From Dethiobacter sp. (GTDB lineage: Bacteria > Bacillota > Dethiobacteria > Dethiobacterales > Dethiobacteraceae), in NCBI GenBank assembly GCA_018335875.1, contig JAGXRN010000034.1:1-64000 (forward strand): a stretch of 64,000 nucleotides of DNA, written 5' to 3'. The notes below the pieces were generated by a model. That model made no database searches. It worked only from the letters and a program-made list of their open reading frames with translations, and was not told where the DNA came from. The translations under genes were made by a program, and so were the position numbers. Of this stretch, positions 1 through 64,000 are shown piece by piece. The first letter of the stretch is position 1; each line of letters starts with the position of its first letter.

Positions 1-1
1 T

Positions 2-325
2 ATTGCAGTGCCTGTGGCGATGGCGTCGCTGGCAGACAGCGATAAAGCAGAGCTGGAAGGCCTTTACCGGCAGCAACACCAGTTGCGCCTGCAGATTCTC
101 CAGAAGCAGGCGGATTTTGGCCTGATGGATCAGGAGCAGGCTGCGGCAATGCGTGAGCGTATGGAGCAGCAGTGGAAAATACGCGAGCAGAAAATGGCCG
201 AAGGTGACTACTTCTATGGCCGGATGGGCCGCCGGGGCGGATTTAAAGGTTTCCGCCAGGGAGGCGGTTGCGGCAACTGTCCGGTACAACCTCAAGAACA
301 AAGTGCTGCACAAACTTCTTTATAA
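2..325 (+). CDS. DUF2680 (YckD-like) small secreted protein, 5' partial
   Basis: Reading frame is open from base 2, so the true start lies upstream. The first visible residues (IAVPVAMA, then SLADSDKAEL) look like the end of a signal peptide with an Ala-x-Ala cleavage site. The mature part has the helical 'DSDKAELEGLYRQQ...DQEQAAAMRERMEQQ' pattern of DUF2680 proteins, which are small, Gln/Glu-rich and exported in Firmicutes. The tail carries a Gly/Cys stretch (GGGCGNC). Function of the family is unknown. It ends just before a hairpin terminator. Confidence 0.7.
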   Translation: MAVPVAMASLADSDKAELEGLYRQQHQLRLQILQKQADFGLMDQEQAAAMRERMEQQWKIREQKMAEGDYFYGRMGRRGGFKGFRQGGGCGNCPVQPQEQSAAQTSL

Positions 326-333
326 AACGGCAG

Positions 334-353
334 GCCGAAGCTAAAGCTTCGGC
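334..353 (+). terminator. Hairpin terminator after DUF2680 gene
   Basis: Perfect inverted repeat (GCCGAAGCT/AGCTTCGGC) starting 9 bases after the stop codon, followed by a pyrimidine-rich but not pure T tract. The following bases to 520 hold no gene. They contain a loose GGGGACA/TGTCCC pair (about 386-452) of the kind left by small transposon-associated repeats, which I cannot assign. Confidence 0.55.
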
Positions 354-493
354 TCTTCCCTTATTTGGGGCCATTAAATGTTCGAATATATTTGGGGACA
401 TTCCTCGACCCAATTTATGAGCCCTCTTCAGAGGTGTGTCCCATACCTTGTTACCTGACCCCAAGTTTTCTTTCTTTTTATTCTTCGCTGTTT

Positions 494-499
494 TATAAT
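494..499 (+). promoter_or_regulatory. Possible -10 box for the two-component operon
   Basis: TATAAT at 494-499 sits 23 bases before the response-regulator start codon. The -35 position 17 bases upstream (471-476, TTTCTT) is poor, so the promoter may need an activator, perhaps the regulator itself. Inference only. Confidence 0.35.
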
Positions 500-522
500 G
501 ACCTTATATAGCGGGGGTGAGC

Positions 523-1221
523 ATGTTGGAAAAAATTCTGGTCGTGGATGATGAAAAAAAAATAGCCCAGGTAATCAGGGCCTACCTGGAGAAAGACGGT
601 TTTTATGTTGTGACAATCCATGATGGGCGCGAGGCGCTGCTGTTGGCCGAAGAAAGCGGTTTCGACCTGTTGATTCTTGACCTGATGCTGCCGTCGCTAA
701 CCGGTGAGGAAGTATGCAAACGTCTAAGGCGGGCAGGAAACGCTATCCCCATCATTATGCTTACCGCCAAAGGCGCGGAGGAAGAAAGAATTCAGGGACT
801 GGGGCTTGGCGCCGACGATTACATGGTGAAGCCGTTTAGTCCCGGTGAGTTGGTGGCAAGGGTGCATGCGGTGCTCCGCCGGTTCAGACATGTAAAGGCA
901 GGCGTCCTGGCTGACCTTTTGGAGTATGCCGGTGGGGATCTGACAATCGACACTTTGCGTCATCATGTAACTTATTGCGGAGAGAGACTTGAACTGACAG
1001 CCACAGAGTATAAATTACTTGCCACCATGGCCAGGACTCCCGGCAGGGTATACACCCGCGGTGAACTGCTGGAAATTGCCCAGGGAGCGCTGCCGACCGG
1101 GTTTGACCGCACCATTGACAGTCATATCAAGAACCTGAGACAGAAACTGGAGCCTAAACCGGAACAGCCGCGGTTTATCAGGACTGTATACGGTGTCGGT
1201 TATAAGTTTGAGGGTGAATAG
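523..1221 (+). CDS. OmpR/PhoB-family response regulator
   Basis: DNA-binding response regulator of a two-component system. The receiver domain (about residues 1-120) has the acidic pair DD at 9-10, phospho-acceptor Asp53 in LLILDLMLP and the conserved Lys in MLTAK. The C-terminal winged helix (about 140-230) has LTATEYKLLATMARTPGRV and the RTVYGVGYKF end typical of OmpR-type regulators. ATG at 523 is preferred over GTG 517 because GGGGGTGA (513-520) lies directly before it. It is followed by its kinase after a one-base gap after the stop. The stimulus is unknown. Nothing else close by is obviously its target. Confidence 0.9.
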   Translation: MLEKILVVDDEKKIAQVIRAYLEKDGFYVVTIHDGREALLLAEESGFDLLILDLMLPSLTGEEVCKRLRRAGNAIPIIMLTAKGAEEERIQGLGLGADDYMVKPFSPGELVARVHAVLRRFRHVKAGVLADLLEYAGGDLTIDTLRHHVTYCGERLELTATEYKLLATMARTPGRVYTRGELLEIAQGALPTGFDRTIDSHIKNLRQKLEPKPEQPRFIRTVYGVGYKFEGE

Positions 1222-1222
1222 C

Positions 1223-2584
1223 ATGAAAAAAAGTATTAGCCATAGGCTTACCCTGGCCATGGTCACCTTGGCCGTGGGAGGCATTATCCTCACAGCTCTT
1301 CTGACCAACCTGGCGCTGGACTGGAATTTTCGCCGTTATCTGCGCAGCACTCAGGAAGCACAAAACCGCAGGATTGTGGAGACTTTGGCCGAGCTTTACA
1401 GTGAAGCCACGTCCTGGCTTGCAGTGACGCGTTCAACCCGGCATGTAGGCACAACAACCGGCACACAGATTCGCGTCTTTGATATGCAAAACCAGCTGAT
1501 AGCCGATTCACTTACCGGCATGATGCAGAGCATGCAGGGCAGGCACTGGCAGAGAGCCCAGGAGCAGCGCGGGAATACCTACTCTTATCCTCTCTTTATA
1601 AATGAGCAGCGCATCGGCACAGTTGAAATAACCCACCTTGGACAGGTGGGTTTATGGAGCGGAGAAGCTCTGTTTTTCCGGCGTACAGTGAACCAGACCA
1701 TGCTTGTCACGGGACTGGGGATTATCCTGATAGCAGCACTGGCCGGAAATATTCTTTCACGCCGTATGACAAGGCGCCTGGAAAATATGACAGAGGCCGC
1801 CGAAAAGCTGGGACGGGGTGATTTCAGCGCACGAACCGCCGTGGATGGTGAGGATGAGCTGGCGGTGCTGGGTGAAACGATGAACAGGATGGCTTCACGG
1901 CTTGAAGAGCAAACGGCCTTACGTAAAAAGCTGACAGGCGATATCTCCCATGAACTGCGCACGCCCCTTACAGCGATACAAAGCTTTATAGAGGCTTTCC
2001 TGGACAGTGTGATGCATGCTGACGAAGAAAATCTGCAGGCTGTGCTGGGAGAGACACACCGCCTTGCCCAGCTTGTAAACGACCTGCAGGAATTGTCAAA
2101 CGCTGAATGCCGAGACCGTGACATCAGCCTGAACATTCTTAACCTAAACAGTCTGGTGGCACTGGAGGCAGAACGGACCAGGCCCCTTTTCAGGCAAAAG
2201 GGTATTGAACTTGTGATAGAGGATGGCGGCCAAAGCATTGAATGCCGCGCCGATGAATTACTGCTTGGCAGGGTACTTGGCAATTTACTGGTTAATGCCT
2301 GGAAATACACGCCGGCAGGCGGCAGGGTAACTGTGGCTACATTCAGTCAGGATGATAGGGCCGGGTTTACTGTGTCCGATACTGGTGAGGGGATAGAGGA
2401 GGAGCATTTGCCTTATATATTTGAACGCTTCTACCGTGCAGACCCCTCACGGTCCAGGACTACCGGAGGCTCAGGCATTGGCCTGGCAATAGTGCTGGAA
2501 TTGGTGCAGGCCATGGGCGGCGCCATTGATGTTGAAAGTACGCCCGGCCAGGGGAGCACTTTTCGGGTTACTCTGCAGGTTTAA
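1223..2584 (+). CDS. Sensor histidine kinase (HAMP, HisKA, HATPase_c)
   Basis: Partner of the regulator just upstream. A membrane anchor near residues 10-32 and a second near 165-185 enclose a sensor domain of roughly 130 residues. A HAMP linker follows (RRMTRRLENMTEAAEKLGRGD), then the phospho-acceptor H-box DISHELRTPLTA. The N-box (GNLLVNAWKYTPAGG), DTGEGI and GGSGIGLAI mark the ATP-binding domain. ATG 1223 has GAGGGTGA upstream, with the preceding stop codon in between. The sensor region is not one I recognise. The 3' end overlaps by 17 bases the convergent gene on the other strand. Confidence 0.9.
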   Translation: MKKSISHRLTLAMVTLAVGGIILTALLTNLALDWNFRRYLRSTQEAQNRRIVETLAELYSEATSWLAVTRSTRHVGTTTGTQIRVFDMQNQLIADSLTGMMQSMQGRHWQRAQEQRGNTYSYPLFINEQRIGTVEITHLGQVGLWSGEALFFRRTVNQTMLVTGLGIILIAALAGNILSRRMTRRLENMTEAAEKLGRGDFSARTAVDGEDELAVLGETMNRMASRLEEQTALRKKLTGDISHELRTPLTAIQSFIEAFLDSVMHADEENLQAVLGETHRLAQLVNDLQELSNAECRDRDISLNILNLNSLVALEAERTRPLFRQKGIELVIEDGGQSIECRADELLLGRVLGNLLVNAWKYTPAGGRVTVATFSQDDRAGFTVSDTGEGIEEEHLPYIFERFYRADPSRSRTTGGSGIGLAIVLELVQAMGGAIDVESTPGQGSTFRVTLQV

Positions 2585-3062
2585 GGCCTCGGGTTGCATC
2601 AGTGGACACTGCTTTGCGGTCAAGATACCAGGCTACTGCTTTGGTGACAACAAAGGCCAGGACAAAACGCAACGGGAAGAGTATGAAGATGTTGGCTCCC
2701 AGGGCACCCATTACCAGATTGTCTTCGATGATGCTGTGGTTAAAGGCTAAAAAAACACCGCAGAGCGCCAGATCCCTTTTGTTTAACAAGCCCTGCCTGC
2801 TGTATTCGAGAAATATGGCAGCTCCGTAAAAAATGCCGATAAAAAGTCCCACAATCAGAGGAAAAGAAGCCTGTGGAGACAGGTTTAGCGAACGCGGCAG
2901 CCACCCGAGAAGGGTAGAGACTTTCTCAAGCAATTTGTAGCGGGCGGCATATTCAATCATAATCATAATTGGCACAAGTATCATTGTCAGGCCAAGCAGA
3001 GTGGTAATACCGGTACGCAGCGATTCAGTGATAATTGCAATAATCAAGGCTTTAACCTCCAA
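2568..3062 (-). CDS. Nucleoside-recognition (Gate) domain membrane protein
   Basis: Small integral membrane protein (164 aa) with four to five hydrophobic segments. The sequence around PLIVGLFIGIFYGAAIFLEY and FNHSIIEDNLVMGALG matches the Gate domain found in FeoB, SpmA/SpmB and nucleoside transporters. It is the second gene of a minus-strand pair, overlapping its partner by 11 bases. Such pairs probably form a heteromeric membrane channel. The substrate cannot be read from sequence. It converges with the histidine kinase gene. Confidence 0.75.
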   Translation of the reverse strand: MEVKALIIAIITESLRTGITTLLGLTMILVPIMIMIEYAARYKLLEKVSTLLGWLPRSLNLSPQASFPLIVGLFIGIFYGAAIFLEYSRQGLLNKRDLALCGVFLAFNHSIIEDNLVMGALGANIFILFPLRFVLAFVVTKAVAWYLDRKAVSTDATRGLKPAE

Positions 3063-3522
3063 AGACTATCAATATTATGTTTAGTATGAAACCAAAGACC
3101 AAGGCTCCTCCAATGCGCAAAAGCATGGACACCAGGGGGGAGAGGCCTGTAAACTTAAGCACGGGCGATTCCATCAGGAGCGAGTGGCAGGTTAAAATCA
3201 TCAGGCCAATGACAGTAATCTGCCGTGCGGAAAGTGACAGCACTGCAATTGCTCCCACTGCTGCGTAGAAGTTGACAAAAAAACCAAGCAGCAGGGGAAG
3301 TGCAGCTTCACCGGGCAGCCCGAAGATTCTCAGCAGCGGCCCAAATACTGCAGCTACAGTTACCAGCCAGCCCAGCCTGTCAAGTGCCACCAAAACAATT
3401 GTTACAGGAATTACTATTTTTGAGAGTAAAAGAACAGTCTTTAAAGCTTTAAGAGTTCCTTTAAGGGCGGGCTCGAGATAGTACTTGATGTTTTTAGAGT
3501 GTTGCTGCGAGGCGTTTTGCAA
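3052..3522 (-). CDS. Nucleoside-recognition (Gate) domain membrane protein, partner
   Basis: First gene of the minus-strand pair (156 aa). It begins with a short polar N-terminus, then hydrophobic segments including KIVIPVTIVLVALDRLGWL and PLLLGFFVNFYAAVGAIAVLS. The polar patch TCHSLLMESPVLKFTGLS corresponds to the FNHSIIEDNL patch of the partner, suggesting that the two are paralogous halves of one transporter. Arrangement resembles SpmA/SpmB-like pairs, but spore function is not implied. The promoter would lie in 3523-3600, back to back with selA. Confidence 0.75.
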   Translation of the reverse strand: MQNASQQHSKNIKYYLEPALKGTLKALKTVLLLSKIVIPVTIVLVALDRLGWLVTVAAVFGPLLRIFGLPGEAALPLLLGFFVNFYAAVGAIAVLSLSARQITVIGLMILTCHSLLMESPVLKFTGLSPLVSMLLRIGGALVFGFILNIILIVFGG

Positions 3523-3632
3523 GGCCGTCCCTCCTGAATAATTATAATCTTTTTCTTATTCTTCTATGTGAGTTTAAATCCTCTAGAAAAGGCAATTTTC
3601 TTTCCGCCGGCCCGGGCTAATGCCCGGCCTTC

Positions 3633-3661
3633 TTGCTTTAAATTGGTAAACCAGATATAAT
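3633..3661 (+). promoter_or_regulatory. Promoter for the sel operon
   Basis: TTGCTT (3633-3638), 17-base spacer, TATAAT (3656-3661), 51 bases before the selA start. A GC-rich hairpin (CCCGGGC/GCCCGGC, about 3611-3628) lies just upstream of the -35 box. Confidence 0.6.
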
Positions 3662-3711
3662 AAAGCAAGAAAAAACAAGGAAAATAGCTAGTAAGGCGGC
3701 AGGTGAAAAAA

Positions 3712-5118
3712 ATGGCTGAAAACTGGCGGCAGCACCATCTCAGATCTTTACCCGCTGTAGATGTGGTTGTAAACATATACCACAGAGAATACAGTGCCAC
3801 TCGCTACCCTCACTCCCTGCTGGTGAGCGTTGTCCAGGAAATTGTGGCGGGTTTGCGCCGGCAGATCTTGGCTGCCTCCGGGGATGAGGAACTGACAGGC
3901 CTCCCTGTGACGCCTGAAAAAGTGGCGTTTTGGGTTGACAGCAATCTGAGGAAGATGGAAAAGCCGTCACTGCGCCGGGTTATTAACGCTACGGGGACGG
4001 TGCTGCATACAAATATGGGGCGGGCGCCGCTGGCTGCAGCAGCCCGTCAGGCTATGGCTGACGCTGCCGGCTTTTGCAATCTGGAACTTGATTTGGAAGA
4101 GGGCCGGCGGGGTTCGCGCCACAGCCATATTGAGGACATTCTAATCAGCCTGACGGGGGCGGAGGCAGCCTGCGTGGTCAACAATAACGCTGCTGCTGTG
4201 ATGCTCTGCCTGAACACCGTGGCAGCAGGCAAAAAAGTTGTTGTATCCCGCGGAGAACTGGTGGAGATAGGCGGCAGTTTCCGTATACCCGATGTAATGA
4301 CAGCGAGCGGTGCACGCCTGCTTGAAGTAGGAACTACAAACAAAACTCACCCCGCCGACTACAGGCGAGCCATAGATGAAGAGACGGCACTCCTTTTAAA
4401 AGTACATACCAGCAATTTTAAGGTGGTGGGCTTTACCGCCGCTGTGGATACTGAGGAATTAGTGGTCATTGGCAGGGAGCACGGGCTCCCTGTGATGGAG
4501 GATCTCGGCAGCGGCCTTTTGGTTGACCTTTCAGGCTTTGGCCTTAACAGGGAGCCTCTGGTATCTGAACGTATCGAAGCGGGAGTTGATCTGCTTACCT
4601 TAAGCGGGGACAAGCTGCTGGGAGGGCCGCAGGCCGGCCTGATTTTAGGCAGGAGTGAACTGGTGGAACGTGTGAAAAAGAACCAATTAATGAGAGCCCT
4701 CAGGCCTGATAAGGTTACACTGGCCGCGCTTGAGGCTACACTGCGTGTTTACAGGTTCGGCGATCCGCTGCGTGAAATACCTGTACTGGCGATGTTAACC
4801 GCTTCCCCTCCGTTGCTGAAGGTACGTGCAGAGCGCCTGGCTAAACTTCTGCATGAGCACTGCAACGAAGCGTATACCCTGGATGTGGCTGAGGATTATT
4901 CATATGTGGGCGGCGGTGCCATGCCGCTGACCAGGCTTTTAACTTATGTTTTGGCTATCAAGCCAAAAAGTGCTTCACTGTCTGAATGGGTGCGAAAACT
5001 CCGCACAGGAGACCCGGTGCTTGTGGGCAGGGTGCAGGATGACCGCCTGCTGCTTGATTTGCGCACTGTTGCTGAAGATGAAGAAGAAGAGGTGATCCGG
5101 TGCCTCATGTCATTATAG
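3712..5118 (+). CDS. selA: L-seryl-tRNA(Sec) selenium transferase
   Basis: Converts seryl-tRNA(Sec) to selenocysteinyl-tRNA(Sec) with selenophosphate. It is a PLP enzyme of 468 aa, the usual SelA length. The N-terminal region (LRSLPAVD, INATGTVLHTNMGRAPL) is characteristic, and the PLP lysine is Lys301 in SGDKLLGGPQAG. The start could be GTG 3703 or ATG 3712; ATG better fits the AGG at 3700. It overlaps selB by 19 bases, and selB overlaps selD, so the three are co-transcribed. Together with two in-window TGA-containing genes this shows a working Sec system. The tRNA(Sec) gene is not visible here. Confidence 0.95.
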   Translation: MAENWRQHHLRSLPAVDVVVNIYHREYSATRYPHSLLVSVVQEIVAGLRRQILAASGDEELTGLPVTPEKVAFWVDSNLRKMEKPSLRRVINATGTVLHTNMGRAPLAAAARQAMADAAGFCNLELDLEEGRRGSRHSHIEDILISLTGAEAACVVNNNAAAVMLCLNTVAAGKKVVVSRGELVEIGGSFRIPDVMTASGARLLEVGTTNKTHPADYRRAIDEETALLLKVHTSNFKVVGFTAAVDTEELVVIGREHGLPVMEDLGSGLLVDLSGFGLNREPLVSERIEAGVDLLTLSGDKLLGGPQAGLILGRSELVERVKKNQLMRALRPDKVTLAALEATLRVYRFGDPLREIPVLAMLTASPPLLKVRAERLAKLLHEHCNEAYTLDVAEDYSYVGGGAMPLTRLLTYVLAIKPKSASLSEWVRKLRTGDPVLVGRVQDDRLLLDLRTVAEDEEEEVIRCLMSL

Positions 5119-7028
5119 GGACTGCCGGTCATGTGGATCATGGTAAGACCGCGCTGATTAAAGCACTGACAGGCGAGGATACCGACCGCCTGCGCGAGGA
5201 AAAGGAACGGGGCATTTCCATTGAGCTGGGGTTTGCGCCATTCAGGCTGCCCGGAGGGCGCCTGGCCGGCGTTATTGATGTGCCGGGCCATGAACGGTTT
5301 ATCCACAACATGCTGGCTGGAATCGGCGGGATTGACCTTGTACTGCTGGTAGTGGATGTGTCTGAGGGTGTGATGCCCCAAACCAGGGAGCACGTGGAGA
5401 TCATGGAGCTGCTTAAGATAGCCCGTGGCATTGTGGTGCTGGCCAAGGTGGATTTGGCCGATGATGAAGAATGGCTGGACATGGTGGAAGAAGAAGTGCG
5501 CGATGCTCTGGCGGGTACTTTTTTGGCTGATGCGCCTTTTCACCGTGTCTCTGCGCACACAGGCAAGGGGCTAAAAGAGTTGCTTGTGCAAATAGACCTT
5601 CTTACCGGCGAGTTGCCGTCCCGTGATGCCACGGCGCCGCTTAGGCTTCCGGTGGACCGTGTATTCAGTATGACCGGTTTTGGTACAGTTGTTACAGGCA
5701 CACTGCTTGCCGGACGTATTGCAACCGGCATGAATGTGGAAATCCTGCCGCTTGGCAGACAGGCCAGAGTCAGGCAGATGCAGGTGCACGGGGCTGCAGT
5801 GGATGAGGCCATTGCCGGCCAACGCGTGGCTGTCAACCTGGCAGGCGTGGAGAAAGAAACCCTGGAGCGCGGCAGTGTACTGGCAGCGCCCGGTTCGCTA
5901 TCAGACACATCCCTGCTGGATGCCCGCCTCTATCTCTTAAAGAGCGCGCCAAGAGCAGTGAAAAACCTGACACGTGTCCATGTCTTCCTGGGTGCAGGCC
6001 GCACGGTGGGCAGAATTGCTCTCCTTGACTGCGATGAACTGCAGCCCGGAGGAGAAGCCCTGGTGCAGCTGCGCCTTGAACATAAGCTGGTGGCCCATGC
6101 TGGTGACCGCTATATCATCCGTTCCTACTCGCCTATGACTACCATTGGCGGTGGTGTGGTGCTTGACGCGCATACTGCCAGGCATAGGAGAAAAAAAGAA
6201 GATGTGCTGCAGAGGCTGAAAGAACTGGAAAAGGGGGATCCGGCGGTTCCTGTTTTGCAGCGCATCCGCAGGGATGCTGTTGTGTTGGAGTCAGTGTTGC
6301 AAAAGCAATCCGGCCTGCCCCCGGAAAGTTTATCGGCTATACTTGAGCGATTGCAGCAGTCAGGTGAGGTGCAAACTATTGACGGGCTGCTTGTTGACGG
6401 CGCCGGCATGGCAGATTGGCGCCGCCGCCTACTTGAGGCTTTAACTGCCTTCCATGCTGCAAATCCGCTCTCTGCCGGTATCTCACGGGCAGAATTGAAA
6501 AACATTCTGCCCAAGGCAGTGGCAGCGAAGGTATACGGCAGCTTGTTGTCAGGGATGACAGAGAGCGGAGAAATATCAGAATCCGGCGATTTAGTCAGCC
6601 TGGCCGGGCATGAGCCGGCGCCGGGGCCTGAGCAGGCCCGTCTGCTGGAAAGACTGACCGTTCTTTACCGGGAGGGCGGGTTTACACCTCCAACACTGAG
6701 GGAGGTTGTTGAACAGACAGGCATTAAACCTGCTTTGGCGGAAAGCCTGCTGTCTTATCTTGCCAGGCGTGGCGAAGTCGTCAGGCTTGACGACCAGCTC
6801 GCCCTGCATCATGAGCATTTTTCACGTGCCAAAGAGCTTCTGTGCGAGCATTTCCGCAGCAATAAATCACTGGCTGCCGGCGAGTTTCGCGATAAGCTTG
6901 GGACTTCAAGGAAATTTGTACTGCCGCTTTTGGAAACATTCGACAGGATGAAGTGGACCAGAAGAATGGGTGATGAGCGGGTGCCGTGGCGGCTGGACTT
7001 GAGCAGCAGGGAGGTGGAAAACAAGTGA
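5100..7028 (+). CDS. selB: Selenocysteine-specific elongation factor SelB
   Basis: GTPase that delivers Sec-tRNA(Sec) to UGA codons by binding the SECIS stem-loop. The EF-Tu-like N-terminus has GTAGHVDHGKT, DVPGHERF and the switch region EERGISIELGF. Domains II/III follow with RVFSMTGFGTVVTGT, then C-terminal winged-helix repeats (about 380-640) that bind mRNA. Length 642 aa is normal. The GTG start at 5100 lies inside the end of selA, and the stop codon overlaps the GTG start of selD. This coupling suggests balanced translation of the three selenium proteins. Confidence 0.96.
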   Translation: MPHVIIGTAGHVDHGKTALIKALTGEDTDRLREEKERGISIELGFAPFRLPGGRLAGVIDVPGHERFIHNMLAGIGGIDLVLLVVDVSEGVMPQTREHVEIMELLKIARGIVVLAKVDLADDEEWLDMVEEEVRDALAGTFLADAPFHRVSAHTGKGLKELLVQIDLLTGELPSRDATAPLRLPVDRVFSMTGFGTVVTGTLLAGRIATGMNVEILPLGRQARVRQMQVHGAAVDEAIAGQRVAVNLAGVEKETLERGSVLAAPGSLSDTSLLDARLYLLKSAPRAVKNLTRVHVFLGAGRTVGRIALLDCDELQPGGEALVQLRLEHKLVAHAGDRYIIRSYSPMTTIGGGVVLDAHTARHRRKKEDVLQRLKELEKGDPAVPVLQRIRRDAVVLESVLQKQSGLPPESLSAILERLQQSGEVQTIDGLLVDGAGMADWRRRLLEALTAFHAANPLSAGISRAELKNILPKAVAAKVYGSLLSGMTESGEISESGDLVSLAGHEPAPGPEQARLLERLTVLYREGGFTPPTLREVVEQTGIKPALAESLLSYLARRGEVVRLDDQLALHHEHFSRAKELLCEHFRSNKSLAAGEFRDKLGTSRKFVLPLLETFDRMKWTRRMGDERVPWRLDLSSREVENK

Positions 7029-8074
7029 GTGAAGACAGGCAAAAACGCCTGACCCAGTTGACCTGCAGCGGCGGGTGAGCGTCCAAGATGCCCCCCGGGG
7101 TACTGGCACAGGTGCTGTGCCATCTGCCGCAAATGGATGATGAAAACCTGCTTGTCGGCTGTGACTCTTTTGCCGACGCCGGCGTCTACCGTGTAAGAGA
7201 AGACTTAGCCCTGGTGCAGACAGTTGATTTTTTCACACCGGTAGTGGACGATCCCTACCTTTTTGGCCAGGTGGCTGCGGCCAATTCATTGTCCGACGTC
7301 TATGCCATGGGAGCGCGGCCGCTTACCGCCATGAATATTGTCTGTTTCCCCTATAAAACCCTGGATGTTGCTGTCCTTGGCAAAATACTGCAGGGAGGCG
7401 CCGACAAAATTATGGAGGCCGGGGCAGTTCTGGTCGGCGGCCACAGTATAAATGATGACGAGCCTAAATACGGCCTGGCGGTGACAGGCATCATCCACCC
7501 ACAAAATCTAATCACAAATTCCTGCGCCCGCCCCGGCGACAGCCTGATACTGACCAAACCTCTTGGTTCCGGTCTTATACTGACGGCGGCAAAAGCAGAA
7601 ATGGATGGCCCCGGCGAATTGGAAGCGGTAATAAGGGCCATGGCAGAGCTAAACCGGGAAGCGTCCGAAGCCATGCAGTCTGTTGGTGTAAATGCGGCCA
7701 CAGATATCACCGGCTTTGGCCTGCTCGGCCATGCCAGGGAAATTGCACTGTCAAGTAAAGTTTCCATAGAGCTGTCTTTTGGCAGCATTCCTCTCTTCAC
7801 AGGAGCGCTGCAGGCAGCCTCCATGGGTCTTGTGCCCGGAGGCGCCTACGCCAACCGCGAATATGTTGCCGAGGGCCTGGAAATTGCAGAGGCAATTGGC
7901 GAGCGCGAAATCGATGTGCTTTGCGACCCGCAAACTTCAGGCGGCCTGCTGATTGCAGTCCCGCCGGAGAAAGAAAAGAAGCTGACGGCACAACTGGAGA
8001 ACAGGGGCGTACTCGCCGCCGTTATCGGGAAAGTCCTGCCCGGCAGACCCGGCATAATTAAAGTAATGCCATAA
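7025..8074 (+). CDS. selD: Selenide, water dikinase SelD, a selenocysteine-containing form
   Basis: Makes selenophosphate from selenide and ATP. The true start is GTG 7025, overlapping the selB stop, and translation passes through an in-frame TGA at 7076-7078 (residue 18). The context reads CSGG-Sec-ASK, so Sec replaces the active-site Cys and is three residues before the essential Lys21, as in E. coli Cys17/Lys20. A plain gene caller would start at ATG 7088 and lose the active site. The rest is typical: DFFTPVVDDPYLFGQ, AANSLSDVYAMG, GGHSINDDEPKYG, TDITGFGLLGH and DPQTSGGLL. Full length 349 aa fits the family. Confidence 0.92.
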
Positions 8075-8131
8075 ATCACATAAGGCCGGACAACATCGTC
8101 AATGGTGCTAAGGGCTGCATAAAGATTTTTT

Positions 8132-8167
8132 AGAGATACTGTCTGAAATCGGGCCGTATCTCTTTTT
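8132..8167 (+). terminator. Terminator of the sel operon
   Basis: Stem AGAGATAC (8132-8139) with GTATCTCT (8156-8163), loop of 16 bases, followed by TTTT. It lies 58 bases after the selD stop. The AT-rich stretch from here to 8323 shows no gene. Confidence 0.65.
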
Positions 8168-8323
8168 AGTGCACAAGCATTAATTTTAAGTAGAAGATTA
8201 TTAATCAATAAACAATTACACAGAAGGAAGAGGGGAAAATATGGTGAAATAAGTAAATGTTGTATGAAATACTTTAAAAAATGGAAATGGCAGGTAATAT
8301 TAAATTAAAAAAAGGAGACATTT

Positions 8324-8702
8324 ATGGTAAAGCTCCTTAAAACGCCACTGTATGATGATTTCTTTAATCTAGTAGCCTCGTCTAAAAAAAATATTAAACT
8401 GTGTTCACCATTTATTAAAAGCGATATAGTAGACCATATATATGAAAAAGCTAATAGCCGTTGCAGTGTTTCCGTTATTACTAGTATTAACCTAATGAGT
8501 TTCTATAAAAAATCTTCGATTCGAAGAAGCATCAGAGATCATCGACAGACGTATGCCTAAGGGACTATTTTATACCATTGAATCAAAGGCCTTTGTAGGT
8601 ATTGACAACAGTACCGGTGACGCTTGGACGGAGGAGTTTAAAAACGTACGGACGTGTAAACGGTGGCTATTACAGAAGTGTAAACGGTGGCTATTTTGGT
8701 AG
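8324..8702 (+). pseudogene. Internally deleted phospholipase D-like protein remnant
   Basis: The 5' part (from ATG 8324 after AAGGAG) encodes KTPLYDDFFNLVASSKKNIK, which resembles the N-terminus of small PLD-like/nuclease-like proteins. After about 8525 the frame breaks. A different frame (ending TAG 8700) continues with a C-terminal-looking piece, GLFYTIESKAFVGIDNS then GDAWTEEFKN. The two parts appear to be the ends of one gene with the middle missing and joined out of frame. Base composition is clearly more AT-rich than the neighbours, suggesting acquired DNA. Family assignment is from memory of similar proteins and only moderately sure. Confidence 0.5.
8654..8695 (+). repeat. Tandem 18-bp duplication at end of PLD-like remnant
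   Basis: The 18-mer GTGTAAACGGTGGCTATT occurs at 8654-8671 and again at 8678-8695, a 24-base period. In the remnant frame it yields CKRWLLQKCKRWLFW. It looks like a local slippage duplication. Confidence 0.8.
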
Positions 8703-8712
8703 AAAAACAGGC

Positions 8713-9087
8713 TTATTTCTCTATCGTAAACTCATAGTATACGTCGCTGCAGCCTTCGCCGGCCGGATCAAAAGTGCGCTCGCTGAAGAGGACCCGGTTT
8801 TCATGGTCAATTAGGATGACTGTGGATGACCGGGTGCCGTAATCTGGTGACTTGATAAAGACAGGGGAAAGGATGCGTTCCCACTCCAATCCCATGCCGG
8901 TGTCAGGCAGGTCTTTATCTTTTGCCCGGGTGCTGTCGGCAAGGAGCGCGAAGAGGCTTTCCGGGTCTATGCTGCTGTCAAGACAGTGACGGAGGCCGTT
9001 TTTGGCTCTTTCAACTTTTGGCCACAGCGTGTCGAGAAAATGATTGCTGATTCCGTAAAGACCGGGGTTGATGCGGCAACAGGACAG
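8713..9087 (-). pseudogene. C-terminal remnant of an NRDE/TANGO2-family protein
   Basis: Minus-strand frame open from about 9087 to the stop at 8713, without a plausible start. It reads INPGLYGISNHFLDTLWPKV, later SPVFIKSPDYGTRSSTVILI and VLFSERTFD, which is the typical second half of NRDE (TANGO2-like) proteins. The N-terminal half with the NRDE motif is absent; a stop codon appears in frame at 9091-9093. The ATG at 8895 would give only 60 residues and is unlikely to be a real start. I read it as a decayed gene, cut at about 9080. Confidence 0.7.
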
Positions 9088-9179
9088 AACTTAATTCCCC
9101 TAACGGCCCTACATGACAATCATAATTATATTGTCTGGTATGGTTGCTTATGATACAATACCGCCAGGGGGTGGTTTAT

Positions 9180-9458
9180 GTGGCGGAGCAGGAAAAGCTA
9201 AAGAAGGTTACTTTCGCCCTCCCGGAAAGCGTCTTGCACCGGTTGCGGGAATTGGTTGCTGAAAAGAGAGTAAGCTCAGCAAATGCCGTAGTCAGAGAAG
9301 CTGTGGAAGAATATATAATCAGGATAGAACGTGAAGAATTTGCCCGTTCAATGGCTGAGGCTGCCAAAGACCCCGAGTTTATCCGTGATATACGGGAGGC
9401 AGATGATTCATTTCGCGATTCCGACGCAGAAACGGCAAAAATGACTCCGCCATGGTAG
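9180..9458 (+). CDS. Ribbon-helix-helix (CopG-like) antitoxin
   Basis: Likely antitoxin of the MazF-type toxin that it overlaps by 7 bases. The N-terminal KKVTFALPESVLHRLRELV followed by SSANAVVREAVEEYI is a ribbon-helix-helix DNA-binding fold. The acidic C-terminal tail (AKDPEFIRDIREADD...) would wrap the toxin. GTG 9180 is chosen because AGGGGGTGG (9165-9173) precedes it; an ATG at 9144 is in frame but lacks such a site. Expected to repress its own promoter. Confidence 0.8.
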   Translation: MAEQEKLKKVTFALPESVLHRLRELVAEKRVSSANAVVREAVEEYIIRIEREEFARSMAEAAKDPEFIRDIREADDSFRDSDAETAKMTPPW

Positions 9459-9802
9459 AATACAATTGGTCAATATTCTGGGCTGATTTAAATCCGGTGG
9501 TGGGTTCAGAGCAGGCTGGCCGTCGGCCTGTACTTGTTATTTCTGCTGAGGAAGCCAACCAAGCCTTGCCGATTGTAGCTGTTCTGCCACTCTCTTCGTA
9601 CAGGGAGGGAAGGAAGGTATACCCCACTGAGGTCCTGCTGCCCGGAGAACAAACCGGGCTAAACAGAGACTCTCTGGTACTGGCGCACCAGATACGCACA
9701 ATAGCCAAAGAAAGACTGGGTGATAAGAGCGGAGAAGTGGCGGATCAGGAACTTCGGTCTAAAGTCCGCTATGCCCTTAAGCGCTATCTGGACTGGGAAT
9801 AA
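9452..9802 (+). CDS. MazF/PemK-family endoribonuclease toxin
   Basis: 116 aa, full length for MazF. It shows the family start (IFWADLNPVVGSEQAGRRPVLVIS), central LPIVAVLPLSS and the C-terminal NRDSLVLAHQIRTIAKERL segment. MazF toxins cut mRNA at short sequence motifs. Translationally coupled to the upstream antitoxin. From 9803 to 9996 there is only a short frame (ending about 9958, QLGFIGRCREDRS) that may be a remnant and that I could not identify. Confidence 0.85.
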   Translation: MVEYNWSIFWADLNPVVGSEQAGRRPVLVISAEEANQALPIVAVLPLSSYREGRKVYPTEVLLPGEQTGLNRDSLVLAHQIRTIAKERLGDKSGEVADQELRSKVRYALKRYLDWE

Positions 9803-9996
9803 AAATGCAAAAACAGACATCACGAGGAAGTAACATGGATCAGTTTATAAGTGGGACACCTTATTTTTGATCAGGGAAGTCTATCGGCAGCTGGGGTTCA
9901 TTGGTCGGTGTAGAGAAGATAGGAGCCGTACCTGCAGAAAGAAGGAACTGCATACCTTTATGCCTAAATAAACTATTACATAAAGGAGGTGGTTCA

Positions 9997-11208
9997 ATGT
10001 ATGACCTGCTGATATATAATGCGAGAATCTTTACCTTAGATGAACAGGGGACGATTGAAACCGGTTATCTATTAATAAAAGAAGGTAAGTTTGTCAAGGT
10101 TGGCGAGGGGTTGCCGCCGGATGTTGTCTGCACTCAAAGACTGGATGCTGATAACATGTTGGTTATGCCGGGGCTGGCAGACTGCCATACCCATCTCATG
10201 GAATACGCCACGTCTGAAATCCACTGGACGCAGGGCCAGGCGCAAAAGATGGCAGGGACAGCAAACCTCTTGACAGCTCTTAAATGTGGAATTGTGGCCC
10301 TTGGCGAACACCATCTGGGTCACCCCGTATTGATTCAGCCACACGGTGTATACAAAACACTAATGAATGATGCTCCTTTAGATGTGAGACTGGCTTGTGG
10401 TTGCTGCTTTATCGGAACGGAGCCTATGGCTCTGGTCTCTTCGATCAGGCCTGGAGAAATCATCGCAAAAGAAGACTTAACAGAGGCAGCCTTCTTAGAA
10501 ATGGCTGATAAATCCGATTTCCCGGGTGAAAATATATTTTTGAATGCCACCGTGGCGAATTTACCATTTGACGCGGCACCCCGTGCCGGTGAATTGACAT
10601 TCTCATTTGCTGAAATAAAAAAAATCGTTAGTATTTTTCACGCACAAAACAAAAAAATCGGGGCTCATATAGAAGGGGACGAGGCCGCCAGAATGTTTAT
10701 AGACGCCGGGGGAGATGTGATTTGCCACGGCCATGCTTTAAGCAGCTCACTTATTGATTTAATCGCGGAAAAAAGAATACCTGTAGTGATAACCCCCCAC
10801 GGAGGGACAAGCTCAAGGCCCACATCGCCGGCAGAAGTTTATCGATTCTATAAAAAAGGCGTTAAACTTGCCATTGCCACCGACTCATATTTACCCGTTC
10901 ACCCAAAGGCGGACTGGATTGACCTGCCCGCAGGCACGCTGGTAGGGCCGCAGGATTTTTTAACCATTGCCAAGCCTGCCTTTGACTACTTGCTTGGCAA
11001 AGGAGTAGAAACCGAAGAAGTACTGAAGCTAATTACAATAAATGGCCTGGAAATAATGAATCTGGCAGATGACGCCGGTAGTATAGCTGTGGGAAATAAG
11101 GCTGACCTAATCATCTCGAGAAAAATACCTGTAGTTGAAACCACCGATGTTCAGGACATTAAATATGTAATTAAAAACGGTGAAATACTAGTTGCCAAAC
11201 CGCTGTGA
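9997..11208 (+). CDS. Amidohydrolase-family metal-dependent hydrolase
   Basis: 403 aa, starting at ATG 9997 behind a strong AAGGAGGT (9984-9990). Metal site motifs: GLADCHTHL near the N-terminus, later GAHIEGDEA, CHGHALSS and the catalytic Asp in IATDSYLPVH. These place it in the imidazolonepropionase/adenine deaminase-like branch of the amidohydrolase superfamily. The substrate is not evident and the neighbours give no pathway. It appears to be transcribed alone and ends at a strong bidirectional terminator. Confidence 0.8.
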   Translation: MYDLLIYNARIFTLDEQGTIETGYLLIKEGKFVKVGEGLPPDVVCTQRLDADNMLVMPGLADCHTHLMEYATSEIHWTQGQAQKMAGTANLLTALKCGIVALGEHHLGHPVLIQPHGVYKTLMNDAPLDVRLACGCCFIGTEPMALVSSIRPGEIIAKEDLTEAAFLEMADKSDFPGENIFLNATVANLPFDAAPRAGELTFSFAEIKKIVSIFHAQNKKIGAHIEGDEAARMFIDAGGDVICHGHALSSSLIDLIAEKRIPVVITPHGGTSSRPTSPAEVYRFYKKGVKLAIATDSYLPVHPKADWIDLPAGTLVGPQDFLTIAKPAFDYLLGKGVETEEVLKLITINGLEIMNLADDAGSIAVGNKADLIISRKIPVVETTDVQDIKYVIKNGEILVAKPL

Positions 11209-11251
11209 GCGGGCCAGAGACAAGAATCAGTGACCACGATAATACCTGAGT

Positions 11252-11281
11252 AAAAAAATAGGGCGTAGTGCCCTATTTTTT
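11252..11281. terminator. Bidirectional terminator between convergent genes
   Basis: AAAAAATAGGG ... CCCTATTTTTT with a 7-8 base loop: A-run on one side and T-run on the other, so it can serve both the amidohydrolase gene (+) and the small minus-strand gene, whose stop codon is inside the stem. Confidence 0.85.
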
Positions 11282-11428
11282 GCTTTCCTGTTTAAAAGCA
11301 AGGAGGATAATTTCCTCGCCCCTGGTGTTGTGTTCCGGTTGAGAGTTGAAGAATTGTTCTGTTTCTCGAAGTTTATCCAGCTCACGGTCAGTAAGGTCGG
11401 CGAATTTAACATCTTTATTGTGATGCAC
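11273..11428 (-). CDS. Small conserved-looking protein, 51 aa
   Basis: GTG start at 11428 preceded by AGGAGGTGG on the minus strand, an ideal ribosome site, and the stop sits within a good terminator. The protein begins MHHNKDVKFADLTDRELDKL and is charged, helical and without a signal peptide or membrane segment. I do not recognise a family. The clean signals at both ends argue that it is expressed. Confidence 0.6.
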   Translation of the reverse strand: MHHNKDVKFADLTDRELDKLRETEQFFNSQPEHNTRGEEIILLAFKQESKK

Positions 11429-11542
11429 TAAACCACCTCCTGTCAGAGTCTCTTATATAGTTTTAAATTATTTGATTAAGGTTATACTGTCAAAATATGT
11501 GACGGGTTACATTAAACAGAAACCGGATGTGCGCTATTTTTT

Positions 11543-11721
11543 CGTCAAGGAAATTATATCATACCTTTTAACTTCCTTTCCTTGACGATGGGGGTTGTTA
11601 AGGGGGACTCCCCCTTAATCTTGCGGGGTGCTCAGGGTCCGCAGACCCGTCGAAGGGGCGGCAGCCCATAGCGAACAAGAAAAACGCGACCTATGTGAAA
11701 AAGCGCGAAGCGTTTTTCTTG
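11543..11721. repeat. Structured intergenic element with four inverted repeats
   Basis: Four hairpins follow one another. CGTCAAGGAAA (11543-11553) pairs with TTTCCTTGACG (11577-11587). TTAAGGGGG/CCCCCTTAA spans 11598-11618. GGGTC/GACCC spans about 11635-11648. CAAGAAAAACGC (11676-11687) pairs with GCGTTTTTCTTG (11710-11721). The first 25 bases recur at 38967-38991 with one mismatch. It looks like a non-coding miniature mobile element or dispersed repeat; no coding capacity is seen. It sits directly upstream of asnB. Confidence 0.6.
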
Positions 11722-11775
11722 AGTATCATGGAGCAGGGATTAAGCATAGGATATCTGGGAAAGGAGTGCAGAGGA

Positions 11776-13617
11776 TTGTGTGGACTGTTTGGTATCTGGT
11801 ATAAAAGCGCAGGCAGTGCGCGCCTTGACATGGAGAGAGTAACTTCAGCTTTTGCTCACCGCGGGCCGGATGGAGAAGGGAATGCAGATTTTGGAACTGC
11901 GGCGCTTGGGTTTCGGCGGCTGAGCATTATTGACCTGGCCAGGGGAGCACAGCCGATGTATAACGAAGACGGCAAGATTTGCCTTGTTTTTAACGGAGAA
12001 ATCTATAATTACCGCATGTTGCGCGAGGAGCTTTTGCAAAAAGGCCACAAATTTAAAAGCGACAGTGACAGTGAGGTCCTGGTCCATCTTTATGAGGAAG
12101 AGGGCGAGGAATGTGTTAAACGCCTGCGGGGCATGTTTGCTTTTTGTATTTATGATACTGTGAGGGGGGTTCTTTTTGGTGCGCGCGACCGCTTCGGAAT
12201 TAAACCCCTATATTACCTGGAAACACGGGAGGCTTTTGCCGTGGCCTCGGAGGCGAAGGCGCTTTTAGATGTGCCCGGGTACAGTGTTGCTGTAAATGAG
12301 GCAGCAATTCCGCATTACCTTACCTTTCAGTATGTTCCCGAGCCTGCAACCATGTTTGCCGGTATTTACAAGATCCCACCGGCGCATACTTTTACATACA
12401 GTAATGGAAAACTTGCCACCCGGCGTTACTGGCAGGTAGAATTTAACCCGCAGGACCGCTCCCTCGACGAGTTCATAGAAGGGACCAGGCAGGTGCTGAG
12501 GGAATCTGTGAAGCTGCATACACAGGCCGACGTTCCCTGGGGAGCTTTTCTTTCAGGCGGAATTGATTCCACTATCATTGTGGCTCTTTTGCGTGAATTG
12601 GGAACTGTGTCCACCTTCAGTGTAGGATATGAAGACCAGCATTACAGTGAGCTCACAGAGGCTGCAGACACCGCCCGCTACCTGGAGACTGACCACGAGG
12701 AGTACCTGATAAAACCGGAAGGGTTCTGGCAGGAACTGCCCAGGCTCATCTGGCATTTTGACGATCCTGTTGCTGACCCGGCAGCAATTTCGCTTTTCTT
12801 TGTGGCGAGGATGGCAAGGAAGAAGATTACAGTAACACTGTCAGGGGAAGGGGCAGATGAAGTCTTCGGCGGTTATGGTATCTACCGTGAGCCTTATGCC
12901 CTGCGCCCGTTGTCCTGGTTGCCGTCGCCGCTCCTGGCGGCGGTGGGAGGCGGGTCCCGTCTGCTGCCTTCGTTTGTGCCGGGTAAAAATTACCTGCGCC
13001 GTGCTGCCACGCCGCTGGAGAAGCGCTATGTTGGCAATGCCCTTATTTTCAGCGAAGAGGAAAAGCGTCAATTGCTTAAAAAGAGAAATTTTCCTCCTGC
13101 GTCTGTTGTTACGCAACCGCTGTATGACAGGATAAAAGGGCTGGACGATGTGGCAAAAATGCAGTATATTGATCTCCATACCTGGATGGTTGGAGATATT
13201 CTGGTCAAAGCTGACAAGATGACCATGGCAAACTCCCTGGAACTGCGAGTGCCCTACCTTGACCACCATGTCTTTGAATTTGCTGCTGCCATTCCTGCAA
13301 AGTTTAAGATACGCGGCGGTCTGACCAAATACTTGCTAAGGCAGGCTTTTGCCGGGATTGTACCTCCTGCGGCAGTAAACCGTCCCAAGCGCGGTTTTCC
13401 CGTTCCGACCCGTGTCTGGTTGCGGGGCAAACTGGGCAGGCAGGCAGCTGAAATTGTGTCTGCGCCAGAAGTTGGCAGGTATTTCTCACGCCCGTATATC
13501 CAAAAACTGCTGTCTGACCACGCGGCAGGCAGGGTAGACAACAGCCGCAAAATTTGGACACTGGTTATTTTTGCTCTCTGGCAGGAGCAGTTTCTGACGA
13601 AAAAAGCCAAACTTTAA
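11776..13617 (+). CDS. asnB: Asparagine synthase (glutamine-hydrolysing)
   Basis: Amidates aspartate using glutamine and ATP. TTG 11776 is chosen as start because it places the catalytic nucleophile Cys at position 2 (M-CGLFGIW), exposed after Met removal, and AAGGAG lies 9 bases upstream. Upstream in-frame starts would bury it. The glutaminase domain has AHRGPDGEG, RRLSIIDL, FNGEIYNY and RDRFGIKPLYY. The synthetase domain has the pyrophosphate loop FLSGGIDSTII and LSGEGADEVFGGY. Length 613 aa is typical. It might act on a cell-envelope precursor, since several AsnB paralogues do; nothing nearby decides this. Confidence 0.92.
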   Translation: MCGLFGIWYKSAGSARLDMERVTSAFAHRGPDGEGNADFGTAALGFRRLSIIDLARGAQPMYNEDGKICLVFNGEIYNYRMLREELLQKGHKFKSDSDSEVLVHLYEEEGEECVKRLRGMFAFCIYDTVRGVLFGARDRFGIKPLYYLETREAFAVASEAKALLDVPGYSVAVNEAAIPHYLTFQYVPEPATMFAGIYKIPPAHTFTYSNGKLATRRYWQVEFNPQDRSLDEFIEGTRQVLRESVKLHTQADVPWGAFLSGGIDSTIIVALLRELGTVSTFSVGYEDQHYSELTEAADTARYLETDHEEYLIKPEGFWQELPRLIWHFDDPVADPAAISLFFVARMARKKITVTLSGEGADEVFGGYGIYREPYALRPLSWLPSPLLAAVGGGSRLLPSFVPGKNYLRRAATPLEKRYVGNALIFSEEEKRQLLKKRNFPPASVVTQPLYDRIKGLDDVAKMQYIDLHTWMVGDILVKADKMTMANSLELRVPYLDHHVFEFAAAIPAKFKIRGGLTKYLLRQAFAGIVPPAAVNRPKRGFPVPTRVWLRGKLGRQAAEIVSAPEVGRYFSRPYIQKLLSDHAAGRVDNSRKIWTLVIFALWQEQFLTKKAKL

Positions 13618-13650
13618 CGTACTGTCAATTATTATTCCACGACTAAAATT

Positions 13651-13676
13651 AAGACGGCTGCAACAGCCGTCTTTTT
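13651..13676 (+). terminator. Terminator after asnB
   Basis: AAGACGGCTG-CAA-CAGCCGTCTT followed by TTT, 34 bases after the stop. Confidence 0.85.
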
Positions 13677-13745
13677 AGTGTAGAAAAAGCTTGCACGCCT
13701 CTCTTGTATTGTTCTAAGCAGAAAAAGATTTTCTTCCCTGCAGTA

Positions 13746-13774
13746 TTGACACCGTCATACTAGCCTTCTATAAT
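13746..13774 (+). promoter_or_regulatory. Promoter of the sulfur-carrier operon
   Basis: TTGACA (13746-13751), 17-base spacer, TATAAT (13769-13774). Consensus sigma-A promoter. A leader of about 130 bases precedes the first gene. Confidence 0.85.
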
Positions 13775-13792
13775 AATGTTAATACATAGTAA

Positions 13793-13810
13793 ACCTATAT
13801 ATTAATAGGT
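13793..13810. promoter_or_regulatory. Candidate operator palindrome in the sulfur operon leader
   Basis: ACCTAT-ATATTA-ATAGGT lies about 20 bases downstream of the -10 box, where a bound repressor would block transcription. Rrf2-type regulators of sulfur metabolism use AT-rich sites of this size, but I cannot assign the protein; it is inference from position and symmetry. Confidence 0.35.
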
Positions 13811-13913
13811 AATAATGCAAATTCACCCTCGATGTGTTAAAATTGATGAAGAGCATTATGACGGACATATTTTAATTTATCAGGCATTTGCAGGAAACAG
13901 GAGGGCAACCGGG

Positions 13914-14771
13914 ATGGAAATGAATGTTGCCGACCTAAAAAAGGGCGGTTTTATGAAACAAACACAAAAAGACTATTTCGCAGTACGACTGCGGGTGGCC
14001 GGCGGTAACCTGACACTGGAGCAGTTGGAAACAATCAGGGAGGTGGCTAATAAATATGGACAGGGATATGTTCACCTCACTACACGCCAGGGGATGGAGA
14101 TTCCCTTTATCCATTTTACAAATATAGAAACGGTACGGGATGAGCTTTTGGCCGGAGGCGTTAAGATGGGCGTCTGCGGCGGCACAGTGCGCGGTGTAAT
14201 GGCCTGCCAGGGCTCCTATATGTGCCCGCACGGCCTTATTAACTGCAAAGAGCTGGCAGCCGAAATTGATGAGAGTTTCTTTGCCGCGCCGGTCCCCTGC
14301 AAGTTTAAAATTGCAGTGACCGGTTGTTCCCGCAGCTGCGCCAAACCACAGGAAAACGATTTCGGTTTTGAAGGTGCGGTTAAGCCTGTTTTTAGTAAGG
14401 AAGAATGTATAAAGTGCAACCTGTGTGCTGATACCTGCCCCGCAAGCGCCATTACCACAAATGACGGTTTTCCGGTGCTTGACAGGGGAGCATGCACCAA
14501 TTGCGGTGAGTGTGTGGCAGTCTGTCCCACGGGAGCTTGTGCTACGGGTGAGCGTGGTGTGAAAATCTGGGCCGGCGGCCGTATCGGGCGTGACCCCAGG
14601 CTCGGCGAAGTGGTCGCCGACTTTCTGCCACCGGAGAAAATACCCGCTGTTATTGAAGCAAGCTTGGAGTTCTTTCGTGAACACGGCAGGACCAAGGAAC
14701 GCTTTGGCAAAGCTATAGAACGGGTTGGCTGGGACCGTTACCGGGAGGTGATTGCCGGTGCAGCCGAGTAA
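13914..14771 (+). CDS. Siroheme/4Fe-4S sulfite (nitrite) reductase-like protein with 2[4Fe-4S] ferredoxin domain
   Basis: 285 aa. The N-terminal ferredoxin-like half domain (KDYFAVRLRVAGGNLTLEQL, HLTTRQGMEIPFI) is followed by the siroheme-4Fe-4S signature C-x5-C (ACQGSYMC) and C-x3-C (GCSRSC). Two ferredoxin motifs then follow (CIKCNLCADTCP and CTNCGECVAVCP). This resembles AsrC and other short single-copy sulfite reductases. ATG 13914 follows AGGAGGG (13900-13906). As first gene of a sulfur-carrier operon it probably makes sulfide from sulfite for loading onto the carrier; nitrite as substrate is not excluded. Confidence 0.8.
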   Translation: MEMNVADLKKGGFMKQTQKDYFAVRLRVAGGNLTLEQLETIREVANKYGQGYVHLTTRQGMEIPFIHFTNIETVRDELLAGGVKMGVCGGTVRGVMACQGSYMCPHGLINCKELAAEIDESFFAAPVPCKFKIAVTGCSRSCAKPQENDFGFEGAVKPVFSKEECIKCNLCADTCPASAITTNDGFPVLDRGACTNCGECVAVCPTGACATGERGVKIWAGGRIGRDPRLGEVVADFLPPEKIPAVIEASLEFFREHGRTKERFGKAIERVGWDRYREVIAGAAE

Positions 14772-14997
14772 GACACTTGATATCACAAAAGACGCCTGTC
14801 CCATAACCTTTGTGAAGACCAAGCTGGCACTGGAAATACTGGATGCAGGTAATATTCTGGAAGTGCTGCTCAATGCTGGCGAGGCGGTTCAGAATGTGCC
14901 GCGCAGCCTGCGCAGCGAGGGCCACAGAATAGTCTCGCTGGAGAAACAGAATAGCGGCATCTACCGGATGCTGGTTGAAAAGGAGGGCGGGCAGTGA
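14758..14997 (+). CDS. TusA-like sulfurtransferase
   Basis: 79 aa, TusA/SirA fold. The signature Cys-Pro is in DITKDACPITFVKTKLAL, where the Cys carries persulfide sulfur. GTG 14758 is preferred over TTG 14752 because GGGAGGTG (14743-14750) needs the longer spacing. It overlaps the upstream reductase gene and is overlapped by the protease gene. In this operon it probably relays sulfur toward the MoaD-like carrier, but it could also serve tRNA or molybdenum cofactor sulfur transfer. Confidence 0.85.
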   Translation: MQPSKTLDITKDACPITFVKTKLALEILDAGNILEVLLNAGEAVQNVPRSLRSEGHRIVSLEKQNSGIYRMLVEKEGGQ

Positions 14998-15422
14998 GCG
15001 ACACGTATAAACTGGACGCGGATCTTTACCGCCAAATGCTGGCACAGTGCAGCAACGAGGCGCCGGCGGAAGCATGCGGCCTGCTGGGCGGCGCCGACGG
15101 TCATTGCGGCACACGAATCTACCCCCTGGAGAACCTGGATGCCTGCGCCGAATCCTACCGCATGGAGGCCAAAGAAGTGTTGAAGGTGATGAAACAACTT
15201 GACGAAGACGGGATGGTGTTAAACGCTATTTATCATTCCCATCCGGCCACACCGGCCCGCCCTTCAAAAACGGATATTGCCCAGGCATACATGCCGGCTC
15301 TGTATTTAATTTTATCTCTTTGCCAAGAGGAACCTGTTTTGCGCGGTTACCTTATTGAGGAAGGGAATGTTACAGAAATCCCCGTGGAGATCGTGGAGAA
15401 AGCAGGTGGTAAGCCATGCTGA
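14994..15422 (+). CDS. JAMM/MPN (M67 family) metallopeptidase
   Basis: 142 aa zinc peptidase. The zinc site is visible as IYHSHP and, after the intervening residues, the Asp of SKTD, with the upstream Glu in EACGLLGG (the E-HxH-x-S-x2-D pattern). Mec+ of Mycobacterium and HcyD of Wolinella are small JAMM proteins of this type that process sulfur carrier proteins. Here the carrier encoded two genes downstream ends with two residues past Gly-Gly, so this enzyme is the natural candidate for unmasking it. Overlaps its neighbours on both sides. Confidence 0.88.
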   Translation: MSDTYKLDADLYRQMLAQCSNEAPAEACGLLGGADGHCGTRIYPLENLDACAESYRMEAKEVLKVMKQLDEDGMVLNAIYHSHPATPARPSKTDIAQAYMPALYLILSLCQEEPVLRGYLIEEGNVTEIPVEIVEKAGGKPC

Positions 15423-16234
15423 GTGACGAGCAAATAATGCGCTATTCGCGGCACATCCTGCTGCCGGAAGTAGGTGGCAGGGGACAACAAAAATTGTTAG
15501 CTGCCAAAGTGCTCCTGATTGGGGCGGGCGGCCTCGGCTCCCCGGTAGCGCTCTATCTGGCAGCGGCCGGTGTGGGGACATTGGGGGTTATGGACGCCGA
15601 CACAGTAGATTTAAGCAACCTGCAGCGGCAGGTCATCCACGCCACTCCTGACATAGGTAAGCTGAAAGTGGAGTCGGTCAAAGAAACAATTAATCAGATT
15701 AACCCTGATGTGAATGTGATTATGTATCCGGAGTTTGCCACAGCAGACAACGTGCCTGAAATCTTACCGCAATACGATCTGGTGGTAGATGGCTGCGACA
15801 ATTTTGCCACACGCTACCTGATGAACGACGCGGCGGTTATATATAAAAAACCGTATGTCTACGGAAGTATTCTTCGTTTTGACGGCCAGGCATCAGTATT
15901 TAACCCGCCACAGGGGCCGTGCTACCGCTGTATTTTCCCGGAAGCGCCGCCCCCGGGAGCTGTGCCAAGCTGCCAGGAAGCGGGCGTGCTAGGCGTCTTA
16001 CCGGGACTTTTAGGGCTGATTCAGGCGACCGAGGCAGTCAAACTGATTCTTGGTGTCGGGGAGCCGCTAATTGGTCGCCTTCTGATTGTGGATGGGCTGG
16101 GCATGGAGTTTTTGCATGCCAAAGTGAAACGCAATACAAAGTGCCCGGTCTGCGGTGATGAGCCCACCATCACCAAGCTGCTGGAAGAAAATTACCTGCA
16201 GGCTGTGTGCAGCGTTGGCTCAGCCGAAGAGTAA
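15416..16234 (+). CDS. ThiF/MoeB-type E1-like adenylyltransferase
   Basis: 272 aa. Activates the C-terminal glycine of a ubiquitin-like sulfur carrier by adenylation. Motifs: RYSRHILLPEVGGRGQQKLL at the N-terminus, nucleotide loop GAGGLGSPVALYL, DADTVDLSNLQRQ, and zinc-binding cysteines GPCYRCIFP and CPVCGDE. The candidate crossover Cys region is PSCQEAGVLG. No rhodanese domain is fused, so sulfur must come from another partner, plausibly the TusA-like protein or sulfide. Its substrate is most likely the MoaD-like protein encoded 24 bases downstream. Confidence 0.92.
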   Translation: MLSDEQIMRYSRHILLPEVGGRGQQKLLAAKVLLIGAGGLGSPVALYLAAAGVGTLGVMDADTVDLSNLQRQVIHATPDIGKLKVESVKETINQINPDVNVIMYPEFATADNVPEILPQYDLVVDGCDNFATRYLMNDAAVIYKKPYVYGSILRFDGQASVFNPPQGPCYRCIFPEAPPPGAVPSCQEAGVLGVLPGLLGLIQATEAVKLILGVGEPLIGRLLIVDGLGMEFLHAKVKRNTKCPVCGDEPTITKLLEENYLQAVCSVGSAEE

Positions 16235-16258
16235 GGGGAAAACAAGGAGGAGACAACA

Positions 16259-16537
16259 ATGACTATTTATCTGCCCACGCCGCTTCGTCGTCATGCCGGC
16301 GGCGCCCGCGAAATTGAAGTAAGCGGCAAAACAGTGCGCGATATATTTATTGGCTTAAAAGATAGCCACCCTGCCCTGGCGGAACAGCTTTGGGACGACT
16401 CAGCCAATGATCTGAAAAAATATCTAAGCGTATTTATCAATGATGAAAACATCCGCAACCTGCAGGGTCCCGATACTCCTGTCAGTGGGAAAGACGTTAT
16501 TTCTGTCATCCCGGCTATTGCGGGGGGTTCCATCTAA
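16259..16537 (+). CDS. MoaD/CysO/HcyS-like sulfur carrier protein with masked C-terminus
   Basis: 92 aa beta-grasp protein (MTIYLPTPLRRHAGGAREIE...). It ends VIPAIAGGSI, so two residues (Ser-Ile) follow the Gly-Gly that must be free to form a thiocarboxylate. Processing by the operon's JAMM peptidase is therefore expected, as described for Wolinella HcyS/HcyD. AAGGAGGAG precedes the ATG. The stop codon overlaps the start of the cysteine synthase gene. A thiocarboxylated form could donate sulfur for cysteine (CysO-CysM type) or homocysteine synthesis. Confidence 0.88.
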   Translation: MTIYLPTPLRRHAGGAREIEVSGKTVRDIFIGLKDSHPALAEQLWDDSANDLKKYLSVFINDENIRNLQGPDTPVSGKDVISVIPAIAGGSI

Positions 16538-17463
16538 TGGCTGTATTAGCCGACATTACAGCAGCGATCGGCAACACGCCGCTTTTGTCACTATCCCGGC
16601 TGGGCAGGGGACTGCCCGCCCGTGTGCTGGCCAAGCTTGAGTCCTGCAACCCACTGGGGAGCGTCAAGGACAGGACAGCCTGGGCCATGATTCGCGCTGC
16701 CGAAGAACAGGGGAAGCTAAAGCCCGGCGGCTATATCGTGGAAGCTACCAGCGGCAATACAGGGATTGCCCTGGCCTACATCAGCGCAATACGCGGCTAC
16801 AGGCTGACACTGACCATGCCTGAAAATATGAGCAGTGAGCGGGTGCAGCTTTTTCGTGCGCTGGGCGCCGATGTGCAGCTGACATCGCGCGAAAACGGGA
16901 TGTACGGTTCGCTTACCATGGCGGAAGAATTGGCCAGGGAACATAATGCCTTTATTCCCGGGCAGTTTGAAAACCCTGCCAACCCGCAAATTCATTTTGA
17001 GGCCACCGGCCCGGAAATCTGGCGGGACAGTGGCGGGGATGTAGACATTTTTATAGCCGGTGTGGGCACCGGCGGTACTCTGACCGGTGTGGGGCGCTAC
17101 CTGAAAACTAAAAATCCGGCAGTGCAGATTATCGCGGTGGAACCGGCTTCTTCGCCTCTTCTCTCCGGCGGCAAGCCTGGATGGCACGCCATCCAGGGCA
17201 TCGGCGCCGGGTTTGTCCCTGATGTACTGGATGAAGCAATTATTGCACAAATTATAACTGTCACTGACGGGGAAGCAATAGAGGCGGCACGCAAACTGGC
17301 ACAGGCGGAAGGCATCCTTTGCGGTTTCTCCAGCGGCGCCGCCGTGGCCGCCGCGTTGCGGGTAGCAAGTCTGCCTGAAAACAGGGATAAAACAGTGGCA
17401 ACAATTTGTCCCGATGGCGGTGAGCGCTATCTGTCAACCAATCTGTTTATTGGGAAAGTGTAA
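16537..17463 (+). CDS. Cysteine synthase family (CysK/CysM)
   Basis: 308 aa fold-type II PLP enzyme. The PLP lysine lies in NPLGSVKDRTAW, the substrate loop in EATSGNTGIALAY and the phosphate loop in GVGTGGTLTGVGRYL. It joins O-acetylserine or O-phosphoserine with a sulfur donor. Position directly after a sulfur carrier, E1 and JAMM protease resembles the mycobacterial CysM-CysO-Mec+ set, which argues for thiocarboxylate rather than free sulfide as donor; the acceptor preference cannot be read here. Start overlaps the carrier's stop. Confidence 0.9.
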   Translation: MAVLADITAAIGNTPLLSLSRLGRGLPARVLAKLESCNPLGSVKDRTAWAMIRAAEEQGKLKPGGYIVEATSGNTGIALAYISAIRGYRLTLTMPENMSSERVQLFRALGADVQLTSRENGMYGSLTMAEELAREHNAFIPGQFENPANPQIHFEATGPEIWRDSGGDVDIFIAGVGTGGTLTGVGRYLKTKNPAVQIIAVEPASSPLLSGGKPGWHAIQGIGAGFVPDVLDEAIIAQIITVTDGEAIEAARKLAQAEGILCGFSSGAAVAAALRVASLPENRDKTVATICPDGGERYLSTNLFIGKV

Positions 17464-17537
17464 ATACTTTATTGCAGAGCCTGTCTTACTGCAAATTGAA
17501 AATTGCGCTTAAATAACGTTACGGTTTACATTGTGGC

Positions 17538-17577
17538 GCCAAAAAGCTTATTGAATACGCAGCTTTTTGGCTTTTTT
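17538..17577 (+). terminator. Terminator after the cysteine synthase gene
   Basis: GCCAAAAAGC ... GCTTTTTGGC with a 14-base loop and following T-run. The next gene starts 32 bases later without an obvious own promoter, so partial read-through is likely. Confidence 0.8.
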
Positions 17578-17608
17578 ATATCTCAAGCATGGCGTAGGAG
17601 GTGCTTTA

Positions 17609-18769
17609 GTGAACAGGAAATTCGGTAGCGGAGCTGGTCGGGGCCGCAAAATCGCTACAAAACTAGTGCAAAGTGGTGTGAAATTTGATACTGACACCGG
17701 TGCTGTCAGTGTGCCTATTTATCAGTCAGCTACGTTTGCACACCCCGCCCCGGGAAAATCCACAGGTTACGACTATGCACGAATGGGCAATCCTACCCGG
17801 CAGGCATTGGAAGAGGCACTGGCAGCATTAGACGGCTGTGAGAGCGCGTTTGCTTTTTCGTCTGGAATGGCGGCGATTATGGCGGTAATGCTGCTTTTTG
17901 AAACAGGCGATCACCTGATTTTTGGCGAGGACCTTTACGGTGGAACGTACCGCCTCATGGACTGGGTATTATCAAAATTTGGCCTGACAGTAAGCTATGT
18001 TGACACTACAAACCTTGCAGCCGTTGCAAGTGCTGTAACACCAAAGACAAGGGCTGTGCTTCTGGAAACTCCGTCCAACCCCAATCTTAAAATTACAGAT
18101 ATTGCTGCCGTGGCGGCACTGTGCCGGAAAAAGCGGATATTGACCGTGGTTGACAATACATTGATGACGCCTTACCTGCAACGGCCCCTTTCTCTGGGGG
18201 CGGATCTGGTTGTTTACAGTGCCACAAAATATTTAGGCGGACACAACGACCTTTTGGCCGGCGCAGTGTTAACAGCAAACCCACGTCTTGCTGATGAACT
18301 GACAGTGATCCAGCAAGCCTCGGGACCGGTCCTGGCGCCGCATGACGCCTGGTTGCTGCTGCGGGGATTGAAAACGCTGGCAGTGCGTATGGACAGACAG
18401 CAGGAGAATGCTCAATACCTGGCCGAGTGGCTGCAGAAGCATCGGGCAGTGGAATATGTCCTTTATCCCGGTTTACACGAACTGCACCCACAGGCAGATG
18501 GCCCGGGAGCGATGCTCTCTTTTACTTTGCGGGATGGGGAACTGGCAAAACATTTAATGTCCGGACTGGAAATAATCACCTTTGCCGAGTCTCTGGGTGG
18601 TGTGGAATCCCTAATCACATATCCATACTTGCAGACACATGCCGACTTGCCGGAAGAGACAAAAAAGCGCCTGGGTATACATGAGCGCCTGCTGCGGCTT
18701 TCGGTTGGCATTGAACACTGTGAAGATCTGCAAGCTGACCTGGAGCGGGCTTTGGGTCAAAAGAGATAA
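17609..18769 (+). CDS. Trans-sulfuration PLP enzyme (cystathionine gamma-synthase/lyase, methionine gamma-lyase family)
   Basis: 386 aa. GTG 17609 follows TAGGAGGTG. Cys/Met metabolism PLP family motifs: PIYQSATFAHP, YARMGNPTRQALEEALAALDG, ETPSNPNLKITDI, VVDNTLMTPYLQRPLSLGAD and the PLP lysine in VYSATKYLGGHND. C-terminal SLGGVESLITYP and LLRLSVGIEHCEDL are typical. These subfamilies cannot be separated safely by eye. The neighbouring sulfur-carrier operon favours a role in cysteine/homocysteine interconversion. Confidence 0.88.
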   Translation: MNRKFGSGAGRGRKIATKLVQSGVKFDTDTGAVSVPIYQSATFAHPAPGKSTGYDYARMGNPTRQALEEALAALDGCESAFAFSSGMAAIMAVMLLFETGDHLIFGEDLYGGTYRLMDWVLSKFGLTVSYVDTTNLAAVASAVTPKTRAVLLETPSNPNLKITDIAAVAALCRKKRILTVVDNTLMTPYLQRPLSLGADLVVYSATKYLGGHNDLLAGAVLTANPRLADELTVIQQASGPVLAPHDAWLLLRGLKTLAVRMDRQQENAQYLAEWLQKHRAVEYVLYPGLHELHPQADGPGAMLSFTLRDGELAKHLMSGLEIITFAESLGGVESLITYPYLQTHADLPEETKKRLGIHERLLRLSVGIEHCEDLQADLERALGQKR

Positions 18770-18800
18770 AAATAAAATATAATTTCCATGGAAAATTCTG

Positions 18801-18830
18801 TTGACAAAAAAAATGACTATATTGTATAAT
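18801..18830 (+). promoter_or_regulatory. Promoter of the YeiH-type gene
   Basis: TTGACA (18801-18806), 18-base spacer, TATAAT (18825-18830). The leader from about 18837 to 18946 contains CTATACCAATAGGAATAATAGG-type AT-rich half sites that could be an operator. No gene in it. Confidence 0.8.
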
Positions 18831-18946
18831 ACTACTATACCAATAGGAATAATAGGATATAAAAACTCCAAACGAAAACGGAAGACAAAGAGCAGGCTGG
18901 CTACTTGTTTTTCTTGTAAGGGGCAGAAAAGAAGGAGGACTGAAGA

Positions 18947-20272
18947 ATGAGCCAGGGGGCGGAGAAAAAAATCAGCGGATGGTCAAAATTATTTCATCAG
19001 GAAGACTGGTGGGCGGTTTGGTTAGGGTTCTTTGTAATCGCCGCCGTGGTAGTCGGATTGCTGGCAAAACCGGTGCTGCCGGGCCGCTGGGGGCAAAGCG
19101 GTGCCACAATTCTGTCGGCATTGCCGCGCGAAGCACTGCTGGGGAGCCTGATAACCGGGCTTGTGGTTCTGACAATATTTGCAGTAGCAGTGGCGTTTAG
19201 CAGCAGAAAAGATCTGTCCAGGTTTTTGCTGGCATTCCCCTGCCTGTTTATCCTGGCTTTGGGCGCCGAGCTGCTTGGCGGCTACAACCCGCTGCGGCAC
19301 TATGGGATAAATAATGTAATCTGGGCTCTGGGCTTGGGGCTACTTATCAGCAACACAGTAAAGACTCCGCAATTTTTAAAAGCTGCTGTCCGTACCGAAA
19401 TATACATAAAAACGGGGCTTGTCCTCCTTGGCGCCTCAATTCTGTTTAACCGCATGCTGGCTTTGGGTGCGCTGGGCCTGGGTGTCGCCTGGCTGGTAAC
19501 ACCAATTGTGCTGGTTTTTATGTACTGGTTTTCCCAAAAATATTTAAAAATGCAGGAACAGAGAGGATTGGCAATAGCTGTGGCTTCAGCTACTTCAGTG
19601 TGCGGTGTCTCCGCAGCCATTGCTGTCGGTACTGCAGCCAGGGCCAAGAAAGAAGAAATCAGCCTGGCCATTTCTGTAACCCTGATTTTTACCATTGTTA
19701 TGATGGTGGCCATGCCCGCTGTAATTCGTCTTGCGGGGATAAATGATGTTGTGGGCGGCGCCTGGCTGGGCGGCACAATTGACGCCACCGGTGCTGTGGT
19801 AGCATCTGCGTCCATGCTGAGCAGGCAGGCGGTGGAAATCGCTTCTGTTATTAAAATGATTCAAAATATGTTAATTGGTATCATTGCTTTTGCGGTAGCT
19901 GCCATTTGGGTTAGCGTAGACGAAAAAGGAGGTGCCACTGCCAAAAAAACGAAAGTAAGCTCTATAGAAATCTGGAACCGCCTGCCAAAATTTATCATTG
20001 GCTTTGTTCTGGCCTCTGTAGTCTTTTCATTTGTGATTCCGGACTCTGTGGTTTCCAACGCTACCGGCGCCATCAACGGTTTTCGCGACTTCTTCTTCAC
20101 CCTGGCGTTTGTGAGCATCGGCCTGGAATCCAACTTCAAGGAAATGGCAGGCATGATGAAAAGCGGCAGTCCGGTTGTCCTCTATATCGTGGGGCAAGCC
20201 CTTAACCTTGTATTGACACTGGCGGCGGCATACATCTTCTTTAGCGGAAACTTCTTCCCGCTGCCGTTTTAG
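18947..20272 (+). CDS. YeiH/UPF0324-family putative sulfate (anion) exporter
   Basis: 441 aa polytopic membrane protein with roughly 11-12 hydrophobic segments. Family marks include GLGLLISNTV, GLVLLGASILF, ASATSVCGVSAAIAV, MPAVIRLAGI, GAWLGGTIDATGAVVASA and FVSIGLESNFKEM. Relatives are annotated as putative sulfate or taurine-derived sulfite exporters, but biochemical proof is thin. Own consensus promoter, AAGGAGGA ribosome site, and position beside a sulfur operon support an anion role in sulfur metabolism. Confidence 0.82.
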   Translation: MSQGAEKKISGWSKLFHQEDWWAVWLGFFVIAAVVVGLLAKPVLPGRWGQSGATILSALPREALLGSLITGLVVLTIFAVAVAFSSRKDLSRFLLAFPCLFILALGAELLGGYNPLRHYGINNVIWALGLGLLISNTVKTPQFLKAAVRTEIYIKTGLVLLGASILFNRMLALGALGLGVAWLVTPIVLVFMYWFSQKYLKMQEQRGLAIAVASATSVCGVSAAIAVGTAARAKKEEISLAISVTLIFTIVMMVAMPAVIRLAGINDVVGGAWLGGTIDATGAVVASASMLSRQAVEIASVIKMIQNMLIGIIAFAVAAIWVSVDEKGGATAKKTKVSSIEIWNRLPKFIIGFVLASVVFSFVIPDSVVSNATGAINGFRDFFFTLAFVSIGLESNFKEMAGMMKSGSPVVLYIVGQALNLVLTLAAAYIFFSGNFFPLPF

Positions 20273-20282
20273 GGTTAATTAC

Positions 20283-20465
20283 ATGAAAAAAAGAATATCC
20301 ATTGTCACCTGGATACTGCTGATTGCCGCCATTTTCTCCGCTGTGCTGATTGCTGTTTTTGACATAGGGAGTTCCTCTGAAGGAACAAGCGGCGCCGGGG
20401 ATATCTGGTGGGTAGATGTGCCTGCAGTGGAACAAAGCTATCTCAAAATCACAAATAAACGTTAA
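20283..20465 (+). CDS. Small single-span membrane protein, 60 aa
   Basis: Starts with KKR then a hydrophobic segment (about residues 5-27, ISIVTWILLIAAIFSAVLIA) and ends with a short polar domain (DIWWVDVPAVEQSY). It follows the exporter gene by 10 bases and precedes a terminator, so it is co-transcribed and may be an accessory subunit. No family recognised. Confidence 0.5.
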   Translation: MKKRISIVTWILLIAAIFSAVLIAVFDIGSSSEGTSGAGDIWWVDVPAVEQSYLKITNKR

Positions 20466-20470
20466 TATAT

Positions 20471-20501
20471 AAAACGTGTATTCCTTAGGATACACGTTTT
20501 T
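20471..20501 (+). terminator. Terminator of the yeiH-like operon
   Basis: AAAACGTGTA ... TACACGTTTTT with a 10-base loop that is itself partly paired; A/T runs on both arms. Confidence 0.85.
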
Positions 20502-20606
20502 CAATATATTAGAACCAGTGTTTGCTGTATTAATAATAGATGTTCAAAGCGTCGTAAAAAGTTCAATATTTGGTCACAAATCGTTCACTTTTGTTTCTGG
20601 GGCTGG

Positions 20607-20615
20607 TGGTATAAT
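20607..20615 (+). promoter_or_regulatory. Extended -10 promoter of the ccm-hem supra-operon
   Basis: TGGTATAAT (TGnTATAAT) 46 bases before ccmA. No good -35 box, consistent with an extended -10 promoter or with activation. TTTGGTCACAAATCG and CGTTCACTTTTG upstream could be regulator half-sites; unassigned. Confidence 0.5.
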
Positions 20616-20660
20616 TTATTGTAGTGTATTGTGCCATTTGTCACGAGCGGAGGGGATTGA

Positions 20661-21278
20661 TTGGATAATCTTGTTGAGATTAAGAAGCTTAGTAAAGCCT
20701 ACCGCTATCGTAAGCTTTTTACAGATATCAGCACAGTCATCTCCGACCGTTCTGTTTTTGTGGTGCTCGGTCACAACGGGAGCGGAAAAACAACATTGCT
20801 GCGTATCGCCTGCGGCCTTATTTCCGCCACTTCAGGCCGGATAGATATAATCATGGGAGGAAAGCCGCTATCACCGGGTGAGCGCAGGGCGCAGATTGGC
20901 CTGGTATCGCCTGACCTGGAACTGTACGGTGAGCTGACCGCCCTTGAGAACCTTGAGTTTTTCTCCGGTGTCAGGGGGCTTCCCTACAGCAGGGAAAAGG
21001 CGCGCGAATTACTTGAATATGTAGGCCTTAAGGGCAGGGGCATTGATTATGTGGGGACATATTCGTCGGGTATGAAGCAGCGTATGAAGTTTGCTTATGC
21101 CCTGCTGCACGACCCTCATATCCTTGTTCTGGACGAGCCAACAAGCAACCTGGACGAAGAAGGGATCGCCATGGTTGACAATGTTATCAGGCGTCAGAGG
21201 GAACGCGGGATAGTTATAATGGCTACAAATGAGCCAAGGGAGGTGTCTTATGCCGACCAGACGCTTAACTTGGGTTAG
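20661..21278 (+). CDS. ccmA: Heme exporter ABC ATPase CcmA
   Basis: 205 aa ATPase of the CcmABC(D) complex that loads heme on CcmE. Walker A GHNGSGKTT, signature YSSGMKQRMKFAYALLHD and Walker B ILVLDEPTSNLDEEG are present. TTG start at 20661 follows GCGGAGGGG. Overlaps ccmB by 29 bases. It heads a run of same-strand genes reaching to 36660 that makes heme and matures c-type cytochromes. Confidence 0.9.
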   Translation: MDNLVEIKKLSKAYRYRKLFTDISTVISDRSVFVVLGHNGSGKTTLLRIACGLISATSGRIDIIMGGKPLSPGERRAQIGLVSPDLELYGELTALENLEFFSGVRGLPYSREKARELLEYVGLKGRGIDYVGTYSSGMKQRMKFAYALLHDPHILVLDEPTSNLDEEGIAMVDNVIRRQRERGIVIMATNEPREVSYADQTLNLG

Positions 21279-21933
21279 CCGGGGAGCCGCTGTCCTGCGC
21301 AAGGATCTGCGCATAGAATTCAGGACGCGTTATGCTTACAGTGCGCTTGTTATGTTTGCCGTTACTACGCTGGTTACAGTGAGCTTTTCAGTGGGTAGTT
21401 TTGGTCTTGAAAATGACATTGCAGCAGCACTTCTTTGGATTATCCTGTTTTTTTCGGCCATGGCCGGACTTGCACGTACTTTTGTGCAGGAAGAAGAGAC
21501 AGGGACGGTGACAGCGCTTAAAATGGCAGCGGAGCCGGAACCTGTATACCTTGGCAAACTTTTTTTTAATATTTTTCTGATTTTCAGCCTGGCAATACTT
21601 ACGGTGCCCTTATTCTTGGTGATGCTCAACCTGCGTGTGGTTTCCGTCTACAGTTTTTTACTGGTGGTCATACTTGGCTGCCTTGGGTTAGCCGGGGCCA
21701 GTACCATATTGGCTGCAATAGTCTCCAAAGCCGGTGCCAAGGGATCACTGCTCACAGTTCTGGCTTTCCCGATTTTGCTTCCTCTTTTAATCGGCGCCAT
21801 TAATGCAACCCGTTCGGCCATGTCCGGAGTGACGCCGGAGATCATCAGGCCGGATCTGCACCTGCTTTTATTTTATAACGGTATGGCTATCGTGGCTTCC
21901 CTGTTATTATTTGAATATGTCTGGAATGAATAA
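21250..21933 (+). CDS. ccmB: Heme exporter permease CcmB
   Basis: 227 aa with about six membrane segments. Family motifs: VLRKDLRIEFRTRYAYSALV at the N-terminus and LARTFVQEEETGTVTALK. ATG 21250 is taken because AAGGGAGGTG precedes it; the upstream ATG 21229 lies deep in ccmA. Acts with CcmA and CcmC in heme handling on the outside of the membrane. Confidence 0.9.
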   Translation: MPTRRLTWVSRGAAVLRKDLRIEFRTRYAYSALVMFAVTTLVTVSFSVGSFGLENDIAAALLWIILFFSAMAGLARTFVQEEETGTVTALKMAAEPEPVYLGKLFFNIFLIFSLAILTVPLFLVMLNLRVVSVYSFLLVVILGCLGLAGASTILAAIVSKAGAKGSLLTVLAFPILLPLLIGAINATRSAMSGVTPEIIRPDLHLLLFYNGMAIVASLLLFEYVWNE

Positions 21934-21960
21934 AGAATTTGAGCGAGGTGAAGGAAACAG

Positions 21961-22611
21961 ATGATTTGGCAAATTATCTTAGGGGTCTGGATGACAGCCG
22001 TAATTTTAGCTTCTTTCCTTTATGTACCACCGGCAGTAGGTCTGGGTGAGATGGGGCGGATTCTTATCTACCATGTACCGTCAGCCTGGATAGCAGTACT
22101 CGCCTACCTGATGGCCATGGTAAACTCGGTTTCTTACCTGCGCAAAGGCGATATTCGCCTGGACAGGCAGGCACAGGTAAATGCGGAACTTGGCACAGTT
22201 TTCTGCATTTTGGCCACAGTTACAGGCTCCATCTGGTCAAAGGGTTCCTGGGGTATGTATTGGAACTGGGATCCCCGCCAGACATCGATAGCCGTACTGC
22301 TTATGATTTACGCCGCCTACTTTGTGCTGCGCGGTTCCATTGAGGATTCGGACAGGCGTGCCAGGTTGTCTGCGGTTTACGCCATTTTGGCCTTCCTTAC
22401 TGTGCCGTTTTTGGTTTTTATCGTGCCGCGGATTTATGCGTCTCTGCATCCGGATTATATCGGGCGAGGTAAGATGCAGATAGACAGACGCATGCTGCAG
22501 GTGTTTTTAGCCTCGCTTGCGGGGTTCACCGGGCTTTACGCCTGGATATACCAGGTACAGGTCCGCCTTGAAAATCTGTTATACAAACAAGCTATGAAAA
22601 GGGAGGCATAA
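21961..22611 (+). CDS. ccmC: Heme-handling protein CcmC
   Basis: 216 aa, six-span heme-handling protein. The tryptophan-rich motif is present as GSWGMYWNWDPRQTS, flanked by the heme-ligand histidine regions (YHVPSAW and SLHPDYIGRG). It transfers heme to CcmE. Two bases separate it from ccmD. Confidence 0.92.
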   Translation: MIWQIILGVWMTAVILASFLYVPPAVGLGEMGRILIYHVPSAWIAVLAYLMAMVNSVSYLRKGDIRLDRQAQVNAELGTVFCILATVTGSIWSKGSWGMYWNWDPRQTSIAVLLMIYAAYFVLRGSIEDSDRRARLSAVYAILAFLTVPFLVFIVPRIYASLHPDYIGRGKMQIDRRMLQVFLASLAGFTGLYAWIYQVQVRLENLLYKQAMKREA

Positions 22612-22613
22612 GC

Positions 22614-22730
22614 ATGAGCGAACTTAATTTTGTGCTCGGCGTTACCTTGATTACCTGGCTCGGGGTTTTTATTTATCTTTTTAGGATTGACCGCAAGGTA
22701 AAGGAGGCACAGCGGCGTGAAGAGATATGA
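22614..22730 (+). CDS. ccmD: CcmD-like small membrane protein
   Basis: 38 aa: one hydrophobic segment (NFVLGVTLITWLGVFIYLF) followed by a basic tail, the normal CcmD shape, with GGGAGG upstream. Its position between ccmC and ccmE is what identifies it; sequence conservation in this family is low. Stop overlaps the ccmE start by 14 bases. Confidence 0.75.
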   Translation: MSELNFVLGVTLITWLGVFIYLFRIDRKVKEAQRREEI

Positions 22731-23082
22731 TAAACTCGTCCTGCTGCTCTTACTTGCCGTGTTTGCCGTTGGTGGTTACAGGACAATTATCAGTGCAATG
22801 ACTCCTTATGTCAGCTTTGCTTATGCGGAGCAGGCTGCAAAATCTGTACAGGTAAAGGGTTATCCCATTGAAGGCTCTATTATGCTGTTAGAGGATGAGG
22901 CCTTCTCTTTCATCATGGAAGATTTGGAAGGCGGCAATGCCACAATCTACCATAAGGGCACCATACCGCAGAATCTCATGGAAGCCGAAAGTGTTGTAGT
23001 GGTTGGGCGTTTTGAGGATGGGGGATTTGTAGCACAGAACATCCTTGTAAAGTGCCCTTCAAAATACCAGGCGCAGCAATAA
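22717..23082 (+). CDS. ccmE: Heme chaperone CcmE, CxxxY type
   Basis: 121 aa, N-terminal membrane anchor then a small beta-barrel. Classical CcmE binds heme covalently through His in HxxxY. Here the site is Cys113 in CPSKY (CxxxY), as in the variant described for Desulfovibrio and archaea ('System I*'). GTG start at 22717. The partners CcmF and CcmH of System I are not present; instead ResB/CcsA genes follow 41 bases later. Confidence 0.85.
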   Translation: MKRYDKLVLLLLLAVFAVGGYRTIISAMTPYVSFAYAEQAAKSVQVKGYPIEGSIMLLEDEAFSFIMEDLEGGNATIYHKGTIPQNLMEAESVVVVGRFEDGGFVAQNILVKCPSKYQAQQ

Positions 23083-23123
23083 ATAAAACGGGCTAAAAAA
23101 TTATATCTTTTGGGGGGATAAAG

Positions 23124-24452
23124 TTGACTAACGATACTCCGGGCTTGCCGGAACAGGCTCCTGTTCAGGAAAGTCCAGTGCGCCAGATTCTTAAATTCTT
23201 AAGTTCCATGCAGCTGGGAATCATACTTCTCCTGTTGCTGGCGGTTATCTCTATCTATGCCGCTACCTGGAAGGAACATCAGGTAGCTATCAGTTCTGTC
23301 TATTCTTCGTGGTGGTTTATCGGCATTATGGTTTTTACCGCCTTGAACCTACTGCTTTGCACCGTTGAGCGCATCCGGCCTACCTGGCGCCAGGCTTTCA
23401 ACCCCCGTCGGGTGATGAAGGCTGAAGCGATTAAAAGAATGCCTGTGAACAGGTCTATCAAAGTAAAGCAGGCAGGCACTCAGCCTTTGGAGCGGTTAGA
23501 ACAGGTATTCCGCGCTAACAGGTTAAAATCTTCAGTCAGCGACAGCCCTGATGGGCAGGTCCTCTTTGGTGAGAGCGGCAGGTATGGATATTTTGGTTCT
23601 GTTGTTACCCATTTGAGCCTTCTGCTCATTTTGCTTGCTGCCATGTTCGGGGGAATGACAGGCTTTGAAACTCGTGATGGCGGCTATGCCGGGACCATAT
23701 TCAATGTGCCGCAGGGCAACTTTCAGGCAGTGATTAACAATGTCACCTTGCAATACCTGCCCGAGGGGCCGCAGGTCAGGCCAAGAGCCATCAGTGATGT
23801 TACTGTCTCTCGTAACGGAAATGTTATTAAGCAAGGCAAAATATCTATCAATGAGCCGCTTCGTTTCGGGGGCATTGCTCTTTACCACACTACTTTCCTC
23901 TGGGTATCGGAAGTGACTGTGTCCGACCCCGATTCGGGCACTGTTTTAGAGCAATTCAAGCTTTATGAACGCGACAGGTATTACATGCATGAGATGGGTT
24001 TTTACATTGATTCTCTGGCCTTTTTCCCAGACTTCAGCATGACAGGCATGGGTCAGCCCATAACGCGCAGCTACGCCACAACAAGGCCGGTCCTGGCTTA
24101 CCAGGTAGGTTACCCCAATGGAAAGACTGAACAGTGGGCGCTGCTTGATTTGAATGAGCCGCAACTGGTGGAGACAGAGAATGGTCCAATAGTACTGACA
24201 CTGAATGGCTTCGAGAACGCCGCAGTTTTTAACATCATTAAAAACCTCGGCCGCCCGTATCTGTTTGCAGGCTCGCTGCTAATGGTAATCGGCTTGTATA
24301 TGAGCTTTTTCCTCTTTCCGCGGCGCTTTTGGGCGGTGTTTGACAGTAAAAGTTCGTCGTTTCTGGTCGGTGGTCGCAGCAGGAACAAGCTTGGCCTTGA
24401 GTCTGTCTTTGACCGCATCGAGGAAGAAATCAGCAAAAGAGAGGAAGAGTAG
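23124..24452 (+). CDS. resB: ResB/Ccs1-like cytochrome c biogenesis protein
   Basis: 442 aa. Three N-terminal membrane segments (LKFLSSMQLGIILLLLLAVISI is the diagnostic first one), a large outside domain and a last segment near residues 375-395 (GRPYLFAGSLLMVIGLYMSFF). It belongs to System II, where ResB with CcsA forms the heme lyase for CxxCH motifs. TTG start at 23124 behind GGGGGGA. Next gene starts 2 bases after its stop. Confidence 0.9.
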   Translation: MTNDTPGLPEQAPVQESPVRQILKFLSSMQLGIILLLLLAVISIYAATWKEHQVAISSVYSSWWFIGIMVFTALNLLLCTVERIRPTWRQAFNPRRVMKAEAIKRMPVNRSIKVKQAGTQPLERLEQVFRANRLKSSVSDSPDGQVLFGESGRYGYFGSVVTHLSLLLILLAAMFGGMTGFETRDGGYAGTIFNVPQGNFQAVINNVTLQYLPEGPQVRPRAISDVTVSRNGNVIKQGKISINEPLRFGGIALYHTTFLWVSEVTVSDPDSGTVLEQFKLYERDRYYMHEMGFYIDSLAFFPDFSMTGMGQPITRSYATTRPVLAYQVGYPNGKTEQWALLDLNEPQLVETENGPIVLTLNGFENAAVFNIIKNLGRPYLFAGSLLMVIGLYMSFFLFPRRFWAVFDSKSSSFLVGGRSRNKLGLESVFDRIEEEISKREEE

Positions 24453-24454
24453 CC

Positions 24455-25357
24455 ATGAGTGGTTTAATTAAGGTTTCTCCCACGGGCTTGCTTATTGAAA
24501 ATACGCTTTTTATCCTGGCCTGCCTTATCTACCTGCTGGCGACGATTGGGTATGTAATAAACCTTTTTGGTAAAAAAGAATGGGGCAGCTTTGCCTCCAG
24601 CGTGCTCCGGGTTGCCTTTATTGTTCACACCGGCTTTATTGCGGCAAGGACGATAAATGTAATGCGAGTTCCTTTTGTGGGCCACTTTGAATTCGGCAAC
24701 CTGTTTATTTGGGCTACTGTACTTGTTTATATCTGGACCGAATGGCGACTCAAAGATAAGTACTACGCAGTAGGTGCTTTTCTGACACCCGTGGTTGTAC
24801 TGTATATCGCCTACCTGACAGTAATCCCGAAAATTTTTACCAGAATCGCCGTCAGTTCCGCCCACAACCCTCTCCCCCCTGTCCTGCAATCTTTCTGGCT
24901 GAAGATCCACGTCAGTTCTTCTGTGATGGGTTATGCGGGATTTTCGCTTGCTTTTGCAGCTGCGGTGATGTGGCTGCTGAAAAACGGGATGGAAGAAAAA
25001 GGCCTGTCTAAAAACGCTTCTTTTTCAAAAACACTGGCCCAGGCGCTGCCACAGCTGAAGATTCTCGAGGAGTATATGTACCGTGCATCGGCTTTTGGCT
25101 TTCTTTTTCAGACAGTAATGATTATAACCGGCGCTGTGTGGGCGGATTATGCCTGGAGCCGCTACTGGGGCTGGGACCCTAAAGAAATGTGGTCGCTTAT
25201 TACCTGGTTTGTGTTTGCTGTTTATCTGCATGCCCGCTTTACCCGCGGCTGGACCGGCAAACGGACTGTGGTACTGGTCATGGTGGGCTGGGTTGCCATG
25301 ATGTTTACCTGGCTCGGTGTAGCCTGGCTGTTATCAGGCATTCACTCTTTCGGTTAA
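24455..25357 (+). CDS. ccsA: CcsA/ResC-like cytochrome c heme lyase subunit
   Basis: 300 aa, about eight membrane segments. The WWD heme motif is WSRYWGWDPKEMWSLITW, with conserved histidines nearby (KIHVSSSVMGY, YLHARFTRGW). Works with ResB just upstream. The pair most likely takes heme delivered by CcmABCDE, an unusual combination. Confidence 0.92.
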   Translation: MSGLIKVSPTGLLIENTLFILACLIYLLATIGYVINLFGKKEWGSFASSVLRVAFIVHTGFIAARTINVMRVPFVGHFEFGNLFIWATVLVYIWTEWRLKDKYYAVGAFLTPVVVLYIAYLTVIPKIFTRIAVSSAHNPLPPVLQSFWLKIHVSSSVMGYAGFSLAFAAAVMWLLKNGMEEKGLSKNASFSKTLAQALPQLKILEEYMYRASAFGFLFQTVMIITGAVWADYAWSRYWGWDPKEMWSLITWFVFAVYLHARFTRGWTGKRTVVLVMVGWVAMMFTWLGVAWLLSGIHSFG

Positions 25358-25410
25358 CAGTTATGGAAAATGGCCGCTTCCTTTGGCAAAGCGGATACGA
25401 GGTGTAGATT

Positions 25411-26745
25411 TTGACAGAAATACTTGTCGTAGGAATAAACCATAAAACAGCACCTGTTGCATTACGCGAGAAGCTGTCATTCACTGATAGCCAGTTGGCT
25501 CGTTCTCTTGCTTACTGTAAGGAGTGCTCAGATGTTGGTGAAGCCGTCATTCTGACCACCTGCAACCGCACTGAGATATATGCCGCGGGCAGGGAAAATA
25601 ACTCCTGCCTGGAGAAGGTTATGTCCATGCTTGCGGAAATAAAAGAAATTGATACAGCAGCTATTCGGCCCAGTTTGTATCAGTTTACTCAGCAGGAGGC
25701 CGTGGAGCATCTGTTTAAAGTTACCGCCGGGCTTGATTCTATGATTCTCGGTGAAACACAGATTCTCGGGCAGGTTAAAGAGGCCTATACAAAAGCCAAT
25801 GACGCAGGCTGTGTAAATACTGTATTTCATGCCCTTTTCCGCCAGGCGGTTACTTCAGCCAAACGTGTCCAGACCGAGACGGCGATCAATCAAAACGCCG
25901 CCTCGGTTTCCTATGCTGCTGTGGAACTGGCAAAAAAAATTTTCCGGCGGCTTGATGACCGTACTGTGCTTGTAATCGGTGCCGGTAAAATGAGCGAGTT
26001 GGCGCTTCGTCATCTTTATGACCAGGGAGTCAAGCGCGTGGTGGTGGTAAACCGGACTAAGTCACGAGCAGACAAGCTGGCGGCCTGTTTCGGCGGCTTT
26101 TCAGAGGACTATGAAAACAGGCAGGAGTGGCTGGTTAAGGCTGATATAGTAATTTCATCAACTGGCGCTCCCCACTTTGTCCTCAAAAAGGAGGAAATCG
26201 CCTCCGCTATGCGCTCCCGCCGGGGCAAGCCCATATTCCTTATTGATATTGCCGTTCCCCGTGATATCGACCCTCAGGTTAACAGTCTGGAAAATGTGTA
26301 TCTCTACGACATTGATGACCTGCAGGCTGTGGTTTCGGCTAATATGAAAGAACGGGAGCAGGAGGCAAAAAAAGCCCAGGTAATTCTCAACGAGGAGATA
26401 ACAGCCTTCCAGGTATGGTTCAAGACCCAGGAGGTTGTGCCGCTGATCGCAGCGCTCAGGCGTAAAGCCGAGGGTATCCGGCAGGATGAACTGACCCACT
26501 CACTACAAAAACTCTCAGCTCTTTCAGAAAAGGAAAAAAAGTATGTTGATAACCTGACGAGAGCCATAGTGAACCGTATCCTCCGTGAGCCGGTGCTGCG
26601 TATTAAGGAATTTGCAGTTGAGGACAATAGCCAGATTTATGCCGCCTCACTCTGTCATCTTTTTGACCTTAACGAGGATGTTAACAGCCAACCAGACTGG
26701 CAGGAACAGCCAGCAGTAAAGGATGCTGAGGGGGGACTGTCATGA
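25411..26745 (+). CDS. hemA: Glutamyl-tRNA reductase
   Basis: 444 aa. First step of C5-route tetrapyrrole synthesis. Motifs: VVGINHKTAPVALREKL, active-site Cys in LTTCNRTEIYA, ILGETQILGQVKEAY and the NADPH site VLVIGAGKMSELAL. TTG start at 25411 preceded by a GAGGTG ribosome site. Overlaps the next gene by 4 bases. Confidence 0.95.
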   Translation: MTEILVVGINHKTAPVALREKLSFTDSQLARSLAYCKECSDVGEAVILTTCNRTEIYAAGRENNSCLEKVMSMLAEIKEIDTAAIRPSLYQFTQQEAVEHLFKVTAGLDSMILGETQILGQVKEAYTKANDAGCVNTVFHALFRQAVTSAKRVQTETAINQNAASVSYAAVELAKKIFRRLDDRTVLVIGAGKMSELALRHLYDQGVKRVVVVNRTKSRADKLAACFGGFSEDYENRQEWLVKADIVISSTGAPHFVLKKEEIASAMRSRRGKPIFLIDIAVPRDIDPQVNSLENVYLYDIDDLQAVVSANMKEREQEAKKAQVILNEEITAFQVWFKTQEVVPLIAALRRKAEGIRQDELTHSLQKLSALSEKEKKYVDNLTRAIVNRILREPVLRIKEFAVEDNSQIYAASLCHLFDLNEDVNSQPDWQEQPAVKDAEGGLS

Positions 26746-27572
26746 GCGGGACAGGGCTTGCTTTATATATCCTGACCCTTTGCCTGTACTTTGCAGCAGC
26801 TGTTGTTTTCCTGCTCGACATGACGGGCGCTGAAAACAATAATCCCTTTAAAACCGGGCGCCTTTTACTGATTGGCGGGTTGATGCTGCTTACACTGCTC
26901 ATCTTCAGCCGCAGCCTTACCTTCCGCTATCTTCCGCTTCTCACTTTTCACGAGACTCTTCTCCTGCTTGCCTGGGTGGCCACGCTGGTAGTCCTGGCTC
27001 TGGAGCGCGCCTATCAGTTTAAGGCTGTCTATTCCTTCATGATGCCGCTGCTTTTTTTAGCGCTGTTTCTCGCTCTCTTTTTTGCAGCAGCCGGAGTGAA
27101 TCCGGCGCCCGAGCTGCGCAGCGGCTGGCTTATCAGCCACATTGTTTCTGTAATAATGGCATACGGCACATTTGCCGTTTCCTTTGTAGTTTCAATCATG
27201 TATTTGGTGGTTGACTATTATCTCAAGAAGAAAAAAATATCCTCCTTGCTATTAGGCCTGCCAAGCCTGGACTCACTTGATTTTTATATCTACAGGCTTG
27301 TTACGGTAGGTTTCTTTTTGCTGACAGTAAGCATTATTCTTGGCGCCATGTGGGCCAACACAGTGTGGGGGGAATTCTGGCGTTGGGAACCCAAAGAAAT
27401 TTGGGCGGCAGTTACCTGGATTATCTATGCCGCCTACCTTCATACACGCCTGCTTTCAGGCTGGCAGGGACGCAAAGTTGCACTGCTCAATTCATTCGGC
27501 TTTGCCACGGTGCTCTTTAATTATGTATTTGTCCGCTTTTTCCTCACTGGCGGGATGCATCGGTTTTTCTAG
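26742..27572 (+). CDS. hemX: HemX/CcsA-like membrane protein
   Basis: 276 aa, eight membrane segments and a degenerate tryptophan motif, VWGEFWRWEPKEIWAAVTW. Position between hemA and hemC matches HemX of Bacillus, which lowers HemA abundance. It is a second CcsA-family member in the window, so a role in heme transport or lyase work is also possible. Confidence 0.8.
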   Translation: MSGTGLALYILTLCLYFAAAVVFLLDMTGAENNNPFKTGRLLLIGGLMLLTLLIFSRSLTFRYLPLLTFHETLLLLAWVATLVVLALERAYQFKAVYSFMMPLLFLALFLALFFAAAGVNPAPELRSGWLISHIVSVIMAYGTFAVSFVVSIMYLVVDYYLKKKKISSLLLGLPSLDSLDFYIYRLVTVGFFLLTVSIILGAMWANTVWGEFWRWEPKEIWAAVTWIIYAAYLHTRLLSGWQGRKVALLNSFGFATVLFNYVFVRFFLTGGMHRFF

Positions 27573-27609
27573 TGGACTAACTGCTAAAACTTAGAGGGAG
27601 GGAAACACT

Positions 27610-27783
27610 ATGCTCACATATTTCCTGGTTTTTGCCGTCGCTTTCCCTTTTGTGTATTCATATCTGACACTGTTATTCCTTTCAACCCAACCCGATGCCT
27701 TAAATCAGCTTAACTTTGGATTGATAATCGGCTTATTGATATGGATTGCAGCTAAAACCGGTGATATGTCAAGAATATACTAA
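27610..27783 (+). CDS. Small membrane protein, 57 aa
   Basis: ATG 27610 after GAGGGAGGG. Two hydrophobic stretches (MLTYFLVFAVAFPFVYSYLT and FGLIIGLLIWIAA) joined by a short polar loop with a TQPDALN segment. Sits between hemX and the siroheme gene in an otherwise gap-free operon, so it is likely translated. Unknown family. Confidence 0.55.
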   Translation: MLTYFLVFAVAFPFVYSYLTLLFLSTQPDALNQLNFGLIIGLLIWIAAKTGDMSRIY

Positions 27784-27803
27784 TGCAATGAATCGAGTGT
27801 GCT

Positions 27804-28439
27804 ATGCAAACTTACTACCCGGCCTTTTTAAAACTTAATAACCGATTGTGTGTGGTTGTGGGTGGCGGCAAGGTGGCTGCCCGCAAAACACAGGCTCTGC
27901 TGGAGTGCGGCGCAGTTGTGCGGGTGGTTAGCCCGTCACTGTCCCCAAAGCTTGCTGAGCTTGCTGTGCAAGGGCTCATAGAACACCTGGCACAGGCATA
28001 CACATGCGAAGTGCTGGAGGGCGCTTTCCTGGTAGTTGCCGCCACAGATTCTGCTGAAGTGAACACCCTCGTGGCAAAAGACTGTGAGGTTCGCAATATA
28101 CCGGCCAATATCGTGAATGAACCACAGCTTGGCAGCTTTATTGTGCCATCTACTCTCCGGCGCGGCCCGCTTATTGTTGCCGTTTCCACCGCGGGCGCCT
28201 CTCCCGCTCTGGCGCGCAAGGTCCGGCTGCAGCTGGAGGATATATTTGATGAATCCTATGGCGAACTGCTTGTAATACTTGCAGAGGCACGCAGCCGTGT
28301 AATGAGTGAAATAGCTGATGCGGAGGTGCGTAGGAAAATATTTTCCGCCCTGGCCGCAGATGATCTGCCTGGTATACTCCGTGAGCAAGGCAGAGAGGCG
28401 CTTTGCGCCCGCATTAATGAAATTATAGGAGGATGCTGA
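27804..28439 (+). CDS. sirC: Precorrin-2 dehydrogenase/sirohydrochlorin ferrochelatase (SirC/Met8 type)
   Basis: 211 aa. Starts YYPAFLKLNNRLCVVVGGGKVAARKT, the NAD-binding fold of CysG-N/Met8 proteins. It oxidises precorrin-2 to sirohydrochlorin; Met8-type members also insert iron. Conserved FIVPSTLRRGPLIVAVSTAGASP follows. It makes siroheme for the Ahb heme route and for the sulfite-reductase-like protein at 13.9 kb. Stop and hemC start overlap in TGATG. Confidence 0.92.
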   Translation: MQTYYPAFLKLNNRLCVVVGGGKVAARKTQALLECGAVVRVVSPSLSPKLAELAVQGLIEHLAQAYTCEVLEGAFLVVAATDSAEVNTLVAKDCEVRNIPANIVNEPQLGSFIVPSTLRRGPLIVAVSTAGASPALARKVRLQLEDIFDESYGELLVILAEARSRVMSEIADAEVRRKIFSALAADDLPGILREQGREALCARINEIIGGC

Positions 28440-29380
28440 TGCAGCAGTTAATTGTAGGCAGCCGGGACTCTCAGTTGGCCCTGATCCAGGCACACTATGT
28501 GATAGGAGAAATAAAAAAGTATTTCCCACAATATGAATTTAAGATAAAAGAGATAAAGACCGAGGGTGACAAAATCCTGGATGTGGCCCTGGCAAAAATT
28601 GGCGGAAAAGGTCTCTTTGTCAAGGAGATTGAAAACGCCCTGCTTAATGGGCAGATCGACATCGCCGTACACAGCATGAAGGATGTGCCCACTCTCCTGC
28701 CGGAGGGGCTTCGCATATCAGCGGTTACCAGGCGCGAGGATCCCCGCGACTGCTATATCGCCAGGGACGGAAAAACAGCTCTCTTTGCAGCAAGGGAAGG
28801 AGCTGTCATCGGCACCTCCAGCCTGCGCCGTTCAGCACAGCTGCTGCACACCCGCCCGGACTTAAAGATAGTCCCCATCCGCGGCAACCTCAACACACGC
28901 CTGCGCAAGCTGCACACCCTGGAACTTGATGGTATCGTACTGGCTTATGCCGGGGTCCACCGCCTGGGGTGGGCCGATAAAATAACCGCGATTATAGATT
29001 TCTCGGACTGCCTGCCCGCAGTGGGACAGGGAGCGCTGGGTATTGAAACCAGGAGCGGTGATGAGCAGGTAAATGAGGTGGTGTCAGTACTTAATGATGC
29101 TGCAGCCAATGCGGCCATTACCGCCGAACGTGCCTTCCTGCGCAAGCTGGAAGGCGGCTGTCAGGTTCCAATCGGAGCATACGGCAGGTTGGAAGGCAAA
29201 GAACTGGTGCTGGACGGAGTTGTTGCCGGCCTGGACGGCAGTGTGGTTTTACGCGGTAAAGCTGCCGGCGACCCCGCTCTGTCAGCAGCTCTTGGCCGGC
29301 AGCTGGCGGAGAATCTGATTGAACGCGGCGCCGCCGACATTTTGATAAAAGCAAGACAGGAGTGTGAAGCTGATGCCTGA
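28439..29380 (+). CDS. hemC: Porphobilinogen deaminase (hydroxymethylbilane synthase)
   Basis: 313 aa. ATG 28439 (not 28433) follows ATAGGAGGATGC with good spacing. Motifs: VGSRDSQLALIQA, VHSMKDVP, GTSSLRRSAQLLH and the dipyrromethane-cofactor Cys in LEGGCQVPIGAYG. Overlaps the next gene by 8 bases. Confidence 0.96.
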   Translation: MQQLIVGSRDSQLALIQAHYVIGEIKKYFPQYEFKIKEIKTEGDKILDVALAKIGGKGLFVKEIENALLNGQIDIAVHSMKDVPTLLPEGLRISAVTRREDPRDCYIARDGKTALFAAREGAVIGTSSLRRSAQLLHTRPDLKIVPIRGNLNTRLRKLHTLELDGIVLAYAGVHRLGWADKITAIIDFSDCLPAVGQGALGIETRSGDEQVNEVVSVLNDAAANAAITAERAFLRKLEGGCQVPIGAYGRLEGKELVLDGVVAGLDGSVVLRGKAAGDPALSAALGRQLAENLIERGAADILIKARQECEADA

Positions 29381-30887
29381 GCAGGGAATTGTCTACCTGG
29401 TAGGTGCGGGCCCCGGCGACCCCGGGCTGATTACAGTCAAGGGCCTGGAGTGTATACAAAAAGCGGCTGTGCTGGTTTACGACAGGCTGGCCGGCAGGCG
29501 GTTATTAACTTTTGCACCCAGCGGCTGTGAAATGATTTATGTAGGCAAGCTTCCTGACCGTCATACTTTGCGCCAGGAGGAAATTAACCAGCTCCTGGTG
29601 GATAAGGCGCTTGAGGGCAAAGTTGTGACCCGGCTCAAGGGAGGAGATCCTTATGTGTTTGGGCGGGGAGGCGAAGAAGCCGAGCTTCTGGTGCAGAACA
29701 ATATCCCCTTTGAAGTGGTCCCCGGTATCACATCGGCCATCGCGGTGCCGGCCTATGCCGGTATTCCTGTCACCCACCGGGACTACACGTCCAGTTTTGC
29801 CGTCATCACAGGGCATGAAGATCCTGACAAGGACGAATCGTCCATTAATTGGGACAAGCTTGCCACTGCCGCCGGCACATTGGTTTTCCTGATGGGTGTG
29901 GCCAACCTGCCTTTCATCGTGCAAAAGCTGATTAAATTTGATCGCGACTCATCTACGCCTGTAGCCCTTATCCGCTGGGGAACACGACCTGAACAGCAGG
30001 TGCTGACCGGTACGCTTGCCGATATAGTCAAAAAAGTTGAGGAGGCCCACTTTACCTCTCCGGCTATCATCATTGTGGGCGAGGTTGTGAAGCTGCGCGA
30101 TACTCTTTCCTGGTTCGAGAAAAAACCGCTCTTTGGCAAACGGGTAGTTGTGACACGTTCACGGGAACAGGCAAGTGTCCTCTCCCGCCGCATTGAAGAG
30201 TTGGGCGGAGAGGCCTTTGAGTTTCCCGCCATTGATATAGGCGACCCTGTGGACTTCGGACCGCTCGATGAGGCCGTTGCCAGGGTGGACAGCTATGACT
30301 GGCTGATCTTTACCAGTGTTAACGGCGTGGACTACTTTTTCAGGCGCCTGCGCCACTACGGCCGCGATATCCGGGACCTGAAATCTGCCAGAATTTGCGC
30401 CATCGGCCCCAAAACAAAAGAAAAGCTGGAGGAAATGTGCCTGCGTGTGGAATATGTGCCTGAGGAATACAGGGCAGAGGCGATACTTTCCGGATTGCGC
30501 GGCAAGGTTGCCAACGGAGAGCGCGTTTTGCTGCCCCGTGCCGATATTGCCCGGGAAATCCTCCCGGATACACTGCGCCGGATGGGTGCCCAAGTGGATA
30601 ATGTGACAGCTTACCGCACTGTACGCGGCGGCGGTGAAGCCGCGCTGCTGCTGCAATTGCTGGAAGAAGGCATGATCCACTGCGTAACCTTTACAAGTTC
30701 GTCCACTGTGAAAAACTTTGTAGATATGTTGGGCAAGGATAATCTGCACCACCTGCTTAAAGGGGTCAGGCTTGCCAGTATCGGTCCCATCACATCCGCA
30801 TCTGCCCTTGACCTGGGCTTAACAATAGATATTGAGGCTTCAGAGTACACCATCGATGGCCTGGTAGACGCATTAAAACAAATTTAG
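29373..30887 (+). CDS. cobA-hemD: Fused uroporphyrinogen-III C-methyltransferase / uroporphyrinogen-III synthase
   Basis: 504 aa in two domains. Residues about 1-245 are the SAM-dependent methyltransferase (VYLVGAGPGDPGLITVKG, VTRLKGGDPYVFGRGGEE, VVPGITSAI). Residues about 255-500 are uroporphyrinogen-III synthase (GKRVVVTRSREQASVLSRRI, WLIFTSVNGVDYFF, TFTSSSTVKNFVDML). The fusion turns hydroxymethylbilane into precorrin-2 in one protein, common in anaerobic Firmicutes. ATG 29373 chosen over GTG 29364, which is too near the ACAGGAG site. Confidence 0.95.
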   Translation: MPEQGIVYLVGAGPGDPGLITVKGLECIQKAAVLVYDRLAGRRLLTFAPSGCEMIYVGKLPDRHTLRQEEINQLLVDKALEGKVVTRLKGGDPYVFGRGGEEAELLVQNNIPFEVVPGITSAIAVPAYAGIPVTHRDYTSSFAVITGHEDPDKDESSINWDKLATAAGTLVFLMGVANLPFIVQKLIKFDRDSSTPVALIRWGTRPEQQVLTGTLADIVKKVEEAHFTSPAIIIVGEVVKLRDTLSWFEKKPLFGKRVVVTRSREQASVLSRRIEELGGEAFEFPAIDIGDPVDFGPLDEAVARVDSYDWLIFTSVNGVDYFFRRLRHYGRDIRDLKSARICAIGPKTKEKLEEMCLRVEYVPEEYRAEAILSGLRGKVANGERVLLPRADIAREILPDTLRRMGAQVDNVTAYRTVRGGGEAALLLQLLEEGMIHCVTFTSSSTVKNFVDMLGKDNLHHLLKGVRLASIGPITSASALDLGLTIDIEASEYTIDGLVDALKQI

Positions 30888-30958
30888 CTTAAAACTTCTT
30901 TGATTTTCATACCCAGTTGCACCGCTTATGGGCAGCTTGGAAAAGGGGGAAATCCAAT

Positions 30959-32134
30959 ATGATCAGTGTAACTAAACTTCTCAGCGGGGCCGGCCATTTC
31001 GGAGATTCACTCCGCTACAGCCATGATTCAAGAGGTGCGCTGCACGGCACGACTCACGGCATGGGGCCGGTGGTGGTATGGAATTCCACAAGGACATGCA
31101 ACCTTAAATGCATTCACTGCTACATGGAGTCAGACTCTGTTAAATACGAAAACGAGCTGTCAACGGAAGAAGCCAAAAGATTTATTGATGACCTCGCTGA
31201 ATTTAAAGTGCCCGTCATCCTTTTTTCAGGCGGAGAGCCGCTGATTCGCCCGGATTTCTTTGAGCTTGCAGAGTACTCTGCTTCCCGTGGCCTGCGTGTC
31301 ACCATTTCCACCAATGGCACACTGATTGACAAGGAGACTGCGCAGCGCATCAAAGACCTGGGTGTAGGCTATGTTGGTATCAGCCTGGACGGGATGGGCG
31401 AGAAGAACGACGAATTCCGCAAGAAAAAAGGCGCTTTTGACGCGGCGCTGCGCGGTATCCGCAACTGCCTGGATATTGGGCAGCGAGTGGGCCTGCGCTT
31501 TACAATCAACCGCCACAACTACGCTGAAATGGAAAATATCTTTAAACTGATAGAGGAAGAGGGGATTCCCCGCATCTGCTTTTATCACCTGGTCTATTCC
31601 GGCCGCGGCTCGGAGATGATGAAAGAAGACGTGACACGTGAGGAGAGCCGGCAGGCCATGGATATGATCATTGATAAGACTCTTTACTTCCACAATAAAG
31701 GCATCGACAAGGAAATTCTTACTGTAGACAATCACGCCGACGGCGTTTACACCTATCTGCGCATGCAAAAAACTGACCCCAGGCGTGCCGAACAGGTCTG
31801 GGAGCTGCTGCGCAATAACGGAGGCAACCGCACAGGCATTGCCATCGGCCAGGTAGACAACCTGGGTTTTGTACATGCCGACCAGTTTACACAAAACCAT
31901 ACTTTCGGCAACGTAAGGGAGCGAACGTTCGGCGACATATGGACTGACGGCAGCCACCCAATCCTGGCCGGCCTGAAAGACCGCAAACCTCTCCTGAAAG
32001 GGCGCTGTGCAGCCTGCAAGTGGCTTAGTGTCTGCAACGGCAACTTTCGGGCACGCGCGGAAGCCGCCACAGGCGACTTCTGGGAGTCGGACCCGGCGTG
32101 CTACCTTACGGACACAGAAATCGGGGTGTGTTAG
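30959..32134 (+). CDS. ahbC: Radical SAM 12,18-didecarboxysiroheme deacetylase AhbC
   Basis: 391 aa. The radical SAM cluster motif is CNLKCIHCY; a SPASM-like C-terminal cluster region has RCAACKWLSVCNGNFRARAE. The opening ISVTKLLSG and GPVVVWNSTRTCNLKC are characteristic of the AhbC/NirJ-like group. Converts 12,18-didecarboxysiroheme to Fe-coproporphyrin III. ATG 30959 after AAGGGGGAA. The next 209 bases (32135-32343) contain no gene; their GC-rich part may be a dispersed repeat. Confidence 0.9.
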   Translation: MISVTKLLSGAGHFGDSLRYSHDSRGALHGTTHGMGPVVVWNSTRTCNLKCIHCYMESDSVKYENELSTEEAKRFIDDLAEFKVPVILFSGGEPLIRPDFFELAEYSASRGLRVTISTNGTLIDKETAQRIKDLGVGYVGISLDGMGEKNDEFRKKKGAFDAALRGIRNCLDIGQRVGLRFTINRHNYAEMENIFKLIEEEGIPRICFYHLVYSGRGSEMMKEDVTREESRQAMDMIIDKTLYFHNKGIDKEILTVDNHADGVYTYLRMQKTDPRRAEQVWELLRNNGGNRTGIAIGQVDNLGFVHADQFTQNHTFGNVRERTFGDIWTDGSHPILAGLKDRKPLLKGRCAACKWLSVCNGNFRARAEAATGDFWESDPACYLTDTEIGVC

Positions 32135-32343
32135 GCAGTCGGTTGATAGGCTGCGCATTACTTCGTCGCTACGGGCGCCGGCATCCTCGACGTATACACG
32201 ATACGCCTGCGGTGCCGCCGCCCCAGGCTCCTCGTCCTGCTTGCTTCTGAACCGCCTGCTTGTAAGCCGGGATTGTAAGCACCTTACAGATAATAATAGT
32301 TGTTCATAAATCAATGCATTATTCATAAGGGAGGGGTGGAATT

Positions 32344-33327
32344 ATGTATTTTCCTGTTAACAGGCCGCGGAGGCTGCGGCGTACTGAGGCGTTAAGGAGT
32401 ATGGTGCGTGAGACGCAGTTGTCTGTGCGGAATTTAATTTACCCGCTTTTTGTCACGCATGGTGAGAGAGTGAAGGATTCAATTGCTTCCATGCCCGGCG
32501 TTTACCAGATGTCTGTGGATGAAATTGTCCGTGAGGCGGGCGAATGCCTGGGACTTGGCATAGCGGCAGTGATTCTTTTTGGCCTGCCGGCCTATAAGGA
32601 TGAGAAAGGATCTTCGGCCTATGACCAGGAGGAAGTTCTCCAGCAGGCGGTGGCGGCGCTGAAAAGGGCTTATCCGGAGCTGATTGTGATTACCGATGTC
32701 TGTCTGTGCGAATATACCAGCCACGGCCACTGCGGCCTGATCAGCGGCGATGATGTGGAAAACGATACTACGCTGAACCTGCTGTCACGCACGGCGCTCT
32801 CTCATGCCCGTGCCGGCGCCGATATTGTGGCGCCCTCAGACATGATGGATGGGCGTGTCGAGGCCATCCGCAGCACTCTTGACGAACACGGCTTTTCTCA
32901 TATACCCATTCTTTCTTACGCTGTAAAATATGCTTCTGCCTTTTACGGGCCTTTTCGCGACGCCGCAGGGTCTGTGCCGCAGTTTGGTGACCGCCGTTCC
33001 TATCAGATGGACCCTGCCAACATCCGTGAAGCGCTTAAAGAAACAGAACAGGACATAGCCGAGGGGGCCGACATGGTTATAGTTAAACCGGCCATGGCCT
33101 ACATGGATGTAATACGTGCTGTTAAAGAGAATACCAATGTCCCCGTTGCCGCATACAACGTCTCGGGTGAGTACTCCATGGTCAAGGCGGCGGCTCAAAA
33201 CGGCTGGATTGACGAGAAAAGAGTGGTCCTGGAAATTCTGACAGGTATTAAACGCGCCGGCGCTGACCTGATTATCACATATTTTGCCAAAGACGCAGCA
33301 ATGTGGCTGAAGGAGGAAAAGCAATGA
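32344..33327 (+). CDS. hemB: Delta-aminolevulinic acid dehydratase (porphobilinogen synthase)
   Basis: 327 aa. Starts [20 protein letters not shown]. Zinc-binding cysteines are in [14 protein letters not shown], so it is the zinc-dependent form. The catalytic lysines lie in [15 protein letters not shown] and [13 protein letters not shown]. Stop overlaps the ahbD start (ATGA). Confidence 0.97.
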
Positions 33328-34337
33328 TAATTTCCTGGAATACTACCCGTGAATGCCATCTGAAGTGCAAGCACTGCTATCGTGATGCAGGCGACAGGGA
33401 GGCCGGGGAGCTTTCAACTGATGAGGGGAAAGCACTTATTGACGAGATAGCCAAAGCAGGCTTTAAAATACTGATACTTTCCGGTGGGGAGCCGCTCCTG
33501 CGCGAGGATATATTTGAGCTTACCACCCACGCCAGGGAGAGAGGAATGCGCCCGGTTTTCGGCACCACCGGCACAACAATCACACCCGAAGTGGCAGGGA
33601 AACTAAAAGCAGCAGGAGCTGCCTGCATCGGTATTTCCCTTGACAGTGCCGGCCCCGCCATCCACGACGAGTTTCGCCAGGTGCCGGGCTCCTGGCAGGG
33701 CGCTATTGAGGGCATGAAAAACTGCCGTGAGCAGGGCCTCCCTTTCCAGGTCCACACCACAGTGGTGGAACAGAATTATCATGAGTTTGAGTCTATCACA
33801 GACCTGGCTGTGGAAAAAGGAGCTGTGGCTCACCATGTGTTTTTCCTGGTGCCCACGGGACGTGCCAGGGATATGGAGGCTGAAGGCCTGCGGGAGATGC
33901 AGTACGAGCAGCTGCTGCACCGCATTCTGAAAAAGCAAAAGCAGGTAAAAATTGAACTGAAACCCACCTGTGCCCCGCAGTTTATGCGCATTGCCAGGCA
34001 GATGGGCATGGAAATGCGCTTCTCCCGGGGTTGCCTGGCGGGCACCGCCTACTGCTGCATTATTCCCAGCGGTGACGTCCATCCCTGCCCCTACCTTCCT
34101 GTTAAAGTAGGCAATGTGCGCGAGACTCCCTTTTCCGAAATCTGGCGCAATGCCGAGATGTTTAAGCAGTTTAGAAGCGACGAATTCGGCGGCAAATGCG
34201 GAACCTGCAACCATAAAGATGTTTGCAGCGGCTGCCGCGCCCGCGCCTACTATTACACCGAAGGCGACTACATGGCAGAAGACCCGTGGTGCCTGTACCG
34301 GAGGGGTTCATCCCATGAAGCAAAAAACTGCTGTTGA
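33324..34337 (+). CDS. ahbD: Radical SAM heme synthase AhbD
   Basis: 337 aa. Radical SAM motif CHLKCKHCY near residue 12, and a C-terminal cluster segment [20 protein letters not shown]. Final step of the siroheme route: oxidative decarboxylation of two propionates of Fe-coproporphyrin III to give heme b. ATG 33324 has AGGAGG upstream and overlaps hemB. The end overlaps ahbA. Confidence 0.9.
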
Positions 34338-34800
34338 CAGCCTCTCAGGTGTGGACAGAGAACTCCTTAATATTATTCAGACCGACTTTCCTCTTGAGCC
34401 CAGGCCCTATGCTGTAATCGGCGAGCGACTTGGCCTCAGTGAGAAAGATACGCTTTCCCGCGTTGCCGCACTCAAAGAAAAGGGTGTCATCAGGCGTATA
34501 GGCGGCATCTTTGACTCCGGTAAGCTTGGTTTTTCATCCACTTTGGTGGCGCTGAAAGTAGAAGAAGACAGGGTGGAAGAGGTGGCGCGCAGCGTGGGCA
34601 GCTATGCCGGGGTTACTCATAATTACCAGCGCGCACACGAGTTCAACCTCTGGTATACACTGGTTGCCCCCTCTGTGGGGGCAATGGAACAGATTCTTGC
34701 TGAAACGTCATGCCTGCCCGGTGTGCTTAAACTGCGCAACCTGCCTGCACTGAGGCTGTTTAAAATCGGTGTTAATTTTGATATGCAGGAGAACGATTGA
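34315..34800 (+). CDS. ahbA: Siroheme decarboxylase subunit AhbA
   Basis: 161 aa, Lrp/AsnC-like winged helix followed by a decarboxylase domain. Typical GVDRELLNIIQTDFPLEPRPY, GVIRRIGGIFDSGKLGF and the catalytic-region THNYQRAHEFNLWYTL. Removes, with AhbB, two acetate carboxyls of siroheme. ATG 34315 after GGAGGGG, inside the ahbD end. Confidence 0.9.
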   Translation: MKQKTAVDSLSGVDRELLNIIQTDFPLEPRPYAVIGERLGLSEKDTLSRVAALKEKGVIRRIGGIFDSGKLGFSSTLVALKVEEDRVEEVARSVGSYAGVTHNYQRAHEFNLWYTLVAPSVGAMEQILAETSCLPGVLKLRNLPALRLFKIGVNFDMQEND

Positions 34801-35267
34801 TGATACTAAGTGAACTTGACAAAAAAATTATTTCCCACCTGCAGGGAGACCTGCCCCTTGAAGCCAATCCGTATGCTGCTATTGCTGCACGTGTAGGCAT
34901 ATCAGAAGAAGTACTGCTGCAAAAAATAAAGGACTACCTTGAGGCCGGCATTATGCGCCGCTTTGGCACGATTTTAAGGCACCACCAGGCAGGTTATACT
35001 GCCAACGCCATGTGTGGCTGGAATGTGCCTGCGGACAGAGTGGAAGATGTGGGCAGGGTTATGGCTTCTTTCAAAGAAGCTTCACATGTTTACCAGAGAC
35101 CCACCTATCCCGATTGGCCCTACAACCTTTTCACTATGCTGCACGGCAGGACACAGGAAGACCTAAAGGATGCCGCGCGCAGGATCTCAGACCTGACAGG
35201 TATAAGCGACTACAAACTGCTTTACAGCACCAGGGAATTTAAAAAGACAAGCATGGATTACTTTTAA
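34800..35267 (+). CDS. ahbB: Siroheme decarboxylase subunit AhbB
   Basis: 155 aa paralogue of AhbA (KKIISHLQGDLPLEANPYAA, GIMRRFGTILRHHQAGY, SHVYQRPTYPDWPYNL). The HVYQRP motif corresponds to THNYQRA in AhbA. The start ATG 34800 shares its A with the AhbA stop. AhbA/AhbB act as a heterodimer in sulfate reducers and archaea. Confidence 0.9.
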   Translation: MILSELDKKIISHLQGDLPLEANPYAAIAARVGISEEVLLQKIKDYLEAGIMRRFGTILRHHQAGYTANAMCGWNVPADRVEDVGRVMASFKEASHVYQRPTYPDWPYNLFTMLHGRTQEDLKDAARRISDLTGISDYKLLYSTREFKKTSMDYF

Positions 35268-35272
35268 AACTG

Positions 35273-35303
35273 GCCGGGCCGGCTAACATCCGGCCTGGCT
35301 GTA
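35273..35303 (+). terminator. GC-rich hairpin between ahbB and hemL
   Basis: GGCCGG/CCGGCC stem with a short loop but no T-run, so it is either a weak terminator or an mRNA processing/stability element. A possible hemL-specific start lies in 35304-35370. Confidence 0.4.
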
Positions 35304-35370
35304 AGCTGTCTGATCAGGATTTTGTTCTGAAGCCGCTTGATATACATATTAACATTAAGGGGGTATTTAG

Positions 35371-36660
35371 ATGTTAGAACGTTCTGGAGAGCTCTTTGCA
35401 CAGGCACAGAAGTTAATGCCCGGCGGAGTAAACAGCCCTGTACGGGCCTTTAAGTCTGTGGGCATGGATCCTCTGTTTATTACACGGGGCACGGGCTCAA
35501 AAATCTACGATGCAGACAGCAACAGTTATATAGATTATGTAGGTTCCTGGGGGCCACTTATTTTAGGGCATGCCCACCCGCGTATCGTGGAGGCGGTCAT
35601 CTCTGCTGCCGCACGCGGTACAAGCTTTGGCGCTCCCACTGAACTGGAGATTGAGTTGGCGCGTATGGTGATTGAAGCAGTCCCCTCGGTGGAGATGGTG
35701 CGCATGGTTAATTCGGGTACAGAGGCTGTAATGGGAGCTCTGCGCCTGGCCCGGGGTTTTACCGGTCGCGAAAAAGTAATTAAGTTTATCGGCTGTTATC
35801 ACGGCCATGCCGACAGCCTGCTCATTAAAGCGGGTTCTGGTGTTACCACCCTCGGCCTGCCCGACAGCCCCGGCGTCACCGCCGGTACGGCCAAAGACAC
35901 CCTCACTGTCCACTTTAACGACCTTAATGCAGTTGAAGAAATCTTCTCACAGGCAGGCGAAGAAATCGCAGCAGTAATTGTGGAGCCCATTGCCGGCAAC
36001 ATGGGCCTGGCGCTGCCAAAGCCCGGTTTTCTGCAGGGATTACGGGATTTAACTGCCAGGCATGGCGCCCTGCTGATTTTTGACGAGGTGATGACCGGCT
36101 TTCGTGTCGCCTACGGCGGCGCGCAGGAGCTTTATGGCATCACCCCCGACCTGACTACCTTGGGCAAAGTAATCGGTGGCGGCCTGCCGGTAGGCGCCTA
36201 CGGCGGCAGGAAGGACATAATGGAACAGGTGGCGCCAAGCGGCCCTGTCTACCAGGCGGGCACTCTCTCGGGCAACCCGCTTGCCATGAGCGCCGGGCTG
36301 GAGATGCTCAAAGCCCTAAAAGAGCCGGGTACTTATGAAGAGCTGGAGGCTAAATCTGCAAAGCTGGCCGATGGCTTAAAAGCACTGGCCGATAAGCACG
36401 GCACAGAAACCTGCTTCAGGCGCGCCGGCTCCATGTCCTGTATCTATTTTACCAAAGAAGAGGTATTTGATTTCCCCACAGCCCTCACTTCAGACATTCC
36501 GCGCTTCCGCGCTTACTTTAAGGCACTGCTGGAAAACGGGGTCTATATTGCTCCGTCGCAGTTTGAAGCAGGCTTTGTCTCACTTTCGCACAGCGATGAA
36601 GACATCTTGCACACACTGGACGCCGCAGACAGAGCTTTTGCTGCCGCGTCACGGGTGTGA
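35371..36660 (+). CDS. hemL: Glutamate-1-semialdehyde 2,1-aminomutase
   Basis: 429 aa. Produces 5-aminolevulinate from the HemA product. Motifs: [48 protein letters not shown] and PLP Lys266 in [16 protein letters not shown]. Completes the pathway in the operon. No hemE, hemG, hemH or hemN is seen, so heme is made via siroheme. Confidence 0.96.
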
Positions 36661-36718
36661 CGCATATCACAGCCAGCCAGCGAATATTCAGATAGACTGT
36701 AGTAAAAAACCGGGGTGA

Positions 36719-37795
36719 TTGTCTGTGCGCCAAGTGTTTTTGTTTTTCTCCGTCCTGGTTTTGCTTGCTGCTGCGGGATGCACTGCAAGATACTCAGATT
36801 CTGCCGCTAGCGGAGAAGACACCTGTGTGTCCTGCCACGGCGAGACCGCCCGCTTTGTTTCGGCCTCGGTGCACGGCACAGAGGGCTTAGGCTGCAGCCA
36901 CTGCCACTCTGAAGCCGCTGCTCACCTAAAGGACAGGCGTGTCTCACCCGGTGTTGATTATTCCGGCGCTACCTGTGCGGTCTGCCACGGGACAGAATAC
37001 CATGAGTGGACATCATCACCCCATGCTGTGATACCACTTAACCTGCTGCCCAATGATACGCGTATCATGGAATGCCTGAAATGCCACCAGGCGGGCGGGT
37101 TTGCTGCAGTATTGGCAAGCGGTGGCAACTTTAAAAACGCCAAGGCTCCGCCACCCACCAGAGAGCCCGAGCCAGTCACCTGTGTTGCCTGCCACACGCC
37201 GCATGGCGGAACCGACTATAAACTGCTGCGGCTGCCCAAAGAAGAACTTTGTGCCGCCTGTCATGGCGGCAAATGGCAGAACCTGGTGCTAAACGGTACA
37301 GGAGGCCACCAATACCCGGGACGTGATTACACTGTTTTTTCTGCTCACCCGCACAACAGCGTCGGGCATTGTGCAACCTGCCATATGGCACGTACTCCGG
37401 GAGCGGATGGCGTGGGAGGGCATACATTCAGTATGCGAGCAAAAGACGGCGGGCAGCAAAACACAGGCGCCTGTGCCGCTTGTCACGGTGAAACTGAGGA
37501 TTATAATATAAGCGGCAGGCAGCACGAAGTTGATGCGCTGCTTATACAACTGCGCACCGTCCTTGAGGAGCGCAACAACGGCAGCCTGCCCGGTTTTCAG
37601 CCCGGCGCCTGCAACCAGTGTCATCGCGGCGGCACGCTGCCGTTTGATGACGACCCGGAGTTAATACTTGAGGAAGCCTATGAAAATTACAAACTGGTGG
37701 ACCGTGACAAGTCACGTGGGGTTCACAACCCGGGCTATGCCCTACAGCTGCTGCGTGACAGCCTGGAAAGCGTGAAAAAAGAATATAGCCGCTAG
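36719..37795 (+). CDS. Nonaheme c-type cytochrome lipoprotein
   Basis: 358 aa with nine CxxCH motifs (CVSCH, CSHCH, CAVCH, CLKCH, CVACH, CAACH, CATCH, CAACH, CNQCH). The N-terminus is a lipoprotein signal (VLLAAAGC, Cys near residue 20). The C-terminal segment DRDKSRGVHNPGYALQLL resembles the end of doubled-CXXCH and NrfA-related cytochromes. Start taken at TTG 36719 with only a weak GGGG site, so it is unsure; GTG 36725 is an alternative. An electron-carrier role outside the membrane is inferred; no catalytic CxxCK motif is seen. Confidence 0.85.
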   Translation: MSVRQVFLFFSVLVLLAAAGCTARYSDSAASGEDTCVSCHGETARFVSASVHGTEGLGCSHCHSEAAAHLKDRRVSPGVDYSGATCAVCHGTEYHEWTSSPHAVIPLNLLPNDTRIMECLKCHQAGGFAAVLASGGNFKNAKAPPPTREPEPVTCVACHTPHGGTDYKLLRLPKEELCAACHGGKWQNLVLNGTGGHQYPGRDYTVFSAHPHNSVGHCATCHMARTPGADGVGGHTFSMRAKDGGQQNTGACAACHGETEDYNISGRQHEVDALLIQLRTVLEERNNGSLPGFQPGACNQCHRGGTLPFDDDPELILEEAYENYKLVDRDKSRGVHNPGYALQLLRDSLESVKKEYSR

Positions 37796-37803
37796 AGTAT
37801 TAA

Positions 37804-37840
37804 CAGGGACAGCAAAAGCTGTCCCGTTTCATTTTATTTG
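37804..37840 (+). terminator. Terminator after the nonaheme cytochrome
   Basis: GGGACAGC-AAAA-GCTGTCCC followed by GTTTCATTTTATTT. Downstream, 37841-38100 holds no gene but has an inverted repeat AGCCATA/TATGGCT (about 37867-37889) and a long leader before the selenoprotein gene. Confidence 0.8.
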
Positions 37841-38100
37841 TACAAAGATGTCAGTAAAGATTCCAGCCATAAGATTTGTTTATGGCTATTGTATATAGGT
37901 ATGGATGCAACACAGGGAAATACCTTACGCACTTCGAATATAATTAATCATATAGTTTAAGTTATAGTATCCCGTGTGAGTTTGTCCATATTGGTGAAAG
38001 TGATAACTATAACAATACGTAGAGGGGGTGGGTTCAGCATTCAATGATGTATAAGTTGCAGACATTGCCGGTACATACCAAAACAAAGGAGGAAGAGTAG

Positions 38101-38904
38101 ATGCCAAACGAAAAAGTGAAAGAGTTAACAAGGAGGAAGTTCTTACACGGGGCAGGGACTTCTCTCGCCGGACTTGCCTTGGCTGGCAGCGTGGGATTGC
38201 TGCTGCCGGGGTGCACGAAGCAAGCAACACCAGCACCGGTGGCGGCGCCGGACCCTGTAATCGGGGTACCCCAATGGCCTTTAAGCTACGTAAAGCTGGA
38301 CCCCGCTGCGGCGGAGAAAAAAGCCTATGACGCCTATATGAAGGACGGGTGAGGCTACGGCGCTGCTGAGGGGACCCTCGGCTATTTGGCAGAAGTAGTG
38401 GGTTATCCTTTTAACCAAATTCCCACAGAAGGTTTTTCAGCTTTTAAATCCGGCGTCCACGGTTGGGGCTCAATCTGTGGTGCGCTGGTGCCTGCTATCT
38501 ATGCAATAAACGTGGTGGCAGAAGGCGATGATCAAGTCAAGATGATTAACGAACTGATGGCCTGGTACAAAGACACTCCTTTCCCCATCTACCAACCCAA
38601 GGGCATGAACCTGCCAACTACTGTGGCAGACTCCAGCTTGTGCCATGTTTCAGTCACAAAATTTATGCAGGCTATGAACATTCCCCGTGATGCACCGGAG
38701 CGCAAGGAGCGCTGCGGCGGACTGACGGCGGATGTGGCGAAGTTTACAGTGGCTATGCTGAATGACTTTGCAGACAAGAAGTTGGCCACAGGTGTATTCA
38801 AGCCATCTGCTGTTGTGGGCGAGTGTATGGCCTGCCACAGCAAATTGGAATGGGCTCATGGCAAGGAAACCTGCACCTCGTGCCACGGCGACCCGCATAA
38901 GTAA
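38101..38904 (+). CDS. Tat-exported split-Soret-like diheme cytochrome with selenocysteine (C_GCAxxG_C_C family)
   Basis: 267 codons including an in-frame TGA at 38350-38352, read as Sec84. The frame is continuous on both sides: 83 residues before it hold a Tat signal (TRRKFLHGAG) with lipobox Cys38 (LPGC), and 183 after it hold the rest of the domain. The Sec stands where the family's first conserved Cys belongs (MKDG-Sec-GYGAAEG), followed by GSICGAL, LCHVSV and ERCGGLT. Two heme motifs end the protein, CMACH and CTSCH, as in Desulfovibrio split-Soret cytochrome, which also binds an FeS centre. AAGGAGGAAG precedes the ATG. Activity unknown; selA, selB and selD are in the same window. Confidence 0.85.
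38365..38382 (+). promoter_or_regulatory. Candidate bacterial SECIS stem-loop
   Basis: Twelve bases after the TGA, GCTGAGG-GGAC-CCTCGGC forms a 7-bp stem (one G-T pair) with loop GGAC. Distance and a G-rich apical loop fit the bacterial SECIS pattern recognised by SelB. The sequence also codes for protein. Confidence 0.6.
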
Positions 38905-38930
38905 GCTTCAAACTTCCATGCTTTTTGCAG

Positions 38931-38962
38931 GCAGGGACAGCAACCGCTGTCCCTGCTTTTTA
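38931..38962 (+). terminator. Terminator after the selenocysteine cytochrome
   Basis: GCAGGGACAGC-AACC-GCTGTCCCTGC followed by TTTTTATT. The following 225 bases to 39187 hold no gene apart from the repeat noted next. Confidence 0.9.
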
Positions 38963-38966
38963 TTGT

Positions 38967-38991
38967 CGTCAAGGAAATTATAGCATACCTT
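38967..38991 (+). repeat. Second copy of a 25-bp intergenic repeat
   Basis: CGTCAAGGAAATTATAGCAT then ACCTT; differs from 11543-11567 at one base. The rest of the element at 11.5 kb is not found here, so this is a partial copy directly after a terminator. Confidence 0.7.
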
Positions 38992-39187
38992 CTACTTTTT
39001 ATCTCCAGTACATTCCATGGGAAAAAATACATTCAAAATCCGACAAATTTGTGTATAAAATGTGTCGAAAAAAGAAGGTGTTTATGTCAACCAAGTGAAT
39101 AGTTATATTGCTCACAAGCGAGATGACTCAGCAGAGAGCGTCAACTCAAAATAATTTGTTGGTTTATAGTTTTCAGGGGGTGTTCAA

Positions 39188-39892
39188 ATGCAAAGATTGA
39201 AGATCTTTAAGGGTCTTTCCCATGGTGCCAGAAGGGGGCTTTATGCAGCGGGGGCTGTTTTTGCCTGCATAATCTTTATTTTCCTGCTGACCTTGGCAGC
39301 GGATGCACGGAAGCCGGAATTCTGTGCCAACTGTCATCTGATACAGCCTTATTACTACACCTGGGAAAACTCTCCCCACAGCAAAGTCAATTGTCTTGAA
39401 TGCCATGTTGAGCAGGGTACAGGTTTTGTAGCGATACAGGCACGGGGTTTGAAAAACCTGTCTGTTTATAGAGCGGGAGATGTAGACCCGCCAATTACCG
39501 GCACAAAAAAAATCAGCAGTGATGTCTGCCTGCGCTGTCATTCTCCTAACAGAAAAATTACACCGTCAAAAGATCTGTCCATACCACACAGCGAGCATCT
39601 GGGCTATGGCACCGACTGTGTCGATTGCCATGTGGGCGTCAGTCACGGCGGAATCAGTGAGATGGATAAATTTAGTGTCGACGAAACTGTCCTGGCCGGT
39701 TTTAAAAATACTGACTATAACGATTTTGCCCTTACAAAGACACGCTGCCTTGAGTGCCATAATGGTATGAAAGCTACTTATAACTGCCAGGCCTGTCATA
39801 CCGAAACCCGTATTCCCAGTAACCACTCACAGACTGCCACGGTGCAGGAGACAAATGTCTGTGACTTCCAGAGTAAAACACCCTGCCGGTAA
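39188..39892 (+). CDS. NapC/NirT-like membrane-anchored hexaheme cytochrome
   Basis: 234 aa. One N-terminal membrane anchor (about residues 18-38) and six CxxCH motifs (CANCH, CLECH, CLRCH, CVDCH, CLECH, CQACH). The opening KPEFCANCHLIQPYYYTWENSPHSKVNCLECH pattern, in shorter blocks, matches NapC/NrfH quinol dehydrogenases. Role inferred: takes electrons from menaquinol and passes them to the cytochromes encoded downstream. ATG 39188 after AGGGGGTG. The last 38 bases overlap the next gene. Confidence 0.85.
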   Translation: MQRLKIFKGLSHGARRGLYAAGAVFACIIFIFLLTLAADARKPEFCANCHLIQPYYYTWENSPHSKVNCLECHVEQGTGFVAIQARGLKNLSVYRAGDVDPPITGTKKISSDVCLRCHSPNRKITPSKDLSIPHSEHLGYGTDCVDCHVGVSHGGISEMDKFSVDETVLAGFKNTDYNDFALTKTRCLECHNGMKATYNCQACHTETRIPSNHSQTATVQETNVCDFQSKTPCR

Positions 39893-41027
39893 AAAAAAAT
39901 ATTTATACTTTATACTTGCGCTGGTGACATTTCTCACAATCCTCTCTATGGGGCTTGATGTTAAACAGAATTCACCCGGTTTTTGTTCAAGCTGCCATAC
40001 CATGAAGCCCGAGTATTATACCTGGCGGTCGTCTTCTCACAGCAAGCTTGACTGCCTGGAGTGCCACCAGGCAGAGGGAGTAAAAGGAGTCCTAAGTTTA
40101 AGCAGCGACCTGGTTCGTATGACTTACGCCGAAATTACCAAATCATACATCCGACCTATCCGGCTTTTCCGCAGCATTGATGACCAGGTCTGCTTCCGCT
40201 GTCACAGCTATAACCGAAAGGCTTCACCAAAAGGCGACCTGATCATCCCACATGAAGCGCACAGTGATCGTAGTGTACGCTGTATCTCGTGCCACAGCGC
40301 AGTGGCCCACGGTGATATCGCCCGTCGCGCTATCACAAGAAGTATAGATTACTCCGCCTGGGATATGGATGAGGGGGTCCAGCAGATGGCCGGCGAGTTG
40401 GCCCGGCCCAGTATGGAAAACTGCATGTCATGTCACTATAGGCGCCGTGTCGCAACCTCCTGTGAAACCTGCCATACAGGCATGTCCGGCCCCGACAATC
40501 ATCTTCTCGCCGATTTTGGTGTAAATCACGGTACTTTTGCCAGGGATGGGCTGCAGGATTGCAACTCATGCCACGGCTACTCCGGTGAAAAGAAGCTGCA
40601 GTTCACAGAGAAAACCAGCCTTGCTCAATACACGCGTGAAAACAGATTCTGCCTCTCCTGCCACCGCACAAGGCCTCCGAGCCATGAGAACAGTATTTTT
40701 AGGAAAACCCACGGCCTCGGGCTGCAGTATGAAGACAGGGAGAAAGATGGCTGCCTGGTCTGTCACGACAACAACCGGTCCGAGCTGCCCCGGGTCACTG
40801 AAGTATCGTGTGCCCAGTGCCACCCCTCAAAGCATGGAACAAACTGGCGCAGTGGGCATCTGCCCGCACTTGCCCTGCAGGATGGGATTTCCAACACGTG
40901 CTTCCGCTGCCATTCATCCGATACCTGCCTTGGCTGTCACTACCTGCCGGGCAGCAGTACGGGGGGGTGGCGCGGCGCCCCACCGCTTGATATCTTCGAA
41001 CCTCTGCCACCCCCGATTTCCAGCTAA
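39855..41027 (+). CDS. Membrane-anchored dodecaheme cytochrome
   Basis: 390 aa. A membrane anchor near residues 15-34 (YLYFILALVTFLTILSMGL), then a NapC-like start (SPGFCSSCHTMKPEYYTWRS) and twelve CxxCH motifs in total. The first half is paralogous to the preceding hexaheme protein (compare ECHQAEG/ECHVEQG and CFRCHSYNRK/CLRCHSPNRK). The second half adds six more hemes and ends with a Pro-rich tail. Likely the next carrier of the same electron path, anchored outside the cell membrane. Confidence 0.85.
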   Translation: MSVTSRVKHPAGKKKYLYFILALVTFLTILSMGLDVKQNSPGFCSSCHTMKPEYYTWRSSSHSKLDCLECHQAEGVKGVLSLSSDLVRMTYAEITKSYIRPIRLFRSIDDQVCFRCHSYNRKASPKGDLIIPHEAHSDRSVRCISCHSAVAHGDIARRAITRSIDYSAWDMDEGVQQMAGELARPSMENCMSCHYRRRVATSCETCHTGMSGPDNHLLADFGVNHGTFARDGLQDCNSCHGYSGEKKLQFTEKTSLAQYTRENRFCLSCHRTRPPSHENSIFRKTHGLGLQYEDREKDGCLVCHDNNRSELPRVTEVSCAQCHPSKHGTNWRSGHLPALALQDGISNTCFRCHSSDTCLGCHYLPGSSTGGWRGAPPLDIFEPLPPPISS

Positions 41028-41053
41028 ACAGTACAGTTTGAAAGGAGAACATC

Positions 41054-41704
41054 ATGGAGACAGCCATCAGCAGACAAAAGGCATATCCTCTCTGGAAAGT
41101 AGTTTTTGGCATGCTGCTTTGCGCAGCACTGATAAGTACGACGGGCAATGTGATTGGCAGCCGCTTTTTTTGGACGGAGCTTGACCTTCGGCGACTCGAC
41201 AAGCAGATTGCCTATTACCAACAGTTAGTTGATGCAGAGCCAATGGAGCCCGAGCACAGGGTGAACCTCGGCTACACGCTGCTCCGCCGCAGCGACTACG
41301 CCCGCGCGCTCATCCAGATGAATGCTGCCGTGGAAATTGACAAGACATACATGCCTGCTTATCTCAATGCCGGTTATGTCTACCAGGCCATGGAGCTGTG
41401 GGACGAGGCGCTTGTGCAGTTTCACAAAGTGACAGAACTTGCTCCCGAAGATTACCGCGGCTTTTTTAACATGGGAGTCTGCTTTATGTATCTGGAGATG
41501 TATAATGATGCGCTGGACATGTACCATATCGCCAAACTTCTCAGACCCGGTGCAAGCGATGTGGCTTATTATACCGGTATGAATTACGAGCTTATGGGTC
41601 TACCCGAGTCGGCAGTAGATGAATACGTGGAGGCTCTCACCTTTAATTCCAAGTATAAGGAAGCACAGGAGGCAATTAACCGCCTGACCGGTGCCGGGAA
41701 GTAA
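41054..41704 (+). CDS. Membrane-anchored TPR protein
   Basis: 216 aa. A single N-terminal span (WKVVFGMLLCAALISTTGNVIG) and then about four tetratricopeptide repeats (EPEHRVNLGYTLLRRSDYAR, MPAYLNAGYVYQAMELWDEA and two more). TPR proteins in cytochrome operons often help assembly, like the CcmH/NrfG C-terminal domain. AAAGGAG precedes the ATG. It could supply the apocytochrome-handling function that is missing from the ccm/res locus, but that is inference. Confidence 0.75.
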   Translation: METAISRQKAYPLWKVVFGMLLCAALISTTGNVIGSRFFWTELDLRRLDKQIAYYQQLVDAEPMEPEHRVNLGYTLLRRSDYARALIQMNAAVEIDKTYMPAYLNAGYVYQAMELWDEALVQFHKVTELAPEDYRGFFNMGVCFMYLEMYNDALDMYHIAKLLRPGASDVAYYTGMNYELMGLPESAVDEYVEALTFNSKYKEAQEAINRLTGAGK

Positions 41705-41748
41705 TCTTTAACTAATGAAAGGGGGTGTGCGGCCAAGCCGCAGAAGCT

Positions 41749-42894
41749 ATGCAGTCAGTCAGCAGTTTTTTAAATAAACCAATTGGACAAAAACAGGCAC
41801 GTGTTGTTTTTACCGCTCTGGTTATTTTATTGTTTGCCTATTATGGCCACCTCTTTGTTACCAGGAGGCCGCCGGTATCCACAGCCCTTGGTGCTGTACT
41901 TCCGGGGCGGGCCGGTGTACCGGTCTTTGACAGTATGATTTACGGTGAATTCGGTGATGGTCAATTTGATAAACCAATGGCGGTGACGACCGCCCACGGC
42001 CGTATCTATATCTCCGACACCAACAACAGCCGTGTACAGGTCTTTGATAATGCCGGCAGATTCCTCTTCACTTTCGGTGAAAACGGCAAGGCTCCGGGCC
42101 AGTTCCTTTATCCTTATGGCATTGCCGGCGACCGTAACGGTAATATCTACGTTGCAGAGCTTTATCTGGGACGAATACAGGTTTATGACACCGACGGCAA
42201 CTACCTGCATGATTTTGCCTCAGAGTTAACTGCAGCCGGAATCATTCAGGGGCCCGGCGACATGGTCATTGTTGACCGTACCATGTATGTTACTGATATT
42301 AACCGCAACAAGGTCCTGTTGATCGACCTTGAAAGCGGTGAGTTAATCAGGCAGGTGGGCATGCCCAACGACCTGCTTGCGCCCAATGGCGTCGCAGTTG
42401 ACGAAGCAGGCTATATATTCGTCGTTGATACCGGACGGCAGCGCGTGGTGGTCTACGACACTCACGGTAATCCTGTCCGTGTCATCAATGGCACTCCAAA
42501 CGGCCACGGCAGAGGTTCTGTGCTCATTAATCCCCGCGGTATCGGCCTTGACCGCTCGGGCCACATTTTTGTGGTAAGCAATATGTCTCACTCTGTCTTT
42601 GTCTTTAACCGGGAAGGAGAGGTTGTCCGCTCCTTTGGCGGCCAGGGAGACGGCAACAATGAGTTCATGTTTCCCCACTTTATAATCCAAACACAGTGGG
42701 CGGCCCCATGGCGGCCATTGACGGCACTAAAATCTTCAATAAATTCTTCGGTATTAACTATGGCGCTGCTTACGCTTACTTTAAAACACAGGCGGACGAA
42801 GATTATTTCTTCAATACCTACCTGCCTGAACGTTTCCCGGGACAGAACTCCGTATGGGCTGACAGGGCCGTTTTCCTGGCCGGCCTCAGGATAG
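41749..42894 (+). pseudogene. NHL-repeat beta-propeller protein, C-terminus replaced at an abrupt junction
   Basis: One membrane anchor (about residues 18-36) and then NHL repeats (FGEFGDGQFDKPMAV-like, FGENGKAPGQFLYPYG, VGMPNDLLAPNGVAV and so on). The last recognisable repeat stops at GNNEFMFPH (about 42678). Beyond it the frame runs on as low-similarity sequence to TAG 42892-42894, while another frame encodes a cytochrome. NHL proteins are common in cytochrome operons as exported scaffolds. The start is uncertain: GTG 41725 has a better, though very close, GGGGG; ATG 41749 lacks a site. Confidence 0.7.
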
Positions 42895-43439
42895 ACGCCG
42901 GCGGAGTAATAAAGGTCACAGCCGGCTATAATTACCCTGACACTGCTGCAAACCGTTATAAGTCAGACTTCATCGACCCTGTCACCTATGCCGGCAACGT
43001 CCTCATGGGCGCCACCAATGCTCCGTATAACCTGTTCTGCGCAGCCTGCCACACCGATTATCTTGACGGGTCGGCTTCCAGCCAGCCTGCAGGTGGTGTA
43101 GGCATCTACTCCAAGGCTTTCCGCCACACTATCAACCGGGGCGCCACCGGCGGCGAAACCATGGCTGTCCGCGCCGCCGGCAATAATCTGTTATGTGTAT
43201 CCTGCCACTTTGCCCACGGTGTTGACTCGTCTTTCATGAGCCTTGCCAACGCCAAGCTGGTTGACGACCCCACCTCCGGCTTCACCGGTGACAACGATGT
43301 GAACCAAAGTTCCGCGCTTAAACGCTACATCAACATGTCTGTGTGCTGGTCCTGCCACGCTAATTCCTCTGCCACCACTCTTAAAAATACCCAGTGGTAC
43401 TGGAACAGCTACGACACAATGAAGCAGGGCAACTGGTAA
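42681..43439 (+). pseudogene. Triheme cytochrome fragment lacking its 5' end
   Basis: From about 42681 the frame reads YNPNTVGGPMAAIDGTKIFN and then a coherent protein with CAACH, CVSCH and CWSCH. There is no signal peptide or ribosome site at its beginning; the ATG at 42696 lies inside the domain. A c-type cytochrome must be exported, so the N-terminus is missing. It is joined directly to the truncated NHL gene in another frame. May be the C-terminal part of a larger multiheme protein. Confidence 0.7.
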
Positions 43440-43444
43440 AACAA

Positions 43445-43480
43445 AGCCGGGAGGAGGCGTCACCAGGCGCCCCTCCCGCT
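43445..43480 (+). terminator. Hairpin terminator
   Basis: CGGGAGG-AGGCG ... CGCC-CCTCCCG followed by TGTTAAAAAATTTT. A ribosome site CAGGAGG for the next gene follows at 43513. Confidence 0.7.
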
Positions 43481-43526
43481 GTTAAAAAATTTTGAGTGAT
43501 TTAGAATAAAACACAGGAGGCGCACT

Positions 43527-44069
43527 ATGAACTTGACAAAAATGGTTGCGGCCGCAATGTTCTTTCTTATCCTTTCCGGGCTGGCAGGGGGCTGTGGCAA
43601 CTCCGGTGATAGCGGCCCAAATAACGGGGCCGCGCCGCGGAGGCAGGTTGAAAAAGTAAACCCCCCCGGGGATGACGGCGCCATCTACAGTGCTGCCGGA
43701 GAGTTTGTGCAGGCGCTGGTCAGTGACGACAGAGACAAAGTCCTTTTCATGCTTACTGTGGATCACCGCAACTCCTGGCAGGAAGACTCTTTTCTCTTCA
43801 GGCAGGACGCAAAGGCCGGTTACGAAGAATTTGTGCTTGAAAACCTTAACTATTCAGTGGTCGCTTATCTGAATAACGAACAGACAGGTTTCACCGAACT
43901 GGCAGTAATTGATGCTGTCTATGATGTTGTGATGAAAAACGGCGGCGAGGAAGCTGTCCGTGTCAGTCTTCAGGATACACTGGCTTTTCGCAGAGAGAGC
44001 GGGCAGTGGTTGATTTCGGTCAATGAGCGTATATTTGTGGCAGACAGGCTGCACATCTCCGGTGTATAA
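43527..44069 (+). CDS. Lipoprotein, DUF4878-like, possibly cut at the very end
   Basis: 180 aa. Lipoprotein signal (LILSGLAGGC, Cys about residue 23), a linker, then an alpha+beta domain of about 130 residues (AAGEFVQALVSDDRDKVLFM ... RRESGQWLISVNERIFV) of the NTF2-like/DUF4878 sort. The domain looks complete, but the last few residues (ADRLHISGV) run into sequence that in another frame is a cytochrome, so the natural 3' end may be lost. Function unknown; a cell-surface accessory of the cytochromes is possible. Confidence 0.65.
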   Translation: MNLTKMVAAAMFFLILSGLAGGCGNSGDSGPNNGAAPRRQVEKVNPPGDDGAIYSAAGEFVQALVSDDRDKVLFMLTVDHRNSWQEDSFLFRQDAKAGYEEFVLENLNYSVVAYLNNEQTGFTELAVIDAVYDVVMKNGGEEAVRVSLQDTLAFRRESGQWLISVNERIFVADRLHISGV

Positions 44070-44874
44070 TACCTGCACCACCTGCCACTTCGGAACTCAG
44101 GCAAAAACCTTTGATGTGCTGGGCGCGCAGGGGCTTGCGGGCGGCCGTTTTTACGACAGTGAGTTTAAAGCCTTGGCAGCGGGAAGGACAGGTGTATCTT
44201 TTCACACGGCCACGGGTTATTCAGATAGAGGGCTTCTTGAGCATTGGCAGGCGCCCGGCAGCGGCATAACAGAAGCACAGGCATCACTGCTCCCCAGTCA
44301 CAGCAGGTGGAGGCAGCAGTTCACATGCGGCTCCTGCCACGCGCCGCATGGTTCCTACAGCGCGCGGCACCTGCACTACAATCCAAACGGCAGTGCGGTT
44401 CGCGGCAGCTCACCCCTCCGTGAACTGGCAGGTTACCCGGGAGTGTATGTTACTGCGATAAATACAGCCCCCTGGCTCTATTATGACAGATCAGAGAGGC
44501 CGGACATGGCGGTGGCAGTATTCGATAAATCCGGGAGCGACATAACTGAATACTGTGAAATAAACTACTCAAGCGGTGAGATTAGAATGGTTAGAAAAAA
44601 CGGTGTTCCGGGAAGTACCCCTGCAACTGTTGTTTTTTCCCGGGCAAAGATAGTGGTATTTAACGGGAACGGAAGCCATAAAAGCGGTATCAGTGATTTT
44701 TGTGTTTCCTGCCATGTAAACTTTATGGACGTTGCAGTTGCACTCACAAAGATAGAAGAAACAGCAACCAGTGAGGAAGAGTTAAAAGTGCAGTCAACAA
44801 CGGAAAATGCGCCAGATAATGGAGACATAAACGATGGCGATAGCCAACTGGCTGAGGGGGAGGCAAAACCATGA
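44062..44874 (+). pseudogene. Cytochrome fragment lacking signal peptide and 5' end
   Basis: From about 44062 the frame reads VYNTCTTCHFGTQ and continues for about 270 residues with CTTCH, CGSCH and CVSCH. The nearest upstream ATG (44023) lies in the lipoprotein gene and would give no export signal. The C-terminal tail is Glu/Asn-rich. Interpreted as a second place where the beginning of an exported cytochrome gene is missing and the remainder is fused behind an unrelated gene. Its stop overlaps the next gene's ATG. Confidence 0.65.
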
Positions 44875-45218
44875 AACATTTCAGATGCATTATTATTGTG
44901 CTGTTATTGCTTGCTGTTGTGGCTTTTGCCGGCTGTGCCCGGCAGGTAGGCGACACTGATGAGCCCACCGAGTTCATGGCCTGGCAGTTTGCCCAGGGAG
45001 TTGTGAGGCCGCGTGTTATGAGGCCGGGTAATGCTGTTTTCCCCCGCTACAGTGCAAGTTTTATTGAAAGGCCCGGCAATAATGAGTTTATAATAACAGC
45101 GTATCTGAACACACTTGATGCGCAAAACAATACTATAACTTATGATTTTAAAGCGGTAGTAAAGTATGCGGGCAATGATATGTTCAGGGAAGTCTTGGTG
45201 GAAGTAAAAAAAAGATAA
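44871..45218 (+). CDS. Small lipoprotein
   Basis: 115 aa with a clear lipoprotein signal (LLLLAVVAFAGC, Cys about residue 21). The mature part (YSASFIERPGNNEFIITAYL, TYDFKAVVKYAGNDMF) is beta-rich and of unknown family. Overlaps the cytochrome fragment by 4 bases, so probably part of the same cytochrome operon. Confidence 0.65.
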   Translation: MKHFRCIIIVLLLLAVVAFAGCARQVGDTDEPTEFMAWQFAQGVVRPRVMRPGNAVFPRYSASFIERPGNNEFIITAYLNTLDAQNNTITYDFKAVVKYAGNDMFREVLVEVKKR

Positions 45219-45291
45219 AAATATATTTAAAGGAAATGAGCTGTCCACCTCGTATATTTACCTTAGTCTTATTTTTACAGGGGGTATGTTT

Positions 45292-46422
45292 ATGAGGCCG
45301 CAGCCAGGTTTTACCGATAAATTACGTAAAGTCAGACGGCAACTGCACAGTAATGCTGAGACAAGGTTTGACCTTGATGCAACAAAAGCTTACCTCACTC
45401 AGGTATTTGGGGAAGAGGGAATCAGTCTGGCGGAGGCCGGGAGGGGCCTTATAGCTGATATAGGTAACGGAGCGCCGCGCGTGCTTCTGCGCGCCGACAT
45501 GGATGCTCTGCCTCTAAGAGACGGTAAGCAGGTTGTATATGCGTCAAAAAATGAGGGAGCCTGCCATGCCTGCGGCCACGACGGACACATGGCCATGCTT
45601 TACGGAGCAGCGCTGCTGCTGAAAGAACGTCATGTTAAGAACAGTATCCGACTGATTTTTCAGCCGTGTGAGGAGTGTCCGCCCGGCGGAGCGCTCGGTA
45701 TGATTGAGGCAGGAGTGCTGGAAGGTATCCAGGCTGCTTTTGCTATTCACCTCGATCCCAGCCTGCAGTTTGGCAGGGTAGGCGTTAAGCCCGGAGTACT
45801 GATGGCAGCAACTGACGGTTTTACTCTTACAATCAAGGGCAAAGGGGGGCACGGCGCCCAGCCCCACAAAGCTGTGGATGCAATTTTGGCCGCATCCCAT
45901 GTTGTTACAACTTTGCAGGCGCTGGTAAGCCGGATGAACGACCCGCTGGAGCCGCTTGTTTTGACCGTGGGCAAGGTCTGCGGTGGTACGGCCTCCAATG
46001 TGATAGCCGACACAGTAGTTCTTGAGGGCACAGTCAGAACACTAAGCGCTGATTTGAGGTCTGCAATGCCCGAGCAAATTAAGTATGTGGCAGGCGGCGT
46101 GTGTGCAGCGTTTGGCGCCTCCTGTGAGCTTAACTACCTCTTGGGTTACCCGCCGCTGGAGAACAACTCAAAAATGACCGAACTGGTGGCGCGGGAAGCG
46201 GCTGCCGTAATTGGAGAACAAAATGTTGTGAATCTTGAGCGCCCTGTTATGGGTGGTGAGGACTTTGCCTATATTCTGCAGCGTGTACCCGGTTGTTTCT
46301 TCAGGCTCGGGATAGGTGATGAAGAATTCAACCATCCATTGCACCACCCGTGCTTTGATTTTAATGAAGAAATACTTGCTGTTGGAGCTGAACTGCTTGC
46401 TGCAATTGCGTCTGCAGTGTGA
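45292..46422 (+). CDS. M20-family amidohydrolase/aminoacylase (hippurate hydrolase type)
   Basis: 376 aa. Metal-site motifs: LLRADMDALPL, HACGHDGHMAMLYGAA, FQPCEECPPGGA (with catalytic Glu) and GGHGAQPHKAVDAI in the dimerisation domain. Near the C-terminus MGGEDFAY and HHPCFDFNEE complete the site. Removes acyl groups from amino acids; substrate unknown. ATG 45292 is better spaced from AGGGGGT than ATG 45286. Confidence 0.88.
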   Translation: MRPQPGFTDKLRKVRRQLHSNAETRFDLDATKAYLTQVFGEEGISLAEAGRGLIADIGNGAPRVLLRADMDALPLRDGKQVVYASKNEGACHACGHDGHMAMLYGAALLLKERHVKNSIRLIFQPCEECPPGGALGMIEAGVLEGIQAAFAIHLDPSLQFGRVGVKPGVLMAATDGFTLTIKGKGGHGAQPHKAVDAILAASHVVTTLQALVSRMNDPLEPLVLTVGKVCGGTASNVIADTVVLEGTVRTLSADLRSAMPEQIKYVAGGVCAAFGASCELNYLLGYPPLENNSKMTELVAREAAAVIGEQNVVNLERPVMGGEDFAYILQRVPGCFFRLGIGDEEFNHPLHHPCFDFNEEILAVGAELLAAIASAV

Positions 46423-46449
46423 GTCAAATAATAGTTTTTCAGAATACAC

Positions 46450-46482
46450 ACAGCCTGAACATGGTTCAGGCTGTATTCTTTT
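46450..46482 (+). terminator. Terminator after the M20 gene
   Basis: ACAGCCTGAAC-ATG-GTTCAGGCTGT followed by ATTCTTTT. Confidence 0.9.
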
Positions 46483-46629
46483 CCATCAGGTACATATTTT
46501 TCTTAGTTAAATATGTACGCTTAAAAACATTTTGAGCTTCCGGGAAGGAGAATTTGCAGGAAATATAGAAATAGATGTCGGAAGAGTTGTTTTCTAAATA
46601 TACACGGTAATCTTCAGGAGGTTTTAAGC

Positions 46630-47418
46630 ATGAACATTATTGTATGCATTAAGCAGGTGCCCGATACCACAGAAGTTAAGATTGACCCTGTTAAGGGGAC
46701 TTTAATCCGTGAAGGGGTGCCAAGCATTGTAAATCCGTTTGACAAAAACGCCGTGGAAGCCGCGCTGCAGATAAAGGGACAAAAAGGCGGCAAGATTACT
46801 GTGGTAACCATGGGGCCTCCGCAGGCAATTGACGCCCTCAGGGAGTGTCTGGCAATGGGCGCGGATGAGGCCATCCTTGTCAGTGACAGGGCGTTTGCCG
46901 GCGCCGATACACTGGCCACTTCATACACTCTGGCTAAAACCATAGAAAAAATCGGCAGCTACGATCTTATATTATGCGGCAAACAGGCCATTGACGGCGA
47001 CACCGCCCAGGTAGGGCCGGGTATTGCCGAGCATCTCACTTTGCCCCAGGTAACATATGTCCAGAAAATCAGGGAAATAAGAGATGATGGCCTGCTGGTA
47101 GAAAGAGCCGTCGAGGGCGGCTATGAGGTCATTACAGTGAAACTTCCCGCCATGATTGCCGTGGAAAAGTCCATTAATGAACCCCGCTTCCCGACTATGA
47201 TGGGCACTATGAAAGCCCATAAAAAACAGATTCCCAGTTGGTCTGCACAAGATATAGGCGCTCAGGAAGATATGGTGGGGTTAAACGGTTCCGCCACCCA
47301 GGTGAAGAGGGTATTTGCTCCCGAGCGCAAGGGCGCTGGTGAGATGATCGAGGCCGAGGACGCACAACAGATTTGTGAGCTGTTAATCAGCAAACTTCGT
47401 GATGCAAAAATCGTCTAG
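46630..47418 (+). CDS. etfB: Electron transfer flavoprotein beta subunit (EtfB/FixA)
   Basis: 262 aa. Starts NIIVCIKQVPDTTEVKIDP, with GPPQAIDALRECLAMGADEAILVSD and LILCGKQAIDGDTAQVGPGIAE, the EtfB nucleotide and subunit-contact motifs. Works with EtfA to take or bifurcate electrons. Its usual partner gene follows after 13 bases but is damaged. No acyl-CoA dehydrogenase gene is nearby. Confidence 0.93.
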   Translation: MNIIVCIKQVPDTTEVKIDPVKGTLIREGVPSIVNPFDKNAVEAALQIKGQKGGKITVVTMGPPQAIDALRECLAMGADEAILVSDRAFAGADTLATSYTLAKTIEKIGSYDLILCGKQAIDGDTAQVGPGIAEHLTLPQVTYVQKIREIRDDGLLVERAVEGGYEVITVKLPAMIAVEKSINEPRFPTMMGTMKAHKKQIPSWSAQDIGAQEDMVGLNGSATQVKRVFAPERKGAGEMIEAEDAQQICELLISKLRDAKIV

Positions 47419-47431
47419 GGGGTGACAGGCA

Positions 47432-48012
47432 GTGAGCGTTAAAATTAAGGCTGACGAGTGCCTGGGTTGTGAGGTATGTATTGATGCCTGCCCTTTCCCG
47501 GGTGCCATTATAATGAAAGACGGTGTGGCGGTACTGACTGACAAATGTACAGGTTGTGGTGCATGCGCCCAGTCCTGCGCTGCCGAGGCCATCGAAGTGA
47601 CAAAGACAGAGGATAAGCTGGCAGTTGACATCAGCGAATATAAAGGTGTTTGGGTTTTTATCGAGCAGCGTGACGGCCATATCGCCAATGTTGCTTTAGA
47701 GCTGTTGAGCGAGGGCAGGAAACTGGCCGATGAGCTTGGAGTTGAGTTGGCCGGCGTACTTCTTGGCGAAAACATGGAAGGCCTGACGAGGCACTGCTTT
47801 GCTTTCGGCGCCGATAAGGTATACCTGGCGGACGCTCCGGTATTTAAAGACTACCGCACAGATTCCTATACCGATGTAATTGTGGCGCCATAAACAAAGA
47901 CCCCGAGGCGCCTATCTTTAAGGTAGCCACATATGGCGTTGTGGGCGACCTGCACAAGATAGTCCCCGCACTCACAAAAAAATTCCAGGAATTAAAAGAA
48001 GCAGGAAAATAA
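47432..48012 (+). pseudogene. etfA: Electron transfer flavoprotein alpha subunit with N-terminal 2[4Fe-4S] domain, internally deleted
   Basis: The 5' frame (47432-47893) encodes a ferredoxin domain (CLGCEVCIDACPF, CTGCGACAQSC) and the first EtfA part up to [10 protein letters not shown], then stops. The +2 frame then continues with [20 protein letters not shown] to TAA 48010, which is the normal EtfA C-terminus. Normal EtfA has roughly 200 residues between these points, including the FAD-binding domain, which are absent. The breakpoint lies at about 47884-47890, where both flanks encode a DVIVA-like sequence, suggesting a join at a short repeat. As read here no functional FAD site can be made. 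Confidence 0.85.
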
Positions 48013-48017
48013 AAGAT

Positions 48018-48060
48018 AATTAAATGCCGGCTCCATTTTAGCAGGAGCCGGCATTTAATT
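48018..48060 (+). terminator. Terminator of the etf operon
   Basis: AATTAAATGCCGGCTCC ... GGAGCCGGCATTTAATT, a 17-bp stem with a 9-base loop. Confidence 0.9.
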
Positions 48061-48156
48061 TAGGCAGCACGTATTTCTTGGCAAAATTTTCTCTATGGCT
48101 TATAATGGTCATATCACACAGTTGCAGGGAAATACTAGCTTCGGAGGTGCTTTTTT

Positions 48157-48615
48157 ATGGAGCAGATAGGCCAGGTGGTTGGAATAGATGGGGATACAGC
48201 CATGGTAGTGGTGAGGCGCCATGATGTGTGCGGCAAGTGTGGCGGCTGCGGAGCGGTTATTTCAGGCGGCGGGGAGAACTATATTCAGGCACAGAATATA
48301 GTAAATGCCCGTGTTGGCCAGACTGTAAAAGTAACCAGCGATACAGGGCAGGTCCTTAAGGCTTCTTTTGTGGTTTACATGGTGCCGGTAATTTCGCTCC
48401 TTGTCGGGATCTTGCTGGGACAGCAGGTCGGGGCGGCATTGGGGTTGTTGGCACGGGAAGAACTGGTGGGACTTTTTTTGGGTGTGGTATTTCTTTTAGC
48501 TTCTTATTTTCTGGTTAAAGGCTATGACCGCAAAATGAACGCAGGGCGGATGAAAATCTCCATAGTGGAAATAGTTGAGCAACCTGCGGATGTGCCAATT
48601 GACGAGAAATGTTAG
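48157..48615 (+). CDS. RseC/SoxR-reducing-system family protein
   Basis: 152 aa. The N-terminal domain has a cysteine cluster, VCGKCGGCGAV, and two membrane segments follow (ASFVVYMVPVISLLVGILLG and ELVGLFLGVVFLLASYFLV). That is the RseC/RsxC-associated layout. In Firmicutes these proteins often sit near electron-transport genes; the exact role is not clear. ATG 48157 after GGAGGTGC. Its end overlaps the flavoprotein stub. Confidence 0.8.
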   Translation: MEQIGQVVGIDGDTAMVVVRRHDVCGKCGGCGAVISGGGENYIQAQNIVNARVGQTVKVTSDTGQVLKASFVVYMVPVISLLVGILLGQQVGAALGLLAREELVGLFLGVVFLLASYFLVKGYDRKMNAGRMKISIVEIVEQPADVPIDEKC

Positions 48616-48758
48616 TCCTGGGTTTGGCAGGCAGTCCCCGTTGTGGAGGAAATTCGGAAATATTGCTTGATGAAGCTCTTGACAGTGCGGCAAAAGCCGG
48701 CGCTGCCACAGAGAAAATAGCGCTTTCAAAACAGAAGCCATATAACAAACATCTATGA
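48609..48758 (+). pseudogene. Truncated NADPH-dependent FMN reductase-like flavoprotein (N-terminal stub)
   Basis: 49 residues: MLVLGLAGSPRCGGNSEILL followed by DEALDSAAKAG is the start of a flavodoxin-fold FMN reductase, with the FMN-phosphate loop GSPRCGGNSE. It stops after ALSKQKPYNKHL, while the family normally has 180-200 residues and a Cys-rich segment next. The rest is absent; after the break the sequence is unrelated. One more abruptly cut gene. Confidence 0.7.
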
Positions 48759-48782
48759 TAAACTAATGGACGCTACCGTTTT

Positions 48783-48995
48783 TTATTTTTTTTTATTGCT
48801 TTCAATTTCTCTGATCTGACGGGAGAGATATGCCCTGCCCCTCCAGGCAAGAAAAGCGTCGAGGTCGGGGAAAATATTTTCGATAGAAAGTCCATCATCC
48901 GCCAGTTCCTGCCTTAATAAACGGTAGTTGGCCAGTGTGGGGCTGCGGTAGAATTTATCCACCGCACTGTTTTTTTTCTTAAATTGTAGGAGCAT
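48783..48995 (-). CDS. Hypothetical protein, 70 aa
   Basis: Minus-strand frame MLLQFKKKNSAVDKFYRSPT ... with a charged C-terminus (REIESNKKK). ATG 48995 has GGAGGG upstream at long spacing; ATG 49019 would add eight residues without a site. No domain recognised. Directly faces the truncated flavoprotein stub. Confidence 0.45.
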   Translation of the reverse strand: MLLQFKKKNSAVDKFYRSPTLANYRLLRQELADDGLSIENIFPDLDAFLAWRGRAYLSRQIREIESNKKK

Positions 48996-49101
48996 TATCC
49001 AACTACCACCCTCCCGCATATACTAGAGTATATATTCGGCGCAGCGACAGTTTTTCCTTTCGCAGTAAAGCTTTTTGTCTCTTTGTGGCTGTGGTTTCCA
49101 A

Positions 49102-49131
49102 TTGACAAAACAAGCTTTTCTGTGATAAAAT
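49102..49131 (+). promoter_or_regulatory. Promoter of the lysine operon
   Basis: TTGACA (49102-49107), 18-base spacer, TAAAAT (49126-49131), about 30 bases before the riboswitch P1 helix. Confidence 0.8.
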
Positions 49132-49161
49132 TCTGGAAACAAATAATGCCTCACCGCCTAG

Positions 49162-49342
49162 GTGAGGTAGAGGCGCGGTTGCCAAGAGTACTGCCTGGGA
49201 GATACGGGATTGATGAATGGGCAGGAAAGGGGTTGCCGCCGAAGCCGGCATTTCACCCGCGTGTGCCTGGCTGGGACGTCAGTGAATAACTAACGTACTG
49301 TCACCGGGAGCTGCCCTGACTCCCGGTGAAGAGCTATCTCAC
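49162..49342 (+). promoter_or_regulatory. Lysine riboswitch (L-box)
   Basis: The conserved 5' core GGTGAGGTAGAGGCGCGG and CCAAGAGTA match the L-box, as do GAAAGGGG, GCCGAAG and the closing strand. P1 is formed by GTGAGGTAG (49162-49170) with CTATCTCAC (49334-49342). It precedes lysA-dapF-dapL-asd-lysC. An upstream hairpin CCTCACC/GGTGAGG (49149-49167) can pair with the 5' strand of P1. Confidence 0.92.
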
Positions 49343-49373
49343 GGAGGGCGTTGGGGATGTGTCGAGTCTGTAA

Positions 49374-49412
49374 CGGCTGACAGCAACCTGTTGGTCGTTT
49401 TATTTTTTATCA
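49374..49412 (+). terminator. Probable riboswitch-controlled attenuator
   Basis: CGGCTGACAGCAACCTGTTGGTCG, an imperfect stem, followed by TTTTATTTTTTAT, placed between riboswitch and lysA. Expected to form when lysine is bound. Confidence 0.6.
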
Positions 49413-49440
49413 TAAATTATATTTGAGGGGGGAGTTGCCG

Positions 49441-50781
49441 ATGTTTTTAACTGGGACTATGCGTATCAACGAGAAAGGGCATCTTGAAATCGGAGGATGT
49501 GATACTGTTGAACTTACCCGCAATTTTGGCACACCGCTTTATGTCATGGACGAGGAGCTTATCCGTAAAAACTGCAGAGAATATACTGACACATTCAGCC
49601 GCCTTTATCCCAACAGTCAGGTTGCATACTCAGGCAAAGCTTTTTTGACCATGGCTATGTGCCGGTTGGTGGAAGAAGAAGGAATGGCACTGGATGTAGT
49701 TTCAGGGGGAGAAATCTATACCGCTCTTAAGGCAGGCTATCCGGCAAGTAAGATGATTTTCCACGGCAACAATAAGTCTGCAGTTGATCTTGAAATTGCG
49801 CTCACAAGCGGTGTGGGACGGCTGGTGGTGGACAGTTTCTCAGAACTGGAGCTGATTGAATCCATTGGCAGCCAAGTGGGGAAAACAGCCCAGATTTATT
49901 TGCGTGTCAAGCCGGGGATAGAAGCTCACACTCACCATTATATCCAAACAGGCCAGCTTGACTCTAAATTTGGACTGGGTCTGGCGGACGGACACGCCAT
50001 GGCTTTTGTCAAAGCTGCGCTTAAACTCAGGCACGTAGAGCTGTGCGGGCTGCACTGCCATATTGGTTCTCAGATCTTTGACCTTAAACCATTCCAGGTG
50101 GCATCAGAAGTTATGATGGATTTTATACAGGGCATAAAAAAGAAGACCGGGCTTGCTATCAGGGAACTTGACCTTGGCGGTGGTTTTGGCATCCGCTACC
50201 TGCGTGAGGACTCGCCTCATTCTCTGCCGGCGTTTATAGAGCTAATTGTAACTACTATTAAAGAAAAGGCAGCTGAACATGGACTGACACTCCCCAGGCT
50301 TTTGGTGGAGCCGGGCCGCTCAATTGTTGGTGAAGCCGGTACTACCCTGTATACTGTTGGGACAATTAAGGAAGTGCCCGGTATCCGCAAGTATGTGGCT
50401 GTGGATGGAGGAATGATGGATAATATACGTACTGCCATGTATGAGGCGAAGTACGAGGCAATAGTTGCCAACCGTGCTCTGGAGGAGCCTGTGGAGAAAG
50501 TCTCCGTAGCAGGCAAGGCCTGTGAGTCAGGAGATATGCTCATCTGGGATATTGACCTGCCAAAGCTGGTGCGTGGAGATATCCTGGCGACTTTTTCTAC
50601 CGGGGCTTATCATTACTCAATGGCTTCAAACTACAATCGTTTCACACGTCCACCGGTAGTCTTTGTCAGTAACGGCCATGCGGAAATAGTGGTGAAGAGA
50701 GAGTCTTATGAAAACCTGGTTATAAATGACGTTATCCCTGCCCATCTGCAAAAACGGGTTGAGCGCAGGGCGGCCAACTAA
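49441..50781 (+). CDS. lysA: Diaminopimelate decarboxylase
   Basis: 446 aa. Last step of lysine synthesis. PLP lysine in QVAYSGKAFLTMAM, then DVVSGGEIYTALKAG, FHGNNKS, LCGLHCHIGSQI, LDLGGGFGIRY, VEPGRSIVGEAG and VAGKACESGDML. ATG 49441 is preferred over TTG 49423 because GAGGGGGGAG lies between them. Under lysine riboswitch control. Confidence 0.95.
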   Translation: MFLTGTMRINEKGHLEIGGCDTVELTRNFGTPLYVMDEELIRKNCREYTDTFSRLYPNSQVAYSGKAFLTMAMCRLVEEEGMALDVVSGGEIYTALKAGYPASKMIFHGNNKSAVDLEIALTSGVGRLVVDSFSELELIESIGSQVGKTAQIYLRVKPGIEAHTHHYIQTGQLDSKFGLGLADGHAMAFVKAALKLRHVELCGLHCHIGSQIFDLKPFQVASEVMMDFIQGIKKKTGLAIRELDLGGGFGIRYLREDSPHSLPAFIELIVTTIKEKAAEHGLTLPRLLVEPGRSIVGEAGTTLYTVGTIKEVPGIRKYVAVDGGMMDNIRTAMYEAKYEAIVANRALEEPVEKVSVAGKACESGDMLIWDIDLPKLVRGDILATFSTGAYHYSMASNYNRFTRPPVVFVSNGHAEIVVKRESYENLVINDVIPAHLQKRVERRAAN

Positions 50782-50827
50782 CATAAAATATAGAGAAAAG
50801 ATTCCACATAACAAGGAGGTGAGTCGC

Positions 50828-51661
50828 GTGGAATTTGTAAAAATGCACGGCCTTGGCAACGATTTTGTGATAGTGGAAGATTTTTCAGGCAGCCTGCGAA
50901 ATTATGACGACCTGGCGCGCAGGATTTGTGACCGCAACTTTGGAGTGGGCGCCGACGGCTTGGTTCTCCTGCAGTCTTCACAAAAAGCTCCCTGCCGCAT
51001 GCGTATCTTTAACTCCGATGGCAGTGAAGCAGAAATGTGCGGCAATGCTGTGCGCTGTGTGGGCAAGTATCTGTATGAACGTGGCCTGGTAAAAGATAGC
51101 ACCATACCGCTTGAGACTTACAACAACCTTCTTACATTGCGTATCAAGACTGAAGGAAAATCGGTAACCGGTGTAGAAGTGGATATGGGCGAACCAATCC
51201 TGGAGAGTAATCTTGTGCCTGTCTCAGGTGAAAAAAGGCGCGTTGTGTCAGAAACACTGGAGGCGGCGGGAAGGCAGTTTACGTTTACCGCGGTATCCAT
51301 GGGCAACCCTCACTGCGTAATTTTCTGTGAGGACTTAGCTGACGTACCATTGACTGAATGGGGGCCGCTGATTGAAACTCACCCGCTGTTTCCGCGTAAG
51401 GCAAATGTAGAATTTGTCCAGGTAGAATCAAGGGAACGGGCTGTTGTTAAGGTCTGGGAACGCGGTGTCGGCCCGACGCTGGCTTGCGGGACCGGAGCAT
51501 GTGCGGTACTGGCGGCCGGTGTCTTAAACGGAAGGTTGGGGCGCAGGGCGGAAATACAACTGCCTGGCGGCGTGCTATCCATTGAGTGGCGGGAAGACAA
51601 CCACCTTTATATGACAGGTCCGGCAGAGGAAGTTTTCCGTGGCCGGTTGACCGGGTTTTAA
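50828..51661 (+). CDS. dapF: Diaminopimelate epimerase
   Basis: 277 aa. GTG 50828 behind AAGGAGGTGAG. The two catalytic cysteines are in SEAEMCGNAVRC and TLACGTGACAV; the start FVKMHGLGNDFVIVE is typical. Converts LL- to meso-diaminopimelate, which fits DapL downstream. Confidence 0.96.
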   Translation: MEFVKMHGLGNDFVIVEDFSGSLRNYDDLARRICDRNFGVGADGLVLLQSSQKAPCRMRIFNSDGSEAEMCGNAVRCVGKYLYERGLVKDSTIPLETYNNLLTLRIKTEGKSVTGVEVDMGEPILESNLVPVSGEKRRVVSETLEAAGRQFTFTAVSMGNPHCVIFCEDLADVPLTEWGPLIETHPLFPRKANVEFVQVESRERAVVKVWERGVGPTLACGTGACAVLAAGVLNGRLGRRAEIQLPGGVLSIEWREDNHLYMTGPAEEVFRGRLTGF

Positions 51662-51715
51662 TTGCCTTAAGATTTTTTAGATATCTTAATAATGATGAAA
51701 TGGAGTGATAATTTA

Positions 51716-52894
51716 ATGAACATAGAATATGCCGATCGTATAAAGAAACTGCCGCGTTACCTTTTTGCAGAGGTTGATAAAAAGGTCCGTGCTGCGGTGG
51801 AAAAGGGAGTGGATGTAATCCGCCTTGGCATCGGCGATCCCGACAGGCCTACTCCTGATTATATTATTGAGAGAATGTCAGAGGAAGTCCCCCTGCCCAG
51901 AAACCATACTTATCCTCCCGACGAGGGCCTTACAGAGTTTAAGCAGGCTGTGGCTGACTACTACCGCGAGCGCCATAATGTGGAACTGGATCCAAAAAGA
52001 GAAGTAGCGGTACTGCTGGGTTCCAAAGAGGGCATTGCCCACATTTCCGCCTGTTTTATCAACCCCGGCGACGTCAATCTTGTACCCGACCCCGGCTACC
52101 CCGTCTACAGTATTGGTACTATGTTTGCAGGGGGGGATGTTTACCGTATGCCCCTCTTGGCGGAAAATAATTTTCTGCCTGACCTGGCCGCCATTGATAA
52201 GTCAGCTGCCGACCGGGCTAAGCTGATGTTTCTCAACTATCCCAATAACCCTTGCGGGGCTGTGGCTCCGATGGAGTTTTTTGAGGATGCGGTTGCTTTT
52301 GCCAACAGGCATAATGTGATTGTGTGCCATGACATCGCCTACAGCGAGATTGCTTTTGACGGATATCGGCCTCTCTCTTTCCTTGAAGCGCCTGGCGGGA
52401 AAGATGTGTGTATTGAATTTGGCTCACTTTCAAAAACATTTAACATGACCGGATGGCGCATCGGTTACGCTGTAGGGCGCGCGGAGGTGGTGGATGCTCT
52501 TAGCCGTTACAAGACCAACATTGACTCAGGCGCCTTCAAAGCTATCCAGTACACAGGAGTGGAGGCGTTTGCAAGCCCAAAATCCGAAGCTTTCAGGCAG
52601 AGTATGTGCGCAGTCTACCAGGAGCGCCGGGACATAGTAGTTTCGGCTCTGCAGCAAATGGGTTTTGCTGTATCTGCTCCCAAGGCTACATTTTATATCT
52701 GGGCGCCTGTACCGCCGGGATTTGCCACTTCCGCTGATTTTGTGAGTTACCTGCTGGAGGAGACAGGTGTGGTCGTTACTCCGGGACGGGGCTTTGGCGA
52801 ATACGGTGAAGGCTTTTTCCGCATTGCACTCACCGTGGAAGCAGAACGCATGAAGGAAGCAATGGAACGTATCAAAAAAGCTTTGAAAAAATAG
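51716..52894 (+). CDS. dapL: LL-diaminopimelate aminotransferase
   Basis: 392 aa class I/II aminotransferase. RIKKLPRYLFAEVDKKVRAA, VIRLGIGDPDRPTP and the PLP lysine region FGSLSKTFNMTGWRIGYAVG are typical of DapL. Makes LL-DAP directly from tetrahydrodipicolinate, bypassing the acylated intermediates. ATG 51716 follows TGGAGTGA. Confidence 0.9.
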   Translation: MNIEYADRIKKLPRYLFAEVDKKVRAAVEKGVDVIRLGIGDPDRPTPDYIIERMSEEVPLPRNHTYPPDEGLTEFKQAVADYYRERHNVELDPKREVAVLLGSKEGIAHISACFINPGDVNLVPDPGYPVYSIGTMFAGGDVYRMPLLAENNFLPDLAAIDKSAADRAKLMFLNYPNNPCGAVAPMEFFEDAVAFANRHNVIVCHDIAYSEIAFDGYRPLSFLEAPGGKDVCIEFGSLSKTFNMTGWRIGYAVGRAEVVDALSRYKTNIDSGAFKAIQYTGVEAFASPKSEAFRQSMCAVYQERRDIVVSALQQMGFAVSAPKATFYIWAPVPPGFATSADFVSYLLEETGVVVTPGRGFGEYGEGFFRIALTVEAERMKEAMERIKKALKK

Positions 52895-52939
52895 TATAAT
52901 AGTATTAGTATATATGTAACAACTTTAGGGGGAAGAGTG

Positions 52940-53977
52940 ATGAAGAAGTATAACGTAGCCATAGTAGGGGCTACCGGTATGGTTGGGCAGTCACTGGTCC
53001 AGGTGCTGCAGGAAAGGAATTTCCCTGTGGGTAACCTAAAACTTTTGGCGTCCTCCCGCTCTGTTGACATGACGGTGGAAGTGCTTGGAAAGCCTTACAG
53101 GGTGGAAGAAGCCAAGCCCGAGGCGTTTGCGGGGATTGACGTGGCTTTTTTCAGCGCCGGGGAGGCCATCAGTTACCAACTTGCACCAGAAGCGGTGCGC
53201 CACGGTGCAGTGGTGGTTGACAACAGCAATGCTTTCCGCATGGATGAAGGTATACCGCTGGTCGTGCCTGAAGTAAACCCGGATGCACTTGACGGGCACC
53301 AGGGAATTATTGCCAATCCCAACTGCTCCACAATCCAGCTTGTTGTGGCACTGCAGCCTCTGCAGCAGGCAGCAGGCCTCAGGCGTGTGGTAGTGGCCTC
53401 TTACCAGTCTGTTTCAGGCGCCGGCAAAGAGGCGGTGGATGAACTGGCCGCACAATCAAGGGCAATCCTGGACGGCAGGGACGATTTCCCCCGCGAGCGT
53501 ATACCCCATGCAGGAGCCAAGGTGCAGCATCAGATTGCCTTTAACATGGTGCCGCAGATAGATGTATTCGCTGACGACGGCTATTCCAAGGAAGAAATGA
53601 AAATAATCCGCGAATCCCGCAAGATAATGGGTCTGCCGGATCTGAGAATAACCGCCACCACCGTCCGCGTGCCCGTATTTAACGGACACTCAGAAGCTGT
53701 CAATATTGAACTTGAGAAACCACTCTCCGCTGACGAAGCGCGTGAACTTCTTCGCAGGTCGCCGGGAATCATTGTTGTTGACGACCCGGCCCAACTCTCC
53801 TACCCCATGCCGGCTGGCACAGCGGGACGGGATGAAGTGTTTGTGGGCCGTATCCGGCCTGACAGTTCAGTGCCAAACGGACTCAATATGTGGGTTGTGG
53901 CTGACAATATCCGCAAAGGCGCCGCCACCAACTCCATCCAAATCGCCGAGGCGCTTATAGCCCGCGGCCTCCTGTAG
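52940..53977 (+). CDS. asd: Aspartate-semialdehyde dehydrogenase
   Basis: 345 aa. NADP site VAIVGATGMVGQSLVQVL, catalytic Cys in IIANPNCSTIQLVVAL, and QSVSGAGKEAVDEL; ERIPHAGAKVQHQIAFN is also characteristic. Supplies aspartate semialdehyde to lysine and threonine/methionine. ATG 52940 preferred over GTG 52937 (GGGGGAAGAG upstream). Confidence 0.96.
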   Translation: MKKYNVAIVGATGMVGQSLVQVLQERNFPVGNLKLLASSRSVDMTVEVLGKPYRVEEAKPEAFAGIDVAFFSAGEAISYQLAPEAVRHGAVVVDNSNAFRMDEGIPLVVPEVNPDALDGHQGIIANPNCSTIQLVVALQPLQQAAGLRRVVVASYQSVSGAGKEAVDELAAQSRAILDGRDDFPRERIPHAGAKVQHQIAFNMVPQIDVFADDGYSKEEMKIIRESRKIMGLPDLRITATTVRVPVFNGHSEAVNIELEKPLSADEARELLRRSPGIIVVDDPAQLSYPMPAGTAGRDEVFVGRIRPDSSVPNGLNMWVVADNIRKGAATNSIQIAEALIARGLL

Positions 53978-53986
53978 GAGGGCGGC

Positions 53987-55246
53987 ATGAAAATTATTGT
54001 CCAGAAATTCGGCGGCACATCTGTGGCTAACCCGACACTGCGGGGAGAAGTGGTAAAACGTGTCCGCGAGGCCCGTGAGAAAGGCTATAAACCGGTCGTG
54101 GTTGTCTCGGCCATGGGACGCAAAGGCGAGCCTTACGCTACCGATACACTAAAAGACATGGCCGCAATGAACTGCATTTGTCAGGAGTCTTTGCGCGACC
54201 TCGATTTAATCATGTCCTGCGGTGAGATTATCTCCGCTGTTGTGATGGCAGCAATACTTTGCGAGAACAATATTGCATCTCTTGCGCTCACCGGCGGGCA
54301 GGCAGGCCTGATCACTGACGGCAACTACGGCGAGGCTCATGTTGTGGAGTTTCAGCCTGAACGGCTCCTCGCTCACCTGCGCAATGATGAAGTTGTGGTT
54401 GTGGCCGGATTCCAGGGAGCAACCCGCGAGGGTGAAATCAACACCCTGGGGCGTGGAGGCAGCGATACCAGCGCTGTGATACTTGGCGCTGGGCTTGGCG
54501 CTGAAAAAGTGGAAATTTACACCGATGTCAACGGTATCATGACAGCTGACCCCAAACTGGTGGAAAATGCAAGGATTATCGACCACCTTACTTACAACGA
54601 AGTCTGTCAACTGGCCTATGAGGGCGCCAAGGTAATTCATCCCCGGGCTGTGGAAGTGGCAATGCACCATAATGTGTGCGTAATTGTCAAGCATCTGAAA
54701 GAATCTGAGGCAGGCACCGTCATCAGCCATGAACCCGCCATCGGCGCCGAACAACGCTTTGGCCACTGGGAAAGCAGCCGCGTCATAACCGGCATCGCCC
54801 ATACCACCGGGCTGGCACAGGTTACAGTAGAAACGCCGGAGGATAACAGCGACCTGGAAATGACGATGTTTGACACTCTGGCTGATGCTCATATTTCTAT
54901 CGATCTTATTTCTATTTTCCCTGAGCGAAAAATTTTCACAGTGAAGAGTGAAAACCTGCAGGAGACCGGGAAGGTTTTGGACAGTTTAGGGATTTCTCAC
55001 CGTACTCTGGCCGACTGCGCCAAAGTTTCGGTGGTGGGGCTGGGGATGCTTAACCTCCCCGGTGTTATGGCTTGCATTATAAGGGCTATGAATGAAAAGA
55101 GAATCCGCATCCTGCAGACGGGTGATTCCAACATTACCATCTCACTTTTAATCCGCGAAGAAGACCTCTCCGAAGCCATTCGCACCCTCCACGACCACCT
55201 GAAGCTTGGCGTCCCTCCCGGCGAAGACGAGCGCGTCCTGGCCTAA
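53987..55246 (+). CDS. lysC: Aspartate kinase
   Basis: 419 aa. N-terminal kinase domain (IVQKFGGTSVANP, LNTLGRGGSDTSAV written as NTLGRGGSDTSAVIL, YTDVNGIMTADP) and C-terminal ACT repeats from about residue 270. First step of the aspartate pathway and usual site of feedback control; the riboswitch at 49.2 kb adds transcriptional control. Ribosome site GGAGGGCGG. Confidence 0.93.
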   Translation: MKIIVQKFGGTSVANPTLRGEVVKRVREAREKGYKPVVVVSAMGRKGEPYATDTLKDMAAMNCICQESLRDLDLIMSCGEIISAVVMAAILCENNIASLALTGGQAGLITDGNYGEAHVVEFQPERLLAHLRNDEVVVVAGFQGATREGEINTLGRGGSDTSAVILGAGLGAEKVEIYTDVNGIMTADPKLVENARIIDHLTYNEVCQLAYEGAKVIHPRAVEVAMHHNVCVIVKHLKESEAGTVISHEPAIGAEQRFGHWESSRVITGIAHTTGLAQVTVETPEDNSDLEMTMFDTLADAHISIDLISIFPERKIFTVKSENLQETGKVLDSLGISHRTLADCAKVSVVGLGMLNLPGVMACIIRAMNEKRIRILQTGDSNITISLLIREEDLSEAIRTLHDHLKLGVPPGEDERVLA

Positions 55247-55269
55247 TATTAAATTCATTTTATTCTGAC

Positions 55270-55304
55270 TGATAACCCTGCCGGTGCAACCGGCAGGGTT
55301 ATCA
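55270..55304 (+). terminator. Terminator of the lysine operon
   Basis: TGATAACCCTGCCGGT-GCA-ACCGGCAGGGTTATCA, a 16-bp perfect stem. Confidence 0.9.
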
Positions 55305-55380
55305 GTTGCATTTTGTTAAAATTACGAGATAACATCATCGCGAGTTAACAACGCAGGCAACACACGCAGGAAATAAATAC

Positions 55381-55409
55381 TTGACAGCAGCATCGCAGGA
55401 AGGTAAAAT
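55381..55409 (+). promoter_or_regulatory. Promoter of the aromatic operon
   Basis: TTGACA (55381-55386), 17-base spacer, TAAAAT (55404-55409), just before the T-box leader. Confidence 0.85.
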
Positions 55410-55429
55410 TAATTTCAAATCCATAAATT

Positions 55430-55690
55430 AAAAGCGATGAGAGGGAACAGTAAGTCCTGCTTATGACTGCAGAGAGCCGGTGGTGCTGTGAACCGGTGTC
55501 AGGGCGGAGGCTGAAATTACACCCTTGAGCAGCGGACCGAAAGATTTCGAGTAGGCTCCGACGGGTTCCCGCCGGTAAAAGGGAAAGGGCATAATCCCGT
55601 TTAGACGGGCCGTGCCTGCAAGTGGGCTTTGGCCAATTTGGGTGGTACCGCGGAAATATATCCGTCCCTTCGGGGCGGATTTTTTTATTG
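55430..55690 (+). promoter_or_regulatory. T-box leader, probably tyrosine-specific
   Basis: Contains GCGATGAGAGGGAACAGTA, AGAGAGCCGGTGG with GTGAACCGG, the conserved GGACCGAAAG region and the T-box GGGTGGTACCGCGG (55640-55653). The terminator ATCCGTCCC-TTCG-GGGCGGAT + T7 is at 55660-55687. The specifier region GAAATTACA suggests UAC (Tyr) at 55518-55520, consistent with control of aroF-tyrA-aroA; AUU (Ile) in the same stretch is the less likely reading. Confidence 0.9.
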
Positions 55691-55726
55691 CATAGGAAAT
55701 ATATCTTGTTTAAGTGAGGTGATTGC

Positions 55727-55774
55727 ATGGAATCCGACTATGCGTATAAAACTTTAATGAAGGTGCGTTTATGA
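55727..55774 (+). CDS. Possible 15-residue leader peptide
   Basis: ATG 55727 after GTGAGGTG reads [15 protein letters not shown] and stops at 55774, between T-box terminator and aroF. It carries two Tyr codons close together. A true leader peptide in addition to a T-box would be unusual; it may simply be a decayed start. Low confidence. Confidence 0.25.
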
Positions 55775-55826
55775 GGCTAAAAAAGGAAAAAGTAAAAGCA
55801 GGGAGAAAATACAGGAGGTAAAAAGT

Positions 55827-56852
55827 ATGATCATTGTTATGAATCCCGGAGTACAGGAAGAAGAAATCAATCAGGTTGTGGATAAACTTAAAAAAGTGGG
55901 CCTTGGGGTGCACCTGTCGGTGGGAGAGCAAAGGACCATCATTGGTGCTATCGGCGACAGAAAACTTGTTATGTCCATGGGCCTTGAAGCCCTGCCCTCT
56001 GTGGAGAAACTGGTGCCGATTTCACAGCCTTTTAAGCTTGTAAGCAGAGATTTTAAGCCCGACAATTCAGTTTTCTCTATCGGGGGAAGCAGTATCGGCG
56101 GCGAGGAGATAATGGTCATGGCCGGCCCGTGCGCTGTGGAAAGTGAAGAACAGGTAATGGAGACTGCTTACGGTGTCAGGGCGGCAGGCGGCCAGGTGCT
56201 GAGGGGCGGCGCCTTTAAACCCCGTACCTCTCCCTACTCTTTTCAGGGATTAGAGGAGGAAGGGCTTAAAATACTCGCTCGGGCCAGGGAGAAGACCGGC
56301 CTGCTGATTGTAACTGAAGTGACTCACCCGCAGGCGGTGGAGGTGGCCAATGAATACGCCGACATCCTCCAAGTGGGCGCCAGAAATATGCAGAATTATT
56401 ACCTGCTGCGTGAACTGAGCAGATTGCAAAAGCCGGTTTTGCTTAAACGCGGGCTGTCAGCCACCATTGAGGAATGGCTGATGGCGGCAGAATATATCAT
56501 GGCAGGCGGGAACTACCAGGTTATTCTCTGTGAGCGCGGTATTCGCACTTTTGAGACCTACACCAGGTTCACGCTTGATTTGAGTGCCATACCCGTGGTT
56601 AAACAGTTAAGCCACCTGCCGGTTATAGTAGACCCCAGCCACAGCACCGGCAACTGGCGTTTTGTGCCTGCCATGAGCCGGGCAGCTGTGGCGTGCGGTG
56701 CAGACGGTCTGATTATTGAAGTTCACCCGCATCCGGCAGAAGCACTCTGTGACGGTCCGCAGTCACTTACCCTTGAAAATTTCAGTGACCTGATGCAGGA
56801 CTTGCGTAAAACGGCTGCAGTCGTTGATAAGCGCCTGGGGCAGGTGGTTTAA
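55827..56852 (+). CDS. aroF: 3-deoxy-7-phosphoheptulonate synthase (DAHP synthase, AroF-type)
   Basis: 341 aa. N-terminal ferredoxin-like regulatory domain (about 1-75; [20 protein letters not shown]) joined to a TIM-barrel catalytic domain ([50 protein letters not shown]). First step of the shikimate pathway. ATG 55827 after ACAGGAGG. Type I-beta enzyme; feedback by tyrosine or phenylalanine is likely through the N-terminal domain. Confidence 0.94.
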
Positions 56853-56853
56853 G

Positions 56854-57972
56854 TTGACTGCTCTTATCAGGCGTGCAGCAATCATCGGAGTAGGCATGGT
56901 AGGCGGTTCTCTCGGCCGTGCGCTGCTGACGCGGGGTCTGGCAGATGAAGTTATAGGTATTGATGAGGTGCCAGAGGTACTTAAGACTGCCGTTTCACTT
57001 GGTGCTGTCAGCAGGGGAGCAACATCCCTTGCCGCAGGGATAGACGGCGCGGATTTAATCATCATGGCGGCGCCTGTGGGCTCTGTACTCAGTCTGCTGC
57101 CGCAGTTGGCAGGCCTGATAAAGAAACCTGTACTGGTCAGCGATGTCTGCAGCACCAAAAAGCAGGTATCCGACAGGGCCAGGGAAGTACTGCCGGCAGG
57201 CGTAACATTTATCGGCGGCCACCCCATGGCAGGTTCGGAAAAAGGCGGTGTGGGAGCACTTGACGAGTATCTGTTTGAAAACGCCCTCTATGTATTAACA
57301 GCGGACGAATCTACTGACGGATCAGCGCTTGAGATTATGCTGCAGCTGGTAAAGGGGGTGGGGGCAGTGCCTTTTGTACTGGATGCTGCCCGCCACGACC
57401 TCCTGACGGCGGCCATTTCTCACCTGCCGCACATGGCCGCCACAGCCCTGGTGAGCACTGTTGCCGCCCACAAGGAATACAAAAATGAACTTTTAGCCCT
57501 TGCAGCGGGAGGGTTTCGAGACACTACCCGGGTGGCGATGGGCAGCCCGCAGATGTGGAAGGATATTTGCCTCTCCAACGAGGATAATATTATCAACCTG
57601 CTGGAGAATTATATTGCTGAACTGCGACGTGTGTGCGAACTGATAAGGAAACGGGATGAACCGGGACTGCTGGCTGAGCTGCGCGATGCCAGGGAGTTCA
57701 GGCTGCAGGTGCCAACCAAAGGCAAAGGTATCCTGCCGCAAATGTTTAACCTTTATGTCTATGTTCCTGACAGGCCGGGCATTATAGGTGACGTAGCCTC
57801 GCATCTGGGATCGGCAGGCGTAAATATAGCCGAAATAGAACTACTCCGTGTGCGTGAGGAAGAAGGCGGGCCGCTGCGGCTTGGCTTCTTAAGCGGGGAA
57901 GGGCGCAAATCGGCAGCCGCCTTGCTGCACCAAGAGGGGTTCAGGGCGGAGATGGAGGAAGGAGAGAACTGA
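56854..57972 (+). CDS. tyrA: Prephenate dehydrogenase with ACT domain
   Basis: 372 aa. NAD site [30 protein letters not shown] and [11 protein letters not shown] in the catalytic part, and a C-terminal ACT domain ([16 protein letters not shown]) for allosteric control by tyrosine. TTG start at 56854 directly follows the aroF stop. Overlaps aroA by one base. Confidence 0.93.
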
Positions 57973-59261
57973 TGAGTATCAGACTGGAAGCGGCAGGGCC
58001 GCTGTGTGGAGAAATCACTGTCCCCGGCGATAAATCAATATCGCACCGGGCGGTTATTCTCGGCGCGCTGGCAGAAGGAGAAACATTTATTGAAGGTTTT
58101 CTTGACGGCGAGGATTGTTTATCCACGGTCTCCTGCATGCGGGCACTGGGTGTCGATATAGATGTGGACGGTACTTCAGTCAGGGTGAAAGGCGCCGGCC
58201 TTGACGGCTTGTGCGAGCCTGAAAATATCCTTGATGCCGGCAACTCGGGCACCACCGCCAGGTTATTGCTTGGCGTGCTGGCGGGACAGCCTTTCTACAC
58301 TGTGCTGACCGGGGACTCCTCGCTGCGCAGGCGCCCCATGAAACGTGTGACAGCGCCGCTTAAGGAGATGGGGGCGAGGATCATTGGCCGCCATCAGGGT
58401 GGGTTGCTGCCTCTTTCTGTGGACGGGGGGAAACTTTCTCCGCTTTGCTACAACTCGCCGGTGGCCAGCGCACAGGTTAAATCGGCGGTGCTTCTGGCCG
58501 GACTCTTTGCTGCAGGGGAAACTGCGGTAACAGAGCCGGCGCAGAGCCGCGACCATACAGAGCGTATGCTTGCCGCTTTTGGAGCATCTGTTAAAGTTGA
58601 CGGCAGGACAGTAAGCGTAAGCGGCAGGCCGCGTCTTTTGGGACAGGTTGTGCGCGTGCCCGGGGATATTTCCTCAGCTGCCTTTTTCCTGGTTGCTGCC
58701 AGTATTGTACCGGGTTCTGACTTAATTCTTAGCAATGTAGGGGTGAACCCCACACGCACAGGCATCCTTGATGTGCTGGCGGAGATGGGCGCCAACATTG
58801 AGTACGTTAATAGACGCGAAGAGAGCGGTGAACCGGTGGCAGACATCCGTGTACGTCATTCTGCGCTGCGTGGCGTGGAAATCGGGGGAGAAATTATACC
58901 GCGGCTGATAGACGAACTGCCGGTTTTGGCTGTGGCAGCTCTTTTTGCCGCTGGAGAAACAGTAGTCCGTGGCGCAGAGGAACTTCGTGTCAAGGAAAGT
59001 GACCGTATTGCGGCAATGACTGTGGAACTTGGAGCGCTTGGGGCAGACATCAAAGCTCTTAAAGACGGCTTTATCGTCAGAGGCGGGCGTCCGATTGCCG
59101 GCGCTGCCGTGAAAAGCAGGGGCGACCACCGCGTCGCAATGTCACTTTGCATCGCTGCTCTTGGTGCTAAAGGCACTGTCATGCTGGACTCCCCCGACAG
59201 CATTGCCGTCTCCTACCCTGATTTTTTGCAGACACTGCACAATCTGGGAGCGCTTAAGTAA
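57972..59261 (+). CDS. aroA: 3-phosphoshikimate 1-carboxyvinyltransferase (EPSP synthase)
   Basis: 429 aa. [63 protein letters not shown] and [11 protein letters not shown] are the standard substrate-binding motifs. Shares its ATG with the tyrA stop (TGATG). Confidence 0.97.
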
Positions 59262-59343
59262 AGATAGTAATCAGCCATATTAAAAGGAAAAAGCTCCCGC
59301 TTTGTGGAATATAGTGCCAGGAAATGTTTAAGAGGAGAATATT

Positions 59344-60963
59344 ATGCTGAAAGAATTTTCGCTGCCGGAGTCGTTTCGCCCGCTGCTTTACCGGGACTAT
59401 CTTGCTGGTAGGAAGCAGGCTGCAGGTTTTTTTGGACCTCACTTTGGAGGTTTGCCTCAGCTTGGTGGCTACGCCGAAAACGTGGCTGCCTCTTTTGGTG
59501 GCGACAGGCTCAGAATGGTGGACATGCTCCTTACGTATAACACAGGTTTGGGCTGCTCAGTGAAAACAGAGGAGCAAATTAATAAGCTTAGCGACCCGCG
59601 CTCGGTGGCAGTGCTGACCGGGCAGCAAGCCGGGCTGTGTACCGGACCTCTTTATACTGTTTATAAAGCTATTTCGGCGCTAAAGCTGGCGGCAAGGCTG
59701 GAGCGGGAACTACAGCGCCCGGTGGTGCCTGTGTTTTGGACGGCCAGCGAAGACCATGACTTTTCAGAAGCCAATCATTTCTGGCTGCTTGACCGCGATA
59801 ACCGTTTGCAGAAAATAAGCCTTGAACTTGACCACACGGGGGAGCCTGTTGGTATGCTGCCGCTGGGGAAAGAAGCTGCAGGCAGGGTGATTGAAGAGCT
59901 GGCTGCACTGACACAAAAGAGCGAATTCAAACAGGATGTAATCGGACTTTTGTCTGATACAGCAAACCATTCCGCCACACCGGCGGAATGGTTTGCCAGA
60001 ATTATGACTAAATTATTTGCAGAGACAGGGCTAGTGCTCTTTGACCCGCTGCTGCGGGGAAGTCGCAGGATGCTGGCGCCATTTTTTCTTAAAACAATCG
60101 AGCGCCTGGAAGAGGCAGGTGAAGCGCTGCGTGGGCGGGAGCAGGTTCTAAAATCAGCCGGCTATCCGTTGCAGGTTGAGCGGGAAGAAGAAGCCAGCCT
60201 CCTTATGTATATCTCTGGCAAGCGGTCGGCACTTTACAGGCGTGGGAGCGGCTTTGCCACCCGTGACGGCACGGCGGTTTTCAGCAGGGAGGCGCTGCGT
60301 GGGCTGATTCAGGAGACTCCTGAGAGGCTGAGCCCCAATGTGCTCCTGCGCCCTCTGGCACAGGACAGCCTTTTCCCTACTATTGTCTATATCCCAGGTG
60401 CGGGGGAACTGTCCTATTTCGCCCAACTGCTGCCGCTTTATAATGTGTTTGGGCTTTCTGCTCCTGTGCTTTGGCCAAGGGGAGGACTGACTGTTTTAGA
60501 GCCGAGGCTGAAACGCTACCTTGAGCGCTATAGTATACCGGAGAACCATATCCTAAACGGCCTTGACGGCTACCAGAAAAAAATACTGGCCCAAAAAGCA
60601 GGGGTTGATCTGGACGTGGTATTTGGGCAGTTGCACAGCCGGATTGAGGATGGATACCGGCAAGTGCGCCGGGAATTGTCCGGCCTCGACGGACAGTTAT
60701 CAAGTCTGGCGGACAAAAACATGCAGCGTGTGGTAAGTGAAATAGCCTACCTGCGCAAGCAGGCGGAACAGATAGCCAAAAAGAAAAATGAAACAGTGGT
60801 CAATCACTTTGCCAATCTGGAGCAGGCGCTGCTGCCGCAAGGAAGGTTGCAGGAAAGAGTGCTCAATCTTTTTCCGTTTTTAATAAAGTATGGTCCCGAT
60901 TTCTGGCAGAGCCTTTATGAGGAATTCCCATCTGAGCCGGGCCATTTCCTTTTTTATAACTGA
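59344..60963 (+). CDS. bshC: Bacillithiol biosynthesis cysteine-adding enzyme BshC
   Basis: 539 aa, the expected length. SVAVLTGQQAGLCTGPLYTVYK, given in shorter form as TGQQAGLCTGPLYT, and VPVFWTASEDHDFSEANHF are family hallmarks. Adds cysteine to glucosaminyl-malate. A coiled-coil segment lies near 430-490. RBS AAGAGGAG. First of three bsh genes in pathway-reversed order. Confidence 0.93.
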   Translation: MLKEFSLPESFRPLLYRDYLAGRKQAAGFFGPHFGGLPQLGGYAENVAASFGGDRLRMVDMLLTYNTGLGCSVKTEEQINKLSDPRSVAVLTGQQAGLCTGPLYTVYKAISALKLAARLERELQRPVVPVFWTASEDHDFSEANHFWLLDRDNRLQKISLELDHTGEPVGMLPLGKEAAGRVIEELAALTQKSEFKQDVIGLLSDTANHSATPAEWFARIMTKLFAETGLVLFDPLLRGSRRMLAPFFLKTIERLEEAGEALRGREQVLKSAGYPLQVEREEEASLLMYISGKRSALYRRGSGFATRDGTAVFSREALRGLIQETPERLSPNVLLRPLAQDSLFPTIVYIPGAGELSYFAQLLPLYNVFGLSAPVLWPRGGLTVLEPRLKRYLERYSIPENHILNGLDGYQKKILAQKAGVDLDVVFGQLHSRIEDGYRQVRRELSGLDGQLSSLADKNMQRVVSEIAYLRKQAEQIAKKKNETVVNHFANLEQALLPQGRLQERVLNLFPFLIKYGPDFWQSLYEEFPSEPGHFLFYN

Positions 60964-61015
60964 TTGTTTAAAGATAAGGCGGTTAAGAAAACAGTTACAG
61001 ATTGGAGAGATAGTG

Positions 61016-61768
61016 ATGGAGCTTGACATTCTTGCTTTTGGTGCCCACCCGGACGATGTAGAGATAGGTGTGGGAGGTACTCTGATTAAACATGCCGCTA
61101 TGGGATACAAATGCGGCATAGTTGATTTGACCGCAGGGGAGGCCGCCAGCAACGGCACACCGGAGATAAGGCGAAAAGAGGCCCTTAAAGCGGCCGGGAT
61201 TATGGGCATGGCTGTCCGTGACAACCTGGGCCTGCCTGACGCCCGCCTGCAGGTGGATGAAGAAAGCCTGCGGGCTGTAATAGAGGTTGTCAGGCGCTAC
61301 CGCCCCAAGGTGGTAATAACCCCTTATCACAGGGACAGGCATCCCGATCACATCCGCGCCAGTCAGTTGGTACGTGAGGCAGCACACCTTTCAGGGCTGC
61401 ACCGCTGGCCGGCCGATGGCGAACCCCACAGGCCGCCGGTTATTGCCCAGTATTTCCTGGCTGTTTTCGAAGAACCTTCTTTTATCGTGGATATCAGCGA
61501 GTACTATGTAAAAAAAATGGGAGCGCTTGCAGCACACGAGAGCCAGTTTGGCCAACCCTCTGATACTGACTGGCGGACGCTGGTGAACAATCCCCGTTTT
61601 ATCCACATGCTTCAGAGCCGTGACCAGTATGTGGGCTCACTTATTCAGGTTTTTTACGGTGAGGGTATCTACAGAGAGCATAGGATGATTGTTGATGACA
61701 TCACAAAGCTGCAGGGCTGGAAGCGGAAAATGATCCTAGAAACTCCGACACCGCTAAAGGGCTGGTAG
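61016..61768 (+). CDS. bshB1: Bacillithiol biosynthesis deacetylase BshB1 (LmbE family)
   Basis: 250 aa. Zinc site AFGAHPDDVEIGVGGTL and TPYHRDRHPDHIRASQL. Removes the acetyl group from GlcNAc-malate. ATG 61016 follows TTGGAGAG. One base separates it from bshA. Confidence 0.93.
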   Translation: MELDILAFGAHPDDVEIGVGGTLIKHAAMGYKCGIVDLTAGEAASNGTPEIRRKEALKAAGIMGMAVRDNLGLPDARLQVDEESLRAVIEVVRRYRPKVVITPYHRDRHPDHIRASQLVREAAHLSGLHRWPADGEPHRPPVIAQYFLAVFEEPSFIVDISEYYVKKMGALAAHESQFGQPSDTDWRTLVNNPRFIHMLQSRDQYVGSLIQVFYGEGIYREHRMIVDDITKLQGWKRKMILETPTPLKGW

Positions 61769-61769
61769 T

Positions 61770-62891
61770 ATGAAAATAGGCATTGTCTGCTACCCAACCC
61801 ATGGCGGCAGCGGCGTGGTGGCAACCGAACTTGGCAAAGAGCTGGCAGAGCGGGGGCATGTGGTACATTTTATCTCCTACCAACTGCCTTTTCGGCTTGA
61901 CCGTTTTCAACCCAATGTTTACTACCACGAGGTTGACCTGCTTGCCTATCCACTATTTAAATATCCGCCCTACACGCTGGCGCTTGTCAATCAGATTGCC
62001 GACCTGGCGAAGAGGGAGAGCCTTGATCTAATTCATGCCCACTATGCAATCCCGCATTCTTTTTGCGCGCACATGGCCAGGGAAATCCTTGAAGACAGGA
62101 AATTGCGCGTAGTTACCACGCTGCACGGTACTGACATCACACTGGTGGGCAGCGATAAATCCTTTTGGCGCATTACACGTTTCAGTATTGAAAAAAGTGA
62201 CGGTGTAACCGCGGTTTCCGATAATCTTGCTGCGGAGACGCGCAACACTTTTGGCATTGAAAAACCAGTAAAGACTATCTATAACTTTATTAACACAGAA
62301 CGTTTTTACCCTCAGCCGGCTGCCCGTGAAAAGTTTGGCTGCCTGCCCGCTGACTGCAGGGTGCTTTTGCACATTTCCAACTTCCGCCCGGTTAAACGTG
62401 TGCCCGATGTGGTAGAGATTTTTGCCCGAGTGCGCCGGGAAATGCGCGCTAAGCTGCTTCTTGTGGGCGACGGTGTGCAGCGGCTGGAAACCCAGGAAGC
62501 TGTGGAAAGGCACAATTTAAGGGATGATGTTCTTTTCCTGGGCGCTCAGGATAATGTGCTGCCCATCATCTCCGCCGCCGACTTGTTCCTGCTGCCCTCG
62601 GAAAAAGAGAGCTTCGGCCTTGGTGCGCTTGAAGCAATGGCCTGCCGTGTGCCTGTCATCAGCTCCGATGCCGGCGGCTTGCCGGAGGTTATCAGGCAGG
62701 GAGAAACAGGTTTCATGGCGCCGGTTGGCGATATTGCCGCCATGGCCGTCCATGCACTTGAACTTCTCAGTGACGACAAACGTCTGCGGCAGATGGGGGA
62801 GGCCGCCAGGCGCAGGGTGGATGAGCACTTCAGCAGTACCCTGATTGTACCGCAATATGAGAGGTTCTATGAGGAAACTCTCAAGTCTTAG
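61770..62891 (+). CDS. bshA: N-acetyl-alpha-D-glucosaminyl L-malate synthase BshA
   Basis: 373 aa GT4 glycosyltransferase. MKIGIVCYPTHGGSGVVATE, HAHYAIPHSF, TTLHGTDITLVGSD, ISNFRPVKRVPDVVE and LPSEKESFGLGALEAMAC are diagnostic. Joins UDP-GlcNAc and malate in the first bacillithiol step. Confidence 0.95.
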   Translation: MKIGIVCYPTHGGSGVVATELGKELAERGHVVHFISYQLPFRLDRFQPNVYYHEVDLLAYPLFKYPPYTLALVNQIADLAKRESLDLIHAHYAIPHSFCAHMAREILEDRKLRVVTTLHGTDITLVGSDKSFWRITRFSIEKSDGVTAVSDNLAAETRNTFGIEKPVKTIYNFINTERFYPQPAAREKFGCLPADCRVLLHISNFRPVKRVPDVVEIFARVRREMRAKLLLVGDGVQRLETQEAVERHNLRDDVLFLGAQDNVLPIISAADLFLLPSEKESFGLGALEAMACRVPVISSDAGGLPEVIRQGETGFMAPVGDIAAMAVHALELLSDDKRLRQMGEAARRRVDEHFSSTLIVPQYERFYEETLKS

Positions 62892-62927
62892 CAAGCACAG
62901 ATTAAACACAAACTGTTAAAATACTTA

Positions 62928-62956
62928 TTGACACCATAGCAGACCAGTGGTAAAAT
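62928..62956 (+). promoter_or_regulatory. Promoter of the his operon
   Basis: TTGACA (62928-62933), 17-base spacer, TAAAAT (62951-62956). The leader to 63017 contains a repeated CGTTA/TTAA-rich stretch but no T-box. Confidence 0.85.
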
Positions 62957-63017
62957 AAAAATCGTTACTACGTCATCGCGTTAATACGTTAAAGCATTAA
63001 AGCAACGGAGGACTGCT

Positions 63018-64000
63018 ATGAATGAGAAGGCAAGAAGACTGCTGATTCCGGACGGTGTGCGCGACCTGCTGCCGGGGTTCGCGGGTCCAAAGAGGGAAAT
63101 GGAGAACAGAATACAGGAGGTCTTTGGCCGCTGGGGCTACCGTGAGGTGGCAACACCGGCCTTTGAGTATAGTGCTGTCTTTGACGGTGATGCCAACGGT
63201 GAACAGGAAGGGAAAGTGTATCGTTTCCTTGATGAACGCGGACGGACAATGGCTCTCCGTCCCGATTTTACTTCTCCCCTGGCAAGGGTTGCTGTCACTC
63301 ACCTGTCAAATGAGCCAAAGCCTCTGCGCCTGTGTTACGGCGGAAATGTCTATCGTCATGCCTCGGGCCAGCAGGGCAGGCAGCGTGAAATGGCGCAGGC
63401 CGGTGTGGAATTGATAGGATCAGGGTGTGCCGGCAGCGATGCAGAAATAATAGCCTTGGCAGTTGATGTGCTGCGTGCGCTTAAACTGGATGATTTTACT
63501 CTCTGCCTGGGGCACGTGGGTTTTCTGCAGGCTGTGCTTGATGCCCACGGCGTAACCGGAATTGCCGGTGAAAGAATAAATCACTTCTTTAACAGGAAAG
63601 ACTTTGTTTCTTTGAAGGAATTATCCTCAGAGCTGCAGTTGCCCGCTTTCTCCCGGGAAAGCATTCTGCGTTTGCCGACGCTGCGCGGCGGCAGGGAAGT
63701 GCTGGCTGAAGCGGATGTACTTCTGCCGCCCGGCACTGATCGTGGCTCACTGGCTACCCTGGATGAAATCTGGCAGGTGCTGGAAGACTACGGGGTAAGC
63801 CGTTTTATTACCTTTGACCTTGGATTGGTCAGGGCTCTTGATTACTATACCGGGATGGTCTTTGAGGGCTATACGGGTGGGCTTGGCTTCCCGCTTTGCG
63901 GAGGCGGTCGTTATGACAGGCTGCTTGGCCACTTTGGACAGAATTCACCGGCAGTGGGCTTTGCCATCAATACCGATCACCTGCTGCTTGTGCAGCAGCG
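63018..64000 (+). CDS. hisZ: ATP phosphoribosyltransferase regulatory subunit HisZ, 3' partial
   Basis: Frame open to the end of the window (327 codons). A HisRS-like fold without the tRNA-binding domain: IPDGVRDLLPGFAGPKREME, LRPDFTSPLARV, LCYGGNVYRH and LVRALDYYTGMVFEGY. The motifs are closer to HisZ than to HisS: the start motif lacks GTxD. It needs HisG to form the first enzyme of histidine synthesis. ATG 63018 after ACGGAGG. Confidence 0.85.
   Translation, partial: MNEKARRLLIPDGVRDLLPGFAGPKREMENRIQEVFGRWGYREVATPAFEYSAVFDGDANGEQEGKVYRFLDERGRTMALRPDFTSPLARVAVTHLSNEPKPLRLCYGGNVYRHASGQQGRQREMAQAGVELIGSGCAGSDAEIIALAVDVLRALKLDDFTLCLGHVGFLQAVLDAHGVTGIAGERINHFFNRKDFVSLKELSSELQLPAFSRESILRLPTLRGGREVLAEADVLLPPGTDRGSLATLDEIWQVLEDYGVSRFITFDLGLVRALDYYTGMVFEGYTGGLGFPLCGGGRYDRLLGHFGQNSPAVGFAINTDHLLLVQQ

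Follow-up and report, generated by a model that had tools for sequence, protein, structure and literature searches.

A ccmABCDE-resB-ccsA operon in Dethiobacter and its relatives suggests a hybrid pathway of cytochrome c maturation

Systems I and II of cytochrome c maturation are taught as alternatives, in which CcmE is tied to CcmF and CcsBA takes heme via a channel of its own. The stretch of Dethiobacter DNA analysed here (64,000 nucleotides; hereafter referred to as the window) carries System I genes through ccmE and, directly after them, the System II genes resB and ccsA. Do these genes constitute one pathway, in which the heme chaperone of one system serves the synthase of the other? Our searches of an open-access library turned up no description of ccmABCDE-resB-ccsA.

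The operon and its genomic setting

The operon ccmA-B-C-D-E-resB-ccsA (hereafter, the hybrid operon) occupies positions 20661-25357, with all genes on the + strand and in the order assigned to them in an earlier note on this DNA. Six of the seven genes are supported by Pfam; the seventh is a CcmD-like frame of 38 residues, which recurs in relatives. A Pfam search found neither CcmF nor CcmH within 20661-25357. The features of the window that concern us are as follows.

ccmA, 20661..21278, + strand: ATPase of the complex that loads heme; TTG start; Pfam ABC_tran, 2e-25
ccmB, 21250..21933, + strand: membrane subunit; Pfam CcmB, 7e-25
ccmC, 21961..22611, + strand: heme-handling protein with WNWDP and both periplasmic His; Pfam CcmC, 1e-24
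ccmD-like, 22614..22730, + strand: membrane peptide of 38 residues
ccmE, 22717..23082, + strand: Cys-type heme chaperone; GTG start; Pfam CcmE, 9e-14
resB (ccsB), 23124..24452, + strand: transmembrane (TM) His H163; Pfam ResB, 5e-48
ccsA (resC), 24455..25357, + strand: WWD domain, P-His1 H152, TM His H259, P-His2 H297; Pfam CcsA, 2e-42
hemA, 25411..26745, + strand: next gene after ccsA; heme biosynthesis neighbour, outside the maturation system
multiheme c-type cytochrome genes, 36719..41027, + strand: 9, 6 and 12 CXXCH motifs

All operon genes of the window are intact. The NCBIfam CcmA model was only the third-best match of the window CcmA, under its cut-off; the Walker A, signature and Walker B motifs are intact in all 20 hybrid CcmA sequences examined. 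The start of ccmB was taken as the ATG at 21250, which follows GGGAGG, the longest frame beginning at 21229. The WNWDPR, P-His1 and P-His2 motifs are present in 21/21 hybrid CcmC proteins. Counterparts of the CcmD-like frame lie at the same position in 15 hybrid-carrying relatives, in the CcmF-type G016 and in all five loci of a second family, f22. CcmE of the window ends in KCPSKY, which confirms its earlier assignment to the Cys type (CPSKY), and the heme-binding Cys is found in each of 21 hybrid CcmE sequences. Window CcsA matched the NCBIfam CcsB-type equivalog above cut-off.

The gene at 25411..26745, which we take to be hemA, has a homologue after the operon in seven relatives with enough contig. 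Promoter-like sites were not in excess (9 versus 8.4 in shuffles); terminator-like sites numbered 16 versus 8.8 (sd 3.2); neither kind is used in the argument. The multiheme cytochromes of the window are likely clients of the hybrid system, and nrfA-type frames adjoin the operon in the f22 loci. Clients are not evident in all carriers, since Cytochrome_C7 had no match in 6 of the 24 genomes searched. The earlier note spoke of a monoderm, which would fit the kinship to Dethiobacter, described in PMC5609068 as Gram-positive and endospore-forming. According to PMC10376724, Dethiobacter alkaliphilus expresses numerous multiheme cytochromes: AHT1 encodes 31 multihemes, 17 of them reported as differentially expressed.

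Distribution of the hybrid operon and CcmF

The hybrid operon was found in 17 of the 19 genomes of the order sample, and the search of these 19 genomes revealed no CcmF in 16 of the 17 carriers. The order ccmABCDE-resB-ccsA is complete in the window and, among its 16 hybrid-carrying relatives, in 14, the remaining two being cut by contig ends; the same complete order was found in 5/5 f22 loci. That 14 further operons of the family and five of another share one gene order is more than chance. CcmF was found neither in the five f22 hybrid genomes nor in G411. Thus, in the 16 order genomes and the five f22 genomes, the hybrid operon is the sole recognisable maturation system.

In the phylum sample, CcmE was present in 84 of 398 genomes, 13 of which had no CcmF. 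In the co-occurrence check that the earlier note had proposed, CcmE directly adjoins ResB-CcsA in 10 of these 13 genomes, the ten representing two families. CcmE and CcmF occur together in 71 genomes, and among these the window's genome alone shows that adjacency. G255, G279 and G311 have CcmE, with neither CcmF nor ResB found. Across the 398-genome sample, the hybrid operon and CcmF are nearly mutually exclusive. The observed spread of the operon is a lower bound, because the five f22 loci are all missing from a scan of nearest relatives in which the best 80 of 468 were kept. Neither CcmF nor ResB was found at 10 of the 80 named loci (L095, L100, L104, L113, L123, L125, L127, L131, L132 and L139).

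The genome of the window itself carries, on contig C9 of the same assembly, a second System I cluster composed of CcmE (CPSKY), CcmF (655 aa; CcmF_C, 7e-57), CcmH (2e-18), CcmA, CcmB and CcmC, with CcmA and CcmB identified by homology. The earlier note had described CcmF and CcmH as missing and had held that the pair, if present elsewhere in the genome, would refute its reading; the description holds for the operon and fails for the genome, where both were found on C9. We judge this pair non-decisive against the proposed route, because the relatives lack CcmF. The route from Cys-type CcmE to ResB/CcsA is well supported as a genetic unit, present without CcmF in 16/17 order genomes and five f22 genomes, though not by the argument from missing CcmF and CcmH. 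This draft assembly has 6.01% contamination. The tetranucleotide make-up lends no support to C9 as a contaminant: its four pieces lay 0.07-0.17 from the genome's own centroid, as against a mean of 0.124 (sd 0.049) for the 20 own pieces, one of which, L060, was an outlier at 0.306.

Origin of the operon and residues of its synthase

In phylogenetic trees, the hybrid CcmC proteins formed one clade (support 100/99), as did the hybrid ResB proteins (100/100), and distances were correlated (Mantel r 0.86-0.93). At the level of sequence, these results point firmly to a single origin of both halves of the operon. In the closest relatives by CcmC, the slot filled by resB-ccsA in the hybrids mostly holds CcmF, the 31 comparators of this tree including L095, L104 and L113 under the F label though no CcmF was found there. 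G016 shares its genus code with the hybrid-carrying G017, yet its ccmABCDE leads into ccmF, and it is without ResB/CcsA. In a single event, resB-ccsA would have taken the ccmF slot downstream of a System I* operon, which is the direction of exchange that we infer; the hybrid operon would later have been transferred, apparently as a block, to f22.

All four heme-ligand His, including both TM His, and the invariant WWD residues are kept in 22/22 hybrid ResB/CcsA pairs. In addition, the following residues are invariant in the hybrids only.

resB: RPR 219-221, H255 and R377 (residue counts)
ccsA: H137, W173, W279, W286 and W291

Such residues lie mainly in this synthase half, which was judged against 20 ordinary ResB/CcsA, a non-random set hand-picked from matches and more distant than the comparison set for CcmC; there are none in CcmC and none in the heme domain of CcmE, which has four such positions at its N-terminus and anchor. 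Clade-only residues are partly to be expected of any separate clade. A CcsA model (m415ad9e976b4, pLDDT 89.5) matched Helicobacter hepaticus CcsBA (7s9y, Z 24.6) and also CcmF (6zmq, Z 22.0). ResB alone had no PDB match in a single-sequence search, and a profile search of the PDB led to CcsBA. The RPR of ResB aligned, in a weak segment of 9.2 bits, to the H. hepaticus CcsBA stretch after Phe240/Tyr245; according to PMC10663686, the beta-cap loop there lies immediately over the active site. The extra Trp of hybrid CcsA occupy sites at which Phe or Tyr is frequent in ordinary CcsA. We rejected a position-by-position match of these Trp to the two channel Trp of CcmF, in a sequence comparison made by eye with residues counted from WWD and the TM His: the equivalent of E. 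coli CcmF W253 is CcsA W251, which 20/20 ordinary CcsA also have, and that of W216 is F214.

The proposed pathway, its alternatives and known systems

We consider it fairly probable that the operon encodes a single hybrid maturation pathway, running from CcmABCD through Cys-type CcmE to a re-adapted ResB/CcsA synthase. The proposal builds on what can be read from the genomes, namely the gene order, the absence of CcmF from most carriers and the intact active-site residues of the modules examined; as a counterpoint, the window's genome also has a CcmF system. CcmA-D would bring heme outside and load it onto the CcmE cysteine, as in System I*. Holo-CcmE would then dock on the ResB/CcsA complex, standing in for CcmF, and heme would presumably pass from CcmE to CcsA, the complex attaching it to the CXXCH of the apocytochrome. 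The TM His pair of ResB/CcsA could bind a heme that reduces CcmE-heme on its arrival, a role proposed for CcmF, or could keep its old transport role. As for the hybrid-only residues, their role may lie in a conversion of ResB/CcsA from heme transporter to a CcmF-like receiver of holo-CcmE, with docking via the re-modelled beta-cap loop (RPR) and the extra His (ResB H255, CcsA H137), and with the TM heme as electron donor through the added Trp of the last core helix. System II parts would here have converged on a second invention of CcmF; we offer this reading tentatively and rather doubt it.

Because both TM His are kept, ResB/CcsA may still carry heme itself, as in ordinary System II. CcmABCDE would then be an auxiliary supply, for example of scarce or oxidised heme, alongside heme moved through the TM His channel. 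The four heme-ligand His shared with transport-competent CcsBA (PMC6299221) fit this parallel feed, but CcmF retains two TM His and yet transports no heme (PMC10663686), and an optional supply would not predict that every complete hybrid operon seen keeps a full ccmABCDE whose motifs are intact; we regard it as unlikely. It is also rather improbable that the two modules are unrelated, ResB/CcsA acting as an ordinary System II and CcmABCDE serving another heme customer or heme export. System II does function without CcmABCE in Bacillus subtilis and H. hepaticus (PMC3884852), and a DsbD_TM (CcdA-type) protein, unlinked to the operon, is encoded in 21 of the 24 genomes searched. Against this stand the in-place swap with ccmF in G016, the near mutual exclusion with CcmF across the 398-genome sample, the apparent block transfer to f22, the re-modelling of ResB/CcsA, and the lack of any other heme customer in the operon. 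For the window's genome only, the presence of both clusters in one assembly could mean that the operon survives as a relic or acts as partner to the C9 cluster, its CcmE handing heme to C9 CcmF; this we consider very improbable, as CcmA, B, C and E are all encoded on C9 itself, the C9 CcmC falls in a remote clade, the window genes are intact and 16 relatives have the hybrid operon only.

Cys-type CcmE is already known as System I*, whose carriers include Firmicutes, according to PMC3601427. System I* (Desulfovibrio, archaea and some Firmicutes) resembles the hybrid in CcmABCD(E), in a CPSKY-type CcmE and in an operon that lacks CcmH and CcmG, but has CcmF in the slot that holds ResB-CcsA in the hybrid. 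Methanosarcina acetivorans CcmABCEF, a streamlined Ccm (PMC9084895), shares the CXXXY CcmE; this archaeal system has no CcmD and uses CcmF, whereas the hybrid operon includes CcmD and is free of CcmF. Classical System I (E. coli CcmABCDEFGH) has the CcmABCD heme-loading module in common with the hybrid; its CcmE, however, uses His rather than Cys, and the hybrid operon is without CcmF, G and H. With System II (ResB/ResC, CcsB/CcsA, CcsBA) the hybrid shares a separate ResB and CcsA, the WWD domain and four heme-ligand His, and differs by the ccmABCDE upstream, the absence of resA and ccdA from the operon, and the hybrid-only synthase residues. The pairing of CcmE and ResB/CcsA is unexpected from the textbook.

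A laboratory test would be practical in the cultured relative Dethiobacter alkaliphilus, if the operon is present there. The hybrid would offer a genetic handle on how heme leaves Cys-bound CcmE and on the purpose of the synthase's TM heme. If CcmE is indeed joined to CcsBA, heme delivery and heme attachment would be separable modules.

The hybrid operon and its surroundings in the window

The operon that joins a Cys-type CcmE to ResB/CcsA, hereafter referred to as the hybrid operon, occupies the following segment of the window.

20661-25357, plus strand throughout: ccmA, ccmB, ccmC, a ccmD-like frame (38 residues), ccmE, resB and ccsA

Downstream of ccsA lie hemA and then a CcsA-like paralogue (26742-27572), which we take to be HemX from its gene position. 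In genome G004, an additional CcsA-like paralogue (L033:8151-9152; 30% identity to the window CcsA) lies between ccsA and hemA. The window CcmE has KCPSKY at its C-terminal end, so that the heme residue would be a cysteine, as the earlier note had read it (Cys, not His). The Cys-type CcmE, which is common to System I* and the hybrid operon, defines System I* and is present in Firmicutes (PMC3601427).

A cluster of multiheme c-type cytochrome genes (9, 6 and 12 CXXCH motifs) starts at 36719, providing likely clients near the hybrid operon. At 42663-42894, an NHL-repeat-like frame overlaps a multiheme frame in a different reading frame; by eye, its end seems out of frame, as if a frameshift had split one gene. 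The window also has a lysine riboswitch (49160-49344) and a T-box leader (55428-55672), both above the Rfam gathering score.

Distribution of the hybrid operon and a second maturation cluster on contig C9

In the order sample (19 genomes, one family), CcmE was followed by ResB and CcsA in 17 genomes. Fifteen of these, the window included, showed the complete order ccmABCDE-resB-ccsA; in the other two, G003 and G015, contig ends interrupted the operon. NCBI assigns Dethiobacter to the order Dethiobacterales. G016, sharing its genus code with the hybrid-carrying G017, had ccmABCDE-ccmF without ResB and CcsA, and none of the maturation genes was found in G009. The Cytochrom_C_asm matches included no CcmF in 16 of the 17 hybrid-carrying genomes, the exception being the window's own genome, G000. 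The earlier note, which saw neither ccmF nor ccmH in the operon, suggested a genome search for both; the search found them on contig C9, an outcome that the note had named as speaking against its reading.

L006:7472-13872, minus strand: second System I cluster, which includes CcmF and CcmH (LMCADTCG)

This contig codes for CcmE (CPSKY), CcmF (655 aa), CcmH, CcmA, CcmB and CcmC, and the cluster is neighboured by genes of the MacB/FtsX-type ABC and FtrD-like kinds; L006 contains no frame with at least two CXXCH motifs. The assembly is a draft of 85 contigs (97.7% complete, 6.01% contamination). Since the tetranucleotide make-up of C9 resembles that of the rest of the genome, and its CcmC falls in a clade of the CcmC tree remote from the window CcmC, the genome seems to have two maturation systems. 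A cluster of similar order occurs in G108 (L155).

Among the 398 genomes of the phylum sample, CcmE was found in 84, ResB in 115 and a CcmF_C match in 82; CcmF was absent from 13 of the 84 CcmE genomes.

Phylum-sample genomes with CcmE and without CcmF
Window's family (5): G005, G007, G011, G012, G017
Second family, f22 (5): G153, G183, G208, G256, G303
Also without ResB (3): G255, G279, G311

All ten CcmF-less genomes of the window's family and f22 had the hybrid operon, and the two Cytochrom_C_asm matches in each f22 hybrid genome were CcmC and CcsA. In the 71 genomes with both CcmE and CcmF, among the matches listed, ResB was matched in 25, and CcmE adjoined ResB only in G000. The hybrid operon is real and conserved. 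At G036 C50:44082-46369, CcmC occurs with a divergent CcmF-like frame of 594 aa; this f22 genome gave no CcmE match.

A frame with four CXXCH motifs lies directly beside the hybrid operon in all five f22 loci (L149-L153), and the two such frames tested both matched Cytochrom_C552 (NrfA family; 1e-102). Cytochrome_C7 matches occurred in 18 of the 24 genomes searched; G005 by itself accounted for 19 of them, and G009, G011, G012, G014, G015 and G303 had none.

Evolutionary history

We took the best 80 of 468 CcmC relatives in named genomes; ResB followed CcmE in 16, a CcmF was present in 54 and neither was found in 10, and 14 of the 16 ResB-type loci belong to genomes already in the order sample. 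Three Firmicutes loci (L095, L104 and L113) have ccmABC-ccmE with neither CcmF nor ResB found nearby, possibly using another synthase.

In the CcmC tree (54 proteins), the 23 hybrid CcmC form one clade (support 100/99). Beside it stand CcmC coupled to CcmF, among them those of G016 and G321, which belong to the same class. The 22 hybrid ResB likewise form one clade with a long stem in the ResB tree (42 proteins; support 100/100). The hybrid operon apparently evolved once. In both trees, the f22 genomes G303 and G153 share one branch with G005, a grouping that favours movement of the whole operon in one piece between the window's family and f22. Distances of CcmC, CcmE, ResB and CcsA are correlated (Mantel r 0.86-0.93, 21 operons), for which common ancestry alone would suffice.

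Conserved residues and a proposed route of heme

The hybrid proteins retain ResB TM His H163, CcsA TM His H259, P-His1 H152, P-His2 H297 and the WWD residues of CcsA in 22 of 22 cases, and motifs were intact in all CcmA (20/20), CcmC (21/21) and CcmE (21/21) examined; two f22 CcmE and that of L087 end in CPTRF, with Phe in place of Tyr. The ligand roles of the ResB/CcsA histidines are taken from PMC6299221 and from alignment to 7s9y.

ResB H255, A366, N374 and R377, and CcsA H137, W173, W279, W286 and W291 among others, occur in 22/22 hybrids and in 0/20 ordinary proteins, those from elsewhere than hybrid operons. The RPR motif of ResB (219-221) is likewise present in 22/22 hybrids and in no ordinary row. 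In a profile alignment, it aligns to the H. hepaticus CcsBA stretch after Phe240/Tyr245 within a segment of only 9.2 bits, and the counterpart of this stretch in chain 25vk_A is part of a 28.6-bit segment. In PMC10663686 the stretch, the beta-cap loop, is placed directly above the active site. In contrast, none of 88 conserved positions in CcmC was hybrid-only, and the 4 of 30 in CcmE all lie in the N-terminus and membrane anchor. Because the comparison sets differ in distance, this pattern of sequence differences is no more than suggestive.

In System I, oxidised heme passes from holo-CcmE to CcmF, which is proposed to reduce it via its own TM heme; in CcsBA, the supposed path of heme runs from the TM site through a channel (PMC10663686). 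The hybrid retains the CcmE-loading machine and a CcsBA-type synthase. On the simplest reading, in which we infer every transfer step, holo-CcmE would deliver its heme to the WWD site of CcsA; the TM heme of ResB/CcsA might serve as the reductant, or the TM site might be the old transport site. The CcsA model (pLDDT 89.5; ResB model, 90.3) fits CcsBA (Z 24.6, 275 positions aligned) and CcmF (Z 22.0, 252 positions aligned) alike, each at an rmsd of 3.0, as the family predicts, so that the predicted fold decides for neither mode.

Searches of an open-access collection brought up no description of CcmABCDE coupled to ResB/CcsA; papers elsewhere could contain one. Of two D. alkaliphilus papers searched by term, one (PMC10376724) makes no mention of maturation, biogenesis, CcmE, ResB or heme lyase, and 'biogenesis' appears twice in the other (PMC5609068), both times in table rows on unrelated matters. 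Judged from gene content, most members of the lineage have no recognisable maturation system other than the hybrid operon, which combines parts of two known systems in what appears to be a new way.
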